From positions 6,696,001 to 6,760,000 of the forward strand of contig NZ_JAUSUZ010000001.1 in NCBI RefSeq assembly GCF_030813715.1: a stretch of 64,000 nucleotides of DNA, written 5' to 3'. A model generated the notes under the pieces. That model had not been told where the DNA came from, searched no databases, and worked only from the letters and a program-made list of their open reading frames with translations. This DNA comes from Catenuloplanes indicus (GTDB lineage: Bacteria > Actinomycetota > Actinomycetes > Mycobacteriales > Micromonosporaceae). Both the position numbers and the translations under genes were made by a program. This document shows positions 1 through 64,000 of this stretch, piece by piece. Positions within the stretch are counted from its first letter, which is position 1. The number at the start of each line of letters is the position of its first letter.

Positions 1-326
1 CCAAGGCCGATCAGGCGCACCAGGTCCGGCTGCTCGCGGCCGAGCTGGGCGGTTACGGGATCCGGGTCAACGGCATCAACCCGGACGGCGTGGTCCGCGG
101 GTCCGGCATCTTCGCCGGTGGCTGGGGCGCGAAGCGGGCCGCGGTCTACGGCGTGCCGGAGGAGGAGCTGGGCGCCTACTACGCGCAGCGCACGCTGCTC
201 AAGCGCGAGGTGCTGCCGGAGCACGTGGCGAACGCGGTGTTCGTGCTGACCGCGGGCGAGCTGTCGCACACCACCGGCCTGCACGTCCCGGTCGACGCCG
301 GCGTCGCCGCGGCCTTCCTCCGATGA
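1..326 (+). CDS. Bifunctional rhamnulose-1-phosphate aldolase / short-chain dehydrogenase, C-terminal end (partial)
   Basis: The reading frame is open from base 3 to the stop at 324-326; the start lies before the window. The visible 107 residues are the C-terminal end of a short-chain dehydrogenase fold: the GIRVNGINPD strand after the active-site helix, then the variable loop and the closing TGLHVPVDAG segment. The GSGIFAGGWGAKRA loop resembles the dehydrogenase half of the actinobacterial fusion that cleaves rhamnulose-1-phosphate and oxidises lactaldehyde. Overlap of its stop with the rhaB start (ATGA, 323-326) indicates translational coupling in a rhamnose catabolic operon. The aldolase half is not visible, so the fusion is inferred. 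Confidence 0.8.
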   Translation, partial: KADQAHQVRLLAAELGGYGIRVNGINPDGVVRGSGIFAGGWGAKRAAVYGVPEEELGAYYAQRTLLKREVLPEHVANAVFVLTAGELSHTTGLHVPVDAGVAAAFLR

Positions 327-1747
327 CCGCACGGACCTTCGCGGCTGTCGACCTCGGCGCCTCCTCGGGCCGGGTGATCAAGGCGACGCTCGACGGGGCG
401 ACGCTGAGCCTCGACGAGGTGCACCGCTTCCCGAACGAGCCGGTCCGGGTCAACGGCACGCTGCACTGGGACATCCTCGCGCTGTACCGCGGCGTACTGG
501 ACGGGCTGCGCAAGGCCGGGCCGGTGGACAGCATCGGCATCGACTCGTGGGCGGTCGACCACGGCCTGCTGGACGCGACCGGCGCGCTGCTCGGCAACCC
601 GGTGCACTACCGGGACGCGCGCACCACCGGCGTCTGGCGGGACGTGGCCGAGGCGATCGGCGAGGAGCGGCTCTACGGCATCACCGGGCTGCAACAGCTG
701 AACTTCAACACGCTCTACCAGCTGTCGGCCGCGCGTGGCACGCCGGTGCTGGCCGCGGCCCGGCACGTCCTGATGATCCCGGACCTGATCGCGTTCTGGC
801 TCACCGGCGAGATCGGCGCGGAGATCACCAACGCGTCCACGACCCAGCTCTACGACCTGAACAAGCGCGCCTGGTCCACCGAGCTGATCACCGAGGCCGG
901 CCTCGACCCGGGCCTGTTCCCGCCGCTGCGCGAGCCGGGCACGGTGATCGGCCGGGCCCGGGACCTGGCCGGGCAGCCCGCGGTCGTCGCGGTCGGCTCG
1001 CACGACACCGCGTCGGCCGTGGTCGCGGTGCCGGCCGCGGACCCGCACTTCGCGTACATCTCCTGCGGCACCTGGTCGCTGGTCGGCGTGGAGCTGGACC
1101 GGCCGGTGCTCACCGAGGCCAGCCGCGCCGCGAACTTCACCAACGAGGGCGGCGTCGACGGCACGATCCGCTATCTGCGCAACGTGATGGGCCTCTGGCT
1201 GCTCCAGGAGTCCTGCCGCACGTGGGGTTCGCCGGATCTCGCGGAGCTGCTGGACGCCGCGGCCGCACGGGAACCGTTCGTCTCCGTGGTCGACCCGGAC
1301 CACGAGGACTTCCTGGCGCCCGGTGACATGCCGGCCCGGATCGCGGCGTTCTGCCGCCGCACCGGCCAGCCGGTGCCGGCCGACCGGCCCGCGGTGGTGC
1401 GGACCGTCATGGACAGTCTCGCGCTCGCCCACCGGCGGACGGTCCGGGAGGTCGCCGCGCTCTCCGGCACGCGCGTCGACGTGGTGCACATGGTCGGCGG
1501 CGGCGCCCGCAACACGCTGCTCTGCCAGCTCACCGCGGACGCCACCGGCCTGCCGGTGCTGGCCGGGCCGGTCGAGGCAACCGCGCTGGGCAACGTGCTG
1601 GTCCAGGCGCGGGCTGCCGGTGCCGCCGGTCCGGACCTGGCCGCGCTGCGCGCGCTGCTGCGCGACACGCAGCGGCTCACCCGCTATCAGCCGGCCGGCG
1701 ACCCGGCCGCGTGGGCCGCCGCCGTCGCGCGTCTGGGCTTTTCCTGA
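323..1747 (+). CDS. rhaB: Rhamnulokinase RhaB
   Basis: A 474-residue FGGY-family sugar kinase. It phosphorylates L-rhamnulose to rhamnulose-1-phosphate with ATP in the cytoplasm. The N-terminal phosphate-binding motif DLGASSGR is at about residues 10-17, the substrate motif GIDSWAVDHG at about 72-81, the second-lobe CGTWSLVG in the middle, and the adenosine motif GGGARN at about 391-396, in the expected order for the family. Length is normal for RhaB (about 470-490). It overlaps the upstream aldolase/dehydrogenase gene by four bases, so both are probably made from one mRNA. A 9-bp hairpin follows it. Confidence 0.93.
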   Translation: MTARTFAAVDLGASSGRVIKATLDGATLSLDEVHRFPNEPVRVNGTLHWDILALYRGVLDGLRKAGPVDSIGIDSWAVDHGLLDATGALLGNPVHYRDARTTGVWRDVAEAIGEERLYGITGLQQLNFNTLYQLSAARGTPVLAAARHVLMIPDLIAFWLTGEIGAEITNASTTQLYDLNKRAWSTELITEAGLDPGLFPPLREPGTVIGRARDLAGQPAVVAVGSHDTASAVVAVPAADPHFAYISCGTWSLVGVELDRPVLTEASRAANFTNEGGVDGTIRYLRNVMGLWLLQESCRTWGSPDLAELLDAAAAREPFVSVVDPDHEDFLAPGDMPARIAAFCRRTGQPVPADRPAVVRTVMDSLALAHRRTVREVAALSGTRVDVVHMVGGGARNTLLCQLTADATGLPVLAGPVEATALGNVLVQARAAGAAGPDLAALRALLRDTQRLTRYQPAGDPAAWAAAVARLGFS

Positions 1748-1767
1748 CCTGCCCCGGTACGAACGGC

Positions 1768-1809
1768 GACCGCGGCCCGCCCGGCACCGAGACCGAGCGA
1801 GCCGCGGTC
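1768..1809 (+). terminator. Hairpin downstream of rhaB
   Basis: A perfect 9-bp stem, GACCGCGGC (1768-1776) with GCCGCGGTC (1801-1809), lies 20 bases after the rhaB stop. The loop is about 24 bases and there is no clear T-tract. It probably ends the rhamnose operon before the promoter of the next gene. Confidence 0.5.
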
Positions 1810-1828
1810 ATTTCATCGACGTCTGCCG

Positions 1829-1882
1829 TTGCGTAGGCGAAGGGCGCGTTCTATAAACAACGTTATGTGAAAGCGCTCTCTC
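1829..1882 (+). promoter_or_regulatory. Promoter and LacI-type operator of the GH2 gene
   Basis: TTGCGT (1829-1834) and TATAAA (1852-1857) are separated by 17 bases, a good vegetative promoter whose start would fall near 1864. Immediately downstream GAAAGC|GCTCTC (1869-1880) is a near-perfect inverted repeat centred on CG, the hallmark of LacI/GalR-family operators such as actinobacterial CebR/CelR boxes. A bound repressor would block transcription start. The same core occurs twice upstream of the GH53 gene at 36.8 kb. The regulator itself is not in the window. Confidence 0.65.
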
Positions 1883-1908
1883 GTTACCCCACCACTGGGA
1901 GCAGGCCG

Positions 1909-4623
1909 ATGAAGAAGGTCCTGACCTGGCTGGCGACCGCCGTCCTGGCCGCCGGTTCCGCGATCCTGATGTATCCCGGCGCCGCGAACGCCGCGTACAT
2001 CCCGAAGACGCCGCCGCTGTCCACGCCGTGGACCTCGCAGGTGTCGCCGACCCACCCGCTGCCGGAGTACCCGCGCCCGCAGCTGACCCGGCCGGACTGG
2101 CAGAGCCTGAACGGGCAGTGGCAGTTCGCCGCGTCGACGCAGATCACCACGCCGCCGGCCGGGCAGACGCTGGCGGAGACCGTGCTGGTGCCGTACCCGA
2201 TCGAATCCGCGCTCTCCGGGATCATGCGGCACGAGGACACCATGTTCTACAAGCGCACGTTCACCGTGCCGGCGTCCTGGGCCGGGCGGCGCGTGCAGCT
2301 GAACTTCGGCGCGGTCACCTGGCGGGCGAACGTGTGGGTGAACGGCGCCGCCGCGGGCTCGCACACCGGCGGGTACGACGCGTGGTCGCTGGACGTCACG
2401 CCGCACCTGAACGGCGGGACCAACGAGCTCATCGTCGGCGTGCACTCGCCGGTGGACGCGGCCGGCATCCCGCTCGGCAAGCAGCGGCTCAACCCGGGCG
2501 GCATCTTCTACACCGCGGCGTCCGGAATCTGGCAGAGCGTGTGGCTGGAGCCGACCACGCCGGGGCGGATCACCCGGCTGGACACCACTCCGGACGTACC
2601 CGGGCAGGCCCTCGACCTTGATGTGCGGACCGTGAACGCGACCGGTCAGACCGTCACCGCGACCGTCTCCACCGGCGGTACCACGGTGGCGACCGCGTCC
2701 GCGCCGGCCGGCACCCGGCTGCGCATCCCGCTGCCGGGTGCGCGGCTGTGGAGCCCGGACGACCCGTTCCTCTACGACCTGCGCGTCACGCTCTCCGGCG
2801 GCGACAGCGTGGGCGGATATTTCGGCATGCGGTCCGTCTCGACCGCGGTGGTGAACGGGTTCCTCCGGCCGGTGGTGAACGGGCGGTTCTACTTCCAGAT
2901 GGGCACGCTCGACCAGGGCTACTGGCCGGACGGCATCTACACCGCGCCGACCGACGAGGCGCTGCGCTTCGACCTGGAACGGCAGAAGGCGCTCGGCTAC
3001 AACACGGTCCGCAAGCACATCAAGGTCGAACCGGCGCGCTGGTTCTACCACGCGGACCGGCTCGGGCTACTGGTCATGCAGGACATGCCGTCGATGCGTA
3101 CCGGGGTCACGCCGTCCGCGTCCGACCGGGCCAATTTCGAGGACGAGCTGCGGCGGATGATCGACCAGCTGCGCGGGATCACGTCGATCGTGCAGTGGGT
3201 CCCGTTCAACGAGGGCTGGGGCGAGTACGACGAGGCGCGGATCACCGACCTGGTCAAGGCGTACGACCCGACCCGGCTGGTGAACGGCAACTCCGGCTCG
3301 AACTGCTGCGGGCGCGATCCGGGCAACGGCGACGTGGTCGACGATCACATCTACGTCGGCCCGGGTCTCACCCAACCACCGAGCACGACCCGGATCGCGC
3401 AACTCGGCGAGTTCGGCGGGCTCGGGCTGCGGGTGGCCGGGCACGAGTGGTCGCCGGGCAACGGCTTCGGCTACGAGATGGTCGCGGACACGACGGCGCT
3501 CAACCGGCGGTACGTCGAGGTGACGGACACGCTGCAGGGGCTGATCCGGTCGCGCGGGCTGTCCGGGTCGATCTACACCGAGCCGACGGACGTGGAGAAC
3601 GAGGTCAACGGCCTCTACACGTACGACCGGCAGGTCTTCAAGATGAATGTCGATCAGATCCGGGCCGCGCACCTGGCCGTCCAGGGTGCGGCGGCGTGGC
3701 TGCGGCCCGGCGAATCGATCTCGCTCGGCGTGACCACGCCCGGTTTCACGGACCGCTACCTGCGTCACGCGAACTCGCTCGGCGTGACGTCCCCGGTCTC
3801 GTCCGACGCGCTCTCCCGGCAGGACACCACGTTCCGCGTCCGGGCCGGGCTGGCCGGCAGCGGATGCTGGTCGTTCGAGTCCCGCAACTACCCCGGCCGC
3901 TACCTGCGGCACGCGAACTCACGGATCCGGCTGGACGCCACCGACGGTTCCGCGCTGTTCGCCGCGGACGCGACGTTCTGCGCGCGGACCGGGCGGACCG
4001 CCGCGGGCATCTCGTTCGAGGCGTACAACCAGCCCGGCCGGTTCCTGCGGCACTACAACGGCGAGGTGTGGATCGCCGGCCCGGCCGAGAACCCCGCGTC
4101 GTACGCCGCGGACACCACCTGGCAGATCGCGTCCCCGTGGTGGCGCAGCGGCGCCGACCTGACCACCGGCGCGCGGATCTCGCTCGGCGTGACCACGCCC
4201 GGCTTCACCGACCGCTACCTGCGCCACCAGGACTCGCTCGGCGTCACGTCCGTGGTCACGTCCACGTCGGACGCGACCACCCGCGCGGACGCCACGTTCA
4301 CCGTCCGTCCCGGCCTGGCCGACCCGTCCTGCTACTCGCTCGAGTCGGTCAACTACCCCGGCCGCTACCTGCGCCACTCCAACTTCCGCCTCCGCCTCGA
4401 CGCCACCGACGGCGGCACGGTCTTCCCGTGGGACGCCACGTTCTGCGCGGAGCCCGGCACCGGCGGGGTGACGCTGCGGTCGTACAACATGGCCGGCCAC
4501 GCGGTCCGCCACTACTCCGCCCAGGTCTGGATCGCCACCTCCGGCGGCCCGCACACCCCTCAGGACGCCGCAGCCGGCTTCCCCGCCGACACCACATGGC
4601 GGATCGCGGCGCCGCTCGGCTGA
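1909..4623 (+). CDS. Secreted glycoside hydrolase family 2 protein with two AbfB (CBM42-like) modules
   Basis: About 904 residues, exported and cell-free or wall-associated. The chosen ATG at 1909 has GGGAG upstream and opens directly into a signal peptide (KK, hydrophobic run, AANA cleavage); a GTG at 1867 lies inside the operator and is unlikely to be the start. A jelly-roll sugar-binding domain (about 45-230), an Ig-like sandwich and a TIM barrel follow. The acid/base Glu is in FNEGWGEY (about 435) and the nucleophile in GEFGG (about 501), as in GH2 beta-galactosidase-type enzymes. The C-terminal 300 residues are two copies of an AbfB beta-trefoil module (about 602-750 and 754-904), which binds arabinofuranose side chains. 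Substrate is likely arabinogalactan or arabinoxylan; the exact linkage cannot be read. Confidence 0.88.
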   Translation: MKKVLTWLATAVLAAGSAILMYPGAANAAYIPKTPPLSTPWTSQVSPTHPLPEYPRPQLTRPDWQSLNGQWQFAASTQITTPPAGQTLAETVLVPYPIESALSGIMRHEDTMFYKRTFTVPASWAGRRVQLNFGAVTWRANVWVNGAAAGSHTGGYDAWSLDVTPHLNGGTNELIVGVHSPVDAAGIPLGKQRLNPGGIFYTAASGIWQSVWLEPTTPGRITRLDTTPDVPGQALDLDVRTVNATGQTVTATVSTGGTTVATASAPAGTRLRIPLPGARLWSPDDPFLYDLRVTLSGGDSVGGYFGMRSVSTAVVNGFLRPVVNGRFYFQMGTLDQGYWPDGIYTAPTDEALRFDLERQKALGYNTVRKHIKVEPARWFYHADRLGLLVMQDMPSMRTGVTPSASDRANFEDELRRMIDQLRGITSIVQWVPFNEGWGEYDEARITDLVKAYDPTRLVNGNSGSNCCGRDPGNGDVVDDHIYVGPGLTQPPSTTRIAQLGEFGGLGLRVAGHEWSPGNGFGYEMVADTTALNRRYVEVTDTLQGLIRSRGLSGSIYTEPTDVENEVNGLYTYDRQVFKMNVDQIRAAHLAVQGAAAWLRPGESISLGVTTPGFTDRYLRHANSLGVTSPVSSDALSRQDTTFRVRAGLAGSGCWSFESRNYPGRYLRHANSRIRLDATDGSALFAADATFCARTGRTAAGISFEAYNQPGRFLRHYNGEVWIAGPAENPASYAADTTWQIASPWWRSGADLTTGARISLGVTTPGFTDRYLRHQDSLGVTSVVTSTSDATTRADATFTVRPGLADPSCYSLESVNYPGRYLRHSNFRLRLDATDGGTVFPWDATFCAEPGTGGVTLRSYNMAGHAVRHYSAQVWIATSGGPHTPQDAAAGFPADTTWRIAAPLG

Positions 4624-4632
4624 CCCGCTCGT

Positions 4633-4666
4633 AGCTCCGGGCCGCACCCTGTCGCGGGCCGGAGCT
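4633..4666 (+). terminator. Hairpin downstream of the GH2 gene
   Basis: AGCTCCGG (4633-4640) pairs with CCGGAGCT (4659-4666), with an inner CGC/GCG extension, starting 10 bases after the stop codon. No T-tract follows, as is usual in high-GC actinomycetes. Confidence 0.55.
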
Positions 4667-4816
4667 CCGTGAGGCCGATGGGTCAAAACCCGTCGCGGGG
4701 ACGGGCGGGGGACGTTAGCGTGCGGGGGAAGCTCGGAGCGGGAGTGTGGTGACCTATGACCGTCGTCGGTGTGTTCTCAGGGAAGCGATCAGGAGACCGA
4801 GACGACGTGAGGAAGC

Positions 4817-5569
4817 ATGACCGTGGATCTACCGAGGCATTTTGTCATTCGAGAGAGTAGTCATCGGGTTCTGAACCCGATCGAGCCGGCGCAGCTGGCG
4901 ACGCTGGGGGCGGCGCTGCGGCTGCCGGTGGGCGGTACGGTGCTGGATCTGGCCTGTGGCAAGGGCGAGCTGTTGTGCACCTGGGCGCGGGATCACGGGA
5001 TCACCGGCACCGGCGTGGACATCGGCACCGCGTTCCTGGCCGACGCCCGGGAGCGGGCGGCCGGCCTGGGTGTCGCGGACCGCGTCGCCTTCGTGCACGG
5101 CGACGCCGGGGAGTACGTGGCGGCGGAACTGGTGGACGTGGTGGCGTGCATCGGCGCGACCTGGATCGGCGGGGGTACGCCGGGCACGGTGCGGCTGATG
5201 GAGCGGAGCCGGAAACCAAGCGGGATGCTGCTGGTCGGCGACGTGTTCTGGCGGGTGGATCCGCCGCGCGAAGCGGTGGACGCACTGTTCGGGGATCTGC
5301 GCGGCGTGGACTGCCTGCCGCTGCCGGAGTCCGTGGAGCGGTTCCACGCGCTGGGGTACGACGTGGTCGAGTTCGTCGCGGCGGACGAGCGTGGCTGGGA
5401 CCGTTACGTGGCCGCCGGCTGGCTCAGCATGCGGCGGTGGCTGGACGCGAACCCGGACGACGAGCTGGCGCCGGAGATCCGGGCGGAATTGACCCGATCC
5501 CAGCTGCACCATGTGCGCTGGCAGCGGCCGTACCTGGGCTGGGGGACCTTCGCCCTGATGCGCCGGTAG
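4817..5569 (+). CDS. Class I SAM-dependent methyltransferase
   Basis: A 250-residue cytosolic protein starting at an ATG with GTGAGGAAG upstream. The Rossmann SAM-binding motif I is VLDLACGKGELL (about 41-52), followed by the acidic motif II GVDIG and a motif IV region. The C-terminal half has a Trp- and Arg-rich stretch typical of small-molecule methyltransferases. The acceptor cannot be deduced. It stands alone between the GH2 gene and a small conserved gene. Confidence 0.8.
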   Translation: MTVDLPRHFVIRESSHRVLNPIEPAQLATLGAALRLPVGGTVLDLACGKGELLCTWARDHGITGTGVDIGTAFLADARERAAGLGVADRVAFVHGDAGEYVAAELVDVVACIGATWIGGGTPGTVRLMERSRKPSGMLLVGDVFWRVDPPREAVDALFGDLRGVDCLPLPESVERFHALGYDVVEFVAADERGWDRYVAAGWLSMRRWLDANPDDELAPEIRAELTRSQLHHVRWQRPYLGWGTFALMRR

Positions 5570-5664
5570 GCGCTCGGCCGCCGGACGCGGGATCACGGCA
5601 ACCGGCCGTCAAGATCGGTCTGCTAGCCTCTGCGCCGTTCCATTGTGGAAGACCTGGAGGACCC

Positions 5665-5886
5665 ATGGCAGTCACCGGTGATCTGAGCAAGATCGTCGAC
5701 AAGGAGTACCAGGACAAGAGCCTCGAGGAGATCGCGGCCGCGCCGGTCGCGGCCCTCGCCGGCATCAGCGAGACGGGTGCGAAGTACCTGCGCGACGCCC
5801 TGGGCATCAAGACGATCGGCGAGCTCGGCCGGAACAAGTACTTCCGCGCCTCCGCGGCGATCGTCGACCTGCTCGACGCCAAGTAG
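5665..5886 (+). CDS. Small conserved helix-hairpin-helix-like protein
   Basis: A 73-residue protein starting at ATG 5665, preceded by TGGAGGA at good spacing. It resembles a widespread actinobacterial family of about 70-80 residues. The region APVAALAGISETGAKYLRD followed by GIKTIGELG looks like a helix-hairpin-helix fold as found in DNA-binding or protein-interaction modules. No enzyme motif is present and the function is not established. A perfect 14-bp hairpin follows, so it is probably monocistronic. Confidence 0.75.
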   Translation: MAVTGDLSKIVDKEYQDKSLEEIAAAPVAALAGISETGAKYLRDALGIKTIGELGRNKYFRASAAIVDLLDAK

Positions 5887-5892
5887 GAAGAG

Positions 5893-5924
5893 CACGAGGG
5901 GGTACGTGTCCGTACCCCCTCGTG
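5893..5924. terminator. Bidirectional terminator between convergent genes
   Basis: A perfect 14-bp inverted repeat, CACGAGGGGGTACG (5893-5906) with CGTACCCCCTCGTG (5911-5924) and a 4-base loop. It fits in the gap between two converging genes and can act for both strands. There is no long T-tract on either side. Confidence 0.8.
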
Positions 5925-5928
5925 TGTC

Positions 5929-6414
5929 TCACAGCAGAGCCGTGTTCCAGACCTCCGAGGCCTTCTCGTGGGAGCCGACGCCCTCGTGGAAGGCGTCCGC
6001 GATCTTCAGGAACTCCTCGCGTTCGACGTTGTCGAAGCCGAGGAACCGCGGGCGGTGCACGGCGAAACCCTCCCGGTCGGTGTGCGGGCGGTACGGGATG
6101 GCCACCGCCATGGCGCTCCGCTCCGGGAAGTAGGAGACGGCGCGCACGATCAGCGCGTCGATGCGCGGCGTGGCGGCGAGGTGGATGAAACCCTCGACGA
6201 CGAGGGCGGCCCGGGTGGCCGCGAACTCGTTGGACTCGAGCGCATCCTGGCCGTTGCGGACCGAGATGCCCGGGTCGTCGCCGGCGAAACGGGCCATGGC
6301 GCGGTCGCCGTCGGCCTGCTCGTATCCCATCAGCGGGACGAGCTTGTCGCCGGTGGACACGCTCCAGATGGCGTGCGCTGCGAAGAACCCAGCTAAGCGG
6401 GCTGTCTCTTGCAT
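5929..6414 (-). CDS. Conserved hypothetical protein
   Basis: About 161 residues if it starts at the ATG at 6414 (MQETARLAGFFAAHAIW); an upstream in-frame start would give 179 residues, and neither has a clear ribosome binding site. The sequence is soluble, mixed alpha/beta, with no signal peptide and no motif I recognise. Phrases such as SVSTGDKLVPLMGY and the conserved-looking PYRPHTDREGFAVHRP give it a real-gene look with good codon bias. Function unknown. It converges on the small HHH-like gene. Confidence 0.7.
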   Translation of the reverse strand: MQETARLAGFFAAHAIWSVSTGDKLVPLMGYEQADGDRAMARFAGDDPGISVRNGQDALESNEFAATRAALVVEGFIHLAATPRIDALIVRAVSYFPERSAMAVAIPYRPHTDREGFAVHRPRFLGFDNVEREEFLKIADAFHEGVGSHEKASEVWNTALL

Positions 6415-6493
6415 GGCTCGAAAGGATACGGGACCCCGGCTACACCTGACGTTGCGCGCGTTTGTCAAGATGCCGATCCGGGTGAGGTCGAGA

Positions 6494-7039
6494 TCACAAG
6501 TGGCTGACCTCGTTGAACGCCATCAGCGCGGGCGGCCGGCCGGGCCGGTAGAGGATCGTGGTGAGCCCGCAGTTGACCGCGTTCAATCCGAGCCAGCGCG
6601 GCTCCGGCGCGTCCAGCGCGTCCCGGACGAACCAGCCCACGGTGAACGCGTGCGTGACGATCAGCTCGTGCGTCTCGGTCTCGGCCGGCCGCGCGAATCT
6701 GGCCAGGGCCGCGCGGGCCAGTGCTTCGCCGAGCGCGTACTCCTCCTCGGTGACCTCCGCCAGGAAGTCCTGGAACACGCGCGGCAGCGCGGCCCGGTCA
6801 CCGACCGGCGGGACGTAGTCACCACAGACATCGAGTTCCCGCACCGGTACGCCGGGCAGCCGCGACGCGATGATCCGGGCGGTCTCCGCGGCGCGCGGCA
6901 GCGGACCGTGGTGCAGCGACGCGATCGGTAACGCGGCCAGCCGGTCGCCGGTCGCCGCGGCCTGCCGCCGCCCGGTCTCGGTGAGCGCGCCGTCGGCCGC
7001 CTCACCGTGCCGGACCAGGTGCACGTAACGCGCTGTCAT
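6494..7039 (-). CDS. Histidine phosphatase family protein (phosphoglycerate mutase-like)
   Basis: 181 residues from ATG 7039. The catalytic RHGE is at about residues 9-12, right after the first strand (YVHLVRHGEA). The second phosphate-binding arginine lies in the LPRAAETARII helix, and the second catalytic His in ELIVTHAFTVGWF. This is the compact branch-2-like histidine phosphatase layout, acting on a small phosphorylated metabolite or a phosphoprotein; the substrate is unknown. It is transcribed divergently from the AAA-type regulator gene. Confidence 0.85.
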   Translation of the reverse strand: MTARYVHLVRHGEAADGALTETGRRQAAATGDRLAALPIASLHHGPLPRAAETARIIASRLPGVPVRELDVCGDYVPPVGDRAALPRVFQDFLAEVTEEEYALGEALARAALARFARPAETETHELIVTHAFTVGWFVRDALDAPEPRWLGLNAVNCGLTTILYRPGRPPALMAFNEVSHL

Positions 7040-7216
7040 GATGTTGTCTTCATCCCTTTCGGACGGTGGGGTGCACGAAAAGTGACGGCCGCGACCGGGG
7101 ATGATGACTCTGGGTATCTGAAAGCCGAGTTTTCTGTAACCCCCGGTATGACTTTCGGTAGATTGAACCCGATGGCCGGTCACTCTACGGTATGTCGAGT
7201 GAATGCCGTGAGATCA

Positions 7217-9346
7217 ATGAGCGCCCTCCCGATCCGCTCCGTCGCGGACCGGCTGCGCCCGTCGTACCGGGCGGCGTTCCTGGGGCGGCAGCCGGAGATC
7301 ACGGCGTTCCACGAGCTGCTGCGGCCGGACAGTCCACACGCGCTGCTGATGGTCGAGGGACCGGCCGGGATCGGCAAGACCGCGCTGCTGGCCCGGTTCG
7401 CCGACGAGGCGCGCGCGGCCGGCCGGCCGGTGCTGCGCGTCGACGGCCGGGACGGCGACGAGGAACGCGCGGGTACGGCCGGGCCGGGCGCGCCCGTGGT
7501 GCTGGTCGACGACGCGGACCGGATCCCGGCGCTGGAGGCGTGGCTGATCGACCGGCTGCTGCCGCGGCTGCCGATGGACGCGCGCGTGGTGCTGGCCGCG
7601 CGGCGGTCGCCGGTCACCCGGTGGAGCGCGGACCCGGGCTGGTTCCAGGCGATCCGTCCGCTGCCGCTCGGCCCGCTGAGCCGGATGGACTCGAGTTCGC
7701 TGCTGCACCGGTTCGGCGTCGCGCCGCAGCTGCGCCGGGAGATGATCGCGTTCGCCGGTGGGAACCCGTCCGTGCTCGCGCTCGCGGCCCGTACCGTGCA
7801 GACGTCCGGCCGGGACGGTGACGGCTGGGTGCCGACGCTGGAGCTGCTGGACCGGGTGGTCGAGGCGTGCGCCGGCCCGTTCCCGTCCGGCACCCACCGG
7901 CGTGCGCTGCAGGCCGCCGCGCAGTCCATCGTGATCACCGAGGATCTGCTGCGCGCGGTGGTCGGCGACGAGGCCGCCGCGATGTTCGAGTGGCTGCGTA
8001 CCCAGTCGTTCATGCACGCGTCGCCGTTCGGCCTGCTCCCGAACGGCGCGGTCCGCGCCTCGGTGGACGCGCAGCTGGCCCGGCGGGACCCGGACGGCCA
8101 CCGCGCGCTGCACGACCGGATCCGCGACTACCTGTTCGCGCGCGCCCGGGTCGCGGCCGGTGACGCGATCATGCCGGCCATGGTGATGCTCGGCTACCTG
8201 CACCGCCGGTTCGGCGCGACCGCGTTCTACGACCGGATCCTCGGCATGCCGACCGGCGCGCCGGAGGACTCGGCCACGGGACCGGCGACCAGCGGCGTGT
8301 ACGAGGACGCGGTCGACCCGGCCGAACTGCCCGCGCTGCTGGCGCTCAGCGACGAGCCGGAGATGGTGGCGTTCTGGTTCGCCCGGCAGCCGTCCGCGTT
8401 CCGGGCGTACCGGCGGGAGGACCCGATCGCGCTGCTGGACATCGCGCGCGCCGGGCCGTTCCACCCGCTGGAGCCGCGGGCCCGGCGCGGCGAGCTGATC
8501 GGCTTCTCCGCGCTACTGCGGCTCGGCGTGGAGGACGTGGCCGCGTGCGAGCACGACCCGGTGCTGGCGGCGGCGTGGGCGTACACGCACACGGCCGCGC
8601 CGCTGACCGCCGGTGAGGAACTGGACGTGCTCCGATTCGTGGCCCGGCCCGCGACCGGCGCACCGGCGGCCCAGCGCCCGGCCGGTGAACGCCTGGCCGA
8701 TCCGCTGGAGCGCCGCCGCGCCGCCGCGGTCCAGGACCTCGCGGTCTACCGGGTGCTCGGCCGCGTGGTCCGGGCCGATCATCCGGCGTGGACGTTCCTG
8801 GCGACCGCCGACCCGGCGCCGTGGGCCGGCGCGCTGCGCTACTTCGACATGCCGGGCACCGGGCTGACCGTGGCCGGCGGCGGCCGGGACCGGCACCTGT
8901 TCGCGCACGACTGGCGCGCGGCGCCGCCGGCGGAGTGGCTGGCCGCGAACTCCCGGCGCCCGGTCGAGGAGCTGCCGCCGCGCGCGGGCACCGGCCTGGC
9001 CGTGCTGACCCGAGCCGAGTTCGACACCGAGGTCCGGTCCGCGCTGCGCGCCTGGCGCCGGCCGGAGCGGCTGGCGGACAGCCCGCTGCTGCGCACCGGC
9101 CTGGTCCGCGACGCGGACGACCCGGTCGAGGCGCTGCGCCGCACGCTGGCCTCGGCGGTGGAGGCGCTCGGCCGGCAGAGCCGGACCGCGAAACAGCACC
9201 GCGTGCTGACCACCACGTTTCTGAGCGGCGCGCCGACCCAGGAGGCGGCGGCACGCCGGCTGGGGCTGCCGTTCAGCACGTACCGACGTCACCTCACGGT
9301 CGGCCTGAGCACGCTCTGCGACCGCCTCTGGCTCGGCGCGGACTGA
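7217..9346 (+). CDS. AAA/STAND-type ATPase with C-terminal helix-turn-helix
   Basis: About 709 residues from ATG 7217 (in-frame starts at 7172 and 7208 are possible). The N-terminus FLGRQPEITAFHELL leads to Walker A GPAGIGKT (about 48-55) and Walker B VVLVDDAD (about 93-100), the layout of the ATPase domain of LuxR/LAL and other STAND regulators. The middle is alpha-helical and alanine-rich. The last 45 residues (LSGAPTQEAAARRLGLPFSTYRRHL) look like a sigma-region-4/LuxR-type helix-turn-helix. It is probably an ATP-dependent transcriptional or signalling regulator; ligand and target are unknown. It ends just upstream of the tRNA leader region but has no evident link to it. Confidence 0.78.
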   Translation: MSALPIRSVADRLRPSYRAAFLGRQPEITAFHELLRPDSPHALLMVEGPAGIGKTALLARFADEARAAGRPVLRVDGRDGDEERAGTAGPGAPVVLVDDADRIPALEAWLIDRLLPRLPMDARVVLAARRSPVTRWSADPGWFQAIRPLPLGPLSRMDSSSLLHRFGVAPQLRREMIAFAGGNPSVLALAARTVQTSGRDGDGWVPTLELLDRVVEACAGPFPSGTHRRALQAAAQSIVITEDLLRAVVGDEAAAMFEWLRTQSFMHASPFGLLPNGAVRASVDAQLARRDPDGHRALHDRIRDYLFARARVAAGDAIMPAMVMLGYLHRRFGATAFYDRILGMPTGAPEDSATGPATSGVYEDAVDPAELPALLALSDEPEMVAFWFARQPSAFRAYRREDPIALLDIARAGPFHPLEPRARRGELIGFSALLRLGVEDVAACEHDPVLAAAWAYTHTAAPLTAGEELDVLRFVARPATGAPAAQRPAGERLADPLERRRAAAVQDLAVYRVLGRVVRADHPAWTFLATADPAPWAGALRYFDMPGTGLTVAGGGRDRHLFAHDWRAAPPAEWLAANSRRPVEELPPRAGTGLAVLTRAEFDTEVRSALRAWRRPERLADSPLLRTGLVRDADDPVEALRRTLASAVEALGRQSRTAKQHRVLTTTFLSGAPTQEAAARRLGLPFSTYRRHLTVGLSTLCDRLWLGAD

Positions 9347-9369
9347 CGGCGGCGCGTTCGAATAAATGC

Positions 9370-9399
9370 TTGCTATTCTCCGCGGCGGGCTATTAACGT
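9370..9399 (+). promoter_or_regulatory. Candidate promoter of the leader-peptide/tRNA operon
   Basis: TTGCTA (9370-9375) and TAACGT (9394-9399) are 18 bases apart and fit a vegetative actinobacterial promoter with a start near 9406. The -10 lies in a locally AT-rich stretch containing two TATTAAC units (9391-9397, 9399-9405). No comparable promoter is visible between the downstream terminator and the first tRNA, so tRNA transcription would depend on this site. Confidence 0.42.
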
Positions 9400-9422
9400 A
9401 TTAACCAGCTTCGGCGAGCCGG

Positions 9423-9482
9423 AGTGACAGCTGTTTAAGTGACAGCTATTGAAGTGGCAGCTGTTTGAGTGACAAAAGCTGA
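9423..9482 (+). repeat. Four tandem 15-bp repeats in the leader 5' region
   Basis: Units start at 9423, 9438, 9453 and 9468, each beginning AGTG(A/G)CA. The first three share AGTGACAGCTGTTTA-like sequence with one to three changes; the fourth is diverged. Each of the first two or three contains an AGCT-centred palindrome, so neighbouring units can form alternative RNA hairpins (AGCTGT with ACAGCT). They end where the leader-peptide ribosome binding site begins. They could be operator sites, an RNA element or a decayed repeat; function unknown. Confidence 0.8.
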
Positions 9483-9493
9483 GGGAGACGGTC

Positions 9494-9616
9494 ATGTCGG
9501 GTCAGGTGCTTCGCGCGGCGCGGTCCGCGGTGGCGTTCCCGGCCCGGTCCTGTCCCGCGGCCCTTGGCTGTCTATATCTCTCCCTCCTTGCGCCTCGGGG
9601 CGGTTGTCCGAGCTGA
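9494..9616 (+). CDS. 40-residue leader peptide of the tRNA operon (Leu/Cys/Tyr control codons)
   Basis: ATG 9494 has a strong GAGGGAGA ribosome binding site 6 bases upstream, and the ORF ends at TGA 9614. Codons 24-32 read Leu-Gly-Cys-Leu-Tyr-Leu-Ser-Leu-Leu (CTT, GGC, TGT, CTA, TAT, CTC, TCC, CTC, CTT; 9563-9589). Its six Leu codons never use CTG, the codon expected to dominate in such GC-rich DNA, and all its Cys codons are TGT and its only Tyr codon is TAT. The ORF is followed after 22 bases by an intrinsic terminator and then by tRNA genes for Leu, Leu, Tyr and Cys. I infer a regulatory leader whose translation is sensed, not a functional peptide. Confidence 0.72.
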   Translation: MSGQVLRAARSAVAFPARSCPAALGCLYLSLLAPRGGCPS

Positions 9617-9645
9617 CCAGCGTCAGCGCGCGACCACGCCGCCCC
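9597..9645 (+). promoter_or_regulatory. Candidate antiterminator pairing
   Basis: GGGGCGG (9597-9603), inside the last codons of the leader ORF, is exactly complementary to CCGCCCC (9639-9645), the 5' arm of the terminator, and a G-U pair can extend it to 8 bp. The two foldings are mutually exclusive. A ribosome reaching the stop codon at 9614 would mask 9597-9603 and allow the terminator; a ribosome stalled on the early control codons would leave it free. A weaker upstream partner, CCGC plus CCC (9555-9563), could sequester GGGGCGG as in classical attenuators. Confidence 0.6.
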
Positions 9646-9675
9646 TCCCGCAACGGGATCGGGCGGTTTTTCTTT
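9639..9675 (+). terminator. Intrinsic terminator (attenuator) before the tRNA array
   Basis: Outer stem CCGCCC (9639-9644) with GGGCGG (9661-9666), inner stem TCCCG (9646-9650) with CGGGA (9654-9658), loop CAA, followed at once by TTTTTCTTT (9667-9675). A T-tract terminator of this classical form is uncommon in high-GC actinomycetes. It lies 22 bases after the leader stop and 41 bases before the first tRNA, so the tRNAs are reached only by read-through. Confidence 0.85.
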
Positions 9676-9716
9676 GCCCGCCCACATTCACTTTCCGCAA
9701 TCCTCTATTTCATCAT

Positions 9717-9790
9717 GCCTTCGTATCCCAATTGGTAGAGGAACGGCGTTGAGGGCGCCGGTGTTGCGCGTTCGAATCGCGCCGGAGGCA
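9717..9790 (+). tRNA. tRNA-Leu(GAG)-like with short variable loop
   Basis: Acceptor GCCTTCG (9717-9723) pairs with CGGAGGC (9783-9789), discriminator A at 9790, no encoded CCA. The D arm has a 3-bp stem TCC/GGA and the loop CAATTGGTAGA typical of tRNA-Leu. The anticodon stem is CGGCG/CGCCG with loop TTGAGGG, anticodon GAG (9751-9753), reading CUC and CUU. The variable region is only GTGTT. The T arm is GCGCG/CGCGC with loop TTCGAAT. Bacterial tRNA-Leu normally has a long variable arm; this one keeps Leu-like D and anticodon loops and A73 but is type I in shape. Charging identity is unproven. Confidence 0.8.
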
Positions 9791-9804
9791 CGTAACAAAA
9801 GAGG

Positions 9805-9879
9805 GCCCGGGTAGCCCAACTGGCAGGAGGCACGCCGTTCAGGGCGGCGACAGTGTGCGTTCGAATCGCACCCCGGGCA
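9805..9879 (+). tRNA. tRNA-Leu(CAG)-like with short variable loop
   Basis: A perfect acceptor stem GCCCGGG (9805-9811) with CCCGGGC (9872-9878), discriminator A. D stem GCC/GGC with loop CAACTGGCAGGA. Anticodon stem CGCCG/CGGCG, loop TTCAGGG, anticodon CAG (9840-9842), reading CUG. The variable loop is ACAGT, again without the long arm expected for tRNA-Leu. T arm GTGCG/CGCAC with loop TTCGAAT. It lies 14 bases after the first tRNA and has the same architecture, so the loss of the variable arm is shared rather than a single accident. Confidence 0.8.
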
Positions 9880-9892
9880 CGTACCACCCCGC

Positions 9893-9974
9893 GCGGGCGC
9901 GCCGACGCTGGAGAGTCGGGGGCGGCTGTAAACCGTCCGCATCGTCTGAGCAGGTTCGAATCCTGCCGCCCGCA
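9893..9974 (+). tRNA. tRNA-Tyr(GTA)
   Basis: Acceptor GCGGGCG (9893-9899) with CGCCCGC (9967-9973), discriminator A. D stem CCGAC/GTCGG with loop GCTGGAGA. Anticodon stem GGCGG/CCGTC (one G-T pair), loop CTGTAAA, anticodon GTA (9928-9930). The variable region is 12 bases, as expected for a class II tRNA-Tyr. T arm GCAGG/CCTGC, loop TTCGAAT. Position 8 is C instead of the nearly universal T, and the D loop lacks the usual A14, so it is divergent but fully foldable. It starts 13 bases after tRNA-Leu(CAG). Confidence 0.82.
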
Positions 9975-9987
9975 CGTACGTCCCCGC

Positions 9988-10061
9988 GTCCGCATGTCCG
10001 AGAGGCCAGGAGCGCGACTGCACATCGCGTCACACCGGTTCGAATCCGGTTGCGGACTCCA
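9988..10061 (+). tRNA. tRNA-Cys(GCA)
   Basis: Acceptor GTCCGCA (9988-9994) with TGCGGAC (10051-10057), discriminator T at 10058 as required for tRNA-Cys, then an encoded CCA (10059-10061). D stem TCC/GGA with loop GAGAGGCCA. Anticodon stem CGCGA/TCGCG, loop CTGCACA, anticodon GCA (10020-10022). T arm ACCGG/CCGGT, loop TTCGAAT, identical in all four genes. Position 37 is C rather than the purine that is nearly universal there. Last gene of the array, 13 bases after tRNA-Tyr. Confidence 0.85.
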
Positions 10062-10077
10062 GTGCGCCCGCCGCGTG

Positions 10078-10596
10078 TCAGCGGGTGCGGAAGGGCTCGT
10101 CGATGATCATGCCGCGTTCGACGAGGAAGGTCTCCAGGGCCTGTTCCTGTTCGTCGGTGAGCGGCTCGCGCGGTACGTCGAAGGAACGGCCGCCCTCCTC
10201 GGCGCGGAAGAAGTACGCGTGCGGGATGCGGACCGCGTAGCGGATGGCGGCCCAGTTCCAGGTGGTGCTGCCGATCGGGGTGGTGGACTCGAGGGCCTCG
10301 TCGGTGATCAGCCAGTCGCGCGGCGTGCACCAGGAGGCGGGTACGGTCAGTTCGTCCTGCCAGATGTCGTGGGCGCGGATGCACAGGCCGATGCCGATCA
10401 GGATCAGCGCGAGACCGGCCAGCGCCAGCTCGTCCTTGATGCCGGTGGACAGCAGCGCGGTGAGGCCCCAGGCGGTCCCGGCCGGGATCAGCAGTACGCC
10501 GCCGAGCAGGCTCGGTGCGGCCGCGGCGCGGCCGGCCTGCGTGCGCTGCTCGCGGAAGTACTCCTGGGGGCGCGCGTACGTGAACTCGATTCGCAC
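10078..10596 (-). CDS. YcxB-like membrane protein
   Basis: 172 residues from GTG 10596 (VRIEFTYARPQEYFREQ). Two adjacent hydrophobic segments (about 34-56 and 60-78) form a membrane hairpin. A cytosolic YcxB-type PH-like domain follows, recognisable by LITDEALESTTPIGSTTWNW and the Y-rich strand AYFFRAEEGGRSFDVP. The C-terminal helix reads LTDEQEQALETFLVERG. Function of the family is not established. It is convergent with the tRNA operon and ends 16 bases from the tRNA-Cys gene. Confidence 0.75.
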   Translation of the reverse strand: MRIEFTYARPQEYFREQRTQAGRAAAAPSLLGGVLLIPAGTAWGLTALLSTGIKDELALAGLALILIGIGLCIRAHDIWQDELTVPASWCTPRDWLITDEALESTTPIGSTTWNWAAIRYAVRIPHAYFFRAEEGGRSFDVPREPLTDEQEQALETFLVERGMIIDEPFRTR

Positions 10597-10674
10597 CGGT
10601 TGATCGTAGGGTGTCGCCCCCACGGGACACTGTGGAGGCGGCACCGGCGCGCGGTCGGCTGGCGGACCGAGTGA

Positions 10675-10703
10675 TTGATCTGATCTGTCTTCGTCGATAG
10701 CCT
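10675..10703 (+). promoter_or_regulatory. Promoter of a leaderless methyltransferase mRNA
   Basis: TTGATC (10675-10680) and TAGCCT (10698-10703), spacer 17. Transcription would start about 7-8 bases after the -10, at or next to the ATG at 10711. No ribosome binding site precedes that ATG, so a leaderless mRNA, common in actinobacteria, is likely. Confidence 0.5.
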
Positions 10704-10710
10704 GCCGCGC

Positions 10711-11676
10711 ATGGACGTGGTGACGGCGGAGCGGATCATTCGGGTCGGTCGCGGGTTCGCGCTGGCCAAGGCGCTGTTCGTGGCATCGGAGGCGGGCCTC
10801 TTCGAGGCCGTCGGCGCCGGTGCGACGCTGGAGCGGATCGCGGAGCGGGTCGGCATGCCGGAGCGTTCGGTACGGCGGATCTGCCAGCTGCTGGCGGACG
10901 GCGGGCTGCTGGCCCACGAGGACGGGCGGTACCGCAACGCGCCGGACGCGGAGGCGTTCCTGTCCGGCCGCGGGCCCGCGGACCTACGGCCGATGCTGCG
11001 GTTCTGGGACGTGGTCAGCTATCCGGGGTGGACGGAGGCGGAGCGGGCGTACCGGACCGGCGAGGGCGTCTACCCGCCGCTGTCGCCGATGCAGGTGGAG
11101 GCGTACGAGTCGGGCGTGGCCGTGGTCACGGCCGCGGCGGCGGGCGCGCTGGCCACGTCGTACGACTTCGGCGCGCACAAGCGGGTGCTGGACGTCGGCG
11201 GCGGGCTCGGCACGTTCTTGCTGCCGATCCTGGCGCGCGCGCCGCACCTGACCGGCGTGCTGGTCGACCTGCCCGAGGTGGCGGAGCTGGCGGCGCGGCG
11301 GCTGGCCGGGGAGCCGCGGATCGAGGTGGCCGGTGCGGACGTGCTGACCGATCCGCTGCCGGCCGGGTGCGACGTGATCGTGGTGGCGAACGTGCTGCAT
11401 CTACTGACCCCGGAGCGCTGCGTGGCGCTGCTCGGCCGGTTGCGCGAGGTGGCCGAGCCGGGCGGTCGGCTGTTGCTGGTCGACTGGTGGCGGGACCCGG
11501 TGGAACCGCACCCGGACAGTGTGAGCGGCGCGTCCGAGTTCCTGATGTTCAGCGGCGGCGACACGTACGAGGCGAGCGAGGCGGCGGACTGGCTGACCGG
11601 CACCGGATGGCGGCCGCTGGAGGTGCGCGAGGTGCTGCCGCCGACCGGCGTCCTGATCGCGGAGCCGGTCATGTGA
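10711..11676 (+). CDS. O-methyltransferase family protein with winged-helix dimerisation domain
   Basis: 321 residues. The N-terminal 90 residues form a winged-helix-like dimerisation domain (AKALFVASEAGLFEAVG, then VGMPERSVRRICQLLADGGLL), as in methyltransferases of secondary metabolism. The SAM-binding motif I is VLDVGGGLGTFLLPIL (about 156-171), the acidic motif is GVLVDLPEV, and VANVLHLL corresponds to the post-IV region. It probably methylates a small aromatic or polyketide-type acceptor, but no biosynthetic cluster surrounds it. Its stop overlaps the end of the convergent pflA gene by 8 bases. Confidence 0.83.
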   Translation: MDVVTAERIIRVGRGFALAKALFVASEAGLFEAVGAGATLERIAERVGMPERSVRRICQLLADGGLLAHEDGRYRNAPDAEAFLSGRGPADLRPMLRFWDVVSYPGWTEAERAYRTGEGVYPPLSPMQVEAYESGVAVVTAAAAGALATSYDFGAHKRVLDVGGGLGTFLLPILARAPHLTGVLVDLPEVAELAARRLAGEPRIEVAGADVLTDPLPAGCDVIVVANVLHLLTPERCVALLGRLREVAEPGGRLLLVDWWRDPVEPHPDSVSGASEFLMFSGGDTYEASEAADWLTGTGWRPLEVREVLPPTGVLIAEPVM

Positions 11677-12403
11677 CGGTCAGCCCGCGGGCGCGGAAGA
11701 CGTCGCGGGCCGCCTCCACCGCCTCGTGCGCCGGCGGCACCGTGTCACGCAGTGGGAACTCCACGCCGATCGCGTCGTACTTGTGCCGCCCGAGCCGGTG
11801 GAACGGCAGCACCTCGACGCGCTCGACCGTGGGCAGCTCCGCGACGAAGTCGGCGATCCCGGCGACGTTCGCCGGCTCGTCGGTCAGGCCGGGGACCAGC
11901 ACGAACCGTACCCACATGGGCTTGTGCAGGGAGGCCAGCCGGCGGCCGAAGCGCAGCGTCGGCGCGATCTCACCGGTGCCGGTGACCCGGCGGTAGGTGG
12001 CCGGGTCCCACGACTTGACGTCCAGCAGCACCAGGTCGACCGCGTCCAGCAGCGTGTCCGAGGCCCGGTCGCCGTAGAAGCCGGAGGTGTCCAGCGCGGT
12101 GTGCAGCCCGTGCATCTTGCACGCGTGCAGGAACGCCTCGGTGAACCGGGCCTGCTGCAGCGGCTCGCCGCCGCTGAGCGTCACGCCGCCGCCGCTGACC
12201 TCGATGAACCGCTCGTAGCCGCGCAGTACGGCCATCAGCTCGTCCACGGTCATCAGCGTGCCGCTGCGCCGGTACCAGGTGTCGGGGGAGTGGCAGTAGA
12301 GGCAGCGCAGCGGGCAGCCGGCCAGGAACGCTACGAACCGGGTGCCGGGCCCGTCCACGCCGATCGACGTGTCGAACGAGTGGACGGACCCCTGGATGTT
12401 CAC
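11669..12403 (-). CDS. pflA: Pyruvate formate-lyase activating enzyme
   Basis: A 244-residue radical-SAM protein. The cluster-binding motif is C30-x3-C34-x2-C37 in [13 protein letters not shown], followed by the SAM-binding GGEPL. The enzyme uses a 4Fe-4S cluster and SAM to put the glycyl radical on pyruvate formate-lyase. Length is normal. The GTG start at 12403 overlaps the pflB stop (GTGA), so activase synthesis is coupled to pflB translation. It is oxygen-sensitive chemistry and implies function under hypoxia or anaerobiosis. Confidence 0.93.
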
Positions 12404-14658
12404 AGCGACCCGTGGAACGTCCGGGAGACCACGTCCTGCTGCTGCTCCCGGGTCAGCCGGACGAAGTTCACCGCGTAGCCGGAGACCCGCACCGTGAGCT
12501 GCGGGTACTTCTCCGGGTGCTCCATCGCGTCCTCCAGCGTCGCGCGGTCCAGCACGTTGACGTTCATGTGGAAGCCGCCGGTGCCGGTGTAACCGTCCAG
12601 CACGCCGACCAGGTCGGTGATCCGGTCCGCGCGGGTGTGCCCGAGACCGTCCGGCGTGACCGTGCAGGTCAGCGAGATGCCGTCGCGGGCCGAGGCATAC
12701 GGCAGCTTCGCCACCGAGAGCGCGGCCGCGACCAGGCCGTGCTTGTCCCGGCCGTTCATCGGGTTCGCGCCCGGCGCGAACGGCTGACCGGCGCGGCGGC
12801 CGTCCGGGGTGTTGCCGGTGTGCTTGCCGTAGACCACGTTCGACGTGATGGTCAGCACGCTCATCGTCGGCTCCGCGCCCCGGTAGGCCGGCTGCCGCCG
12901 GATCCGCGACATGAACTCCTCGACCAGCCAGGTGGCCATCGCGTCGACCCGGTCGTCGTTGTTGCCGAAGCTCGGGTAGTCACCCTCGATCTCGTAGTCC
13001 ACGGCCAGGCCGGTCTCGTCGCGGATGACGCGGACCGTCGCGTACCGGATCGCGGAGAGGCTGTCCACCGCCACGCTCAGGCCGGCGATGCCGGTGGCCA
13101 GGAAACGGTGCACGGGGTAGTCGTGCAGCGCCATCTCCAGCCGCTCGTACGCGTACCGGTCGTGCATGGCGTGGATGACGTTGAGCGCGTCCACATAGGT
13201 CTCGGCCAGCCAGTCCAGCGTGTGCTCGTACGCCGCCACCACCTCGCCGAACTCCAGCACGTCCGATTCGACGGGCCTGGTGGCGGGCGCGACCTGCTCG
13301 CCGGACATCTCGTCCCGGCCGCCGTTGATCGCGTAGAGCAGCGCCTTCGCCAGGTTCGCCCGCGCGCCGAAGAACTGCATCTGCTTGCCGACCCGCATGC
13401 CGGAGACGCAGCAGGCGATCGCGGTGTCCTCGCCGTACTCGGCGCGCAGCGCCTCGTCGTTCTCGTACTGGATCGCGCTGGTGTCCAGCGACACCTGCGC
13501 GCAGAACCGCTTGAAACCCTCGGGCAGGGTACGGGACCAGAGCACGGTCAGGTTCGGCTCCGGCGCCGGGCCCAGGTTGTAGAGCGTCTGCAGGTAGCGG
13601 AAGCTGGTCCGGGTGACCAGCGGCCGGCCGTCCACGCCCACGCCGCCGATGCTCTCGGTCACCCAGGTCGGGTCGCCGGAGAACAGCGCGTCGTACTCCG
13701 GCGTGCGCAGGAACCGGATGATCCGCAGCTTGATCACGAAGTCGTCGACCAGCTCCTGCGCCTCGATCTCGGTCAGGTCACCGGCCGCGATGTCCCGTTG
13801 CAGGTAGACGTCGACGAACGTGGCGGTCCGGCCGAGCGACATCGCGGCGCCGTTCTGCTCCTTCGTCGCGGCCAGGTAGGCGAAGTACAGCCACTGGATC
13901 GCCTCGCGCCCGTTCGTGGCCGGCCCGGAGATGTCGTACCCGTAGGACGCGGCCATCGCCTTCAGCTCGCGCAGCGCCCTGACCTGCTCGGCCAGCTCCT
14001 CCCGGTCGCGGATCACGTGCTCGGTCGAACGCGCCTGGTCCAGCGCGGCCTTCAGCGTGATCCGCTCGGTGATCAGCCGGTCCACGCCGTAGAGCGCGAC
14101 CCGCCGGTAGTCGCCGATGATCCGGCCGCGGCCGTAGGCGTCCGGCAGGCCGGTGATGATGTGCGAGCGCCGGGCCTTGAGCACCGCCTGCGGGTACGCG
14201 TCGAACACCGCGTCGTTGTGCGTCTTGCGGTACTTCCCGAACGTCTCCCGCACGGCCGGGTCCAGCTCGTACCCGTAGGCCTTCAGCCCGTTCTCCACCA
14301 TCCGCAGGCCGCCGTTCGGCATGATCGCCCGGCGCAGCGGCGCGTCCGTCTGGAGGCCGACGATCAGCTCGTTGTCCCGGTCGATGTACCCGGGCGCGTG
14401 ACTGGTGATCGTCGACGGCGTGCGCGCGTCCACGTCGTAGACGCCGCGCTCGCGCTCCACCGGGAACATCGCCTGCAGCTTCGCCCAGACGTCCAGCGTC
14501 CGGCAGGTCGGGCCGGTGAGGAAGTGCTGGTCTCCCTCGTACGGCGTGTAGTTGTCCCGGATGAACCCGGCCACGTCGACGTCCCGCCGCCAGTCCGAAC
14601 CGGCGAACCCCCGCCACGCGTCCGCGGTCGACGTCCGCGCCTGCACCTGTGCCGTCAT
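12400..14658 (-). CDS. pflB: Formate C-acetyltransferase (pyruvate formate-lyase)
   Basis: A 752-residue glycyl-radical enzyme that converts pyruvate and CoA to acetyl-CoA and formate. The adjacent active-site cysteines are in [11 protein letters not shown] (about C416-C417), and the radical glycine is in RVSGYAVNF (about G727) near the C-terminus, both exactly as in PflB. Length matches the family (about 750-760). It is the first gene of a pflB-pflA pair transcribed leftwards, with a HAD phosphatase gene 106 bases upstream in the same direction. PFL is unusual in organisms generally regarded as obligate aerobes. Confidence 0.95.
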
Positions 14659-14764
14659 CGCCGGCCTCCCCTCTCACCGTTCCCGCCCAGCGTCGTCCGG
14701 CGAGCGGCGCACGGACAGGGCCGGAGGTCCCGGCCGGTCCGGGCCCGAGGGCCGGCCTCGCGGC

Positions 14765-16909
<2,145 letters not shown>

Positions 16910-16924
16910 GCGGTCTTTCTGACG

Positions 16925-16957
16925 GAAGCCGGTCGCGGGGGTCCCGCGGCCGGCTTC
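16925..16957 (+). terminator. argG terminator
   Basis: GAAGCCGG (16925-16932) pairs with CCGGCTTC (16950-16957), with an inner CGCGGG/CCCGCG stem, 15 bases after the argG stop. A short T-containing tail (GTCGTGTT) follows. Confidence 0.75.
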
Positions 16958-17014
16958 GTCGTGTTCCGGCTCCCGCTCAACCATCGGCGGGGTACGGAGC
17001 GTTTGCGATGTGTG

Positions 17015-17557
17015 ATGTCGATTGATTCGGGTCGAAGACCCCCCGACGACGGATTCCGCGAGTTCGTCCGGGCGCAGTGGGGGCCGCTGACCCGCACCGC
17101 CTACCTGCTCACCGGCGACCGCAGCTACGCGGAGGATCTGGTCCAGACCGCGCTGGAGAAGACGCACCGCCGGTGGCGGCGCGTGTCCGCGATGGACGCG
17201 CCGGTCGCCTACGTGCGCCGGGTGATGGTCACCACCGCCATCTCCTGGCGGCGGCGCCGCAGCCTCGGCGAGATACCCGCGCAACCGGCCGACCGGGTGC
17301 AGACCGGCGACCCGTACCAGCAGGTGGTGGAGCGCGACCACCTGCTCGCCGGACTGCGGGAACTGCCGCCGCGGATGCGCGCGGTCCTGGTGCTGCGCTA
17401 CTTCGAGGATCTCAGCGAGACGGACATCGCGGCCGCGCTCGGCTGCTCGACCGGCACCGTGAAGAGCCAGGCGTCGCGCGGCCTCCAGCGCCTCCGCGAC
17501 CGTGCCGGCACCGCCGACGCCGACCTGACCGTCGTCCTGAAGGAGAGCCGGGCATGA
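17015..17557 (+). CDS. SigE-family ECF RNA polymerase sigma factor
   Basis: About 180 residues from ATG 17015 (MSIDSGRRPP). Region 2 is FVRAQWGPLTRTAYLLTGDRSYAEDLVQTAL (read in parts at about 16-46), and region 4 is LPPRMRAVLVLRYFEDLSE with the recognition helix SETDIAAALGCSTGTVKSQ (about 132-150). This is the actinobacterial SigE-like group of small ECF factors. Its stop overlaps the ATG of the membrane protein downstream (ATGA), a standard arrangement for a sigma factor and its cognate membrane regulator. Confidence 0.9.
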   Translation: MSIDSGRRPPDDGFREFVRAQWGPLTRTAYLLTGDRSYAEDLVQTALEKTHRRWRRVSAMDAPVAYVRRVMVTTAISWRRRRSLGEIPAQPADRVQTGDPYQQVVERDHLLAGLRELPPRMRAVLVLRYFEDLSETDIAAALGCSTGTVKSQASRGLQRLRDRAGTADADLTVVLKESRA

Positions 17558-18936
17558 ACGTCGAGACCATGCTGCGCGACGGGCTGGCCGGCCAGGCCGC
17601 CTCGCTGGAGCTGCCCGAGGACCCCTGGCCCGGATTCGCCGGCCGGGAGCGGCGGCACCGCCGTCGCCGTCGCGTTCGCGCCGGTGCCTTCGCCGTGGTG
17701 CTGACCGCGCTGGTCGGTCTGCAGTCCGGTGTGCTGCCGATGCCCGGCTGGGTGCCCGGCATCGCGATCGCGGCGACGAACAGCGCGCTGCTGAACAGCC
17801 CGCCCCGGGGCACGCTGGCCGGCGACGCCGGCTGGCAGGACGGGATGCGCGCCCTGATCGAGGTCGGCAACGTACCGGGCGAGAACTGGGAGATCACCGA
17901 CCGGCGCGACATCACGTTCCTCTACGCGTCGGACGTCGGTGACCGGCGGCTCGCGCTGGTGCACGTGCCGCTGCGCCTCGGTTTCCTCACCGACCAGCAG
18001 CTCGCCTGGTACACCGGCCCGGCCGGCGCCGCGCCCGCCGAGATGGTGCCCGACAGCTTCAGCCGGGGGGTGGAACAGGCCCGGAGCACCATGTACGCCG
18101 CCGCGGACGCGCCTGGTGCCATCGCGGTGGTCGGCCCGGTCGGCTGGACCGCGTCGATCAGCAACGGTCACACGTTCGGCGCGGACGGACGGGTACGGCA
18201 CGCCCCGCCGGTCACCGGTGCCGTCGGCAGCGGATTCGTCGAGATGGTGGTGCCGCCCACGCCGGTCATGCCGAGCCCGGTCATGACGCTCAGCCGCGGC
18301 GACGAGGTGATCACTCTCGACGTCAGCGGCTGGTACGACGGACCGGCCCACGATCCGGACGCCTACCGGGCGGTGGCCGCGGACGCGCTCGGCGACCGGG
18401 ACTTCGACCCGAACCTGCTCGGCGAATGGATCAGCAACGCGATCGCCGTGCAGGGCCTGGCACTGGACGGACTCCGGGTCGAGGTGCGCTGGACGGGCAT
18501 GATCGACGGGCAGCCGACGGCGTTGTTCACGGTGCAGCAGCGGCCGGGTGACGGCGTGCTGGCGTTCGCGGTGAGCGCCACCGGCGAGGGTGCGTCGCTG
18601 GAGACGCTGCGGCTGCTGCTCCCCGAACAGGGTGCGGCCCAGCGGCCGATCGGGTGGCGCAAGCACACCAGCACCTCCGAGCGCACCGACCGGATGGTCC
18701 TGGTCGGGCCGCCCGGCGCGACCACCGTGACCGTGGCCGTGGACGGCGGGACACCGGCCCGGATCACGCTGGACGACACCGGTCGCGGCGAGACGACGGT
18801 GCCGCTGGACGCGACATCGGTGCTGCTCGTCGCGTATGCGGCGGACGGCACGGAGATCGCGTCGTCGCCGGTGCCGCCGTTCGAGGGCGGGCCGGGCATC
18901 ATCGGCGACTCACCGGCGACCCGGGTCGTTCCCTGA
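17554..18936 (+). CDS. Membrane-anchored partner of the SigE-type sigma factor
   Basis: 460 residues. A short cytoplasmic N-terminus with a basic cluster (RERRHRRRRR) precedes one membrane segment (about 43-65), followed by an extracytoplasmic region of about 390 residues. No zinc-binding anti-sigma (HxxxCxxC) motif is visible in the short cytoplasmic part. Gene order and translational coupling suggest it senses or is controlled together with the sigma factor. The extracellular part has no domain I recognise. Confidence 0.75.
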   Translation: MNVETMLRDGLAGQAASLELPEDPWPGFAGRERRHRRRRRVRAGAFAVVLTALVGLQSGVLPMPGWVPGIAIAATNSALLNSPPRGTLAGDAGWQDGMRALIEVGNVPGENWEITDRRDITFLYASDVGDRRLALVHVPLRLGFLTDQQLAWYTGPAGAAPAEMVPDSFSRGVEQARSTMYAAADAPGAIAVVGPVGWTASISNGHTFGADGRVRHAPPVTGAVGSGFVEMVVPPTPVMPSPVMTLSRGDEVITLDVSGWYDGPAHDPDAYRAVAADALGDRDFDPNLLGEWISNAIAVQGLALDGLRVEVRWTGMIDGQPTALFTVQQRPGDGVLAFAVSATGEGASLETLRLLLPEQGAAQRPIGWRKHTSTSERTDRMVLVGPPGATTVTVAVDGGTPARITLDDTGRGETTVPLDATSVLLVAYAADGTEIASSPVPPFEGGPGIIGDSPATRVVP

Positions 18937-19108
18937 CCCACGCGGCCGCCGAACGGGTGCCGTCCCGTTCGGCGGAGGCGGGACATGATGCGGCCGCAGC
19001 GGCTCTGCGGGGGCAGGAGGGCCGCTGCGGCCGGCGAGGAAGGGCGCCATCCGGGGGAGGATCGCGTGTCCTCTGTGTACCCGCGGCGGCCGGCGGGCAA
19101 ACCTCCGG

Positions 19109-20884
19109 TCAGCCTCGGGTCTGGGTGCCGGCGGTGACCGTGGTGACCTGGGTGCCGGAGAGGGTGCCGCCGGTGTAGAGGCCGCCGCCGACCGCGGTGC
19201 CGGAGACGGCGCCGCCGGTGCGGATCGCGTAGGTGGTGCCGCGGGTGATCTGCGCGGAGGAGAAGACCACGCTGCGGAACGCCTTCGTGGACTGGAACGC
19301 GGCTAGCTGCGTGCCGGACGTGGTGGCCAGGTGCACGATCGTGCCGGCCGCCTGGTTCGCGGAGAACGTGACCTGCACCCATCCCTGGCCGGAGCTCGGC
19401 AGCGTGCTGGTGCTGGAGCTGATCCCGGCGGAGAGCAGCACGCCGGCGGTGATGGTGAGCGCGCCGTTCGCGTCCAGGCCGCCCTCTCCGCCGCCGCGGG
19501 TCGGTGAGCCGTTGACCACGACCGTGCCGCCGCCGACGGCGAGCGCGCCGTTGGAGTCGAGGCCGTCCGTGCCGCCGCTGACCACCACGGTGCCGCCGGT
19601 CACCGAGATCAGCGCGTTCGGGCTGTTCTGCATCTCGCCGGTGGCCGGGTCGGACGCGTTGACGGCGTCGTCGGTGGCGGTCGCGGAGATCGTGCCGCCG
19701 GACAGGAAGACCTTCAGGCCCTCGATTCCCTCGTACGACCGGGAGACCGTGACCGTACCGGCGCTGATCCGCACGTCCGTCTCCGCGTGCACGCCGTCGT
19801 CGCCGGTCGCGATCGTGGTGGTGCCGCCGTCGACCGTGACGCCGCCGTCCGAGTGCAGGCCGTCGTCGGAGGCGTCGATCGTGGTGCGGCCCTCGCTGAT
19901 CACGGCGAGTACACCGGCCTTGACGCCCTTGGTGCTGGCGGTGCCGGGCGTGACGGTGCTGCCGCCGCCGGCCTTCGCGGTCACGGTCCCGCCCGTGACG
20001 ATCACGTCGGTCTCGCCGTTGATCGCGTCGCCGGCGGTGGAGGTGGCGTTGACCGTGCCGGCGCCGACGTAGACGTACCCGCGGGTGGTGTCCTCGTCGT
20101 TGTCGGCGGTCACGCCGTCACCGGCGGACGTGGCCGTGATCGTGCCGCCCGCGACGTACACGTAGTCGCGGCCGCGGATGCCGTCGTCCTTCGCGGTCAC
20201 GGTGATCGTGCCGGAGTCGATGTACAGGCCGTCCTTGCTGGCGATGCCGTCGTACGCGTTGCCGGTCACGGTCAGCGTGCCGGTGCCGGTGATCGTGGTG
20301 TCCGCGGCGGAGAACAGCGCGGCGTTCGGCTCGTCCACGCCGCTCGGGTAGCTGTAGACGCTCGCGTCGCTGAGCCGGTTCGTGCTGCCGGCCTGGAGCA
20401 CCACCATGACCTCGTCCGCGGCGATCACGTTGACGGCCGAGGACGTGCTGTTCGCGACCGTGACGCCGTTCAGGATCAGGCGGACGAGGCCGGTGCCGGG
20501 GCTGTTCACCGCGATCTGGCCGTTGGTGAGCGAGCCGGAGAAACGGTACGTCCCGGCCGCCGTGACCGTGATCGTCTGGCCGGAGACCGTGACGTTCGGG
20601 CTGGTCGTGGTCGCGCCGGAGCCGGTCAGCGAGACGGCGGCGACGTCCGCCTCGGTCCAGGTGTGGTCGGCCGCGCTGTCGTGGTGCGGCTGGTTCGCGG
20701 CGAGCGCGGCCGCGGCGGCCGGACCGGCGGCGAGCACGGCGGCGCCGGCCGCCGCGGTGGCCGGGACGACGGCCGCGTGCGCCGCGGGCTGGGCGACGGT
20801 GGCGAGAAGGCCGAGTGCGGCGGCGGTGCCGATCGCGAGCGCGGCGGCGGCCGGCCGGCGTTTGTCGGGTGCGGAGCGTGACAT
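19109..20884 (-). CDS. Secreted Cthe_2159-like carbohydrate-binding beta-helix protein
   Basis: 591 residues with a long alanine-rich signal region. The bulk is a right-handed beta-helix of degenerate repeats (TITVTAKDDGIRG, TTIDASDDGLHSDGG, TTTIATGDDGVHAETD and others) with regular GG and DG turns, matching the Cthe_2159 family of polysaccharide-binding proteins. The acidic DDG turns suggest calcium binding. It follows DUF4956 and VTC-domain genes in the same direction, a combination known from many actinobacteria, and probably acts at the cell surface. Confidence 0.82.
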   Translation of the reverse strand: MSRSAPDKRRPAAAALAIGTAAALGLLATVAQPAAHAAVVPATAAAGAAVLAAGPAAAAALAANQPHHDSAADHTWTEADVAAVSLTGSGATTTSPNVTVSGQTITVTAAGTYRFSGSLTNGQIAVNSPGTGLVRLILNGVTVANSTSSAVNVIAADEVMVVLQAGSTNRLSDASVYSYPSGVDEPNAALFSAADTTITGTGTLTVTGNAYDGIASKDGLYIDSGTITVTAKDDGIRGRDYVYVAGGTITATSAGDGVTADNDEDTTRGYVYVGAGTVNATSTAGDAINGETDVIVTGGTVTAKAGGGSTVTPGTASTKGVKAGVLAVISEGRTTIDASDDGLHSDGGVTVDGGTTTIATGDDGVHAETDVRISAGTVTVSRSYEGIEGLKVFLSGGTISATATDDAVNASDPATGEMQNSPNALISVTGGTVVVSGGTDGLDSNGALAVGGGTVVVNGSPTRGGGEGGLDANGALTITAGVLLSAGISSSTSTLPSSGQGWVQVTFSANQAAGTIVHLATTSGTQLAAFQSTKAFRSVVFSSAQITRGTTYAIRTGGAVSGTAVGGGLYTGGTLSGTQVTTVTAGTQTRG

Positions 20885-21240
20885 GCGAGGAGTCCTTGTC
20901 GTGACGGGTCGGCGCGCTGGCCGATCGGGGTTCCCGCTGGTGGGTGCGGCTGGTCACCGTCCGGACCCGAGGCGGTCCGGCCGGGCGTTGCGTTATGTGG
21001 TCGTGCGATCGGGGTCGAGCCGGGGATCGGTCCGGTGCGAGGCTGGCCGGCGTCCTGGCCGGCCGTTGCCCTGCGCCGGCCGCACCCTGTTGCCGGTTTC
21101 GGTTCGGCCGGCCACCGGCCGGCTCTGTCCGTGCGCCCACTCGACGTGCAGGGAGGAGCGCCAGCGACGACCGGTGCCCGCGGGAGCAAACGGACTGGAG
21201 CCGCCGGAAGCGGGCATATCAGCTTTTGACCGGTCTTTCG
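20885..21240. other. 356-bp intergenic stretch without a recognised gene
   Basis: Lies between the VTC gene and the beta-helix gene, both leftward. It is GC-rich and contains several CCGGCCGGC-type self-complementary runs (about 21050-21125), but I see no convincing promoter or ORF. It may hold a separate promoter for the beta-helix gene. Confidence 0.4.
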
Positions 21241-21972
21241 TCAGACCGGCTTGAAATGGCGGCGAAGTGTGCGGCGCCAGGGGGCCGACGGCAGGTCCGG
21301 TCGCAGTGCGGCCAGGCCGGTCGCGTATTTGGAGATCGAGACCGGGCGGTGGCCGTGTGCCCAGAGCAGCCGGTCGACCGGGCAGGCGCCCGCACCGGTC
21401 TTCGTCTCGACGACCGCCACGTGCGGCAGTCGCAGGCCGCGCCCGTCCGTGTCCTCCCAGGTCAGGTCCGTGTCGATGGTCGCCCGTGCGGTCCCGGCCG
21501 GGTCGAGCAGCGTGCTCCGGCGGTAGCGGGTGACCAGCGTCGGCGCGAAGCTGGTGGCGTCGCAGTCGCCGAGCACGCCGGTCACGAACGAGGCGCCGGG
21601 CGCGACCGTGGCGTGGTCGTCCGGCAGGTACGGGAGGCGGTTCTTGACCGTGCCGCCGCGGCCGCCCTCGGTCTTCACCTCCAGCCAGCAGAGCGCGGAC
21701 TCCACGTACAGCCGGGTTCTGATCTTGAATCGGTGCCGCCGCCGATGCGCGGTGAGCCGGAAACTGCGCAGGTCAGGCGTGTCGAAATAGACGGACTCGT
21801 AGCGGAACACGCGCCCGCCGTCGATCTCCAGCACCCGGGTGCGCGGGTCGAGCCGGGGGAGCAGCGTGCGCACGTCGGCCAGCGGCAGCACGTACTTGCG
21901 GTCGACCCGGGTCTGCAGCGCGGCCGTCGCCAGCAGTTCGGCCAGGCCCACCGGTTCCAGCTCCGCGATCAT
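21241..21972 (-). CDS. VTC-domain polyphosphate polymerase-like protein
   Basis: 243 residues forming a triphosphate-tunnel fold. Visible tunnel residues are RVDRKYVL (about 22-29), RYESVYFDT, HRFKIRTR, CWLEVKTE, TRYRRSTL, ATIDTDL and the final VVETKT and SISKYATGL. In yeast Vtc4 this domain makes polyphosphate from ATP. In bacteria it occurs beside DUF4956 membrane proteins, as here, where the ATG overlaps the DUF4956 stop (ATGA). Catalytic activity is inferred from the preserved basic and acidic pattern. Confidence 0.85.
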   Translation of the reverse strand: MIAELEPVGLAELLATAALQTRVDRKYVLPLADVRTLLPRLDPRTRVLEIDGGRVFRYESVYFDTPDLRSFRLTAHRRRHRFKIRTRLYVESALCWLEVKTEGGRGGTVKNRLPYLPDDHATVAPGASFVTGVLGDCDATSFAPTLVTRYRRSTLLDPAGTARATIDTDLTWEDTDGRGLRLPHVAVVETKTGAGACPVDRLLWAHGHRPVSISKYATGLAALRPDLPSAPWRRTLRRHFKPV

Positions 21973-22538
21973 GCGGGCACCTCCACCAGCGTGGTCCGGT
22001 GCGAGTAGCGGACCTCGACCACGGTCGTCTCGTTCACCAGGTCGAGCCGTTCCACGGTCGCGGAGTGCACGCGCGCGCCGCCCAGGATCCGCTCCAGGTG
22101 GGCGACCAGCGCGGTCTGGTCCGTGATCGCGCCGTCCAGGACCATCACCTGCCGGCGGTACGTACGGAGCAGCCGCGGATGGTCGCCGACGTACATGACC
22201 ACCAGGATCAGCGCCATCAGCGCCGGCCCGAGCCAGAACGGGCCGCCGCTGAGCGGGCCGAGGATGCCGAGCGCGAGCGCGGAGAAGTAGTACGCCACCT
22301 CGTGCTGGTCCAGCTCGGTGGAGCGGAGCCGGATGATCGACAGCACGCCGAACAGCCCGAGCCCGAGGCCCGCGCCGACGCTGCTGGAGCTCAGCGCGCC
22401 CGCCACCGCCAGCACGCCGACGTTGACACCGAGGTACGCGACGACCAGGTCGCGGCGCCGGTGGCGGGGGAAGTAGAGCCCGAAGACCAGCAGGTTCACC
22501 GCGATCAGGTCGATCGCGAACAACGCGAGCCGGGACAT
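21969..22538 (-). CDS. DUF4956 membrane protein
   Basis: 189 residues with an N-terminal membrane segment (LALFAIDLIAVNLLVFGLYF), a second and third around residues 30-75 and a fourth near 85-115. The loop GVLSIIRLRSTELDQHEVAYYF is the most conserved part of DUF4956. The C-terminal 70 residues are cytosolic. It is first in the DUF4956, VTC, beta-helix order and probably anchors or channels the product of the VTC enzyme. The exact role of the family is not known. Confidence 0.85.
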   Translation of the reverse strand: MSRLALFAIDLIAVNLLVFGLYFPRHRRRDLVVAYLGVNVGVLAVAGALSSSSVGAGLGLGLFGVLSIIRLRSTELDQHEVAYYFSALALGILGPLSGGPFWLGPALMALILVVMYVGDHPRLLRTYRRQVMVLDGAITDQTALVAHLERILGGARVHSATVERLDLVNETTVVEVRYSHRTTLVEVPA

Positions 22539-22669
22539 GAGATAGCGTCCTTCCGAGGTTGCCAGCCGGGGTGCGTCAGGTGAACGGCGCCCGACGTGCC
22601 GATGACATATTTATCGACACCGATGGCCAGAGTAAGCCTTAATTCGGGCTTTTCAACCTCAGAGTTACC

Positions 22670-23224
22670 TCAAAGTCCGGGCGTGCAGGCCCGCGACGCC
22701 GCGTCGTCCCAGCCGGTGCCCTTCAGCCCGAGCAGCTGCCGGGTCTGCCGCGTCACGCCGTCGTCGGTGGTCACCCAGACGTCCACCGGCACCGGCGCCA
22801 GCGGCACGCCCGGGTTGCAGTCGACCACCGCGACCGCCTCCATCGTGGTCGCGACGCCCGGCGCGATCCGCCGTTGCCGCTCGATGCCGGTCAGCGTGAT
22901 CCCGGTCGCGGCACCCTGGAACGCCCGCACCTCGACCGGCAGCGGTCCCGCGTTGATCAGCAGGACCGGGCCGGTCAGCTGGGTGCGCAGCAGATTGCCG
23001 CCGGTGTGCCGCGGCGTCTCGCCGGGCTGGAGCACCAGCGTGACCACGGCGCTCCGCTCCCGGCGCGTGCGGTCGTGCTCCCATCGCGCGCCGAGCACCG
23101 CGCCACCGGCTGCGCCGGCTACCAGGACAACGGCCACCAGCGGTACGGACACGCCCGCTCGCCTGCGGTCGGCCCGGTCCTCGTCCGGCGGGCCGATCTC
23201 GATGATCCGCGGATCATCCGTCAT
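22670..23224 (-). CDS. Single-pass membrane protein of unknown function
   Basis: 184 residues. A charged cytoplasmic N-terminus (about 1-25) is followed by a membrane segment VPLVAVVLVAGAAGGAVLG (about 27-45) and an extracytoplasmic beta-rich domain of about 135 residues with two cysteines. The start overlaps the upstream gene by 11 bases, so the pair is likely cotranscribed. I do not recognise a family. Confidence 0.68.
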   Translation of the reverse strand: MTDDPRIIEIGPPDEDRADRRRAGVSVPLVAVVLVAGAAGGAVLGARWEHDRTRRERSAVVTLVLQPGETPRHTGGNLLRTQLTGPVLLINAGPLPVEVRAFQGAATGITLTGIERQRRIAPGVATTMEAVAVVDCNPGVPLAPVPVDVWVTTDDGVTRQTRQLLGLKGTGWDDAASRACTPGL

Positions 23225-23675
23225 GGTGTTCGGCTCGGGCGATCTCGTCGAACGCCATGGTCAGATAGTCGCCGAACGGCCGTGTGGCCAGCAGGCTCGC
23301 GATCAGCAGCGCACCGTGCCGGGCCTGGGCCGGCGCCTTCGGCGGCGCGTCGTCACCCTCCGGGTCGTAGACGCCGAGCGCACCGGCCAGCAGCACCAGC
23401 ACCACCTGCGGATCCACGTCGTCCTGCCAGGCCATCGCGTCCCGCACGCAGGCGGCCAGCACCGCGCGGACGTCGTCGCTGTCCACGCCGTCCTGATGCG
23501 ACTCCTCGACCAGCATGCGCACCACCGCGCCGAGCACCCGCCCGGTCCGCTCCTGGTCCTGCGCGGCCAGCGCCTCCACCGCGGCGCCGAACGCCTCGGC
23601 GTCCCGCGCCCGCGCGGCCTCCACCGCGTCGGTGGCGGGGACGGCGATCGCGCGGGCGGTGGCGGGAAGCTTCAT
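23214..23675 (-). CDS. Hypothetical alpha-helical protein
   Basis: 153 residues, mostly helical, alanine-rich and acidic, without signal peptide or membrane segment. Motifs such as AFDEIARAEHHDG at the C-terminus and LGVYDPEGDD are visible, but none defines a family for me. It overlaps the downstream membrane-protein gene by 11 bases, implying a two-gene unit. Confidence 0.65.
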   Translation of the reverse strand: MKLPATARAIAVPATDAVEAARARDAEAFGAAVEALAAQDQERTGRVLGAVVRMLVEESHQDGVDSDDVRAVLAACVRDAMAWQDDVDPQVVLVLLAGALGVYDPEGDDAPPKAPAQARHGALLIASLLATRPFGDYLTMAFDEIARAEHHDG

Positions 23676-23696
23676 GCCCCGGAGCGTAGTACGTCG

Positions 23697-24458
23697 CTAC
23701 ACCAGCACCGTCGCGTTGCGCAGATAGAGCGGAGACCAGGCCGGCGCGCCCGCCGTACCGTGCCGCGGGTCCACGCCGATGAACGGCATCCGCTTGATCA
23801 TCGTGGTGGTGTGCCGCGCGTCCCGGTCCACCGTGGTCCGCTGCCGCAGCCGTTCGGCGCAGCGCCATTCCCCGCTCGTGAAGTCGACGATCGTGTCGTG
23901 CCCGTGCACCTGGCCGAACGGCGGGAAGTCGGTGCCGGTCAGCCACCCGTGGTAGAGATCCGGGCCGGACTCCGCCCAGAGCGGACCGCGGAGGCTGCGC
24001 AGGAGATCGTCGGGGCGGGTGTTGAGCAACTCGGCCGCGGTACTCGCGGTCACCGGCTCACCGAGCGCGCGCCAGGACTCGACGGTGAGGCCGGCGTGGG
24101 TGACGAGCAGGTCGTCGCCCTGGGCGGTGCGGACCGCCGCGGCGACGCGCATGCGGTCGCGGAGCCACCAGCCGGCGATGAGGCCGGCGTCCGCGTCGGC
24201 GAGCGGGTCGGGCCAGAACGGGGCGCTCAGGCCGGCGTAGGGGGCCTCGTGGTTGCCGATGAGCTGGATCCAGCGGGCGGGGGCGGCGTGCAGGCGCTCG
24301 GCGACCAGCTTGAGGACGCCGGCGCTGTCCGGGCCGCGGTCCACCAGGTCACCGACCTGGATGACGGTGATCTCCGGATCCTCTGTCAGCGCGGGAAGTA
24401 CGGCGGCCAGCTGATCAGCACATCCACCCACATCCCCTACGATCACCACGGTCGACAT
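23697..24458 (-). CDS. Calcineurin-like metallophosphoesterase
   Basis: 253 residues from ATG 24458 (MSTVVIVGDVGG). Metal-binding motifs appear in order: GDVGG (an aspartate, with glycine where many relatives have GDxHG), GDLVDRGPDS, GNHE (IQLIGNHEAPY), THAGL and GHD. This is the PPP/bis(5'-nucleosyl)-tetraphosphatase-like pattern, so it probably hydrolyses a phosphoprotein or a dinucleoside polyphosphate. It ends 21 bases before the next gene in the same direction. Confidence 0.85.
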   Translation of the reverse strand: MSTVVIVGDVGGCADQLAAVLPALTEDPEITVIQVGDLVDRGPDSAGVLKLVAERLHAAPARWIQLIGNHEAPYAGLSAPFWPDPLADADAGLIAGWWLRDRMRVAAAVRTAQGDDLLVTHAGLTVESWRALGEPVTASTAAELLNTRPDDLLRSLRGPLWAESGPDLYHGWLTGTDFPPFGQVHGHDTIVDFTSGEWRCAERLRQRTTVDRDARHTTTMIKRMPFIGVDPRHGTAGAPAWSPLYLRNATVLV

Positions 24459-24921
24459 CCGCCAAAGGTACCCACCCGGCCCGGTTACGGGTTTCATGGT
24501 CCGCTTTCGAGGGACAGGACGTCACCCCCCCGGCGCCGAATATGCCGGACAGGGCGACCCGGCGAAGAAAGAATGCCGCGCTGTGGGGCGCTATTTCGGA
24601 TGGCCCGTTTCCCTTCAGTGCACGTGGCTTCCGGAATCACAAATCAATGAAGACGCACATTGCTTGCATGGTCCCCATGTCAATCGCCGAGTGGCGAGGC
24701 GTGGCGCACCCGGCGTGGGGCTGTTTAAGAAGTTTTGCCAACTTTATCCGCTTTTGCGCCTTTGCTATAAGTAAGTCCTCGGTAACCCTCCGCAATAATG
24801 AGTCTCTTTTATATCGCATCGCGGTATTTGTGGTAATCGACTGTATATAGACGTTGCAGAATGTTGATCAAGGCTTCTAGGGTGCGGCGAATCGTTTTTC
24901 AGGCGCCTGGGAGGAGCCTTC
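24459..24921 (+). other. AT-rich upstream region of the RHS gene
   Basis: 463 bases without a convincing gene. Base composition drops sharply from about 24580, with many A/T runs (24725-24860), unlike the surrounding GC-rich DNA. Several weak promoter-like boxes occur, including TATAAG at 24766. A strong ribosome binding site GGGAGGAG sits at 24909-24916 before the GTG at 24922. The low GC suggests imported or rapidly evolving regulatory DNA. Confidence 0.5.
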
Positions 24922-27900
24922 GTGCAAACAACATTCCGTTCATCAGCTGTTTTCCAACGATGGCGACCGGCAAACCCGTATCTCATCTCGTTCACGGCGG
25001 CGGCGCTAACCGCAACGCTGCTGATGGCAACCCCGGCGGCGGCCGCTCCGCTGTCGTCGGATCCTCGGATCGGTGACCGTTCGGTCACGGTGTCCGAGGT
25101 GAAGGCCACGTCGGTGACGCCGCCGAGTGCCGACGAGTGGAAGCCCGGCAAGGTCTCGCTGCCGAAGGCCGGCACCGCCGACCTGACGGTCTCGGGTGGC
25201 GACCGGGCGGTCGCGGTGGGCGGCCTGCCCGTCACGGTCGCACCAGCCGCGCTGGATGCGGACGTGCCCGGCCGCCGGGCGGAGGCGGAGGAGCGCCGGC
25301 AGCCGTCGAAGGTGCGGGTGACGGTGGTGGACCCCGCGGTTCTCGAGAAGATGGGTGCGGTTACTGCGGTGCGGGTCAGTCGTGCCGACGGCGACTCGGC
25401 GGCCGGTGCGATTCGGCTGACCGTGTCGTACGCCGGGTTCGCCGGGATGTACGGCGCCGCGTGGGCGAGCCGGGTGCGGATGGTGCAGATCCCGACCTGT
25501 AGCGATCTCGCTATGTCGGCCGGCGGCTGCCAGATCACCAGGACCGATCTGAAGGGCATAGCCAGGGACGGTGAGGCTGGCACGGTCACGGCGGATGTGC
25601 CGTTGGCCGGTGACGCCGCGACCACGGTAGCGCTGATGGCCGATGCCGTCTCGGACAACGGCACGTTCGCGAAGACGTCACTGGCGCAGTCCTACAGCTG
25701 GGCCGCCGGTGAGTCGGCCGGCGACTTCAACTGGTCGTACCCGATCACGGTGCCACCGGCGCCGGGTGGGTTCAACCCGCAGATCTCGCTCAACTACAAC
25801 TCCGGCTCGGTCGACGGCCAGACCAACGGCGAGAACACCCAGACGAGCTGGCTCGGTGAGGGCTGGAGCTACGAGCCGGGGTATGTCGAACGGTCGTATC
25901 GTCCGTGCAAGGACGATCTGGCCGGTGCCACACCGGTGCACAACAATGCCACGAGCGACCTGTGCTGGCGTGACTACAACTTGACCATGGTGCTCAACGG
26001 CAGGGCCACCGAGCTGGTCCGGGACAGCACCACAGGTCAGTGGCGGCTGATGGACGACAACGGCGCGAAGGTCGAGTACGTCACCGGCAGTGGCAACACC
26101 GGGAACTGGCAGAACGAGCGGTGGAAGATCACAATGCCGGACGGTACGAAGTACCACTTCGGCTGGAGTCTCATCGACAACCGGGCGACCAACTCGGTGC
26201 TCGGCGCACCCGTATTCGGCAACCATGCGGGCGAGCCGTGCCTGCAGACCAGTAGCTTCGCGGCGTCGTGGTGCTCGATGGCGTACCGATGGAATCTGGA
26301 CCTGCTCGAGGACCCGAACGGCAACGCCATCACGTACTTCTACTCCAAGAGGTTCAACTACACGGCGCTGGCTAACAATCCGAACCAAACCCATATCTAC
26401 GACCGTGCCAGCGTGCTCAATCGCATCGAATACGGCGCCAAGGGATGGCCGCTGCCGGCGAGCCCGCCGATGCAGGTCATCTTCAAGACCGATGTCCGGT
26501 GCCTTGCCACCGCATGTGGGACCGAGGCCAGCCCCATCACCGCGGCTTGGCCGGACACGCCATGGGATTTGCGCTGCGGTGCGGGCAGCAGCGTCTGCAG
26601 CAACAACATCGCACCGTCGTTCTGGTCCACGGACCGGCTGACGGAGATCACCACCGAGGTCGCGGTGGGGTCGTCCTTCCAGAAGGTCGACAAATGGACG
26701 CTGGGGCATCAGTTCCCGGTCACCGGAGAGAACGAGAGGACCACCTCACCGGCCCTGTGGCTGGCATCGATCTCCAGAGAAGGCTTGACGAATGGGGCGA
26801 CCACTTATCCGCTGCTGACATTCCACGGCACCCCGTTCGGTAACCGCACCGACTACAACGTTGCCTTGGACGTGCCGCAGACGAACAAGTACCGGATCAC
26901 GCAGATCCGGACCGAGACCGGTGGGGCGATCGACGTCACCTACGAGGGCCCGGACTGCACTATCACCTCGCTACCGGCTGAGGTGGCCGAGAATACGATG
27001 CGGTGCTTCCCGCAGTACTACGCACCGCTGGCGAGCCCTGGCGGCTGGTCGTGGTGGAACAAGTACCGGGTCCGGAGAGTCGTCGAGCGAGATCTGGTGG
27101 GCGGCTCACCCGATGTCGTGCACGCCTATGACTACAACACCAGCGGCTCGTCCACGAATGTGCTGTGGGGTCACAACGACAACGCCTGGAGTGCGTCGCT
27201 GTCGTACCGCAGCTGGTCGGACTTCCGCGGTTGGCGGACCGTGATCGAGACGACCGGTGCGACCACGGAGACGCAGGAGAAGACGGTCCGCACCTATTTC
27301 CGCGGCCTGCACCAGGGCCGGACCGACGCGGGTGAGTTCGCTCGTACCGCGACCATCACGGATTCGCGCGGCACGGTCTGGAACGACGAGCTGCCGTACC
27401 GCGGTTTCCTGCTGGAGGAGCAGACGTTCGACAGCGTCACGGCCACGACACCGGTCCGCAAGGAGCGCAACCAGCCGTGGCTGCACCAGACCGCGCAGCG
27501 CAACCAGGCCAACTCGGCGCCGAGCGTGTTCAAGGCCAACTATCTGGAGACCGGCGTCGAGGAGACGTGGGACTACGTCGCCGCGTCGAACTCCTGGCGT
27601 AAGACCGAGGTCCGGCACGAGTTCGACACCACGTACGGGCAGGAGACGAAGACCACCGATCTCGGTGATGTGGCGACGGCCGCGGACGACACCTGCACGA
27701 CGTACGCGTACGCCCGCAACACCACCACCTGGCACCTCGACTACGTCTCCGAGGAGATCACGACCGACTGCGCCACGCCGGGAACGGTGCTCTCCGGTAC
27801 CCGGTCGCAGTACGACGGCGGCGCGCTGCATGCGGCACCGACCGCGGGCAACGTCACCAAGGTCGACGAGCTGACCACGGCCGGCGGAGGCTGGGAGACC

Positions 27901-29220
27901 ACCGCCCAGACGACCTACGACCTGATCGGCCGACCGCTGACCGAGACCGACGGTCTCAACCGGAAGACGGAGACGACCTACACCCCGGCGGGCGCGAACC
28001 GCACCACGTCCATCAAGGTCAAGAATCCGGCCGGTCACGAGGTGGTCCGAAACCTCGACGTGCGTGGGCAGGACACGACGGTGGTGGACGAGAACTCGAA
28101 GACCACCACGACGCAGTACGACGCGCTCGGCCGGATCACGAAGATCTGGCTGCCGGGCCGGGCCACCAGCGCGTCGGCGAACGTCGAGTACGTCTACGGT
28201 GGCTCGAAGACGGTCGCGAACTGGGTGCAGACGATCGAGCTGGGCCCGAACGGTAACGCGATCAACTCGTGGGAGATCTACGACGGCCTGCTGCGCCTGC
28301 GGCAGTCGCAGAGCACCGCGCCGGACGGCGGCCGTACCATCTCCGACGTCCGCTACGACACTCGCGGCTACGAGGCGAAGAAGTCGGAGTTCTACAACGC
28401 GTCCGCGCCCTCGGACACGCTGCAGACCTTCTCCGATGCCGAGGTCGGCTCGCAGACCCGCTATGCGTACGACGGGCTCGGCCGGGTCTCCCGTGAGTCG
28501 CTGTGGTCGCTCAACGTCGAGAAGTCGGCGATCGTGACGACCTATGACGGCGACCGCGTCCACGTCGACCCGCCGGCCGGCGGCACCCCGACCACGACGC
28601 TGCTGGACGTGACCGGTAACCCGACCGCGCTACGGCAGTACACCGGCGCCGCACCGGCCGGCACCTACGACGAGACCACCTACGCCTACGACCGGCTCAA
28701 CCGTCTCGTCACCGTGACGGACCCGGCCGGCAACGACTGGACCAGCACCTACGACCCGCGCGGCCGGGCTCTGACCCGCACCACGCCGGACGCGGGCACG
28801 ACCAGCTACACCTATGACGCCGCGGACCAGATGGTGACCCGCACCGACGCCCGCAACGTCACGCTGACCGACACTTACGACAATCTCGGTCGTATCACCG
28901 AGCGGCGGCAGGGTACGACGCTGCTGGCCGCGTGGACGTTCGACACCGTCGCCAAGGGACAGCCGTCGACCAGTACGCGCTACAGCAACGGCAACGCTTA
29001 CACTTCCGCCATCACCAGCTACGACGACGGCTACCGTCCACTGTCGACGACAGTGGCGATTCCGGCTGCCGAGGGTGTGCTGGCCGGCACGTACACCAAC
29101 CAGTTCACCTACAAGCCGGACGGTTCGCCGAACACCGTCGTCACCGCGTCCGCCGCGGGCTCGCCGGTAGGCGGTCTGCCGCTGGAGACGCTGCAAGTAC
29201 GGCTACAGCAGCGCCGGTGA
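24922..29220 (+). CDS. Secreted RHS/YD-repeat protein, main part (reading frame broken at about 29194)
   Basis: 1432 residues from GTG 24922. A signal peptide (about 1-42, ending in AAAAPL) directs export. The N-terminal region resembles the conserved entry domain of actinobacterial RHS proteins (SLNYNSGSVDGQTNGENTQ region near 290-310). From about residue 900 on YD repeats occur (YDLIGRPLTETDG, YDALGRITKIW, YDRLNRLVTVTD, YDNLGRITERR), which wind into the RHS beta-cocoon. The frame ends abruptly in an out-of-register tail (QVRLQQRR). The homologous sequence continues one base out of frame from AAG 29195. Either an assembly error or a genuine mutation split one large toxin gene. Confidence 0.88.
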   Translation: MQTTFRSSAVFQRWRPANPYLISFTAAALTATLLMATPAAAAPLSSDPRIGDRSVTVSEVKATSVTPPSADEWKPGKVSLPKAGTADLTVSGGDRAVAVGGLPVTVAPAALDADVPGRRAEAEERRQPSKVRVTVVDPAVLEKMGAVTAVRVSRADGDSAAGAIRLTVSYAGFAGMYGAAWASRVRMVQIPTCSDLAMSAGGCQITRTDLKGIARDGEAGTVTADVPLAGDAATTVALMADAVSDNGTFAKTSLAQSYSWAAGESAGDFNWSYPITVPPAPGGFNPQISLNYNSGSVDGQTNGENTQTSWLGEGWSYEPGYVERSYRPCKDDLAGATPVHNNATSDLCWRDYNLTMVLNGRATELVRDSTTGQWRLMDDNGAKVEYVTGSGNTGNWQNERWKITMPDGTKYHFGWSLIDNRATNSVLGAPVFGNHAGEPCLQTSSFAASWCSMAYRWNLDLLEDPNGNAITYFYSKRFNYTALANNPNQTHIYDRASVLNRIEYGAKGWPLPASPPMQVIFKTDVRCLATACGTEASPITAAWPDTPWDLRCGAGSSVCSNNIAPSFWSTDRLTEITTEVAVGSSFQKVDKWTLGHQFPVTGENERTTSPALWLASISREGLTNGATTYPLLTFHGTPFGNRTDYNVALDVPQTNKYRITQIRTETGGAIDVTYEGPDCTITSLPAEVAENTMRCFPQYYAPLASPGGWSWWNKYRVRRVVERDLVGGSPDVVHAYDYNTSGSSTNVLWGHNDNAWSASLSYRSWSDFRGWRTVIETTGATTETQEKTVRTYFRGLHQGRTDAGEFARTATITDSRGTVWNDELPYRGFLLEEQTFDSVTATTPVRKERNQPWLHQTAQRNQANSAPSVFKANYLETGVEETWDYVAASNSWRKTEVRHEFDTTYGQETKTTDLGDVATAADDTCTTYAYARNTTTWHLDYVSEEITTDCATPGTVLSGTRSQYDGGALHAAPTAGNVTKVDELTTAGGGWETTAQTTYDLIGRPLTETDGLNRKTETTYTPAGANRTTSIKVKNPAGHEVVRNLDVRGQDTTVVDENSKTTTTQYDALGRITKIWLPGRATSASANVEYVYGGSKTVANWVQTIELGPNGNAINSWEIYDGLLRLRQSQSTAPDGGRTISDVRYDTRGYEAKKSEFYNASAPSDTLQTFSDAEVGSQTRYAYDGLGRVSRESLWSLNVEKSAIVTTYDGDRVHVDPPAGGTPTTTLLDVTGNPTALRQYTGAAPAGTYDETTYAYDRLNRLVTVTDPAGNDWTSTYDPRGRALTRTTPDAGTTSYTYDAADQMVTRTDARNVTLTDTYDNLGRITERRQGTTLLAAWTFDTVAKGQPSTSTRYSNGNAYTSAITSYDDGYRPLSTTVAIPAAEGVLAGTYTNQFTYKPDGSPNTVVTASAAGSPVGGLPLETLQVRLQQRR

Positions 29221-29230
29221 CGCGGTCTCG

Positions 29231-31027
29231 GTGTCGTCGCAGTCCGCGACCTATGTCTCGGGCACGTCGTACACGTTCGACCGGCTCGTCGCCCAGCAGA
29301 TCCTCGGCGTCACCGCGAACCAGCGGCTGCGGGTCAGCAACACCTACGACCCGGCCACCCGGCGACTGACGAACCGGCAGATCGACGCGGAGAACGCCAC
29401 CACAGCCAACTCCTGGGACGACAAGTTCACCACCGAGTACGGTTACGACGCCACCGGCAACGTCACCGCGATCGCCGGAAAGACCGCCGGCGCCCGCGAC
29501 CAGGTCGAGTGCTACAGCTACGACCACCTGCGGCGCCTCACCCAGGCCTGGACCGAGGCCGACTGGGGCTGCACCACTCCGCAGCGCACCGGCGCCGACC
29601 CGTACCGGCTGTCCTGGACCTACGACAAGACCGGCAACCGCACGACGCAGACGGCGTACGGCGCCTCGGGTAACACCACCGACGTCTACACCTATCCCGC
29701 CGCCGGAGGCGCCAAGCCGCACGCCGTCACCAGCATCACCGACGGCTCCGGCACCGACTCCTTCACCTACGACAACGCCGGCAACACCACCGCTCGCACC
29801 GTCGACGGCGTCGCGCAGACGCTGACCTGGGACGCCGAGGGCCACCTGGCCACCGTCACCCAGGGCGCCGACCAGCACGGGTACGTCTACGACGCCGCCG
29901 GCAACCGCCTGCTGCGCCGCGCGCCCGGCACGGTCACGCTCTACCTGCCCGACGGCACCGAGCTCAAGCTCACCACCGCCTCCGGCCAGGTCGACGGCTC
30001 CCGCTACTACACCCACAACGGCGAGACCGTCGGCGTCCGCACGGTCACCGGCCTCACCCGCCAGTTCGCCGACCACCACGGCACCAGCAACGTCGCCGTG
30101 GCCGCCAACGGCACCATCACCCGCCGCCGCTCCCTGCCGTTCGGCGAATCCCGCGGCACCGACCCCACCTGGACCGGCGACAGAGGGTTCGTCGGCGGCA
30201 CCAGGGACTCCACCGGCCTCACCCACCTGGGCGCCCGCGAATACGACCCGGCCACCGGCAGATTCATCAGCCAGGACCCGGTCATCGACTTCAACGACCC
30301 CCAGCAAACCAACGGCTACGCCTACTCCAACAACAGCCCCGCCGCCTTCACTGACCCCGACGGTCTCCGCTCTACCGATATCGTCACCAAGCGCGTCGTC
30401 AAGAAGGCCATGGGCTCAATCGCCAAGAAACCGACGGCAACCAAGACCGTCGCCAAAATCGGCACCAAGAAGCCTGTCGGTGGCAGCATCGGCAGAAAGG
30501 CCATCGTCACGCCGGTGAAGAAGACTGTCGGCAAATCTGGCACCAAGAAGCCCGCCGGTGGCAGCATCGGCAGAAAGGCCACCGTCACGCCGGTCAAGAA
30601 GGCTGTAGGAAAAACCGGCCGCAACGTAGGGGCGAGAGGCGTTTCAAAACCTCCGGCCTTCAGGGCGATAAAGAACCCATCGCCATCACCAATGCCAAGT
30701 CCCGGTGATGGTCCCGTCCAAAATTGCGCGGAACAAAGCAACTGCAATTTCTATAACTGTATGCCAGGCAGTATCTGCAACTTCAATCAGGGGAACCCGG
30801 TGCCTGTTCCGAACCCGTCCCCTGCGCCGGCCGCACCTCGGGACGGTGATGAATACTCACTCGATGAGTTGATCACGGACATTGGCATTATCCTCGCGGG
30901 TGCGGGCATTGGCCTCTTCCTGGGGCCTGTCGGTGCTGTGGCCGGCGCAGTTGCTGGGCTTGGTATTGTGCTGATGATTCGAGGCTGTGAGGCGACTAAG
31001 AGCCGCTGTCGTTTTGGGTCGCAATAA
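29231..31027 (+). CDS. RHS core and C-terminal toxin-tip part (second half of split gene)
   Basis: Open from 29195 in this frame, with the first start codon at GTG 29231; 598 residues from there. More YD repeats lead to the RHS-associated core (LGAREYDPATGRFISQDPV, about 335-353), where the variable tip begins. The tip (about residue 379 on) has two 26-residue lysine-rich repeats, a Pro/Cys-rich linker (NCAEQSNCNFYNC) and a final glycine/alanine-rich hydrophobic hairpin (about 550-585). There is no recognisable nuclease motif, so a membrane-active toxin is possible. As it lacks its own secretion signal and ribosome binding site, it is functional only if joined to the upstream part. Confidence 0.82.
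   Translation: MSSQSATYVSGTSYTFDRLVAQQILGVTANQRLRVSNTYDPATRRLTNRQIDAENATTANSWDDKFTTEYGYDATGNVTAIAGKTAGARDQVECYSYDHLRRLTQAWTEADWGCTTPQRTGADPYRLSWTYDKTGNRTTQTAYGASGNTTDVYTYPAAGGAKPHAVTSITDGSGTDSFTYDNAGNTTARTVDGVAQTLTWDAEGHLATVTQGADQHGYVYDAAGNRLLRRAPGTVTLYLPDGTELKLTTASGQVDGSRYYTHNGETVGVRTVTGLTRQFADHHGTSNVAVAANGTITRRRSLPFGESRGTDPTWTGDRGFVGGTRDSTGLTHLGAREYDPATGRFISQDPVIDFNDPQQTNGYAYSNNSPAAFTDPDGLRSTDIVTKRVVKKAMGSIAKKPTATKTVAKIGTKKPVGGSIGRKAIVTPVKKTVGKSGTKKPAGGSIGRKATVTPVKKAVGKTGRNVGARGVSKPPAFRAIKNPSPSPMPSPGDGPVQNCAEQSNCNFYNCMPGSICNFNQGNPVPVPNPSPAPAAPRDGDEYSLDELITDIGIILAGAGIGLFLGPVGAVAGAVAGLGIVLMIRGCEATKSRCRFGSQ
30461..30616 (+). repeat. Two 78-bp tandem repeats in the RHS tip
   Basis: Unit 1 is 30461-30538 and unit 2 is 30539-30616, nearly identical, coding for 26-residue lysine-rich repeats beginning GTKKP and containing GGSIGRKA and TPVKK. 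They lie between the RHS core and the hydrophobic end. Similar single KK-rich segments flank them, so the array has expanded from a shorter basic motif. Confidence 0.85.
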
Positions 31028-31045
31028 TGAAAGTTGGATTAAGCT

Positions 31046-31369
31046 ATGGGAACATTTAAGGACATTGTAAGCATTGCGGTGGACCGGGGTGCTGCATTGA
31101 GGCTGGCGCAGGAGGCGATTTCTAGCTTGCCCAACCTGAAAACCCATGTCCATGTTGGCGAAAGTGTTGTATCGGCTAGAACCAAGGTAAGCATTCTCTC
31201 TTGGGAGGAGGAGGTCATGTGCACCGCGTATGCGAGCTCGGTCGGTACGGACTTGCACGTAGAGAGTCGATCGTCGTTCCATCTGACTGCCGTTGATTAC
31301 GGAGTCAACCGGAAAAATGTGGAAGCGATAGTCGAGCACATTCGCAGAATTGGCGCAATAGGCAACTGA
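31046..31369 (+). CDS. Small protein downstream of RHS toxin; candidate immunity protein
   Basis: 107 residues, ATG 19 bases after the RHS stop, same strand. It is soluble and alpha/beta, with two cysteine- or tryptophan-containing strands (SILSWEEEVMC) and a C-terminal helix (NVEAIVEHIRRIG). Its base composition is clearly lower in GC than the genome average, as is typical of immunity genes that travel with toxin tips. No family is recognised. The role rests on position only; no membrane segment is present, which argues against the usual immunity mode for a pore-forming toxin. Confidence 0.6.
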   Translation: MGTFKDIVSIAVDRGAALRLAQEAISSLPNLKTHVHVGESVVSARTKVSILSWEEEVMCTAYASSVGTDLHVESRSSFHLTAVDYGVNRKNVEAIVEHIRRIGAIGN

Positions 31370-31647
31370 AATGATAGCGTTCAATCTATCGATCTAGTTG
31401 ATGATCAGATAGTATAGGAATGCATTGGATGTCGTCGCGGTCTGGTGAGATTAGTCGCCGGGCCGCGACGCCGATCTATCTGACCGTAGATCGTCATCCG
31501 CGGGAGTGCAGTGAGATGCAGAGTAGCCACCGCGCGCTCATCGTCAAAAGCCGGATCGATCGGGCTTTCGCTCCGGCACCGGTACCACTTGAGGTCCGAT
31601 CTGCGAGGCCGCAGACGTTGGAGGCTGACGGTGGTCTGAGCTTCCCC

Positions 31648-32628
31648 CTAGAGCCACCCCCGCCGGGCTGCCTGGAAGGCTAGGCCGGTGCGGGTGTCGA
31701 CGCCGGCGATGGACATCAGGCGGTCGAGGCGGCGTTGGACGGTGCGGCGGCTGACGCCGAGCTGGGAAGCGATCGACTTGTCCGGCAGGCCGGCCACGAA
31801 AAGCGACAACAGATGCTTCTCGGTCGCGTCCGCGTCCGCTTCCTCGATCAACCCGCCGGCCAGCCGCAGCGGCGTCGCGCGTTCCCAGTGCGACTCGAAC
31901 AGCGCCAGCAGCGCGTCCAGCAGCTCGCTGCGGTGCACCAGCGCCGCGGTCGGCTCGACGAATCCGCGCTCCCCGTCCGGCACCAGCGGGCAGATCGCGG
32001 TCCGCCGGTCCGCGATCGCCAGCCGGACCGGCAGCGCGGGCAGCGTGCGGGCCTCCTCGCCCAGGCGCACGCTCTCCGTGATCCCGGTCAGTTCGCTCGG
32101 GTCGGTGAGCAGGTCGCGTTCGTATATCGCCCGATACCGCACCCCGCGCTGCAACGCGCCGGGCTCCTCCGTGTTCTCCGTACCGGGCATCGCCAGCGGG
32201 TTCGCCCGGCAGAACCACAGGATCTCCTCGCGCGCCTCCATCTGCACCGTGTGCAGCCGGGCGCGCAGTGCGGCGCGGCCGTGCACGATCTCGACCAGGC
32301 GGTCCGCGTCGCGGCGGCGGGTGATGTCGCGGAACTCCTCGGACAGTGCGGCGACCGAGCGGCGGGCCTCCTCCAGTGCGGCCTGACGGCGCAGCAGGCG
32401 GTCGCCGAGCGCGACGTCGGGGGCGAGTGCCACGTAGACGGCGCCGTCGCCGGTGCGTTCCGCGGCGAGGCCCTGGTCGCGCAGCGCGTGCAGGGCGCGG
32501 GCGGCCTCGTCGTGCCGGACCGACGCCCGCCGGGCGACCTCATCGACGTCGGCGGAGCCGAGCCGGATCAGCGCGCGGTAGACGCGGTCGTGCTCCGGAT
32601 CCAGCAGTGCCCCGTCCTCCATGAGCAC
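31648..32628 (-). CDS. TrmB/LuxR-type transcriptional regulator
   Basis: 326 residues. The N-terminal 70 residues form a TrmB-like winged helix (HDRVYRALIRLGSADVDEVARRASV). The middle has a phospholipase-D-like sensor region (EIVHGRAALRARLHTVQMEAREEILWFCR). The C-terminus carries a LuxR-type helix-turn-helix (LSLFVAGLPDKSIASQLGVS, about 268-287). This architecture is common in Streptomyces-type regulators with unknown ligands. The neighbouring PfkB gene, 44 bases upstream on the map and divergent in function, may or may not be a target. Confidence 0.82.
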   Translation of the reverse strand: MLMEDGALLDPEHDRVYRALIRLGSADVDEVARRASVRHDEAARALHALRDQGLAAERTGDGAVYVALAPDVALGDRLLRRQAALEEARRSVAALSEEFRDITRRRDADRLVEIVHGRAALRARLHTVQMEAREEILWFCRANPLAMPGTENTEEPGALQRGVRYRAIYERDLLTDPSELTGITESVRLGEEARTLPALPVRLAIADRRTAICPLVPDGERGFVEPTAALVHRSELLDALLALFESHWERATPLRLAGGLIEEADADATEKHLLSLFVAGLPDKSIASQLGVSRRTVQRRLDRLMSIAGVDTRTGLAFQAARRGWL

Positions 32629-32672
32629 ACTCTACGAAGGGGACATGAAATTCGGTCATACTGCCCCGGTCA

Positions 32673-33503
32673 TCATGTGTCTGTATGGTGCATCCAGGTC
32701 CGGGTGCCGAAGTGCGCGCAGGCCCGCGACGCGGTGCGGGCCGCGGCGGCCAGCAGCGACGGGAAGCCGGCGAGCCCGCGCGCCGCGATCCCGAACGTGA
32801 GCGCGCCGTGGAACACGTCGCCGGCGCCGAGCGTGTCCACGACCGTCACCGCGGGCACCGGCACCTCGCCGGACGTGTCGCCGGGTCCCCACCAGCGGAT
32901 CGGGCGCGCGCCGTCGGTGACCGCGAGCCACGGCACGTCGTACCGTCGAAAAGGAAAGTCGGCCGAGGCCGCGAGCACGTCGACCAGTGGCAGCAGCCGT
33001 TCGGTGCCGTCCTTCCAGCTGCCCGCGTCCATGATCGTGACGATCCCGCGCCGCCGCGCCTCGGTCAGCGCGGCCTCGGCCAGCGCCGGGTGGTGCCCGT
33101 CCACCTGAAGGGCCGACACCCCGTCAAAGTCAAAATCATCCGGCGGTACGAGGTGCGCGCCGGACGCGTTCGTGGACGCCACGGCCCGCGCGCCGGTCGC
33201 GGCCGTGACCAGGATGCTCGATACCGACGGCGGGCCGTCGTGGTCCGGCGTCAGGTCCCGCACCGCGACCCGGCAGGACGCGAGGTCGGCCCGGATGCCG
33301 CCCGCGAGCGGATGCCGGCCGATGCCGGTGAGCAGCGTCGCGGTGCCGCCGAGGTGGGCGAACGTGACGGCCGCGTTGGTGGCCGGGCCGCCCGCGGCGA
33401 CGGTCTGCCGCAGCGCGGTCACCTTCTCGTTCGCACCGGGCACCCGGGTCACCGACTGGATCACGTCGAGCGTGCACAGACCTGCGAAGACGGCGTGGGC
33501 CAC
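32673..33503 (-). CDS. PfkB-family carbohydrate kinase
   Basis: 276 residues from GTG 33503 (VAHAVFAGLCTLD). PfkB signature 1 is GGPATNAAVTFAHLGG (about 40-55), and signature 2 with the catalytic aspartate is DTLGAGDVFHGAL (about 221-233). It phosphorylates a sugar or nucleoside with ATP; the specificity is not evident. Length is at the short end of the family. It lies in the same direction as the regulator downstream. Confidence 0.87.
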   Translation of the reverse strand: MAHAVFAGLCTLDVIQSVTRVPGANEKVTALRQTVAAGGPATNAAVTFAHLGGTATLLTGIGRHPLAGGIRADLASCRVAVRDLTPDHDGPPSVSSILVTAATGARAVASTNASGAHLVPPDDFDFDGVSALQVDGHHPALAEAALTEARRRGIVTIMDAGSWKDGTERLLPLVDVLAASADFPFRRYDVPWLAVTDGARPIRWWGPGDTSGEVPVPAVTVVDTLGAGDVFHGALTFGIAARGLAGFPSLLAAAARTASRACAHFGTRTWMHHTDT

Positions 33504-33514
33504 ACCTGCGCACC

Positions 33515-33727
33515 CTACGGCCTGGGACGGCACCCGCAGTAGCAGGGCGTGCCGGGCGCCGGGCGATACCACGTGCGGGACGCCCATGGCCGCCGCGGCG
33601 CGAACGAGCGGCGCGGCACCGGCGGCGCATCATCGTCGATCGGCGTCGCGGCGGACGGCGTCCACGGCTCGTACTCGTCGCCACTGAAAGGGGTCACCGC
33701 GCTCACCTCCGCGTCCAGGAAGAACAC
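33515..33727 (-). CDS. Small hypothetical protein
   Basis: 70 residues from a GTG at 33727, ending 11 bases before the start of the PfkB gene. The N-terminal half is acidic (DAEVSAVTPFSGDEYEPW), and the C-terminal end is basic with a CYCGCRPRP cysteine cluster. No ribosome binding site is seen. It might be a real small protein cotranscribed with the kinase, or a chance ORF. Confidence 0.38.
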   Translation of the reverse strand: MFFLDAEVSAVTPFSGDEYEPWTPSAATPIDDDAPPVPRRSFAPRRPWASRTWYRPAPGTPCYCGCRPRP

Positions 33728-33871
33728 TCACAGTCTGTAAGTGCGAGCCCGGCAGCGCCCACCGCAGCGGCTGCCGCGAAGGCGACATGGCGACATGTGG
33801 ACACTCGCAGCATTTCCACGAGCCGGCGCGTGACAGGGTGACCCGTTCTTCACGCCGACAGGAGCGCGCCG

Positions 33872-34381
33872 ATGGCTGACCCCCCTCCCGAGGAGTTCGC
33901 GGAGCTGTATCGCGGGCACTTCCACCGGCTCGCCGTGCAGCTCTACGCGTACCTCGGAGATCACGCGGAGGCCCAGGACCTGACGCAGGAGGCGTTCGTC
34001 CGCGCGCTGGAGCGGTGGGACACGATCAGCGGGTACGACGATCGCGCCGCCTGGGTCCGCCGGGTCGCCTGGAACCTGGCCACCAGTCGGCTGCGCCGCG
34101 TCCAGATCGCGTTCCGGCACCTGGCGCGGCAGCGTGAGCAGCACGTCGCCGGCCCGGAGCCGGATCACGTCGACCTGGTCCGCGCGCTCGCCACGCTGCC
34201 CGGCCGGCAGCGGCGCGCGCTGGTCCTGCACTACCTCGGCGGCCTGAGCACGGCGGAGATCGCGGTGCAGGAGAGCGTGGCCGAGGGCACGGTCCGCTCC
34301 TGGCTGACCCGCGGTCGGACCGCGCTCGCCGCCCGGCTCGACGACCCGATCCTGATCCTGCCGGAGGTGCGCCATGGCTGA
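33872..34381 (+). CDS. SigE-family ECF sigma factor
   Basis: 169 residues from ATG 33872, with AGGAG upstream. Region 2 is LYRGHFHRLAVQLYAYLG then EAQDLTQEAFVRALERW (about 12-49), and region 4 is LPGRQRRALVLHYLGGLSTAEIA (about 109-131) with the recognition helix VAEGTVRSWLTRGR. It is only distantly similar to the sigma factor at 17 kb. It overlaps the next gene by 8 bases, so both are translated together. Confidence 0.9.
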   Translation: MADPPPEEFAELYRGHFHRLAVQLYAYLGDHAEAQDLTQEAFVRALERWDTISGYDDRAAWVRRVAWNLATSRLRRVQIAFRHLARQREQHVAGPEPDHVDLVRALATLPGRQRRALVLHYLGGLSTAEIAVQESVAEGTVRSWLTRGRTALAARLDDPILILPEVRHG

Positions 34382-35600
34382 TCGCCTGGACGAGGCATTC
34401 GCGCGGTTCGAGGCGTCCGCGACGCCGCTGTTCCGGCCCGCGCCGGTGGCCGCGCTGTCCACGATGGCCCGCGCGCGGCGACGGCGGTGGCCCGGCCTGC
34501 TGGCCGGCGCGCTCGTGCTGCTGGTGGGCGGGCCGGCCGGCGCGCTCGCGGTGGCCGGCGGGGACCTGCGGGGGATCGCACCGGAGCCGCCCGGCATCCC
34601 GAACCGGGAGCATCTGCGGGAGCCGCAGTTCGGCTTCGCGCCCGGCATCGTCTGGACCTACGCGAACGGCAGGTGCGTCGAGACCGGGTGCTGGCCGTCC
34701 CAGCTGGCCTCGTCCGTGGATCAGGGCCGGACCTGGCAGGTCCGGACGGGCGCCGAGGGCTTCCAGGACGCGGAGCTGATCGTCTCCCCGCGCGGCACCG
34801 TCTTCCTGCGCGAACCGGGCGACAGCATCCATCGGGTGCTGCCCGAGACCGGTGCCAGCATCGTGACCGCGGCGCTGCCCGGGCCGCCGGAGCTGCTGCT
34901 GGAGAACGGCGGCGATCTGATCCTGGCGTGCCCGGGCCAGGAGACCTACGGCGGCCCGGACGCGCTCTCCTGCGACCGGCCCGAGGTGACCGACCTGACC
35001 ACGGTCGTCACACCGGCCGTCCCCGGCGGCATGGGCCGCCTCACCCAGCTGGCCCGGGCCGGCGACGGGCGCGTCTGGCTGCTGGGACGCGACCCGGACT
35101 CCGGGACGTTCTGGCTCAGTTCCTCGGCGGACGACGGCGCGACCTGGGACCCGCCGGTGCGCAGGGACGGCGATCCGGCGGGCGTCCGTCTCACGGTCTC
35201 CCCGGTGGACGGCGACGCCTGGGTCGTGGCCGGCGGCCCGGTGCGCGTCTGGCGGCTGACCCACGACGGCGACACGGTGATCGTCGAGGACGGCGACGGC
35301 CGGAGCGTGGCGGATCACGCGGGCGGGGTCGCGGCGGAGGGCGAGAGCACGCAGTTCGACGCGGCGGAGCCGTCGATGGTCCGCGCGCTCGGCCGGGGCG
35401 TGCTCGCCGCCGCGACGCCGGACGCCGGCCTCTGGATCTTCCAGCCGGGCGACGGGCGGATGCCGATCGACGAGGACCTCGCCGCGGTGAGCGTGGACGT
35501 GCTCGCGGACGGCGCGCTGGTCGTCCGGGACGCGGCGGGCCGGTTCGGCATCGGTACCGGCGACGGCTGGGACCGCACCTGGACCTGGTCGGAGCCGTGA
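34374..35600 (+). CDS. Membrane-anchored beta-propeller-like partner of the sigma factor
   Basis: 408 residues. A cytoplasmic stretch of about 38 residues with basic RARRRRW precedes one membrane segment (about 39-62), then a large outer domain. That domain contains repeated strands with SSVDQGRTWQV and SSSADDGATWDPP, the S-x-D-x-G-x-T-W Asp boxes of sialidase/BNR propellers. An early CVETGCW pair may form a disulfide. It pairs with the upstream ECF factor by an 8-base overlap and is a plausible sensor or anti-sigma, although no zinc anti-sigma motif is seen. Confidence 0.78.
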   Translation: MADRLDEAFARFEASATPLFRPAPVAALSTMARARRRRWPGLLAGALVLLVGGPAGALAVAGGDLRGIAPEPPGIPNREHLREPQFGFAPGIVWTYANGRCVETGCWPSQLASSVDQGRTWQVRTGAEGFQDAELIVSPRGTVFLREPGDSIHRVLPETGASIVTAALPGPPELLLENGGDLILACPGQETYGGPDALSCDRPEVTDLTTVVTPAVPGGMGRLTQLARAGDGRVWLLGRDPDSGTFWLSSSADDGATWDPPVRRDGDPAGVRLTVSPVDGDAWVVAGGPVRVWRLTHDGDTVIVEDGDGRSVADHAGGVAAEGESTQFDAAEPSMVRALGRGVLAAATPDAGLWIFQPGDGRMPIDEDLAAVSVDVLADGALVVRDAAGRFGIGTGDGWDRTWTWSEP

Positions 35601-35605
35601 CGGGG

Positions 35606-35632
35606 GCGGGCGGGGCGGTGCGCCCCGCCCGC
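35606..35632. terminator. Bidirectional terminator between convergent genes
   Basis: A perfect 12-bp stem, GCGGGCGGGGCG (35606-35617) with CGCCCCGCCCGC (35621-35632), loop GTG. It fills the 36-base gap between the converging sensor gene and the GH53 gene. Confidence 0.8.
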
Positions 35633-35636
35633 ACGA

Positions 35637-36731
35637 TCAGCTGATCCAGCGCACCGCGGAGTTGAACACGCCGGTCCAGTTGAAGACCGCCATGTTGTCC
35701 CAGCCGTCGCCGGAGTTCTGGATGTCGTGCGGGTCCCAGCCGTTGCCGGGCACCGCGTACCAGGTCGGCTCCCAGTAGAAGACGCCGACCGCACCGCCCG
35801 CCTTCGCCGCGTTCTGCACCGCGGTGAACGCGGCGCCCTGGCCGGCCCAGGTGGCCGGGTACCCCGGGCAGGCGGTGGTGATGCTGTTGCCGGTGCCGTC
35901 CGCGTTGTTCAGCGTGAACGGCGCGGCCGTCTCCGCGAGGACCACCGGCTTGCCGTACCGGCTGATCATGTCCTTGATGACGGTGGTCAGGTTGGTCATC
36001 GTGCCGTGCCAGTTGCAGTAGTACGACAGCGCGGTGATGTCCCAGGGCACGCCGGCCGCGCGGATGCCGTCGTAGAACCAGCGCGCGTTCGCCAGGCTGT
36101 CCGAGTTCGCGGTGTGGATCAGCACCTGGGTGCCCGCGTTGCACGCCTTGACCGCGTTGTAGCCGGACTTCAGCAGCGTGGCGAGCGGGCCGAAGTCGTT
36201 GTTGACGATCCTGCCGTCGTTCCACAGCATGCCGACGTTGATCTCGTTGCCGATCTGGATCGTGTCCGGCGTCGTACCCTGCGCCTTCAGGCTGTTGCAC
36301 AGCCCGTACGTGTGCTGGTAGACGTCCGTGGCCAGCGCGCCGAGCCCGTGGCTCGCCCAGGCCGCCGGTTTGGTCTGCACGCCCGGGTCGGCCCAGGTGT
36401 CCGAGTAGTGGAAGTCGATCAGCAGCGCGAGGCCCTTGGCCTTCACGGTCCGCGCGTAGGCCAGCACCTTCGCCGCGTTGTTGTAGCCGCTCACCGGATT
36501 CACCCACACCCGGAGCCGGATGTAGTTGACGCCCGCGCCGGCCAGGATGTCCAGCGGGTCGGCCGGCACGCCGGCGGCCGTGTAGTACCGCGCACCGAGA
36601 TCGGTGGCGCGTTGCAGCGTGGAGACGTCCGCGCCGCGCATGGACAGCGTGCTCGCCTGCGCCGGTGACGCGACCCCGGCCAGCACGGCGGCACCGAGCA
36701 CGGTCGCGGCGAGGGCGGATCGCAACGACAT
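35637..36731 (-). CDS. Secreted GH53 arabinogalactan endo-beta-1,4-galactanase
   Basis: 364 residues from ATG 36731 with GGAGG at 36736-36740; an upstream in-frame start (36875) would run through the operators and is rejected. A signal peptide ends near PAQA-S (about 27). The GH53 barrel starts at MRGADVSTLQ. The catalytic acid/base is in QIGNEINVG, and the nucleophile in VVLAETAAP. Conserved WADPG and FHYSD motifs support the assignment. It cuts the beta-1,4-galactan backbone of pectic type I arabinogalactan outside the cell. It should act with a beta-galactosidase-type enzyme such as the GH2 protein at 1.9 kb. Confidence 0.94.
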   Translation of the reverse strand: MSLRSALAATVLGAAVLAGVASPAQASTLSMRGADVSTLQRATDLGARYYTAAGVPADPLDILAGAGVNYIRLRVWVNPVSGYNNAAKVLAYARTVKAKGLALLIDFHYSDTWADPGVQTKPAAWASHGLGALATDVYQHTYGLCNSLKAQGTTPDTIQIGNEINVGMLWNDGRIVNNDFGPLATLLKSGYNAVKACNAGTQVLIHTANSDSLANARWFYDGIRAAGVPWDITALSYYCNWHGTMTNLTTVIKDMISRYGKPVVLAETAAPFTLNNADGTGNSITTACPGYPATWAGQGAAFTAVQNAAKAGGAVGVFYWEPTWYAVPGNGWDPHDIQNSGDGWDNMAVFNWTGVFNSAVRWIS

Positions 36732-36764
36732 GGAGCCTCCTCGATTGAAGCTTTTCGATGGCTT

Positions 36765-36776
36765 GTGAGCGCTCAC
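36765..36776 (-). promoter_or_regulatory. LacI-type operator 1 upstream of GH53
   Basis: A perfect 12-bp palindrome GTGAGCGCTCAC, 34 bases upstream of the GH53 start codon. It has the CG-centred core of LacI/GalR-family operators such as actinobacterial CebR/CelR boxes. Position between promoter and gene suits repression. Confidence 0.75.
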
Positions 36777-36820
36777 GGTAGACCGTCCGGACCAAAACCA
36801 AAAGACCTTCACGGTACGGT

Positions 36821-36832
36821 GGGAGCGCTCAC
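36821..36832 (-). promoter_or_regulatory. LacI-type operator 2 upstream of GH53
   Basis: GGGAGC|GCTCAC, one mismatch from the first operator, centred 56 bp away from it. Two sites about five helical turns apart would allow one tetrameric or two dimeric repressors to block the promoter between them. Confidence 0.72.
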
Positions 36833-36904
36833 AAGCGTGCTCCGAGACCGGCGCCGGGTACCCTCGCCTCCGCACAGTGCACGAACGCGAAGGTGAGGAA
36901 CCCC

Positions 36905-37786
36905 ATGGACGTCGGTTTCATCGGGCTCGGCGGGATGGGCCGGCCGATGGTCGCCAACCTGGTCAAGGCCGGTCACACGGTCCGGGTGTGGAACCGGTCG
37001 CCGGAGCCGGTCGCGGCCTCGGTCGCGGACGGCGCGATCGACGCCGGCTCGCTCGCCGAGGTGTGGCAGGCCGACGTGGTCATCTCCATGCTGGCCGACG
37101 ACGCGTCCGTGCGCGCGGTGCTGCTGGACGACGTGCTGCTGGCCGGCGCGCGGGCCACCGTGCACGTGAACATGGCCACGGTCTCGGTCGCGCTGGCCCG
37201 CGAGGCCGCGGAACTGCACGCCGCGCACGGCATCGGCTACGTCTCCGCGCCGGTGCTCGGCCGGACCGAGGTGGCCGCGGCCGGCGAGCTGAACATCCTG
37301 GCGTCCGGTCCGGCCGCGCTGCGGGAGCGGGTCGAGCCGCTGTTCGCCGCGATGGGCCGGCGCACCTGGCCGCTCGGCGACGGCCCGGAGCAGGCGGTGA
37401 TCACGAAGATCTCGGCGAACTTCATGATCGCGGCGGCGATCGAGTCGATGGGCGAGGCGGCCGCGCTGACCGAGGCGCACGGCGTCGACCCGGGCGCGCT
37501 GATCGAGCTGCTGACGAACAGCATCTTCCCCGGCGTGGTCTACACGGTCTACGGCAACATGATCAAAGAGCGGCGGTACGAGCCGGCGAACTTCCGGCTG
37601 CCGCTCGGGCTCAAGGACGTCACGCTCGGCCTGACCGCCGGCTTCGACGCGCGGGTGCCGATGCCGTTCGCCGGTGTGCTGCGCGACCAGTTCCTGGACG
37701 CGATCGCGCACGGCGACGCGGACCAGGACTGGGGTGCGGTCGCCGAGGTCTCCCGCCGCCGCGCGAACCTGCCCCGCGAGTCCTGA
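36905..37786 (+). CDS. Beta-hydroxyacid dehydrogenase family protein (NAD(P)-dependent)
   Basis: 293 residues from ATG 36905, with AGGTGAGGAA before it. The nucleotide-binding motif is GFIGLGGMGRPMVANLVKAG (about 4-23). The substrate signature region is VLGRTEVAAAGELNI. The catalytic lysine lies in AVITKISANFM (about 166), followed by the cofactor/substrate domain of 6-phosphogluconate dehydrogenase type. It is related to 3-hydroxyisobutyrate and tartronate semialdehyde reductases or imine reductases; the substrate is not clear. It is divergent from the GH53 gene. Confidence 0.85.
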   Translation: MDVGFIGLGGMGRPMVANLVKAGHTVRVWNRSPEPVAASVADGAIDAGSLAEVWQADVVISMLADDASVRAVLLDDVLLAGARATVHVNMATVSVALAREAAELHAAHGIGYVSAPVLGRTEVAAAGELNILASGPAALRERVEPLFAAMGRRTWPLGDGPEQAVITKISANFMIAAAIESMGEAAALTEAHGVDPGALIELLTNSIFPGVVYTVYGNMIKERRYEPANFRLPLGLKDVTLGLTAGFDARVPMPFAGVLRDQFLDAIAHGDADQDWGAVAEVSRRRANLPRES

Positions 37787-37799
37787 GCCGGACGGCCGC

Positions 37800-38570
37800 T
37801 CAGCGGCGGAGGCGGCGGCGCAGCAGCACGGTCGCGGTGCCGGCGACGGCGCCGGCCGCGGCGGTGGCCAGCACCGGCATCAGCGCCTTCCGCCGCTGGG
37901 CACCGCTGGTCCGGGCGAACTCCTGCTGGTCGTTGATGTGCGGGAACGGCTCGTCCGGCGGCGTGGTGCCGAGGAAGTCGCAGAGCGGCTTCCACCCGTC
38001 CGCCACCTCGAAGACCAGCAGGCGGTCGGCCGGCACGGTCGCGATCACCTCCGCCGTGTGCTCGTCGAACAGCCGCGCGAACCGTTCCGCGCCACCGCCC
38101 GGGTCACCGTGGAACGACCGCTGCACGACCAGCCGCTGGGTCATCTCGAAGAACGCGCCCATGTCCGGCCGCAGCCACCCGCCGAGCCGCATCAGCGGCC
38201 CGATCACCGGGTGCCGGGCCTGGCGCAACGCGCGCAGGATGGTGGCGTCCATGCTCCGGTACCAGCGGTACGGGTCACGCACGGTCAGGATCACGCGCGC
38301 GTCCGGGTACGCCTCGACCAGCTCGCGCCAGAACGCCACGCCGGGCCAGTCGAGCGTGCTGTCGAACCCGTCGAAGATCTCCTGCCACGGTGGGTCGACC
38401 GCGCCGTCCGCCGCGTCCGCGGCCTTCGCGGCGGCCAGCCAGCCGCGCGCACGGGACGGCTTCTCCAGCACCGCGAGCATGTGGTAGCACGGCCCGTAGC
38501 CCAGTCGCTCCAGCGCGACCTTCAGCGACGCCGTACCGGTCCGCCCGAATCCCACCCCGATGACCCGCAT
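37800..38570 (-). CDS. Sulfotransferase family protein with C-terminal membrane anchor
   Basis: 256 residues. The N-terminal PAPS-binding motif GVGFGRTGTASLK (about 5-17) and the 3'-phosphate region VILTVRDPYRWYRSM (about 92-106) mark the sulfotransferase fold, of the type often mis-annotated as an epimerase. The last 30 residues (LMPVLATAAAGAVAGTATVL then RRRLRR) form a tail anchor. The acceptor is unknown, perhaps a lipid or glycan at the membrane. Confidence 0.82.
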   Translation of the reverse strand: MRVIGVGFGRTGTASLKVALERLGYGPCYHMLAVLEKPSRARGWLAAAKAADAADGAVDPPWQEIFDGFDSTLDWPGVAFWRELVEAYPDARVILTVRDPYRWYRSMDATILRALRQARHPVIGPLMRLGGWLRPDMGAFFEMTQRLVVQRSFHGDPGGGAERFARLFDEHTAEVIATVPADRLLVFEVADGWKPLCDFLGTTPPDEPFPHINDQQEFARTSGAQRRKALMPVLATAAAGAVAGTATVLLRRRLRR

Positions 38571-38642
38571 GCGTCGGACGCTACGCGCCGTGAGCGTGAC
38601 GCGGATCGATTCGCCTTCTTTATTTCATCGACCGAAAAAGTC

Positions 38643-39308
38643 TCAGTCCGCGGCCGGGTCCTCCTCGACCAGATAACCGTGATCGATCAGCCAGTCGACC
38701 GAGATCTCGTCACCGGCCTCCGGCAGGTAACGGCCGTCCAGTCTGTACTGCAGGCCGAGGCCGGGCTGGCCGAACCAGGGCGCGATCGGGCCGGCCTCGA
38801 CCGTGAACGGGCGCAGCACGCAGTACACGTGGTAGTTGCTCTGCGGCGTGCCCGCGGGCGTGTTCAGGTTCTGCGGCGGCAGCGCCCGCTGGAGGTAGAG
38901 CGTGTCCACCGGTGCGAGGAACCGCCCGCCGTCGTACCCGAACCGGTCGATCCGGCTGCCCGCGATCATGGTCTGCTGGTAGCGGACCGCGACGCCACGC
39001 AGGATCAGGAACCCGTCCTCCGGCGGGTACACCCAGCCCTGCGCCGTACGGTAGCGCGCGGTGAACGCCGCCACGCTCATCCCGCCGAACCGCCGGTACC
39101 CGGTCATCAGCGACTCGGCCGGCTCGCCGTCCGGCAGCTGCTCCGGACCGAGCTCGCCGCGGTCGGCGTAGAAGTCCGCGGTCGGTTCCGCGGCCGGCGG
39201 CGTACCCGGGCGGCAGGGGCCGGCGATCGCGGCGGCGGCCGGCGTCGGTGCGGCGACCGCGACGAGGACGGCCGTGACCACGGCGGTGGCGAGCGAGCGA
39301 ATCTTCAC
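38643..39308 (-). CDS. Secreted TNT-domain protein (NAD+ glycohydrolase-like)
   Basis: 221 residues from GTG 39308, preceded by GGGGG; an upstream ATG would add nine residues. A signal peptide ends in PAAAA. The C-terminal 100 residues match the TNT (tuberculosis necrotizing toxin) domain: FGYDGGRFLAPVDT, ALPPQN, YHVYCVLRPF and VEAGPIAPWFGQPG, then the final QYRLDG. In Mycobacterium tuberculosis CpnT this domain hydrolyses NAD+. Here it is free-standing and exported without any visible channel or ESX genes. No dedicated immunity gene is next to it. The residues of the Gln-containing active site appear in the FGQPG motif. Confidence 0.85.
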   Translation of the reverse strand: MKIRSLATAVVTAVLVAVAAPTPAAAAIAGPCRPGTPPAAEPTADFYADRGELGPEQLPDGEPAESLMTGYRRFGGMSVAAFTARYRTAQGWVYPPEDGFLILRGVAVRYQQTMIAGSRIDRFGYDGGRFLAPVDTLYLQRALPPQNLNTPAGTPQSNYHVYCVLRPFTVEAGPIAPWFGQPGLGLQYRLDGRYLPEAGDEISVDWLIDHGYLVEEDPAAD

Positions 39309-39404
39309 CGGTACCCCCAGACGAAATGTCTCCAAACAGGAGCATTCTGGGCGGCGGTCGGCCGTGATGAGCCGGAATTCGGCAAGATCGCCCCGACCCG
39401 GCCA

Positions 39405-40355
39405 CTAGCGGGTATGGTCCCGGAACGCCGACCGGTACGCGGCCGGGCTGGTCCCCACGGTCCGCCGGAACCGCTCCCGGAACGCGGTCGGCGACCCGAA
39501 CCCGACCTGATCGGCGATCCGGTCCACCGGGTGCCCGGTCGTCTCCAGCAGGTGCTGCGCCCGCCGGACCCGGGCCCGCAGCAGCCACTGCAACGGCGTG
39601 CTGCCCAGCTGCTCGCGGAAGTGCCGGTTCAGCGTGCGCGTGCTCATCCCGGCCTGCCGTGCCATGTCGTCCAGCGTCAGCTCGCGGTGCGCGTGCTCCT
39701 CCAGCCAGCGCAGCAGCGGCTCCAGCTCCGACCCGCGCGGCGTGGCCGGCAGCGGCCCCACGATGAACTGCGCCTGCCCGCCCTCGCGCTCCAGCGGCAT
39801 CACGGACAGCCGCGCCGCGTCCGCCGCCACCGCGGAGCCGTGATCGCGGCGCACCAGGTGCAGGCACAGGTCCAGCCCCGCGGCCGCGCCCGCGGACGTG
39901 AGCAGCTGGCCCTCGTCCACGTAGAGCACGTCCGGGTCGACCGTGATCTCCGGGTGCCGTTCCGCGAGCGTGGCCGCGGCCAGCCAGTGCGTGGTGGCAC
40001 GCCGGCCGTCCAGCAGCCCGGTCCGCGCCAGCACCAGCGCGCCCGAGCAGATCGACGCGATCCGGGTGCCGCGCGCGGCCGCGTCCCGCAGCGCGGTCAG
40101 CGCCGCCGCCGGCACCGGAGCGTCCGGGTCGGCCAGCCCCGGCACGATGATCGTGTCCGCCGTCGCCAGCGCGTCCAGCCCGTGCGGCGCCCGCAGCGTG
40201 AACGCACCGGCCTCGACGTCGCGCGCCGGACCACAGACCAGCACACGGTACGGCGTGCGCCCGTCCGGCAGACGGGTGCGGCCGAACACCTCCAGCGGCG
40301 TCGCGAGATCGAACGGGACGACGCCGTCCAGCGCCAGCACGGCCACCGTATGCAT
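39405..40355 (-). CDS. GlxA-family transcriptional regulator (DJ-1/PfpI plus AraC)
   Basis: 316 residues. The N-terminal 190 residues are a DJ-1/PfpI-like domain (VAVLALDGVVPFDLATPLEVF); the nucleophile-elbow cysteine is in ASICSGALVLA. The C-terminal 100 residues hold two AraC-type helix-turn-helix motifs (LTLDDMARQAGMSTRTLNRHF and VDRIADQVGFGSPTAFRERF). It binds DNA in response to an unknown small molecule. It is divergent from the membrane protein gene at 40487, a likely target. Confidence 0.92.
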   Translation of the reverse strand: MHTVAVLALDGVVPFDLATPLEVFGRTRLPDGRTPYRVLVCGPARDVEAGAFTLRAPHGLDALATADTIIVPGLADPDAPVPAAALTALRDAAARGTRIASICSGALVLARTGLLDGRRATTHWLAAATLAERHPEITVDPDVLYVDEGQLLTSAGAAAGLDLCLHLVRRDHGSAVAADAARLSVMPLEREGGQAQFIVGPLPATPRGSELEPLLRWLEEHAHRELTLDDMARQAGMSTRTLNRHFREQLGSTPLQWLLRARVRRAQHLLETTGHPVDRIADQVGFGSPTAFRERFRRTVGTSPAAYRSAFRDHTR

Positions 40356-40486
40356 GGCTGGAATTCAACCATGCGCGGGTCGGCCGCCCACCGTGTGACC
40401 AGCTGATTCACGGTTGGCGAGAATCCGTTGGAACATGGCAACTTCGCCACTGCCGCGGTGCGCCGGGCACGCCTACCGTCGTCGCG

Positions 40487-40951
40487 GTGACGAAGTTCCT
40501 CCTCGCCGTGCACGTGCTGGCGGCGATCATTGCGATCGGGCCGATCACGGTGGCGGCCAGCATGTTCCCGGCCATGATGCGGCGCGCGCTCGCCGTCCCG
40601 CCGGACCCGCAGGCCGCGTCCTGGGCCCGGCTGCTGCACCGGATCTGCCGCGTCTACGCGGTCGCCGGCGTGGCCGTCCCGGTGTTCGGCCTGGCCACGG
40701 CCAGCAGCCTCGGCGTCCTCACCGACGCGTGGCTACTGGTCTCGATGGCGCTCACCGTGGCCGCGGCCCTGCTGCTGACGCTCGTCGTGCTGCCCCACCA
40801 GGCCGCGCTGACCGCCGGCCTGGACGCGCCGGAGCCACCGGCCGGCCGCGCGATCCCCCGGCTGGCGATGGTCACCGGCATGTTCAACCTGCTCTGGGCG
40901 GTCGTCACGGTGCTGATGATCGTCCGGCCCGGCTCGACCACGGGGGCGTGA
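40487..40951 (+). CDS. DUF2269-like membrane protein
   Basis: 154 residues with four predicted membrane helices (about 5-25, 52-75, 80-103 and 128-147). The motif AVHVLAAIIAIGPITVAASMFP near the N-terminus (read in two parts) resembles DUF2269-type small membrane proteins. Function is unknown. It overlaps the next small membrane-protein gene by GTGA and lies divergent from the GlxA-type regulator. Confidence 0.75.
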   Translation: MTKFLLAVHVLAAIIAIGPITVAASMFPAMMRRALAVPPDPQAASWARLLHRICRVYAVAGVAVPVFGLATASSLGVLTDAWLLVSMALTVAAALLLTLVVLPHQAALTAGLDAPEPPAGRAIPRLAMVTGMFNLLWAVVTVLMIVRPGSTTGA

Positions 40952-41196
40952 CCATGGCACGCCCGCTGCGCTTCGCGGCGGCGGTCGAGGCACTGTCGCT
41001 GCTGGTGCTGCTGCTCAACCTGGCCACCGTGCACATCGACGCGGTCGCGTCCCTGACGGGCCCGATCCACGGCTGCGCCTACCTCTTCGTCATCATCGCC
41101 GCGTTCCGGCTACCCGGCCTCACCCGCGCCGGCCGGCTCCGCTCGCTCGTACCGGGGATCGGTGGTCTTCTGGTCCTGCGGGCCGGATCGACCTGA
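40948..41196 (+). CDS. DUF3817-like small membrane protein
   Basis: 82 residues from GTG 40948, which overlaps the previous stop (an ATG at 40954 is an alternative). Three hydrophobic segments fill the protein (VEALSLLVLLLNLATV, TGPIHGCAYLFVIIAAF and the last 20 residues), with HG and GPIHG motifs reminiscent of DUF3817. It is probably cotranscribed with the preceding gene. Function unknown. Confidence 0.7.
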   Translation: MTMARPLRFAAAVEALSLLVLLLNLATVHIDAVASLTGPIHGCAYLFVIIAAFRLPGLTRAGRLRSLVPGIGGLLVLRAGST

Positions 41197-41220
41197 GACC
41201 AGCGTTAGAGCGGACCCGCC

Positions 41221-41589
41221 ATGACCGCGAGCGTCATCGCGGGCCGGACGAGGGGCTGGTGCGTCGCGGACCTCAAGGGCCGCGACGAGGTGCTGGCCTA
41301 CACCGGTGGGATCTTCGCGAGATTCGATCCGCTGGTCTGGCGCGGCCACGAGTGGACCGTGTCGCCGGACGGGCGGGCGGTGTTCTTCCACGGCGTCGGC
41401 GACATGGTCGTCGCGCGCATCGGACGGCCGTACCGGAACACGTACACGATGCGGTTCGACGTCGAGGACGGCCGGGTCGTCCGGATCGCCGAGTACGGGA
41501 ACGCGCTCATGTTCGCCGGCCTGGATGTCCGGCCGAACCGCACGGAACTGCGCGCCCTGCTCCGGGCGGTCCGGCGTCCGGTTCGCTGA
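41221..41589 (+). CDS. SnoaL/NTF2-like protein (short)
   Basis: 122 residues. The pattern FHGVGDMVVARIGRPYRNTYTMRFDVEDGRVVRIAEYGNALMF (read in parts, about 60-102) is the second half of the NTF2-like cone-shaped fold used by SnoaL-type proteins. The first half is shorter than usual, so an upstream start outside the present ATG or a degenerate N-terminus is possible. Role unknown; such proteins act as small isomerases or as ligand-binding modules. Confidence 0.65.
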   Translation: MTASVIAGRTRGWCVADLKGRDEVLAYTGGIFARFDPLVWRGHEWTVSPDGRAVFFHGVGDMVVARIGRPYRNTYTMRFDVEDGRVVRIAEYGNALMFAGLDVRPNRTELRALLRAVRRPVR

Positions 41590-41592
41590 CCG

Positions 41593-42201
41593 TCACCGTT
41601 CCGCGGCGACGGCCGCGAGCATGGCGTGCGGGCGGTGGCCGTCCTCGGCGGGGCGCTGGAGGCGGTCGGTCTCGGTGAAGCCGGCGCGGGCGAGGCGGTC
41701 GGACATCTCGTCCACCGGGTAGCGGTAGGCGGTGGTGACCTTGTGGTCGAACGCCTCCGTCTCCGGGCCCTCGAAGAAGCCCAGCACCAGCGTGCCGCCG
41801 GGCGCCGTGACCCGGCGGAATTCGGTGAGCACCCGGTGCAGGTCCGGCGGCGGCAGGTGGATCAGCGAGTAGAACGCCAGCAGGCCGGCGACGGAGTGGC
41901 CGGCGGCGTCCAGCGCGTCCAGCGAGCCGAGCCGGTAGCGGCCGTCCGGGTGGGTGGCGCGCGCGTGCGCGATGAACGCCGGGACCAGGTCGATGCCGGT
42001 CGCGTCCGCGCCGAGCGCGCGGAGGTGGGCGGTGAGGTGGCCGGGGCCGCAGCCGAGATCGAGCACCGGGCCGCGGTGACCGGCGAGGTGCCGGCCGATG
42101 AACGCGAGGTCGTCCGCGTGCACCCGGTCGGCGGCACCGAAGAGTGCGATGTAGAGGTCGGCGACGGCCGTGTACGACCGCCGGATCCGCTCGGTGTCCA
42201 C
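41593..42201 (-). CDS. Class I SAM-dependent methyltransferase
   Basis: 202 residues. SAM motif I is VLDLGCGPGHLTAHL (about 46-60), then GIDLVPAFIAHA, and LLAFYSLIHLPP as motif IV. It belongs to the UbiE/Methyltransf_11-like group. The acceptor is unknown. It starts 29 bases from the nucleotidyltransferase gene on the other strand. Confidence 0.85.
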   Translation of the reverse strand: MDTERIRRSYTAVADLYIALFGAADRVHADDLAFIGRHLAGHRGPVLDLGCGPGHLTAHLRALGADATGIDLVPAFIAHARATHPDGRYRLGSLDALDAAGHSVAGLLAFYSLIHLPPPDLHRVLTEFRRVTAPGGTLVLGFFEGPETEAFDHKVTTAYRYPVDEMSDRLARAGFTETDRLQRPAEDGHRPHAMLAAVAAER

Positions 42202-42230
42202 GGCCGGACTATATCGGCGACCATGGGGCG

Positions 42231-42899
42231 ATGGATCCGATGAAGGACGCCGGAGATCTCGTCGCCGATCGTTTTCCCGGAGCGACCTGGGCCATCCTCA
42301 CCGGCAGCGTGCTCGGCCCGTACCGTACCCCGGGATCTGATCTTGACGTGGTGGTGATGCGCGGTGACGGGCCCGGCTATCGGGAGAGCCTGTACTTCCG
42401 CGGCTGGCCGGTGGAGCTGTTCGTGCACACGCCGGCGAACCTGGAGCGGTTCATGGCCCGGGAGCTGGCGGCGCGCAAGCCCAGCACGCACCGGATGATC
42501 GCGCACGGCGCGGTGCTGCGCGGCGATCCGGGTGACCTGCCCGCGCGGTGCGCCCGGGTGCTCGCGGCCGGGCCGCCGCCGTTGACCGGCGCGGAACGGG
42601 AGCGGATCCGGTACGGGCTGACCGACCTGCTCGACGATCACGCGCACGCGACCGACCCGGGCGAGCGGGCCGTGATCGGCACGACGCTGTGGCTGGAGAC
42701 CGCGCGGGCGGCGCTGGCGTTCGCCGGCCGGTGGCTCAGCACCGGCAAGTGGCTGCTCCGTGACCTGCGGGAACTCGATCCCGCACTGGCCGCCCGCTGG
42801 CTGGCCGCCCGGGACGACCCGGCCGCGGTCGCCGGGCGGGTGCTGGCCGCGGCCGGTGGCCCGCTGTTCGACGGCTACCGGGTGGCGGCGCCGGACTGA
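42231..42899 (+). CDS. Nucleotidyltransferase-fold protein
   Basis: 222 residues from ATG 42231. The motif LTGSVLGPYRTPGSDLDVVV (about 24-43) is the GS...DxD signature of the polymerase-beta-like nucleotidyltransferase fold, with both metal-binding aspartates present. An alpha-helical C-terminal domain of about 130 residues follows. It may transfer a nucleotide to a small molecule or protein; the target is unknown and no HEPN partner gene is adjacent. Confidence 0.78.
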   Translation: MDPMKDAGDLVADRFPGATWAILTGSVLGPYRTPGSDLDVVVMRGDGPGYRESLYFRGWPVELFVHTPANLERFMARELAARKPSTHRMIAHGAVLRGDPGDLPARCARVLAAGPPPLTGAERERIRYGLTDLLDDHAHATDPGERAVIGTTLWLETARAALAFAGRWLSTGKWLLRDLRELDPALAARWLAARDDPAAVAGRVLAAAGGPLFDGYRVAAPD

Positions 42900-42972
42900 C
42901 GGCGTTTCGAGTGGATTTGCGCGGGTATGCGATAGCGCTGTCCACGGAACATTCGGGGGAAAGGCGTGGCTC

Positions 42973-43623
42973 ATGGACGCGGTTGACGCGATCAAGCAGG
43001 ACCACCAGCGGATGGAGGAGGTCTTCGCGCGGCTGGAGGCCGGGGACGGGGACCGGCGGGCGCTGCTGACCGAGGTCGAGAACCGGCTGGAGGCGCACTC
43101 GCTCGCGGAGGAGCAGGAGGTGTACCCGGCGATCAAGAAGGCGGCGCCGGACGAGGCTGACGAGGTCGACCACGGGTACGACGAGCACTCCGAGGCCGAG
43201 TCGCTGCTGCACAAGGCGCAGAGCCTGGTCGACTCGCCGGACTTCGACGACGCGCTGCAGGAGTTCCTCGAGGCGGTGCGGCACCACGTCAGCGAGGAGG
43301 AGAACGAGATCCTGCCGGCGCTGGCGGACGCGGTCGACGACGCGGAACTGGAGCGGCTCGGCGCGGCCTTCGAGGCGAAGCGGCGCGAGGAACTGCGCGA
43401 GTCCGGCCTCGACGAGGACGACGAGGAGCACGGCGCGGCCACGGATCTCGACGAGATCAGCGGCACGGCGTCCGGCATCACCGCGGCCGGCGGGGACGGC
43501 GCGTCGGCGGATCTGGGCGAGATGACGCGGGCGGAGCTCTACGAGGAGGCGAAGCGCGCGGAGGTGCCGGGGCGCTCGCACATGAGCAAGGACGAGCTGA
43601 AGGACGCGCTCCAGCACACGTGA
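42973..43623 (+). CDS. Hemerythrin-domain protein with C-terminal Rho-N-like motif
   Basis: 216 residues from ATG 42973. The N-terminal 125 residues form a four-helix hemerythrin HHE domain with ligand histidines in IKQDHQRMEEVF, RLEAHSLAEEQEVYP, GYDEHSEAESLL and VRHHVSEEENEI. It probably binds a di-iron centre, for oxygen or nitric oxide sensing or iron storage. After an acidic, disordered linker the last 35 residues (MTRAELYEEAKRAEVPGRS then MSKDELKDAL) resemble the Rho-N/SAP-like helical motif. It ends 7 bases from the convergent restriction-helicase gene. Confidence 0.88.
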   Translation: MDAVDAIKQDHQRMEEVFARLEAGDGDRRALLTEVENRLEAHSLAEEQEVYPAIKKAAPDEADEVDHGYDEHSEAESLLHKAQSLVDSPDFDDALQEFLEAVRHHVSEEENEILPALADAVDDAELERLGAAFEAKRREELRESGLDEDDEEHGAATDLDEISGTASGITAAGGDGASADLGEMTRAELYEEAKRAEVPGRSHMSKDELKDALQHT

Positions 43624-43630
43624 CCCGGCC

Positions 43631-45523
43631 CTACCGCCGGCGGCGGTAGGCGGCGGCGATGAGCTCGGCCAGCGCGTCGGTGGCCCGGTCGGCGGCGGCG
43701 GTGTCCCAGCGGGCACCGCCGCCGCTGCCGTCGCCGCCGTTGCCGTCGGGCGTCGCGGAGCGGCCGGCGAGGTAGGCGCCGGCCAGGCGGGTGGCCTCGG
43801 CGACCTCGGCGATGGTGGCCTCGACCAGGGGGAGGGCGAGCAGGCGGTCGGTGAGGTCCTGGACGGCTTCGGGATGGTCCCGCCGGTGCGGCCGGCCGTC
43901 GATCAGGAGACCGGCGGCGCTATCGGCACCACCGCTGCCCGCGCCGTCGATCAGGAACCGGGCGGTGTTGCCCGCGCTGCCGGTATCGGCAGCGCCGAGG
44001 CCCTCTACGCCCCCGGCGCCGATGGCGTAGGCGGCCCCGGTGGGAATCGCGGCCAAGGAGAACCGGGCGGCCCGCAGCGGCACCGGCGCCTTCCCGTCCG
44101 GCGCTTCCCCGTCCGGCGGCGGCACCGGCTCGATCGGCGTCCGGGCCGCGGTCAGCGCCCGGTCGTAGCCGCTGATCCGCAGCAGCGGCGCCGCGCCGAC
44201 CGTGAGCGTGGCCTCGTCGCCCGCGTGCGCGACCGTCCCCCGGGAACCCGGCGCGATCGCGGCGCGCAGCTCGTCCGTACCGGCGAGCAGCTCGCGGTAC
44301 GACTCGTGGGTCAGCACGTCGACGGCGTCGACCGCGGGCACGCCGACCCGGCGGCCGTAGGGCAGGCGCAGGCCGCGGCCGAGGACCTGTTCGGTGAGCG
44401 TCTCCGAGGCGAGCGCGCGCAGCGCCAGGATCACGCCGACATTGGGCACGTCCCAGCCGGAGCTGAGCTTGTCGACCGCGACCACCGCGCGTACCGGTGA
44501 ATCTGTCTCCGACACGCGGGCCAGCGCGCGCAGCGCGTCGTCGCTCGACCTCGACGTCACCAGCAGCACCCGCCCGTCGCCCGGCAGCAGGCCGGCCAGC
44601 ACGTCCGCGACCTGCGCGGCCTCGTTGACGACCCGGCACACCACGAAGATCAAAGGCGTCACCGGGGGTACGCCGTGCGCCGCCGCCCACGCGTGCCAGG
44701 CGACCTCCTTGGCCGCCCGCAGCCGACACGCCTCCCACAGCCGCCCCTCCCGATCCGCCGCCGCGGGATGATCCGGTGCGGCGGGGCGGTCGGGCGCCGT
44801 GGGGTGGTCGGGCGCGGCGGGGTGGTCGGGTGCGCCGACGAGCACCGGCACCGAGACCAGGCCGTCGGTGATCGCGGCGGCGAGCGGGTAGCGGAACACC
44901 ACCCGGTCCCGGTCGGCCCGGTCCGGCGTGGCGGTGAAACCGATCAGCGCGCGCGGCGCCAGGTCCCGGACCGCCGCGCCGAACGCGCGTGCCGCCTCCC
45001 GGTACACGTGGTGCTCGTCCGCGACCACCACCAGGTCGTCCGTCTCCGCGAGCCGTTGGTAGAGGCCGGCGCCGAGCGTCTCGTCCACCGCGCGCAGCCG
45101 GCGGTTGACCGTGGCGCCCGGCCGGATCAGCTGCTGCACCGTGAAGACGTATAGCGTCAGCCCGTCTTGCGGCGGCGCCGGCCCGGTCACGACCGAGACC
45201 GGATGGTCCGCGCCCGGCACGAAGCGCGGATGCCCGGGCGTGAAGTTGCCGATCGTCTTGTCCCGGATCGCGGTGCCGGGCGTGACGATCAGGACGTGCC
45301 GAACGCCGCGTTCGGCCAGGTAGTCCACCAGCGCGGCGCTCACGTAGGACTTGCCGACGCCGGTGGCCAGCTCGCAGACCACCTCGCGCCCGTCGCCCGG
45401 CGCCACCGCACGGGCCGCCGCGGCCAGCGCGGCCGCGTTCGGCGCCCGCAGGTCCATCGCGGCCGCGATCTGCGCGACCAGCCCCGCGTCGTACGGCAGC
45501 CAGTCGCTCACCGCACCACCCAC
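43631..45523 (-). CDS. Type III restriction enzyme-like DEAD/DEAH helicase (Res)
   Basis: 630 residues. Helicase motifs in order: Walker A ELATGVGKS (about 52-60), motif II VVADEHH, motif III GFTATPDR, motif V VDKLSSGWDVPNVG, and motif VI EQVLGRGLRLPYG. These match Res subunits of type III systems. The region after about 450 has no clear PD-(D/E)xK nuclease motif that I can point to. An insertion of four APDHPA-like hexapeptides interrupts it near residue 235. It is downstream of the methyltransferase gene in the same direction, 34 bases apart, and forms a candidate restriction-modification pair. Confidence 0.83.
   Translation of the reverse strand: MGGAVSDWLPYDAGLVAQIAAAMDLRAPNAAALAAAARAVAPGDGREVVCELATGVGKSYVSAALVDYLAERGVRHVLIVTPGTAIRDKTIGNFTPGHPRFVPGADHPVSVVTGPAPPQDGLTLYVFTVQQLIRPGATVNRRLRAVDETLGAGLYQRLAETDDLVVVADEHHVYREAARAFGAAVRDLAPRALIGFTATPDRADRDRVVFRYPLAAAITDGLVSVPVLVGAPDHPAAPDHPTAPDRPAAPDHPAAADREGRLWEACRLRAAKEVAWHAWAAAHGVPPVTPLIFVVCRVVNEAAQVADVLAGLLPGDGRVLLVTSRSSDDALRALARVSETDSPVRAVVAVDKLSSGWDVPNVGVILALRALASETLTEQVLGRGLRLPYGRRVGVPAVDAVDVLTHESYRELLAGTDELRAAIAPGSRGTVAHAGDEATLTVGAAPLLRISGYDRALTAARTPIEPVPPPDGEAPDGKAPVPLRAARFSLAAIPTGAAYAIGAGGVEGLGAADTGSAGNTARFLIDGAGSGGADSAAGLLIDGRPHRRDHPEAVQDLTDRLLALPLVEATIAEVAEATRLAGAYLAGRSATPDGNGGDGSGGGARWDTAAADRATDALAELIAAAYRRRR
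44765..44836 (-). repeat. Four 18-bp tandem repeats inside the helicase gene
   Basis: Units begin at 44765, 44783, 44801 and 44819 and code for Pro/Ala-rich hexapeptides (APDHPA, APDRPA). They keep the frame. The insertion sits between the two helicase lobes and is likely a flexible linker of variable length. Confidence 0.85.
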
Positions 45524-45557
45524 CGGCGCCAGAGCAGGCCGGCCCGCCGGATGCCGG

Positions 45558-47318
45558 TCATCGGGTCACCCGCCGGTGCCTTAACAGATCGTCCGGTGCC
45601 TTCAGCACGCGTGAGCCCGGCCGCAGCGTGCGCAGCAGCGCGGCCGTGCCGGGGAGCACGGCCCGGCCGACGATGGTGACCGTCTCGTCCGCGCGCAGTG
45701 CTGCCACGGCGTCCGCCGCGACCCGGTCGTCGACCACGCCGTCCGCGACCGCGAGCCGGGTGCGTCCGCGGACGCCGCTGAACGGGCCGTGCGGCAGCAC
45801 CCGGAAGCCGAGCTGTGCCGCGACGAACTCCGGCGGCAGCGCGTCCAGCAGCAGCCGCCCGCCGGCGAGTGCGTAGCGCGCGGGGGCGACGGCCAGCGCC
45901 CGGAAACCGCCGCCGCCGGACCACTCGCGCACCACCGTGCGGCGGGTCCGGGACGCGTGGCCGAGCCGCCGGTGCAGCACGCCGAGCGCGTCCGCGCCGA
46001 CGCCGTCCAGCAGGCCGGCACCCGCGAGAGCCGCCACGGTACGCCGTGCGGCCGCCACCTCGGCGGGCGTGACGCCGTCCGGCAGCGGCTCGGCGGGCGA
46101 GACGATCTCGTCGCGGGTGACGCCGCCCGGGTCCGCGCCGTCCACCACGGTCCGCAGCCGGGGGAGTGTGAACGCGGCGACCGTGGCCGCGCTCTGCTCG
46201 ACCGCGACCCAGCGGCGGCCCAGCTTGTGCGCCACGGCCGCGGTGGTGCCGGAGCCGGCGAACCCGTCCACCACCAGGTCGCCGGGGCAGGTGGCGATCT
46301 CGATGATCCGGCGCAGCAGCGGCTCCGGCTTCGGCGTGGCGAACGGTTCCGCGCCCGGGAAGAGCCGGCGCAGGTGGTCGCGCTTGGCGTCCTGGTTCGT
46401 GCCCACCTCGTCGGCCGGCCACCAGGTGCGTGGCACCAGGCCGGGCTGCACCTCGTGCCGGTACCGCTTGATCACCGGCAGGCTGTCGCCGGTGCGGCCG
46501 AACCAGACCCGGCCCTCCGCGCGGGCCCGGTCCAACGTGGCCGGGCTGAACCGCCAGTACGACCCGGCCGGCGGGCGGACCACGCGGCCGGACGGCAGCT
46601 CGACCGCGAACCGGTTGCGCTCGCTGCCGCTCTTCGCGGTGCCGTTGTCGCCCTGCAGCCACGGACCGCGCGGGTCGCCGTCCGGGTTCCGGTACCGCCC
46701 GTCGACCAGCGCGGTGCGCGGCAGCAGGTTCCGTACCGTGCGCCAGCCGGGGCCGGACGGTGCGTAGACGTGGATGTAGTCGTGCGCGGAGGACAGGTCG
46801 GTGTCGTTGCGGCGGCCGCGGTCCTTCTCCCAGACCACGGTGCCGACGAACGCGGACCGGCCGAGGACCTCGTCCAGCAGCACCTTGCAGTACGCGCTCT
46901 CCGCGTCGTCGAGATGCACCCAGAGTGAGCCGTCCGGCGCCAGCAGGTCGCGGGCCAGCAGCAGCCGTTCGCGCATCATGGCCAGCCAGATCGAATGGTC
47001 GAGGCCGTCGTCGTACTGCGCGAAGGTCTGCCCGGTGTTGAACGGCGGATCGAGATAGACCAGCTTGGCCGCGCCCCGGTAGGCCGGTGCCCACTCCGGG
47101 ATGCGGGTCAGCGCACGCAACGCGTCCCGGCAGTCGCCCTGGATCAGCAGGTTGTCGCGCGGCCCGCCGGTGACCTCGCCGACCCGCGCGGTCTCGCCGA
47201 GCAGCCGCACCTCGGCCAGGCGCGGATCCCCCGGATCCACCCACGAGTAGCCGCCGTTTCCGTCGCACAGCAGTGCCCGGTCCCGATGGACCCAGGAAAG
47301 GTGCAGGCGACCGCTCAC
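45558..47318 (-). CDS. Type III-like DNA methyltransferase (Mod)
   Basis: 586 residues. The catalytic motif IV is DPPFNTG (about 90-96) and the SAM-binding FxGxG motif is FAGSGTT (about 353-359). The order motif IV then I is the beta class used by type III Mod subunits. A target-recognition domain of about 200 residues lies between. It modifies adenine or cytosine at an unknown site and protects host DNA from the Res helicase encoded downstream. The C-terminal 150 residues are specific to this family. Its start is unambiguous in context but has no strong ribosome binding site. Confidence 0.87.
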   Translation of the reverse strand: MSGRLHLSWVHRDRALLCDGNGGYSWVDPGDPRLAEVRLLGETARVGEVTGGPRDNLLIQGDCRDALRALTRIPEWAPAYRGAAKLVYLDPPFNTGQTFAQYDDGLDHSIWLAMMRERLLLARDLLAPDGSLWVHLDDAESAYCKVLLDEVLGRSAFVGTVVWEKDRGRRNDTDLSSAHDYIHVYAPSGPGWRTVRNLLPRTALVDGRYRNPDGDPRGPWLQGDNGTAKSGSERNRFAVELPSGRVVRPPAGSYWRFSPATLDRARAEGRVWFGRTGDSLPVIKRYRHEVQPGLVPRTWWPADEVGTNQDAKRDHLRRLFPGAEPFATPKPEPLLRRIIEIATCPGDLVVDGFAGSGTTAAVAHKLGRRWVAVEQSAATVAAFTLPRLRTVVDGADPGGVTRDEIVSPAEPLPDGVTPAEVAAARRTVAALAGAGLLDGVGADALGVLHRRLGHASRTRRTVVREWSGGGGFRALAVAPARYALAGGRLLLDALPPEFVAAQLGFRVLPHGPFSGVRGRTRLAVADGVVDDRVAADAVAALRADETVTIVGRAVLPGTAALLRTLRPGSRVLKAPDDLLRHRRVTR

Positions 47319-47430
47319 AAATTGATTACCCTAGCCGTACCAGCGGCAGGTTTTTGCCCGGAAACGCGCAATCGCGCAGCAGATGAACGCCGAGTCGGCT
47401 TTCCGTCCAGTGCGGGTAAAGGCGTTGACC

Positions 47431-48855
<1,425 letters not shown>

Positions 48856-48897
48856 CCTTCTTCGGTGCGATGCGGCCGGCGTCCGCGGTGCGGTGCG

Positions 48898-49122
48898 TCA
48901 GGTGGTCCGGCGGATGGCGGCGACCCGGGCGAGGACCTCGCGCTCCTTGATCTCACGGCCGTCGTCGGCGAGCTGGATGCCGCGCAGCTGGATCCAGTCG
49001 CGGCGCTGGCCCGCGCCGATCGCGGTTATCCGGAGCGTGAGCGTGCCCAGTCCGTAGCAGTAGTCGGGCTCCGGGATCTGGACGGTGTCGCCGATGCGCA
49101 GGGGTGCCGATGGGCCGGTCAC
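48898..49122 (-). CDS. Small conserved hypothetical protein
   Basis: 74 residues from GTG 49122, preceded by AAGGAG at good spacing; a longer frame from 49206 lacks such a site. The sequence is an all-beta SH3-like domain (IGDTVQIPEPDYCYGLGTLTL with one conserved-looking YCYG, read in parts). The C-terminus EREVLARVAAIRR is basic. Resembles small actinobacterial proteins of unknown function; no partner gene is obvious. Confidence 0.6.
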   Translation of the reverse strand: MTGPSAPLRIGDTVQIPEPDYCYGLGTLTLRITAIGAGQRRDWIQLRGIQLADDGREIKEREVLARVAAIRRTT

Positions 49123-49245
49123 GGCAGCCAGCTCCTTCGAGGTGCCGGGAACCGCCGCACGGTGGGCGCGGCAGGCTGTCGGAGGGTTCTGTGGATACAG
49201 CGCCAAACGACCCAGCAGCGCCCGGGTGATCGGAGGGACTGACGC

Positions 49246-49902
49246 CTAATCGGGGGACGACGGCCGCAGCACGGTGGCGTGCTTGGTGTCCGCGTTCTCC
49301 AGCGCACCGACCATCGGCACGTCGTATCCGGCGATCACGGTGAGCCGGCCGTGCGGCAGGTAGGCCCGGCCCGGGTCGCCGGCCAGCACGTCCGTGCCGC
49401 GCGCGGCGGCGCGTTCGAGGAACGCGAGCATGCGTGCGGACATCTCGCGGCTGTAGAAGACGTCGCCGGCGAGGAGCACGTCCACGTCCGGGCTCGCCGG
49501 AGCGGTCAATAGATCGTCGCCGTTCGGTGTCACCGTTCCATGTACCGCGTTCGCCCGGGCGTTGAGCGTGATGGCCGCGACCGCGTACGGGTCGATGTCG
49601 TTGGCGATCACCTGCCGGGCACCGGCGAGCGCGGCGGCGACCGCGACCAGCCCGGAGCCGGACGCGAGGTCCAGGACGGCCTTCCCGCGTACAATTTCCG
49701 GAAAATTCAGGATGTGGCGGGCGACGGCCTGACCACCGGCCCACGCGAACGCCCAGAACGGCGGCGGCTGGGAATCCCCGGTGTGCGACTCGGTGTGCTC
49801 CCACAGGGAGATCGCGTCCTGCGCCAGGTGCAGGCGTACCTCCGGCACGAACGGCACGGGCGCGAGCCGGGTGTGCGCCAGCACGAACTCGGTCGCGGAC
49901 AC
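49246..49902 (-). CDS. PrmA/ETFB-type protein methyltransferase
   Basis: 218 residues from GTG 49902 (VSATEFVLAHTRL). SAM motif I is AVLDLASGSGLVAVAAALAGA (about 77-94, read in part), then ANDIDPYA and LLAGDVFYS as the acceptor motif. The layout is that of the lysine methyltransferase group related to PrmA and ETFB-KMT, which often acts on protein lysines. The substrate protein is not known. It is divergent from the sugar dehydrogenase gene, 83 bases away. Confidence 0.8.
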   Translation of the reverse strand: MSATEFVLAHTRLAPVPFVPEVRLHLAQDAISLWEHTESHTGDSQPPPFWAFAWAGGQAVARHILNFPEIVRGKAVLDLASGSGLVAVAAALAGARQVIANDIDPYAVAAITLNARANAVHGTVTPNGDDLLTAPASPDVDVLLAGDVFYSREMSARMLAFLERAAARGTDVLAGDPGRAYLPHGRLTVIAGYDVPMVGALENADTKHATVLRPSSPD

Positions 49903-49985
49903 GGGGTTGGCCTCCAGGGGAACGGGAACCGAGCAGGCTCTCGGTGAACCGGGTAGGAAGAAGGAAACCACGCGGGAGGTCGGGC

Positions 49986-51143
49986 ATGACGCAGCGGGTA
50001 GGAACGAGCCTCGGGCTGGCGCTGATACTGGTGCTGGCGGCGGGCTGCACCGAGGACGAGCCCCCGGAGGCGGCCGCCACCACCGGCCCGCCACCGGCCG
50101 CGTCCGCGCCGGCTCCGGCTCCCAGCTCCGCGTCACCCGGCCCGAAGGGCCCGCCCGACCTCGGCGCGCAGCCGCGGGAGATGGCGACGGACCTCGAGGT
50201 GCCGTGGGGGCTGACGTTCCTGCCGGACGGTTCCGCGTTCGTCGCGGAGCGGGAGACCGCGCGGGTCCGGCACGTCCCGGCGAACGGCGGCGAGACGCGG
50301 GAGGTGTACGAGATCCCGGGCGTGGAGCCGGGCGGCGAGGGCGGCCTGCTCGGGCTCGCCGTCAGCCCGGACTTCGCGACCGACCGGTGGCTCTACGCGT
50401 ACTTCACGGCCGCGGACGACAACCGGATCGTGCGGGTGAGGGTGCGCGCGGACAACCGGGGCGTGGACGGCGACCCGGAGGAGATCTTCACCGGCATCGC
50501 GAAGGCGAACATCCACAACGGCGGCCGGATCGCGTTCGGGCCGGACGGCCTGCTCTACGTGGGCACCGGTGACGCGAACGTGAAGCCGCGCTCGCAGGAC
50601 CCGCGCAGCCCGAACGGCAAGATCCTGCGGCTCACGCCGGAGGGCGACGCCGCGCCCGGCAACCCCACCGAGGGTTCGCCGGTCTTCTCCCTCGGCCACC
50701 GGAACGTGCAGGGCCTGGCCTGGGACGCGGACGGCAAGCTCTGGGCGACCGAGTTCGGGCAGAACCGGCTGGACGAGGTCAACCAGATCGAGCCGGGCCG
50801 CAACTACGGCTGGCCGGACGTGGAGGGCGAGGGCGACACCGCGGACGGCAAATACACCAACCCCAAGGTCACCTGGGGTACGGCGGAGGCGTCACCGTCC
50901 GGGATGGCGATCGCCGGTGACACGATCTACGTGGCCGCGCTGCGCGGCGAGCGGATCTGGACCGTCCCACTGGACGGGCAGGACACCGGCGAGCCGAAGG
51001 CGGAGTTCGGCGGCGAGTACGGCCGGATCCGCACGGTGGCGATCGCGCCGGACGGCGCGCTGTGGCTGACCACGTCCAACACCGACGGGCGCGGCGACGT
51101 CCGCGACGGCGACGACCGGATCCTGCGCTTCCCGGCCGCATGA
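49986..51143 (+). CDS. PQQ-dependent sugar dehydrogenase-like lipoprotein
   Basis: 385 residues from ATG 49986, with CGGGAGG upstream. The lipobox is LVLAAGC (Cys about 22), followed by a Pro/Ala linker to about residue 60. The remaining 320 residues form the soluble glucose/sorbosone dehydrogenase six-bladed propeller: PWGLTFLPDG, GGEGGLLGLAVSPDF, HNGGRIAFGPDGLLYVGTGD (in parts), LGHRNVQGLAW, and RNYGWPDVEG. It oxidises a sugar outside the membrane with PQQ or a relative. Length and motif order are normal. A strong hairpin follows. Confidence 0.9.
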   Translation: MTQRVGTSLGLALILVLAAGCTEDEPPEAAATTGPPPAASAPAPAPSSASPGPKGPPDLGAQPREMATDLEVPWGLTFLPDGSAFVAERETARVRHVPANGGETREVYEIPGVEPGGEGGLLGLAVSPDFATDRWLYAYFTAADDNRIVRVRVRADNRGVDGDPEEIFTGIAKANIHNGGRIAFGPDGLLYVGTGDANVKPRSQDPRSPNGKILRLTPEGDAAPGNPTEGSPVFSLGHRNVQGLAWDADGKLWATEFGQNRLDEVNQIEPGRNYGWPDVEGEGDTADGKYTNPKVTWGTAEASPSGMAIAGDTIYVAALRGERIWTVPLDGQDTGEPKAEFGGEYGRIRTVAIAPDGALWLTTSNTDGRGDVRDGDDRILRFPAA

Positions 51144-51149
51144 ATGCGA

Positions 51150-51185
51150 GAACGCTCCGGGGGTACGCGTACCCCCGGAGCGTTC
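51150..51185. terminator. Bidirectional terminator (36-bp perfect palindrome)
   Basis: An uninterrupted inverted repeat centred at 51167/51168, arms of 18 bases beginning GAACGCTCC and CGTACCCCC. It fills the gap between the sugar dehydrogenase stop (51143) and the convergent serine hydrolase stop (51196). Short T-rich tails flank it. Confidence 0.85.
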
Positions 51186-51195
51186 TTCGCCGGTG

Positions 51196-52308
51196 TCAGC
51201 GGCAGAACGCGGTGTCGACCGCGTCGAGCACGTGCTGGTGCCGCTCCGCGGAGTCCGGCGTCGTGGTGAGCGCGATCGAGACCGCGCGGCCGTCCGTGGT
51301 GGCGCCGCCGCGGGTCTCGAAGCCGGGCAGGTCACCGCCGTGTCCCCAGTAGACGCCGCCGCAGCTCAGCGGCGAGCTGGCCAGGCCGAGCCCGTAGCGG
51401 GCGCCGGGCCACAGCCCCGCGGACGCGTCCACCGTCCGCTGCATCTCGGCCAGCTCGGCCGCGCCGAGCAGCTTGCCGTCGAGCAGCGCGCGGAGGAACG
51501 TGTTCAGGTCGCGCGGCGTGGCGATCATCTGACCGGCCGCCCAGCCCCAGGACGGGTCCAACTCGGTGACGTCGGTCCGGTCCGGGCCCAGGTAGCCGCG
51601 CGGGTGCGGGGTGCGGATCGACTCGTCGCCGACGCCGGGGAAGTACGTGCGGCGCAGCCCCACTCGGTCGATCACCCGCTCGGTGATCTGCTCGGCCAGC
51701 GGCCGGCCCGTCACCCGCTGGATCAGCAGGCCGAGCACCACGTACCCGGTGTTGCTGTACCGCCACCCGGTCCCGGGCGCGAAGTCCGGCGCGTGCGCGA
51801 ACGCGACGTCCAGCAGTTCGCGCGGCTCCCGGTAACGGTGCCGGCCGGTGTCGAAGCTCTCGTCCGGCATGTGATCGGTGTAGTTCGCCAGCCCGCTGGT
51901 GTGCTGCAGCAGCTGGCGGACCGTGATCTGCGCGCCGTTCGGGACCAGGCCGGGCAGGTACGTCTCGATCGGCTCGTCCAGGCCGACCGTGCCCTCGCCG
52001 GCCAGCTGGAGCACGACCACGGCGGTGAACGTCTTGGTGTTGCTGCCGATCCGGACGTAGCCGTCGCGCGGCGGTTTCGCGCCGGTGCTCAGGTCACCGA
52101 CGCCGGCGGTGAGATCGCGCTGCCGGCCGGAGCGGTCCGTGACCGAGGCCAGCGCGCCCGGGAAACCGTGCGTCCGGACCAGCGCGTCCAGCGCGGACTG
52201 TGTGGCACCGCCGGCGTGGGCCGATACCGGCGCCGGCGCGGTGACCAGGGTGAGACCGGTGAGCAAAGCCAGCGCGGTAGCGGTGCACCGGCGGATCGTC
52301 GTCGTCAT
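51196..52308 (-). CDS. Secreted serine hydrolase (beta-lactamase class C / D,D-peptidase family), copy 1
   Basis: 370 residues from ATG 52308. A signal peptide ends in VSAHA. Active-site motifs of the serine beta-lactamase fold are S-N-T-K (RIGSNTKTF), Y-S-N (GWRYSNTGYV) and H-G-G (WGHGGDLPG). Resembles Streptomyces R61-type D,D-carboxypeptidases and related esterases. It is about 60% similar by eye to the gene immediately upstream (52412-53617), so the two are tandem paralogues. Its final residues DAVDTAFCR match the end of the neighbour. Confidence 0.88.
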   Translation of the reverse strand: MTTTIRRCTATALALLTGLTLVTAPAPVSAHAGGATQSALDALVRTHGFPGALASVTDRSGRQRDLTAGVGDLSTGAKPPRDGYVRIGSNTKTFTAVVVLQLAGEGTVGLDEPIETYLPGLVPNGAQITVRQLLQHTSGLANYTDHMPDESFDTGRHRYREPRELLDVAFAHAPDFAPGTGWRYSNTGYVVLGLLIQRVTGRPLAEQITERVIDRVGLRRTYFPGVGDESIRTPHPRGYLGPDRTDVTELDPSWGWAAGQMIATPRDLNTFLRALLDGKLLGAAELAEMQRTVDASAGLWPGARYGLGLASSPLSCGGVYWGHGGDLPGFETRGGATTDGRAVSIALTTTPDSAERHQHVLDAVDTAFCR

Positions 52309-52379
52309 GCCGAGAAGCCTCGCGGAATCCGCGGCCGGAGACGATCCGGGCAGGCCCCGTTCCCGGGGTAGGGCCAGGC

Positions 52380-52442
52380 CTACCCGCAGAACGCGGTCTG
52401 CATCGCGCCGGCTACCCGCAGAACGCGGTCTCCACCGCGCCG
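52380..52442 (-). repeat. 32-bp direct duplication of a gene 3' end
   Basis: 31-base segments at 52380-52410 and 52412-52442 are near-identical (two differences), each reading out, on the minus strand, as the last codons of the family ending in TAFCG plus stop. The second copy is the true end of the upstream gene; the first is an isolated remnant, most easily explained as the last part of a further paralogue lost by recombination. Confidence 0.75.
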
Positions 52443-53617
52443 ACCACGTGCAGGTGCGCGGCGCGGCCGGACGGGCCGGAGGTGACCGCGACCGTGACCG
52501 CGCGGCCGTCCGCGCGGATGCCGCCGCGCGTCTCGAAGCCGGGCACGTCGCCACCGTGGCCCCAGTACGCGCCGCCGCAGCGCAGTGGCGTGCGGGTGAG
52601 GCCGAGGCCGTACCGCACGCCGGGCCACATCTGGCCGCCGGTGTCCACGGTCTTCCGCATCTCGGCGAGCTCGCCCGGGCCGAGCAGCCGGCTCTCGAAG
52701 AGCAGCGCGCGGAAGAACGCGTTCAGGTCGCGCGGTGTGGCGATCATGGCGCCGGCCGCCCACGCCCAGGACGGGTCGGAGACCGTGACGTCGTCGCGCG
52801 GGTCGCCGTCGTACGCCCGGGGGTGCGGCGCGCGCAGCGTCTCCTCGTCGCCCTTCGGGAAGTAGGTCTCGCGTAGGCCGAGCCGGTCGATCACGCGCGT
52901 GGTGATCTCGTCCGCGACCGTGCGCCCGGTGAGCCGCTCGATCATCAGACCGAGCACGACGTACCCGGTGTTGCTGTACCGCCAGCCCTTCCCGGGCGGG
53001 AACGCGGGTCCCTTCGAGAACGCTATCCGCAGCAGGTCGGCCGGGCTGCGGTAGAAGTGCCGGCCCTCGTCGAAGTCGGAGTCCGGCATGAAGTCGGTGT
53101 AGTTCGCCAGGCCGCTGGTGTGCTGCAACAGCTGCCGCACCGAGATGTTCTTGCCGCCCGGCACCACGTCCGGCAGGTAGGTCTGGATCGACCGGTCGAG
53201 CTGGACCCGGCCCTCCGCGACCAGTTGCAGCACCACCACGGCCACGAAGGTCTTGGTGTTGCTGCCGATCCGGACGTACCCGTTCTCCGGCGGTGCCTCG
53301 CCGGTGGCCAGGTCCCCGGTGCCCGCGGTGTAGTCACGGGCGTCGCCGCCGGGGTCCTCGACGGACGCGAGTACGCCCGGGAACCGGTCCGTGGTGATCA
53401 GCGCCGCCAGGCTGCGCCGGAACGCGACGTCCTGCTCGGTCTCCGCGGGCGGCGCGTCCGGAGTCTCCCGGACGGCCGGTGCCGGTGCCGGTGTCCCGGC
53501 CGGCGCTCGCGCGAGCTCCACGGCCGGCTCCCGTGCGGCCAGCGCGACCGCGGCGATGACGGCGAGGACGAGGAGCAGCGCGATCGCCGCGGTGATGGCC
53601 TTCGCGCGGATCGTCAT
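52412..53617 (-). CDS. Secreted serine hydrolase (beta-lactamase class C / D,D-peptidase family), copy 2
   Basis: 401 residues. An N-terminal membrane segment (KAITAAIALLLVLAVIAAVAL) is a signal peptide or anchor, followed by an Ala/Pro linker. Motifs are S-N-T-K (RIGSNTKTF), Y-S-N (GWRYSNTGYV) and H-G-G (WGHGGDVPG), as in the paralogue downstream. The cell-surface location and fold suggest D,D-peptidase or esterase activity; the substrate is unknown. The pair is transcribed leftwards with about 103 bases between them. Confidence 0.88.
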   Translation of the reverse strand: MTIRAKAITAAIALLLVLAVIAAVALAAREPAVELARAPAGTPAPAPAVRETPDAPPAETEQDVAFRRSLAALITTDRFPGVLASVEDPGGDARDYTAGTGDLATGEAPPENGYVRIGSNTKTFVAVVVLQLVAEGRVQLDRSIQTYLPDVVPGGKNISVRQLLQHTSGLANYTDFMPDSDFDEGRHFYRSPADLLRIAFSKGPAFPPGKGWRYSNTGYVVLGLMIERLTGRTVADEITTRVIDRLGLRETYFPKGDEETLRAPHPRAYDGDPRDDVTVSDPSWAWAAGAMIATPRDLNAFFRALLFESRLLGPGELAEMRKTVDTGGQMWPGVRYGLGLTRTPLRCGGAYWGHGGDVPGFETRGGIRADGRAVTVAVTSGPSGRAAHLHVVGAVETAFCG

Positions 53618-53695
53618 GCCTCAAGAGTGCGGCACGACGGCATGTTCGCGAAACGACAATCGGTGCCCGTCGCCGGACCGCGATAGATTGCGGCC

Positions 53696-54475
53696 ATGAC
53701 GGTTCCCACGGTCACACTTCCGCTACCGGACGGTTCGGCCGCCGAGATGCCGATGGTCGGCTTCGGCACCTGGCGGATGCGGGGTCAGCAGGCCTACGAC
53801 GCGACCCGCGCCGCGCTCGACGCCGGTTACCGGCACATCGACACCGCCACCATGTACGGCAACGAGGCCGAGGTCGGCCGCGCGCTCCGGGACAGCGGCG
53901 TGCCGCGCGAGGACGTCTTCCTGACCACGAAACTGCTGGCCGAGGACGCCGGCCGGGAGAAACGGGCGCTCACCGACAGCCTGCGCAACCTCGGCGTGCA
54001 GCAGGTCGACCTGTGGCTGATCCACTGGCCGCCCGGCGGGCTGGCCGCGCCCGGGGTGTGGCGGGAGTTCATCAGCGCGCAGGACAGCGGTTTCGTCCGG
54101 TCGATCGGCGTCAGCAACTACGCGCCGGAGCAGATCGACGAGCTGGCCGAGGCGACCGGGCGGCGGCCGGTGGTGGACCAGATCCCGTGGAGCCCGGCCC
54201 GGCACGACGCGCCGCTGCTGGCCGACCTGCGTTCGCGCGAGGTGGTGGTCGAGGGCTACAGCCCGATCAAGCGCACGCCGATGGACTCGCCGGTGCTGGC
54301 CGAGATCGCCGGGCGGCACGGGCGGACGCCGGCTCAGGTGGTGCTGCGCTGGCACCTCCAGCACGACATCGTCATCATCCCGAAGTCGGCGCACCCGGAC
54401 CGGATCGCGGAGAACATCGACCTGTTCGGCTTCACGCTCACCGACGAGGAGATGCACGCCCTCGACCGTCTGTGA
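53696..54475 (+). CDS. Aldo/keto reductase
   Basis: 259 residues forming the AKR barrel. Catalytic residues D-Y-K-H are visible in GYRHIDTATMYGNE (D, Y), TTKLLAED (K) and LWLIHWPP (H). The NADPH-binding IIPKSAHPDRIAENIDLF stretch is near the C-terminus. It reduces an aldehyde or ketone, with broad specificity likely. It is divergent from the serine hydrolase gene and convergent with the glycosyltransferase gene, whose stop it almost touches. Confidence 0.92.
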   Translation: MTVPTVTLPLPDGSAAEMPMVGFGTWRMRGQQAYDATRAALDAGYRHIDTATMYGNEAEVGRALRDSGVPREDVFLTTKLLAEDAGREKRALTDSLRNLGVQQVDLWLIHWPPGGLAAPGVWREFISAQDSGFVRSIGVSNYAPEQIDELAEATGRRPVVDQIPWSPARHDAPLLADLRSREVVVEGYSPIKRTPMDSPVLAEIAGRHGRTPAQVVLRWHLQHDIVIIPKSAHPDRIAENIDLFGFTLTDEEMHALDRL

Positions 54476-55825
54476 TCAGGGATTGGCCGGGTAGTGGCGC
54501 TCGGCCAGCCGGCGGCGGCGTTCGTCGCGCAGACCGGTGAGGTAGGCGCGCGGGCCGGCCAGCAATCCGGCCCGGTGCGCGCCGCGCAGCTCGGCCGGTG
54601 CGCCCGCGGGCAGCAGCGGCGCGCGCAGGCTCCGCCGTGCCTGGCCGAGCAGCGGCAGCGCCAGCAGCGGCTCGGCCATCAGGATCGCGGTGTGCAGCGC
54701 GGCCAGCCCGGTGCCGCGCCCGGCCAGCTGCGCGCGCAGGCCGTCCAGGTCACGGCGGTGCCGGCGGCGGACCAGCACGGACGGCTCGTACGCGATCGTG
54801 CCGCCGTGCAGCCGCACCTGGGTGAACGCGAGCGTCTCGGCCGCGGTCCGGGCCGGTGTGCCGGCACCGAGCGCCACGTCCCAGCCGCCGATCCGCTCGA
54901 TCACGTGCGGCCGGAACACCATGTTCGTGCCGGACCCGGGCGGTGGTGCCGCGGCCAGCGGATGCCGCCGGTGCTCGGTCGCCGGCCCGAACCGCTCCGC
55001 GGTGAACGACGGCTCGTCCAGCCGCTGCGCCCACAGCTGCGCGTCCGTCTCCAGCTCCGCCGGTACGACCGCGCCGGTGATCACGTCCGCGTCCGGGTGC
55101 CGGGCGAGCGCGCGGGCGATCTCGGCCAGCCAGTGCACGTCCGGCACCGCGTCGTCGTCGATGAACGCGAGCGTCTCGCCCGGTGCCGCGGCCACCGCCC
55201 GGTTACGCGCGTGCGACAGACCCGGGGTCTCCTCGCGCAGGTAGTCCACGGTGATCCGGCCCGGTGACTCGGCCGCGCGGGCGGCGTCCAGCACCACCTC
55301 GGCGGTCTCCCGGCTCTCCGGCGCGTTGTCCACGACGAGGATCCGGAACCGCGGGTACTCCTGCGCGAGCAGCCCGTCCAGGCAGCGGGACAGCGCGTCC
55401 GGGCGGTTCCGGGTGCAGATCACCACGGTCAGCCGCGGCGGGTCGGTCAGCAGCGCGACCCGGTCGGACAGATATGCCGGTACGGCCTCCGGTATCGCGC
55501 CGCCGAGGGGCAGCGGCCCAACCGCGTTGATCCCGGCCGCGGTCAGCCGGGACCGGACCGCGTCGCCGAGCCGGGCGTCGATCGCGTCCGCGACCGCCTC
55601 CGGCGTCAGCCCACCGTCCGGTACGTCCAGCAGCAGCGCGCCGACCGGCTCGGTGAACGCGCGGATCAGCAGCCAGGCGTGCGCGATCCGGCGCCCGTCC
55701 GCGTCGATCGCGGGCACGGCCGGGACCGGGTCGTAGAGCTCGACGTCGCGGACCAGCGCGGCGCGGGTGAGCCGGAGCGGGCGGAGGATCCGGCGGATCG
55801 CGTGGTCCATGCCGGGCAGGCTCAT
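54476..55825 (-). CDS. Glycosyltransferase family 2 protein with N-terminal extension
   Basis: 449 residues from ATG 55825, overlapping the stop of the preceding gene by ATGA. The first 130 residues are a non-catalytic helical region. The GT2 domain begins at RLTVVICTRNRPDALSRCLDGL; the metal-binding DxD-type motif is FIDDDAVPD, and the acceptor-side ED/W region is GGWDVALGAGT. It transfers a sugar from a nucleotide donor to a cell-envelope or secreted glycan. It forms a pair with the second GT2 gene upstream. Confidence 0.87.
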   Translation of the reverse strand: MSLPGMDHAIRRILRPLRLTRAALVRDVELYDPVPAVPAIDADGRRIAHAWLLIRAFTEPVGALLLDVPDGGLTPEAVADAIDARLGDAVRSRLTAAGINAVGPLPLGGAIPEAVPAYLSDRVALLTDPPRLTVVICTRNRPDALSRCLDGLLAQEYPRFRILVVDNAPESRETAEVVLDAARAAESPGRITVDYLREETPGLSHARNRAVAAAPGETLAFIDDDAVPDVHWLAEIARALARHPDADVITGAVVPAELETDAQLWAQRLDEPSFTAERFGPATEHRRHPLAAAPPPGSGTNMVFRPHVIERIGGWDVALGAGTPARTAAETLAFTQVRLHGGTIAYEPSVLVRRRHRRDLDGLRAQLAGRGTGLAALHTAILMAEPLLALPLLGQARRSLRAPLLPAGAPAELRGAHRAGLLAGPRAYLTGLRDERRRRLAERHYPANP

Positions 55826-56796
55826 CGCCGTACCCCCGCCGTGACCTTCTGGGTCTGGACCGGCACCGGCCGGGGCGCGGGCGGCCGCGTGGTCAGCTCC
55901 AGCACGCCACCGGCCGCGGCGGCGGTCGCACCGGCGGCGACCGCACCGGCCCGGCGGAGCGCACCGGGGGCGCCGCCGCGCAGCAGCGCGCGCAGCGGCC
56001 GGGCCGGCGTGCCGGGCAGCACGGCGCGGAGCGGGCCGCGGCCGGACCTCGCGGCGATCCGGCCGGCGTGGAAGCAGCGGCGCAGCAGGTGCCGCATCGT
56101 CATCCGCTCCGGGGTGACCGGGTGGTGGACGCGCGCGTCCGGCACGAAGATCCAGAGGCCACCGGCCTCGGCCATCCGCCGGCACAGCGCGGCGTCGCGC
56201 GCTCCCGGCCGCTCCGCCGGACCGCCGTACGGTGCGGAGTCGTCGCGGTTGCCGAAACCGCCGACCGCGATGAACGTCTCGCGGCGCACGGCCATGGCGG
56301 CGGAGCGGACCTCGGCCGTGGGCGCGGCCGGCTTGGCCGGGTCGGTGGCGCCGACGGTCCAGAGCAGCTCGTCCGGGAACCAGGCGGGGCGGCGGCCGCT
56401 CCAGGCCGGCAGGATCGCACCGCCGGTGCCGGTCACGGCCCGGTCCGCGAACGGCGTGAGCAGCGCGGCCAGCCAGCCGTGGTGGGCGCGCACGTCGTCG
56501 TCGAGGAACGCGATCAGCGGGGTGATCGCGTGGAACGCGCCGGTGTCCCGGGCACCGGCCGCGCCGCGGCGGAACCGGTTCGCCAGCACGGTCACACCGG
56601 GCAGCTCGTGCCGGGCCTTCTCGTACAGCGCGGCGTTGTGGTCGACTACCACCACGATCTCGGCCGGCGCCGGGACCTGCGCCCTTGCGGACTCGACCGC
56701 GTGCCGCAGCGAGGTCCAACGGTGCTCGGTGCGGCAGGGGATGACCACGGTCACCGGGGAGATGGCGTGCACGTCTGTGTTCACCGAGGGTGACAT
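55822..56796 (-). CDS. Glycosyltransferase family 2 protein
   Basis: 324 residues. The GT-A nucleotide-binding start is PVTVVIPCRTEHRWTSLRHA (about 13-33). The DDD motif is AFLDDDVRAHHGWL. The GGFGNRDD region is the acceptor loop. The C-terminal end (after about 255) is Ala/Pro-rich and lacks clear membrane helices. It is cotranscribed with the GT2 gene downstream by a 4-base overlap. Together they may build a surface polysaccharide, but no other polymer genes are nearby. Confidence 0.87.
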   Translation of the reverse strand: MSPSVNTDVHAISPVTVVIPCRTEHRWTSLRHAVESARAQVPAPAEIVVVVDHNAALYEKARHELPGVTVLANRFRRGAAGARDTGAFHAITPLIAFLDDDVRAHHGWLAALLTPFADRAVTGTGGAILPAWSGRRPAWFPDELLWTVGATDPAKPAAPTAEVRSAAMAVRRETFIAVGGFGNRDDSAPYGGPAERPGARDAALCRRMAEAGGLWIFVPDARVHHPVTPERMTMRHLLRRCFHAGRIAARSGRGPLRAVLPGTPARPLRALLRGGAPGALRRAGAVAAGATAAAAGGVLELTTRPPAPRPVPVQTQKVTAGVRR

Positions 56797-57167
56797 GCGG
56801 GTCCTCTCAACGACGGCGGCGCCGGAGGGGGAGCGGCGCGCGTCTAGAAACTAGCCGCCGGTCACGAAGAGTCAACCGGCCTCGTCGCCGACCGCCGGAA
56901 CCGTGCGTGACCGGGTTCTTCAGGTCCTGCTTGACCAGCGGATATCGGCGTCACCGGCGTCACGGTTTACGGTGTTCAAGAATCCGCCCGGCGGGGCCTG
57001 CACCGGGCCGGGCCGGGCGCGCGGGAGGGTCGTGCGTCGTCCGGATGAAGCGGGCAAATCGCCGTCACTGTGCGCAATTATGTGTTCTATGTCACAACGC
57101 CTCAGAACTACGGAGTGTGACCGGCGGGTTGCGATTGGGCCGCGAGTGCGCTGGATACAGTGCTCAT
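56797..57167. other. 371-bp intergenic stretch
   Basis: Lies between the divergent GT2 gene and the small zinc-type protein gene. A weak -10 (TACAGT, 57156-57161) for the latter is at its right end. Nothing else recognisable; composition is ordinary. Confidence 0.4.
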
Positions 57168-57302
57168 GTGCAGGTCAAGCCGTGCGTCTGCGGGCATCCG
57201 AAGGCCGCCCACGAGCACTTTCGCCGTGGGTCGGACTGTGCCGTCTGCGGCCCGGAGAAGTGCCCGATATTTCGGCGGCGCCGATGGTGGCGGCGGACGT
57301 AA
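57168..57302 (+). CDS. Small cysteine/histidine protein, probable zinc ribbon
   Basis: 44 residues from GTG 57168. The pattern C-x-C-G-H near the start (KPCVCGHPKAAHEHF) followed by DCAVCGPEKCPIF gives five cysteines and several histidines, a zinc-binding arrangement found in a short actinobacterial family. A -10 box (57156-57161) puts the transcription start at the GTG, and no ribosome binding site is present, so a leaderless mRNA is likely. Too short for many ORF callers. Role unknown. Confidence 0.68.
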   Translation: MQVKPCVCGHPKAAHEHFRRGSDCAVCGPEKCPIFRRRRWWRRT

Positions 57303-57344
57303 TGTCGAGCTGACGGATTATCTGCCCGACGGAATGGATGCCGC

Positions 57345-58214
57345 GTGAAACTCGGCCTGCACATCTCCGACTTCACCTGGGGCGTCAGCGCGGACCAGCT
57401 CGCGCCGACGGTCGCCCGGATCGCCCGGGACGCCGACGACGCCGGCTTCGACCGGATCAGCGTCATGGACCACGTCTGGCAGATCGCGGTACACGGGCCG
57501 CCGGAGCACGAGATGCTCGAGGCCTACACCACGCTCGGCTTCCTGGCCGCGCACACCAGCCGGGTCAAGCTGCTCACGCTGGTCACCGGCGTGGTCTACC
57601 GCGAACCCGGCCTGCTCGCCAAGATCGTCACTACGCTCGACGTGCTCTCCCAGGGGCGCGCCATGCTCGGCATCGGCGCCGCCTGGAACGAGGACGAGTC
57701 GCGCGGTCTCGGCCTGTTCTTCCCGCCGACCAAGGAGCGGTTCGAGCGGCTGGAGGAGGCGCTGCGGATCTGCCGGCAGATGTTCGACGGGCCGGAGGGC
57801 GCATTCCACGGCAAGCACTACACGCTGGGGCGGACGCTCAACAACCCGCGACCGGTCAGCCCGCGGGTGCCGATCCTGATCGGCGGCAGCGGCGAGAAGA
57901 AGACGCTGCGGTTCGTCGCGCAGTACGCGGACTCGTGCAACCTGTTCGCCGGGCCGGATGTCGCGCACAAGATCGAGGTGCTCAAGCAGCACTGCGCGGA
58001 CGTGGGCCGCGACTACGACGAGATCGAGAAGACCGTGATCTACCGGTACGACCTCGGCGCCGGCGGGTCGCGGGTGGAGCAGACGCTGGAGGACCTGGCG
58101 GGCCTGAGCAAGCTCGGCTTCGCGGTCGCGCACGGCGGCGTGAAGAACGTGGCCGACCCGGCGACGCTCGCGCTGTTCCGGGAGCGGGTCGTCCCGGAGG
58201 CCGCGAAGCTCTGA
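57345..58214 (+). CDS. LLM-class F420-dependent oxidoreductase
   Basis: 289 residues from GTG 57345. The luciferase-like barrel starts at KLGLHISDFTWG, with F420-contact regions around ISVMDHVWQ, GRAMLGIGAAWNEDESRGLG (in part) and PILIGGSGEKKTLRF. It is of the Streptomyces/Mycobacterium group that uses the deazaflavin F420 to reduce or oxidise a small substrate. F420 use supports the actinobacterial assignment. It starts 43 bases after the small zinc-type gene. Confidence 0.92.
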   Translation: MKLGLHISDFTWGVSADQLAPTVARIARDADDAGFDRISVMDHVWQIAVHGPPEHEMLEAYTTLGFLAAHTSRVKLLTLVTGVVYREPGLLAKIVTTLDVLSQGRAMLGIGAAWNEDESRGLGLFFPPTKERFERLEEALRICRQMFDGPEGAFHGKHYTLGRTLNNPRPVSPRVPILIGGSGEKKTLRFVAQYADSCNLFAGPDVAHKIEVLKQHCADVGRDYDEIEKTVIYRYDLGAGGSRVEQTLEDLAGLSKLGFAVAHGGVKNVADPATLALFRERVVPEAAKL

Positions 58215-58275
58215 CCCCGGCCGCCTCATCGACAGGTATGGACTTGACGGGCCGCGGCGGCCACAGTGGTTTCTC

Positions 58276-59670
58276 ATGGACATCGATTCCGGCGGTGTCG
58301 GCCGCCGTACCGTGTTGACCACCGCTCTGGTGTCCGCCGCGACGGCGGCAACGGCCTCCCCGGCCGCGGCCGCCCCCGCCGTCGTCACCGGGCCCGGCGT
58401 TCCGGTCACGCCACAGCCGCCGGACGCGGAACTGCGGCGTGCGCTGCGCGAGGTCTCGCCGGCGCGGATCGAGGCGATCGTGCGGAAGCTCGCCTCGTTC
58501 GGGACCCGGCACACGCTGTCCGCGCAGGACGATCCGGTGCGTGGCATCGGTGCGGCGCGCGACTGGATCTTCGAGGAGCTGAGCCGGTACGCGGCGGCGT
58601 CCGGCGGGCGGATGACCGTGCGGAAACAGTCCTACACGCAGGAACCGGCGAACCGGATCCCGGTGCCGACGGTGATCACGAACGTGCTGGCCACGCTGCG
58701 CGGCGACGCGGAACCGGACCGGGTCTACCTGGTCTCCGGGCACTACGACTCGCGGGTCAGCGACGTCATGAACGCGACCGCGGACGCGCCCGGTGCGGAC
58801 GACGACGCGTCCGGTGTCGCGGTCGCGATGGAACTCGCGCGGGTCTTCGCGACCCGGCGGGTCAAGGCCACGATCATCTTCGCCGCGGTGGCGGGCGAGG
58901 AGCAGGGACTCTACGGCGCCGCACACCTGGCCGGGCAGCTCAAGGCCGCGGGTACGGACGTGCAGGGCATGTTCACCGACGACATCGTGGGAGCGCCGAA
59001 CGAGGCCGGGGGTGCGCACACCGTACGGCTGTTCGCGGAAGGGGTGCCCACGTCGGAGACGCCGGCGCAGGCGGCGACCCGGCAGTCCGTGGGCGGGGAG
59101 AACGACTCGCCGGCGCGGCAGCTCGCGCGGTTCGCGGTGAGCACGGGGGCGAACGCGGCGACCGGGATGCGGATCCGGGTGGTCTACCGGCGGGACCGTT
59201 ACCTGCGCGGCGGGGATCAGATCCCGTTCCTGCAACAGGGGTATCCGGCGGCGCGGTTCACCGAGCCGCGCGAGGACTTCGCGCACCAGCATCAGGACGT
59301 GCGGGTCGAGGACGGGGTGCGGTACGGGGATCTGCCGGAGTTCTGCGACTTCCCGTACATCGCGCGGGTGGCGCGGGTCAACGGGGCGGTGCTGTGGGCG
59401 CTGGCGCAGGGGCCGGGGACGCCCAAGGGCGTGACCGTCGTGACGTCGAACCTGACCAATGACACCCAGTTGCGGTGGCAGGGCGGCGCGGCCGGATATG
59501 AGGTCGTGTGGCGGGAGACGACGGACGCGGACTGGACGCACGTGATCGCGGTCGGAGCGGTCAGCGCCGCTACGGTGCGGTTGTCGAAGGACAACGTGTT
59601 CTTCGGCGTGCGGGCCGTCGATGCCGCCGGACGGCGTAGCCCGGTGGCGTTCCCGGTGCCGGGGGCGTGA
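58276..59670 (+). CDS. Secreted M28-family metallopeptidase
   Basis: 464 residues. The N-terminus has a twin-arginine-like GRRTVLTTALVSA and an AAAAP cleavage site. The M28 zinc ligands appear in order: GHYDS (H), GADDDASG (D), AGEEQGLYG (E pair), FTDDIVG (D) and EDFAHQHQD (H). The last 90 residues look like a fibronectin-type/beta-sandwich module. It is probably an exported aminopeptidase acting on peptides outside the cell; the extra C-terminal module is unusual for the shorter relatives. Confidence 0.88.
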   Translation: MDIDSGGVGRRTVLTTALVSAATAATASPAAAAPAVVTGPGVPVTPQPPDAELRRALREVSPARIEAIVRKLASFGTRHTLSAQDDPVRGIGAARDWIFEELSRYAAASGGRMTVRKQSYTQEPANRIPVPTVITNVLATLRGDAEPDRVYLVSGHYDSRVSDVMNATADAPGADDDASGVAVAMELARVFATRRVKATIIFAAVAGEEQGLYGAAHLAGQLKAAGTDVQGMFTDDIVGAPNEAGGAHTVRLFAEGVPTSETPAQAATRQSVGGENDSPARQLARFAVSTGANAATGMRIRVVYRRDRYLRGGDQIPFLQQGYPAARFTEPREDFAHQHQDVRVEDGVRYGDLPEFCDFPYIARVARVNGAVLWALAQGPGTPKGVTVVTSNLTNDTQLRWQGGAAGYEVVWRETTDADWTHVIAVGAVSAATVRLSKDNVFFGVRAVDAAGRRSPVAFPVPGA

Positions 59671-59676
59671 CGCCGA

Positions 59677-60264
59677 TCAGTCCGTGGGGCAGTAGTCCCA
59701 GACGTCCGGGTAGGCGGCGGGTGTGTCGCGGGCCGTCGCGTCGGCGCAGGCGAGGAAGCCGGAGTCCATGCTGTTCCAGGTGGTGAGCGTGCCGGTGATC
59801 GGGGTACTGGGGGCGCAGGTGACGCGGAAGGCGGCCTCGACCAGCGTGGTCCCGGTGTAGGCGAGCAGCCAGCCGTGCTGGGTGGAGTTCTCCAGCATGG
59901 TGTGCAGCTGGGTCAGTTCGTCCTGCGGCGAGGTGTCCGGACCGAGGCTCTGGTTGCGCAGCTCGCCGAGGGACCGGGCGAGCGTGGGGATCCAGGAGCG
60001 GTCGGTGCCGTCGCCGGTGACCTCGGGCGTGAAGGGCCGGTCGAGCAGGTCGCGCCAGGTGGTCCGGGTGTCGTCGCGGTAGCGGGCGACCACGTGCAGC
60101 AGCGCGGGGGTGGAGCTGGGCTCGTCCCAGTCGACGGCGCCGGTGTCGGGGGTGCACGGCGGTGGCGGCGGGGACGTGGTCGGCGCGGGCGCGGGGGAGC
60201 CGCCGCAGGCGGTGAGCGCGAGCAGGGCCGCGAACGCTGCGACGCGCCGAAACGGGGCCCTCAT
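59677..60264 (-). CDS. Putative lipoprotein
   Basis: 195 residues from ATG 60264. The lipobox is LLALTACGG (Cys about 20), followed by a Pro/Thr linker. The mature part (about 40-195) is a mixed domain with four further cysteines near the N-terminal part and end (PPPPPC, VTCAP, FLACAD, WDYC). No enzyme motif is recognised. Exported and lipid-anchored; function unknown. Confidence 0.75.
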   Translation of the reverse strand: MRAPFRRVAAFAALLALTACGGSPAPAPTTSPPPPPCTPDTGAVDWDEPSSTPALLHVVARYRDDTRTTWRDLLDRPFTPEVTGDGTDRSWIPTLARSLGELRNQSLGPDTSPQDELTQLHTMLENSTQHGWLLAYTGTTLVEAAFRVTCAPSTPITGTLTTWNSMDSGFLACADATARDTPAAYPDVWDYCPTD

Positions 60265-60416
60265 CGACCCAGGATGGCAGGCCGCGGGGGCGCGGATGGT
60301 GAGCATCGACGAAGGTGCATGAGATCGGCTAGGCTGCCGGGGTCGGGCCGGGCGACAGGGCATCCCCAGCGCGGCGGCAAACCGTGCCGCGGCGCGCAGC
60401 AGACGGAGGGATTCTC

Positions 60417-60908
60417 ATGCGCTGGACCGGCTTTCCGCTGGTGGCGGCGGCCATGGTGGCGCTGACGGCCTGTGGCACGGCGCCGGGGGCGGGTGGCGGT
60501 GCGCCCGCGATGCCGCAGACCGCGGCGGCGGTGCCGAAGAGTGCGAACGTGGCGGACGCGCTCGAGGCGGTCAACGCCCAGTTCGCGGCGGTCAACGCGG
60601 GTGACTGGGCGAAGGCCTGGGACGGGTGGACGGACGCGGCCAAGGACGAGATCGCCAAGGACGTCTACGTGAAGACCAACGAGGCCTGCCCGGCGCTGGC
60701 CAAGGCCCGGTTCGAGCTGGAGCGGGTCACGCCGGTCGACGACACGACCGTGGACGTCGGGTGGCGGCGCGACGGGATCAGCGAGCACGGCACGTCCCGG
60801 CTGGTCGGGACCGTGTGGCAGTTCGACCCGGGCAGCACGCTGGTGGAGTACGCGGGCGGGGCGGACGCGGCGATCGCGAAGCGCAAGGAAGCGGGGCAGT
60901 GCGGCTGA
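60417..60908 (+). CDS. Putative lipoprotein with NTF2-like domain
   Basis: 163 residues from ATG 60417, with GGAGGG upstream. The lipobox is VALTACGT (Cys about 19). The remaining residues (NVADALEAVNAQFAAVNAGDWAKAWDGW, in parts) resemble an NTF2-like helical start with a beta-sheet following. One further Cys pair (EACPAL and GQCG) may form a disulfide. It is divergent from the preceding lipoprotein gene. Function unknown. Confidence 0.75.
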   Translation: MRWTGFPLVAAAMVALTACGTAPGAGGGAPAMPQTAAAVPKSANVADALEAVNAQFAAVNAGDWAKAWDGWTDAAKDEIAKDVYVKTNEACPALAKARFELERVTPVDDTTVDVGWRRDGISEHGTSRLVGTVWQFDPGSTLVEYAGGADAAIAKRKEAGQCG

Positions 60909-60924
60909 GCGGGTGCGGCGGGGG

Positions 60925-62259
60925 TCACTTCCCGCCGCGCAGCACCCGCAGCACGATGCCCGGGCGCATCAGGTCGGCCGGCGGGCGCAGCAGGTGCTGG
61001 ACCTCCAGCCAGACGCGGCGCACCTCGGGCACGGTGGTCGAGACCGCCGAGAGCCGTTTGATGTACGGCCGGGTCAGCGCGGCGGTCCGCGGGCGGTGGC
61101 CCATGGTCTCCGGGTACGCCAGGTCCGCGCCGGTCGAGAACCGCCACGGTGCCGCGGCGATCCGGCCGATCTCGGCGTAGAACTCGCGCGCGAAACCGGA
61201 CGTGGCCCGCGGGTGCCCGTCGAGCAGCCGGCCGAGCGCGAGCGCGTCCAGCGCCGCGCACGCCATGCCCTGACCGTAGACCGGGTTGAAGCTGCAGAAC
61301 GCGTCGCCCGCGGCCACGTACCCGGACGGGGGGTTTCGCAGTTTGTCGAAGCGACGCCGCCGGCTCGCCGGGTAGGTGAACGAGGCCGTGCCGGTCAGCG
61401 GCTCCGCCCGGGCGATGAAGTCGGCGAGCAACGACACCGGCAGCTTGCCGATGCTGTCCGAATAGGAACCGAGGGAGTTGTGCACGCCGGCCACCGAGAT
61501 GATCCAGCGGTCGCCCTCCAGCGGCCACGCCATGCCGGCCGCCTTCTCCGCCGGCGCGACCGGGGAGATCAGCACCGCGGCGGCGCCGTCGAAGTCGCCG
61601 GGGGACCGCGGGTAGACGCGCGTGGCGTACTTCGTGTGGGTCGAGACCTCCTCGCGGGCCGGTGCCGGGAAGCCGAGGTCCGCGAGCCAGCGGTCGGACC
61701 GCGTGCTGCGGCCGGAGCAGTCCACCACCAGTTCCGCGGGCAGTTGCTCGCCGGTGTCCAGCCGGACGCCGCCCACGCCGCCGGCCGCGGGCAGCAGGGC
61801 GGCGACCGCGGTCCCGTCCCGGACCGTGACGCCGGGCAGCGCGAGCACCCGCCGGCGGAGCGAGAACTCCAGCAGCGGGCGGCTGACCGACAGGATGTCC
61901 AGCCCGACCGGGAATCGCGGCCAGAACCGGCCCTCGCGGTGGATCAGCATGTCGCCCGCGGAGTCGAACCGGACCGCACCGGCCGCGATCAGCTCGTCGC
62001 CCAGGCCGGGGAACAGCTCCTCCAGCGCGCGCCGGCCGGAGATGAGCAGGCCGTGCGCGTGTGCGGACTGCGGCGTGCCGCGGCGGACCGACGGCTCGTC
62101 CGGGAGACGGTCCCGGTCGACGACGGTCACCTCCGCGAAGCGGTCGGCGAGCGCCCGGGCGGCGCACAGACCGGCGATGCCGGCACCGATGACGATCGCG
62201 CTCGCCGGTCTCGACACGTCGCGCATCCTCTCCGTTGCTTCCGGTGACCCCGTACCCAT
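60925..62259 (-). CDS. FAD-dependent monooxygenase-like protein
   Basis: 444 residues from ATG 62259 (an internal ATG at 62226 is an alternative). The FAD motif is AIVIGAGIAGLCAARALADR (about 22-41). The RRGTPQSAHAHGLL region and the second FAD motif GYVAAGDAFCSFNPVYGQGM (about 332-351) match the group of flavoproteins related to hydroxylases of secondary metabolism and to geranylgeranyl reductases. It may hydroxylate or reduce a hydrophobic substrate. It is divergent from the beta-lactamase-like gene, with 26 bases between starts. Confidence 0.87.
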   Translation of the reverse strand: MGTGSPEATERMRDVSRPASAIVIGAGIAGLCAARALADRFAEVTVVDRDRLPDEPSVRRGTPQSAHAHGLLISGRRALEELFPGLGDELIAAGAVRFDSAGDMLIHREGRFWPRFPVGLDILSVSRPLLEFSLRRRVLALPGVTVRDGTAVAALLPAAGGVGGVRLDTGEQLPAELVVDCSGRSTRSDRWLADLGFPAPAREEVSTHTKYATRVYPRSPGDFDGAAAVLISPVAPAEKAAGMAWPLEGDRWIISVAGVHNSLGSYSDSIGKLPVSLLADFIARAEPLTGTASFTYPASRRRRFDKLRNPPSGYVAAGDAFCSFNPVYGQGMACAALDALALGRLLDGHPRATSGFAREFYAEIGRIAAAPWRFSTGADLAYPETMGHRPRTAALTRPYIKRLSAVSTTVPEVRRVWLEVQHLLRPPADLMRPGIVLRVLRGGK

Positions 62260-62285
62260 TATTGAGCGTCTATTAAGATCATGAG

Positions 62286-63209
62286 GTGCCGGCGGTGAGA
62301 CGGCTTCGAGACTTCGCTGGCAGCGTGCTCGCCATGCCACGTATTCCGCTCCCGTTCGCCCTGCTCACGGCCGCCGTCGTGGCCGTCGTCACGGGGTCGG
62401 TGCTCACCCTTCCGGTACGTCCCGGCGACGGGACTCCCGCGGCCGAGGCGGAGCCGCGCGTGACGGCCGACCCGCGGACCGAGGCGCGGCGGGCGTGGGA
62501 CGCGCGGGCGGCGGAGCTGACCGTGGCGCTGGCCGCGGAGAGCGCGGGAGTCGCGGTGATCGACAACCGCACCGGCTTCACGTACGGCCACCTCGGCGGC
62601 GCCGCGTTCGAGTCGGCCAGCGTGGCGAAGGTCGGCATCCTGGCCGCGGTGCTGCTGCTCGCCCAGGATCAGGGCCGCGAACTGACCGCGGCGGAGAACC
62701 GGCTGGCCACCCGGATGATCGGCGTCAGCGACAACGACGCGGCCACCGCGCTGTACGCCGAGATCGGCGCCGCGGCCGGGTTGGGTGCGGCGGTCGCGCG
62801 ACTCGGGCTGACCGGCACCGTGCCGGACGAGAGCTGGGGCCTGACCCGCACCACGCCGGCCGACCAGGCCCGGCTGATCAGCGCGCTGCTGGTGCCGGAC
62901 AGCGCGGAGGGCGCGTTCAGCGACTACTCCCGGCAGGTCGCGGAGACGCTGATGACCTCGATCGACGCGGACCAGGACTGGGGCGTGAGCGCGGCGGCCA
63001 CGCCCGGCGAGCGGGCCGCGCTGAAGAACGGCTGGCTGAGCCGGGACACCGAGGACGGCACCTGGATCGTGAACAGCGCCGGTCGGATCACCGGCGGCAC
63101 CGCGGACCTGACACTGGTGGTGCTGTCCCACGGCAACGCCGGCTACCGGGTGGGCGTTGACCGGGTGGAGAAGGTCGCCATGCTCACCCGCGCCACGCTG
63201 GCCGTCTAG
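62286..63209 (+). CDS. Class A beta-lactamase-like serine hydrolase
   Basis: 307 residues from GTG 62286; an in-frame ATG at 62334 opens directly into the hydrophobic signal (MPRIPLPFALLTAAVVAVV) and is equally possible. Motifs are S-V-A-K (SASVAKVGI), S-D-N (GVSDNDAATALY) and a K-N-G triad (LKNGW) in place of KTG. Glu166 equivalent is not clear, so it may be a peptidase or esterase rather than a true beta-lactamase. Exported. Confidence 0.82.
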   Translation: MPAVRRLRDFAGSVLAMPRIPLPFALLTAAVVAVVTGSVLTLPVRPGDGTPAAEAEPRVTADPRTEARRAWDARAAELTVALAAESAGVAVIDNRTGFTYGHLGGAAFESASVAKVGILAAVLLLAQDQGRELTAAENRLATRMIGVSDNDAATALYAEIGAAAGLGAAVARLGLTGTVPDESWGLTRTTPADQARLISALLVPDSAEGAFSDYSRQVAETLMTSIDADQDWGVSAAATPGERAALKNGWLSRDTEDGTWIVNSAGRITGGTADLTLVVLSHGNAGYRVGVDRVEKVAMLTRATLAV

Positions 63210-63258
63210 TCGGTACGCTGGACGCACTGGTGTGCGGAGAGCGAACAGGAGGCGGCTC

Positions 63259-64000
<742 letters not shown>

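Follow-up and report, generated by a model that had tools for sequence, protein, structure and literature searches.

A predicted leader-peptide attenuator ahead of spare, divergent tRNA genes in Catenuloplanes indicus and its relatives

Introduction

What controls a small cluster of tRNA genes that lies behind a short open reading frame and a terminator? The question is raised by the window analysed here, a stretch of 64,000 nucleotides from Catenuloplanes indicus. A first-pass annotation had proposed that four tRNA genes in it form an operon under attenuation control, in which a leader ORF with Leu, Cys and Tyr codons would sense a shortage of the same tRNAs that are encoded downstream. The available portions of PMC5966550 and PMC12803027 describe tRNA array units of Mycobacterium, its phages and plasmids, in which redundant tRNA genes are clustered and HNH genes lie within or close to the cluster; the latter paper calls the role of tRNA arrays unknown.

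Results and discussion

The features of the locus are as follows.

9370..9399, + strand: promoter-like site read from the sequence, -35 TTGCTA at 9370-9375, -10 TAACGT at 9394-9399, spacer 18
9494..9616, + strand: leader peptide ORF, 40 codons, ATG start, MSGQVLRAARSAVAFPARSCPAALGCLYLSLLAPRGGCPS then stop
9563..9589, + strand: control block, CTT GGC TGT CTA TAT CTC TCC CTC CTT (Leu, Cys, Tyr)
9597..9645, + strand: predicted antiterminator, 9597-9604 pairing with 9638-9645 and enclosing the stop codon and an inner hairpin
9638..9675, + strand: intrinsic terminator, arms GCCGCCC at 9638-9644 and GGGCGGT at 9661-9667, T-tract up to 9675
9717..9791, + strand: tRNA-Leu(gag), short class-I form (ARAGORN; RF00005, 47.5 bits)
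9805..9880, + strand: tRNA-Leu(cag), short class-I form (ARAGORN; RF00005, 45.7 bits)
9893..9975, + strand: tRNA-Tyr(gta) (ARAGORN; best Rfam match RF01852, 39.1 bits, below the cut-off of 47)
9988..10061, + strand: tRNA-Cys(gca) (ARAGORN; RF00005, 47.3 bits)

The leader ORF, the codon block without CTG, the terminator and the four tRNA genes are thus all present where the first-pass annotation had placed them. CTG is absent from the entire leader ORF, whose Shine-Dalgarno match is four bases long, and CTT, CTA, TAT and TGT are rare codons in these genomes. A tRNA cloverleaf was found by ARAGORN in all four genes; three of the four scored above the Rfam cut-off (29 bits for RF00005) in permissive mode, Tyr falling below, and the Rfam fast filters detected Leu(gag) alone. 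No T-box riboswitch was matched by Rfam in the window in either the fast-filter or the permissive search.

Three overlapping 22-nt repeats with 15-nt spacing (AGTGACAGCTGTTTA...) occupy the 5' region of the leader (9423-9474) and were not seen in congeners. Upstream of the array, positions 7007-9346 encode a protein of 779 aa whose AAA/STAND NTPase matches are weak and fall short of the Pfam cut-offs, and a homologue of this gene is also found upstream of the array in four congeners. An operon link between the ATPase gene and the array is not claimed, as G001 and G003 have an intervening gene. A pyruvate-formate-lyase-like glycyl-radical enzyme, adjoining a radical-SAM protein, is encoded at 11669-14658.

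Sixty-two tRNA places were read in the whole genome of the window. As these include Leu(gag) of 85 nt, Leu(cag) of 84 nt, Tyr and Cys besides, the window array is redundant. Its tRNAs are 56-71% identical to the genomic copies of the same anticodon, the two Leu tRNAs being the 56% (gag) and 58% (cag) cases; they are 75 and 76 nt long and have no long variable arm. Such class-I forms of Leu tRNA are unusual. A further short form, of 76 nt, is the sole Leu(tag) among the 62 places (L329, G000:C1:3568230-3568304), against 83-85 nt for the other genomic Leu tRNAs (caa, cag, gag and taa). A relationship of this tRNA to the Leu tRNAs of the array is possible.

Across five genomes of the genus the start, stop and frame of the leader are kept, with lengths of 40, 40, 36, 33 and 29 codons, and the terminator and both Leu tRNAs are also conserved; the surroundings of the promoter-like site could be aligned in four of the five. 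In four congeners the array has a tRNA-Ala(cgc) that is absent from the window array, and the window leader nevertheless has Ala codons. Congener G001 retains Cys and Tyr codons in its leader, with an ARAGORN array of Leu, Leu and Ala only, and G003 retains Cys codons though no tRNA-Cys was found. Much larger arrays exist, of which that of the window is a reduced form.

Such reduction raises the question of whether the arrays are decaying mobile remnants, with tRNAs that are no longer charged and a switch that is a relic. Many arrays are indeed reduced, the larger ones have an HNH gene inside them, and five matches to the regulatory element described below have no tRNA. The conservation of the leader, the terminator and two Leu tRNAs in the genus argues against decay, as do reduced arrays elsewhere, the leaders of which are adjusted to the remaining tRNAs, and we consider this explanation quite unlikely.

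A second tRNA array is present in the genome of the window (L280 5007-6439, about G000:C1:945006-946438). It has tRNAs for Trp Gly Gln Met Ser Arg Pro Ser Val Val, its own leader MTWMSPDMMWQAPQSPVAMAGRPGSSFRGHGVLRGAQRWCGLG and an HNH gene, and is also found in the three congeners examined (G001, G003 and G004). The isotypes are split between the two arrays and the leaders partly follow: Trp and Met, which belong to the second array, are absent from the window leader except for the start codon, and Tyr, for which the first array has the tRNA, is absent from the second leader. The two leaders are not cleanly separated, the second having Leu and Cys and the first Gly, Gln, Ser, Arg, Pro and Val.

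When 61 genomes were searched at the DNA level, 32 had matches; among these are this same locus in four congeners, arrays related to it elsewhere, and some single tRNAs. The arrays of other genera are large, and many of them are Trp-first and hold an HNH gene. Overall, a short leader ORF was seen to precede divergent arrays of 1-37 tRNA genes in Micromonosporaceae and in a second family of the order.

The first-pass annotation implied that homologous arrays should have the leader ORF. Arrays were selected by an HNH-gene scan of named genomes, from which the best 80 of 156 loci were taken, in genera that we take to be Micromonosporaceae. Leaders were called by a rule blind to amino-acid content: the best terminator in the 520 nt upstream, an ORF ending near it and a Shine-Dalgarno match of at least four. 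By this fixed rule 37 of 40 HNH-selected arrays have the leader, and 39 of 40 with shorter upstream windows, the sole array that fails with these too being L121, which has two tRNAs; 22 of 1500 random windows pass the same rule. For the second array of the window genome, L060 and L080 the 520-nt rule had picked the wrong hairpin, an error that shorter windows corrected in each case.

An RNA model of the leader end plus terminator gave matches in 136 of 200 genomes of the family at an E of 1e-4. When 100 of the listed matches were fetched, a tRNA lay within 800 nt in 95 and none in five; these 100 were selected by the element itself and are uninformative on its frequency among arrays. The five without tRNA downstream are L206, L224, L246, L251 and L258, and L186, L191 and L235 have tRNA-Met alone. 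Both kinds could be decayed arrays, arrays with missed tRNAs or other targets.

In a search of the order, 28 of 200 genomes matched: 20 in the family, four in one other family and four weakly elsewhere. The true cases in that other family are G048, G333, G341 and G349. Three of the four weak matches elsewhere were inspected and had no tRNA. A search of the class matched 3 of 296 genomes, all in the family and none elsewhere. Distant forms may be missed because the search model was built mainly from the family and the filters were strict. Five regions with plasmid or phage relatives of the HNH gene were also inspected; three had no tRNA, and two had tRNA clusters without the element by the rule, a call that is void for the first of these, which is incomplete at its start.

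For the statistics, 167 candidates were reduced to 123 leader-array pairs by dropping 13 without a leader, seven with a weak Shine-Dalgarno match, 19 with identical leaders and five without tRNA. Seven of the 13 leaderless candidates were two-gene Ile-Ala chains, which we take to resemble those of rRNA operons. The 123 pairs were filtered to 92 non-redundant ones (pairwise leader similarity below 0.7). L046, placed by hand at its first tRNA, was kept among the 92; the second array of the window genome and the arrays examined later, except L036, are outside them.

The first-pass annotation had also noted that the control block encodes the same amino acids that the tRNAs serve. In the window alone this match is weak. 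The leader holds A, F, G, P, Q, R, S and V besides, none of which the array serves; L, C and Y all occur in the body of 42 of the 92 pooled leaders, and the L+C+Y fraction of the window leader, 0.27, ranks 7 of 92. With Ala included the fraction is 0.52, rank 3 of 92, against a pool mean of 0.27. Across relatives the observation becomes strong: 776 of the 808 array isotypes in the 92 arrays are present in the leader, against 698.5 (sd 5.9) under a null that preserves the richness of each leader and the frequency of each amino acid. Array and leader are concordant in 1187 of 1840 cells (null 1031.9, sd 11.8, z=13.2), and where an array has seven isotypes or fewer, the leader includes 171 of 174 (null 139.3).

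Small arrays illustrate this match. The array Trp-Gln-Tyr lies behind the leader MRRWQYPYLVLTGRRS, Pro-Thr-Ile-Arg-Pro-Val-His behind MITTRRVTVVPTPRPHTIPVIRPTGRWRG, Leu-Ala-Met behind MMHHSTIAALLMTALARGRWRR and Lys-Met-Met behind MLRNKRMKRPDLGRRRG.

It is possible to imagine that such a match is a by-product of shared ancestry and base composition, or of the calling rule, since leaders and arrays are co-inherited and the rule selects ORFs near terminators. The other frames of the same DNA therefore served as a control, with the last six codons of the true frame removed to leave the leader body: z was 14.2 in the true frame and 0.2, 0.1 and -0.2 in the +1, +2 and reverse frames, respectively. 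The match persists, at z=9.5, in 23 leaders with less than 0.40 similarity. Among disjoint nearest pairs with similarity of at least 0.45 (50 pairs), 77 changes were concordant and 7 discordant, and 11 more distant pairs gave 31 and 2; equal-isotype pairs were skipped, and only cells that change in both the array and the leader were counted. Kinship as the sole source of the match is hardly credible against these results, and the claim that leader amino acids follow tRNA identity holds across the pool. The first-pass annotation needs correction on several points, among them that a leader may list up to 20 amino acids and that the set of the congeners includes Ala.

The match is not strict in either direction. 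There are 621 cells in which an amino acid is in the leader only and 411 in which it is in neither, and in L054 a nearly full leader precedes five tRNAs. Of the 38 arrays with tRNA-Lys, 11 have no Lys in the leader; for Met this is so in 8 of 44. Leaders that lack Lys despite a tRNA-Lys in the array are seen in L039, L041, L043, L045, L046, L047, L087 and L113. The last six leader residues alone give z=1.8, so the match sits in the leader body. Coverage is 772 of 808 without the last six codons and 702 of 808 without the last ten; some listed copies are therefore close to the region that must stay free. The order of amino acids in the leader was also compared with the order of the array; the correlation is weak (mean rho 0.12, se 0.05, 72 arrays) and is not claimed.

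The codons of the leaders are matched as well: 928 of 1338 are readable by the array anticodons, where 843.1 are expected from pooled usage (z=5.4), with no excess for Ile, Pro and Val. Rare codons are enriched in leaders relative to 714 long ORFs of the same loci, TAT rising from 6% to 48%, CGA from 4% to 27% and codons ending in A or T from 7% to 20%.

The gene whiB7 is controlled by an attenuation mechanism. The present leaders could, like those of whiB7 and the ABCF resistance genes, be general sensors of translation inhibition by antibiotics, on which a stalled ribosome of any kind would be enough and their composition would be incidental, and uORF attenuators of this sort exist in bacteria according to the available text of PMC9226507 and PMC12121999. 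A sensor of this type predicts no isotype match, no matched changes and no codon-anticodon match, which makes it an improbable explanation of the data above.

The elements needed for switching were then considered. A promoter-like TTGnnn-16..19-TAnnnT lies upstream of 77 of 90 leaders, where mononucleotide shuffles give an expectation of 1.8. The leader end is predicted to pair with the first terminator arm before the second exists (mean P 0.82, shuffled 0.57; above the shuffled mean in 38 of 40), and for the window antiterminator P is 1.00 against 0.33 shuffled. The fold of 9592-9658, from which the 3' arm of the terminator is absent, has a predicted energy of -39.8 kcal/mol, and the antiterminator persists in the best fold with that arm. 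With a ribosome at the stop codon the terminator is predicted at P>0.5 in 92 of 92 cases. With the leader end and both arms free, at equilibrium, the antiterminator is favoured in 30 of 92, the window included, and the terminator in 62. Because the antiterminator wins at equilibrium in only these 30, most cases would need co-transcriptional folding.

The last codon of the leader co-varies with the terminator arm (Fisher 0.0003 and 0.0006, statistics that ignore kinship). GGC before the stop is found with 12 of 29 AG-type arms and 1 of 35 ACG-type arms, and ACG before the stop with 0 of 29 and 11 of 35; 28 arms of other types were outside this test.

The locus therefore has, in its sequence, the short leader ORF with a ribosome-binding site upstream of an intrinsic terminator that is expected of an attenuator, and what its leader codons specify agrees with what the genes behind them would supply. 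A mutually exclusive antiterminator and terminator, the former using the leader end, are predicted. The attenuator reading of the first-pass annotation gains support from the antiterminator predicted without the 3' arm and from the terminator predicted when a ribosome would cover the leader end.

In large arrays such as L044, L037 and L049, a boxA-like motif near TTGAGAACTCCACAGTGGATGG follows Trp and precedes the next tRNA. It occurs in 59 of 92 loci within 9 kb, against one on the reverse strand, and is absent from the window array. Given the role in rRNA-type antitermination that we assume for boxA, it suggests antitermination of that type.

Taken together, it is very probable that a ribosome-mediated transcription attenuator governs the spare, divergent tRNA genes, and that stalling at a listed codon frees the antiterminator. 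Sequence and statistics establish the architecture, the reading frame, the composition match and, as predictions, the alternative pairings; we infer that the leader is translated, that ribosomes stall on it and that read-through follows. A sigma-70-type promoter would be followed by the short leader ORF, the terminator and the tRNA genes. When the leader is read to its stop codon, a ribosome on the last codons would block pairing of the leader end with the 5' arm of the terminator, so that the terminator forms and no tRNAs are made. A ribosome stalled at a codon with a missing or uncharged tRNA would leave the leader end to pair with the 5' arm, and the array would be transcribed. The leader lists the amino acids that the downstream tRNAs serve, as many as 20 in some of the largest arrays, so that a shortage of a replaceable tRNA should switch the array on, other shortages tending to do so less.

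As the output of the switch is tRNA and not amino acids, we lean towards tRNA loss as the natural trigger, caused for example by toxins that cleave tRNA or by defence nucleases, in preference to amino-acid starvation. The leader may then be a checklist of replaceable isotypes, up to 20 amino acids long, on which any loss would induce the whole set, a tRNA-integrity switch to which we would give slightly better than an even chance. The same switch might sense ordinary amino-acid starvation, the spare tRNAs raising decoding capacity with no tRNA damage involved, a proposal that competes with the trigger part of the explanation only. Uncharged and absent tRNA are inseparable by sequence, and the available portion of PMC1262725 predicts that trp operons, trpS and leuS of actinobacteria have leader attenuators ahead of them. 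A starvation response of this kind would, however, supply no amino acids. The array tRNAs, moreover, duplicate the canonical set and are divergent, as would be expected of replacements. Starvation sensing is considered possible, but less likely than tRNA loss.

If tRNA loss is the trigger, the integrity switch would be a self-matched defence against tRNA-destroying enzymes, in which leader-peptide attenuation acts on tRNA genes and the leader and the array co-evolve isotype by isotype. The attenuator itself would offer a regulatory logic for tRNA arrays, which would be produced on need alone, and leader-peptide attenuation, otherwise concerned with one amino acid or a few, would come to cover an evolving list of up to 20. 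The leader of each species is predicted to name the tRNA shortages that should induce its array, and the 123 distinct leader-array pairs form a test set for the evolution of control codons.

Relation to known systems

In the open-access literature, a body from which subscription papers and preprints are mostly absent, no tRNA genes under leader-peptide control were found among the matches listed, and no paper combined a tRNA gene cluster with a leader peptide. The closest regulatory parallels are the trp/his/leu attenuators (trp, trpS and leuS in actinobacteria, as far as the available portion of PMC1262725 describes them), which are alike in their leader control codons and their antiterminator and terminator hairpins. 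Those attenuators regulate enzymes, whereas here tRNAs would be regulated and the control set tracks the isotypes of the array, be they one, a few or all 20.

The tRNA array units of Mycobacterium resemble the present arrays as clustered, redundant tRNAs with HNH genes, and the words "leader" and "attenuat" are absent from the main texts of PMC5966550 and PMC12803027. One Mycolicibacterium plasmid array has no terminator by the rule used here. By definition such units have 20 or more tRNAs; the window array, with four, lies below that number, and homologous arrays reach 37. Phage tRNAs have been proposed, in the available text of PMC10264068, to replace those cut by anticodon nucleases, which is the same spare role as that proposed here. 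Unlike the phage tRNAs, the present arrays are chromosomal and have a predicted sensor of tRNA supply. A T-box riboswitch detects whether one specific tRNA is charged and acts on a terminator. In comparison with T-boxes, sensing in the present arrays would use a translated ORF, and would cover several amino acids at once.
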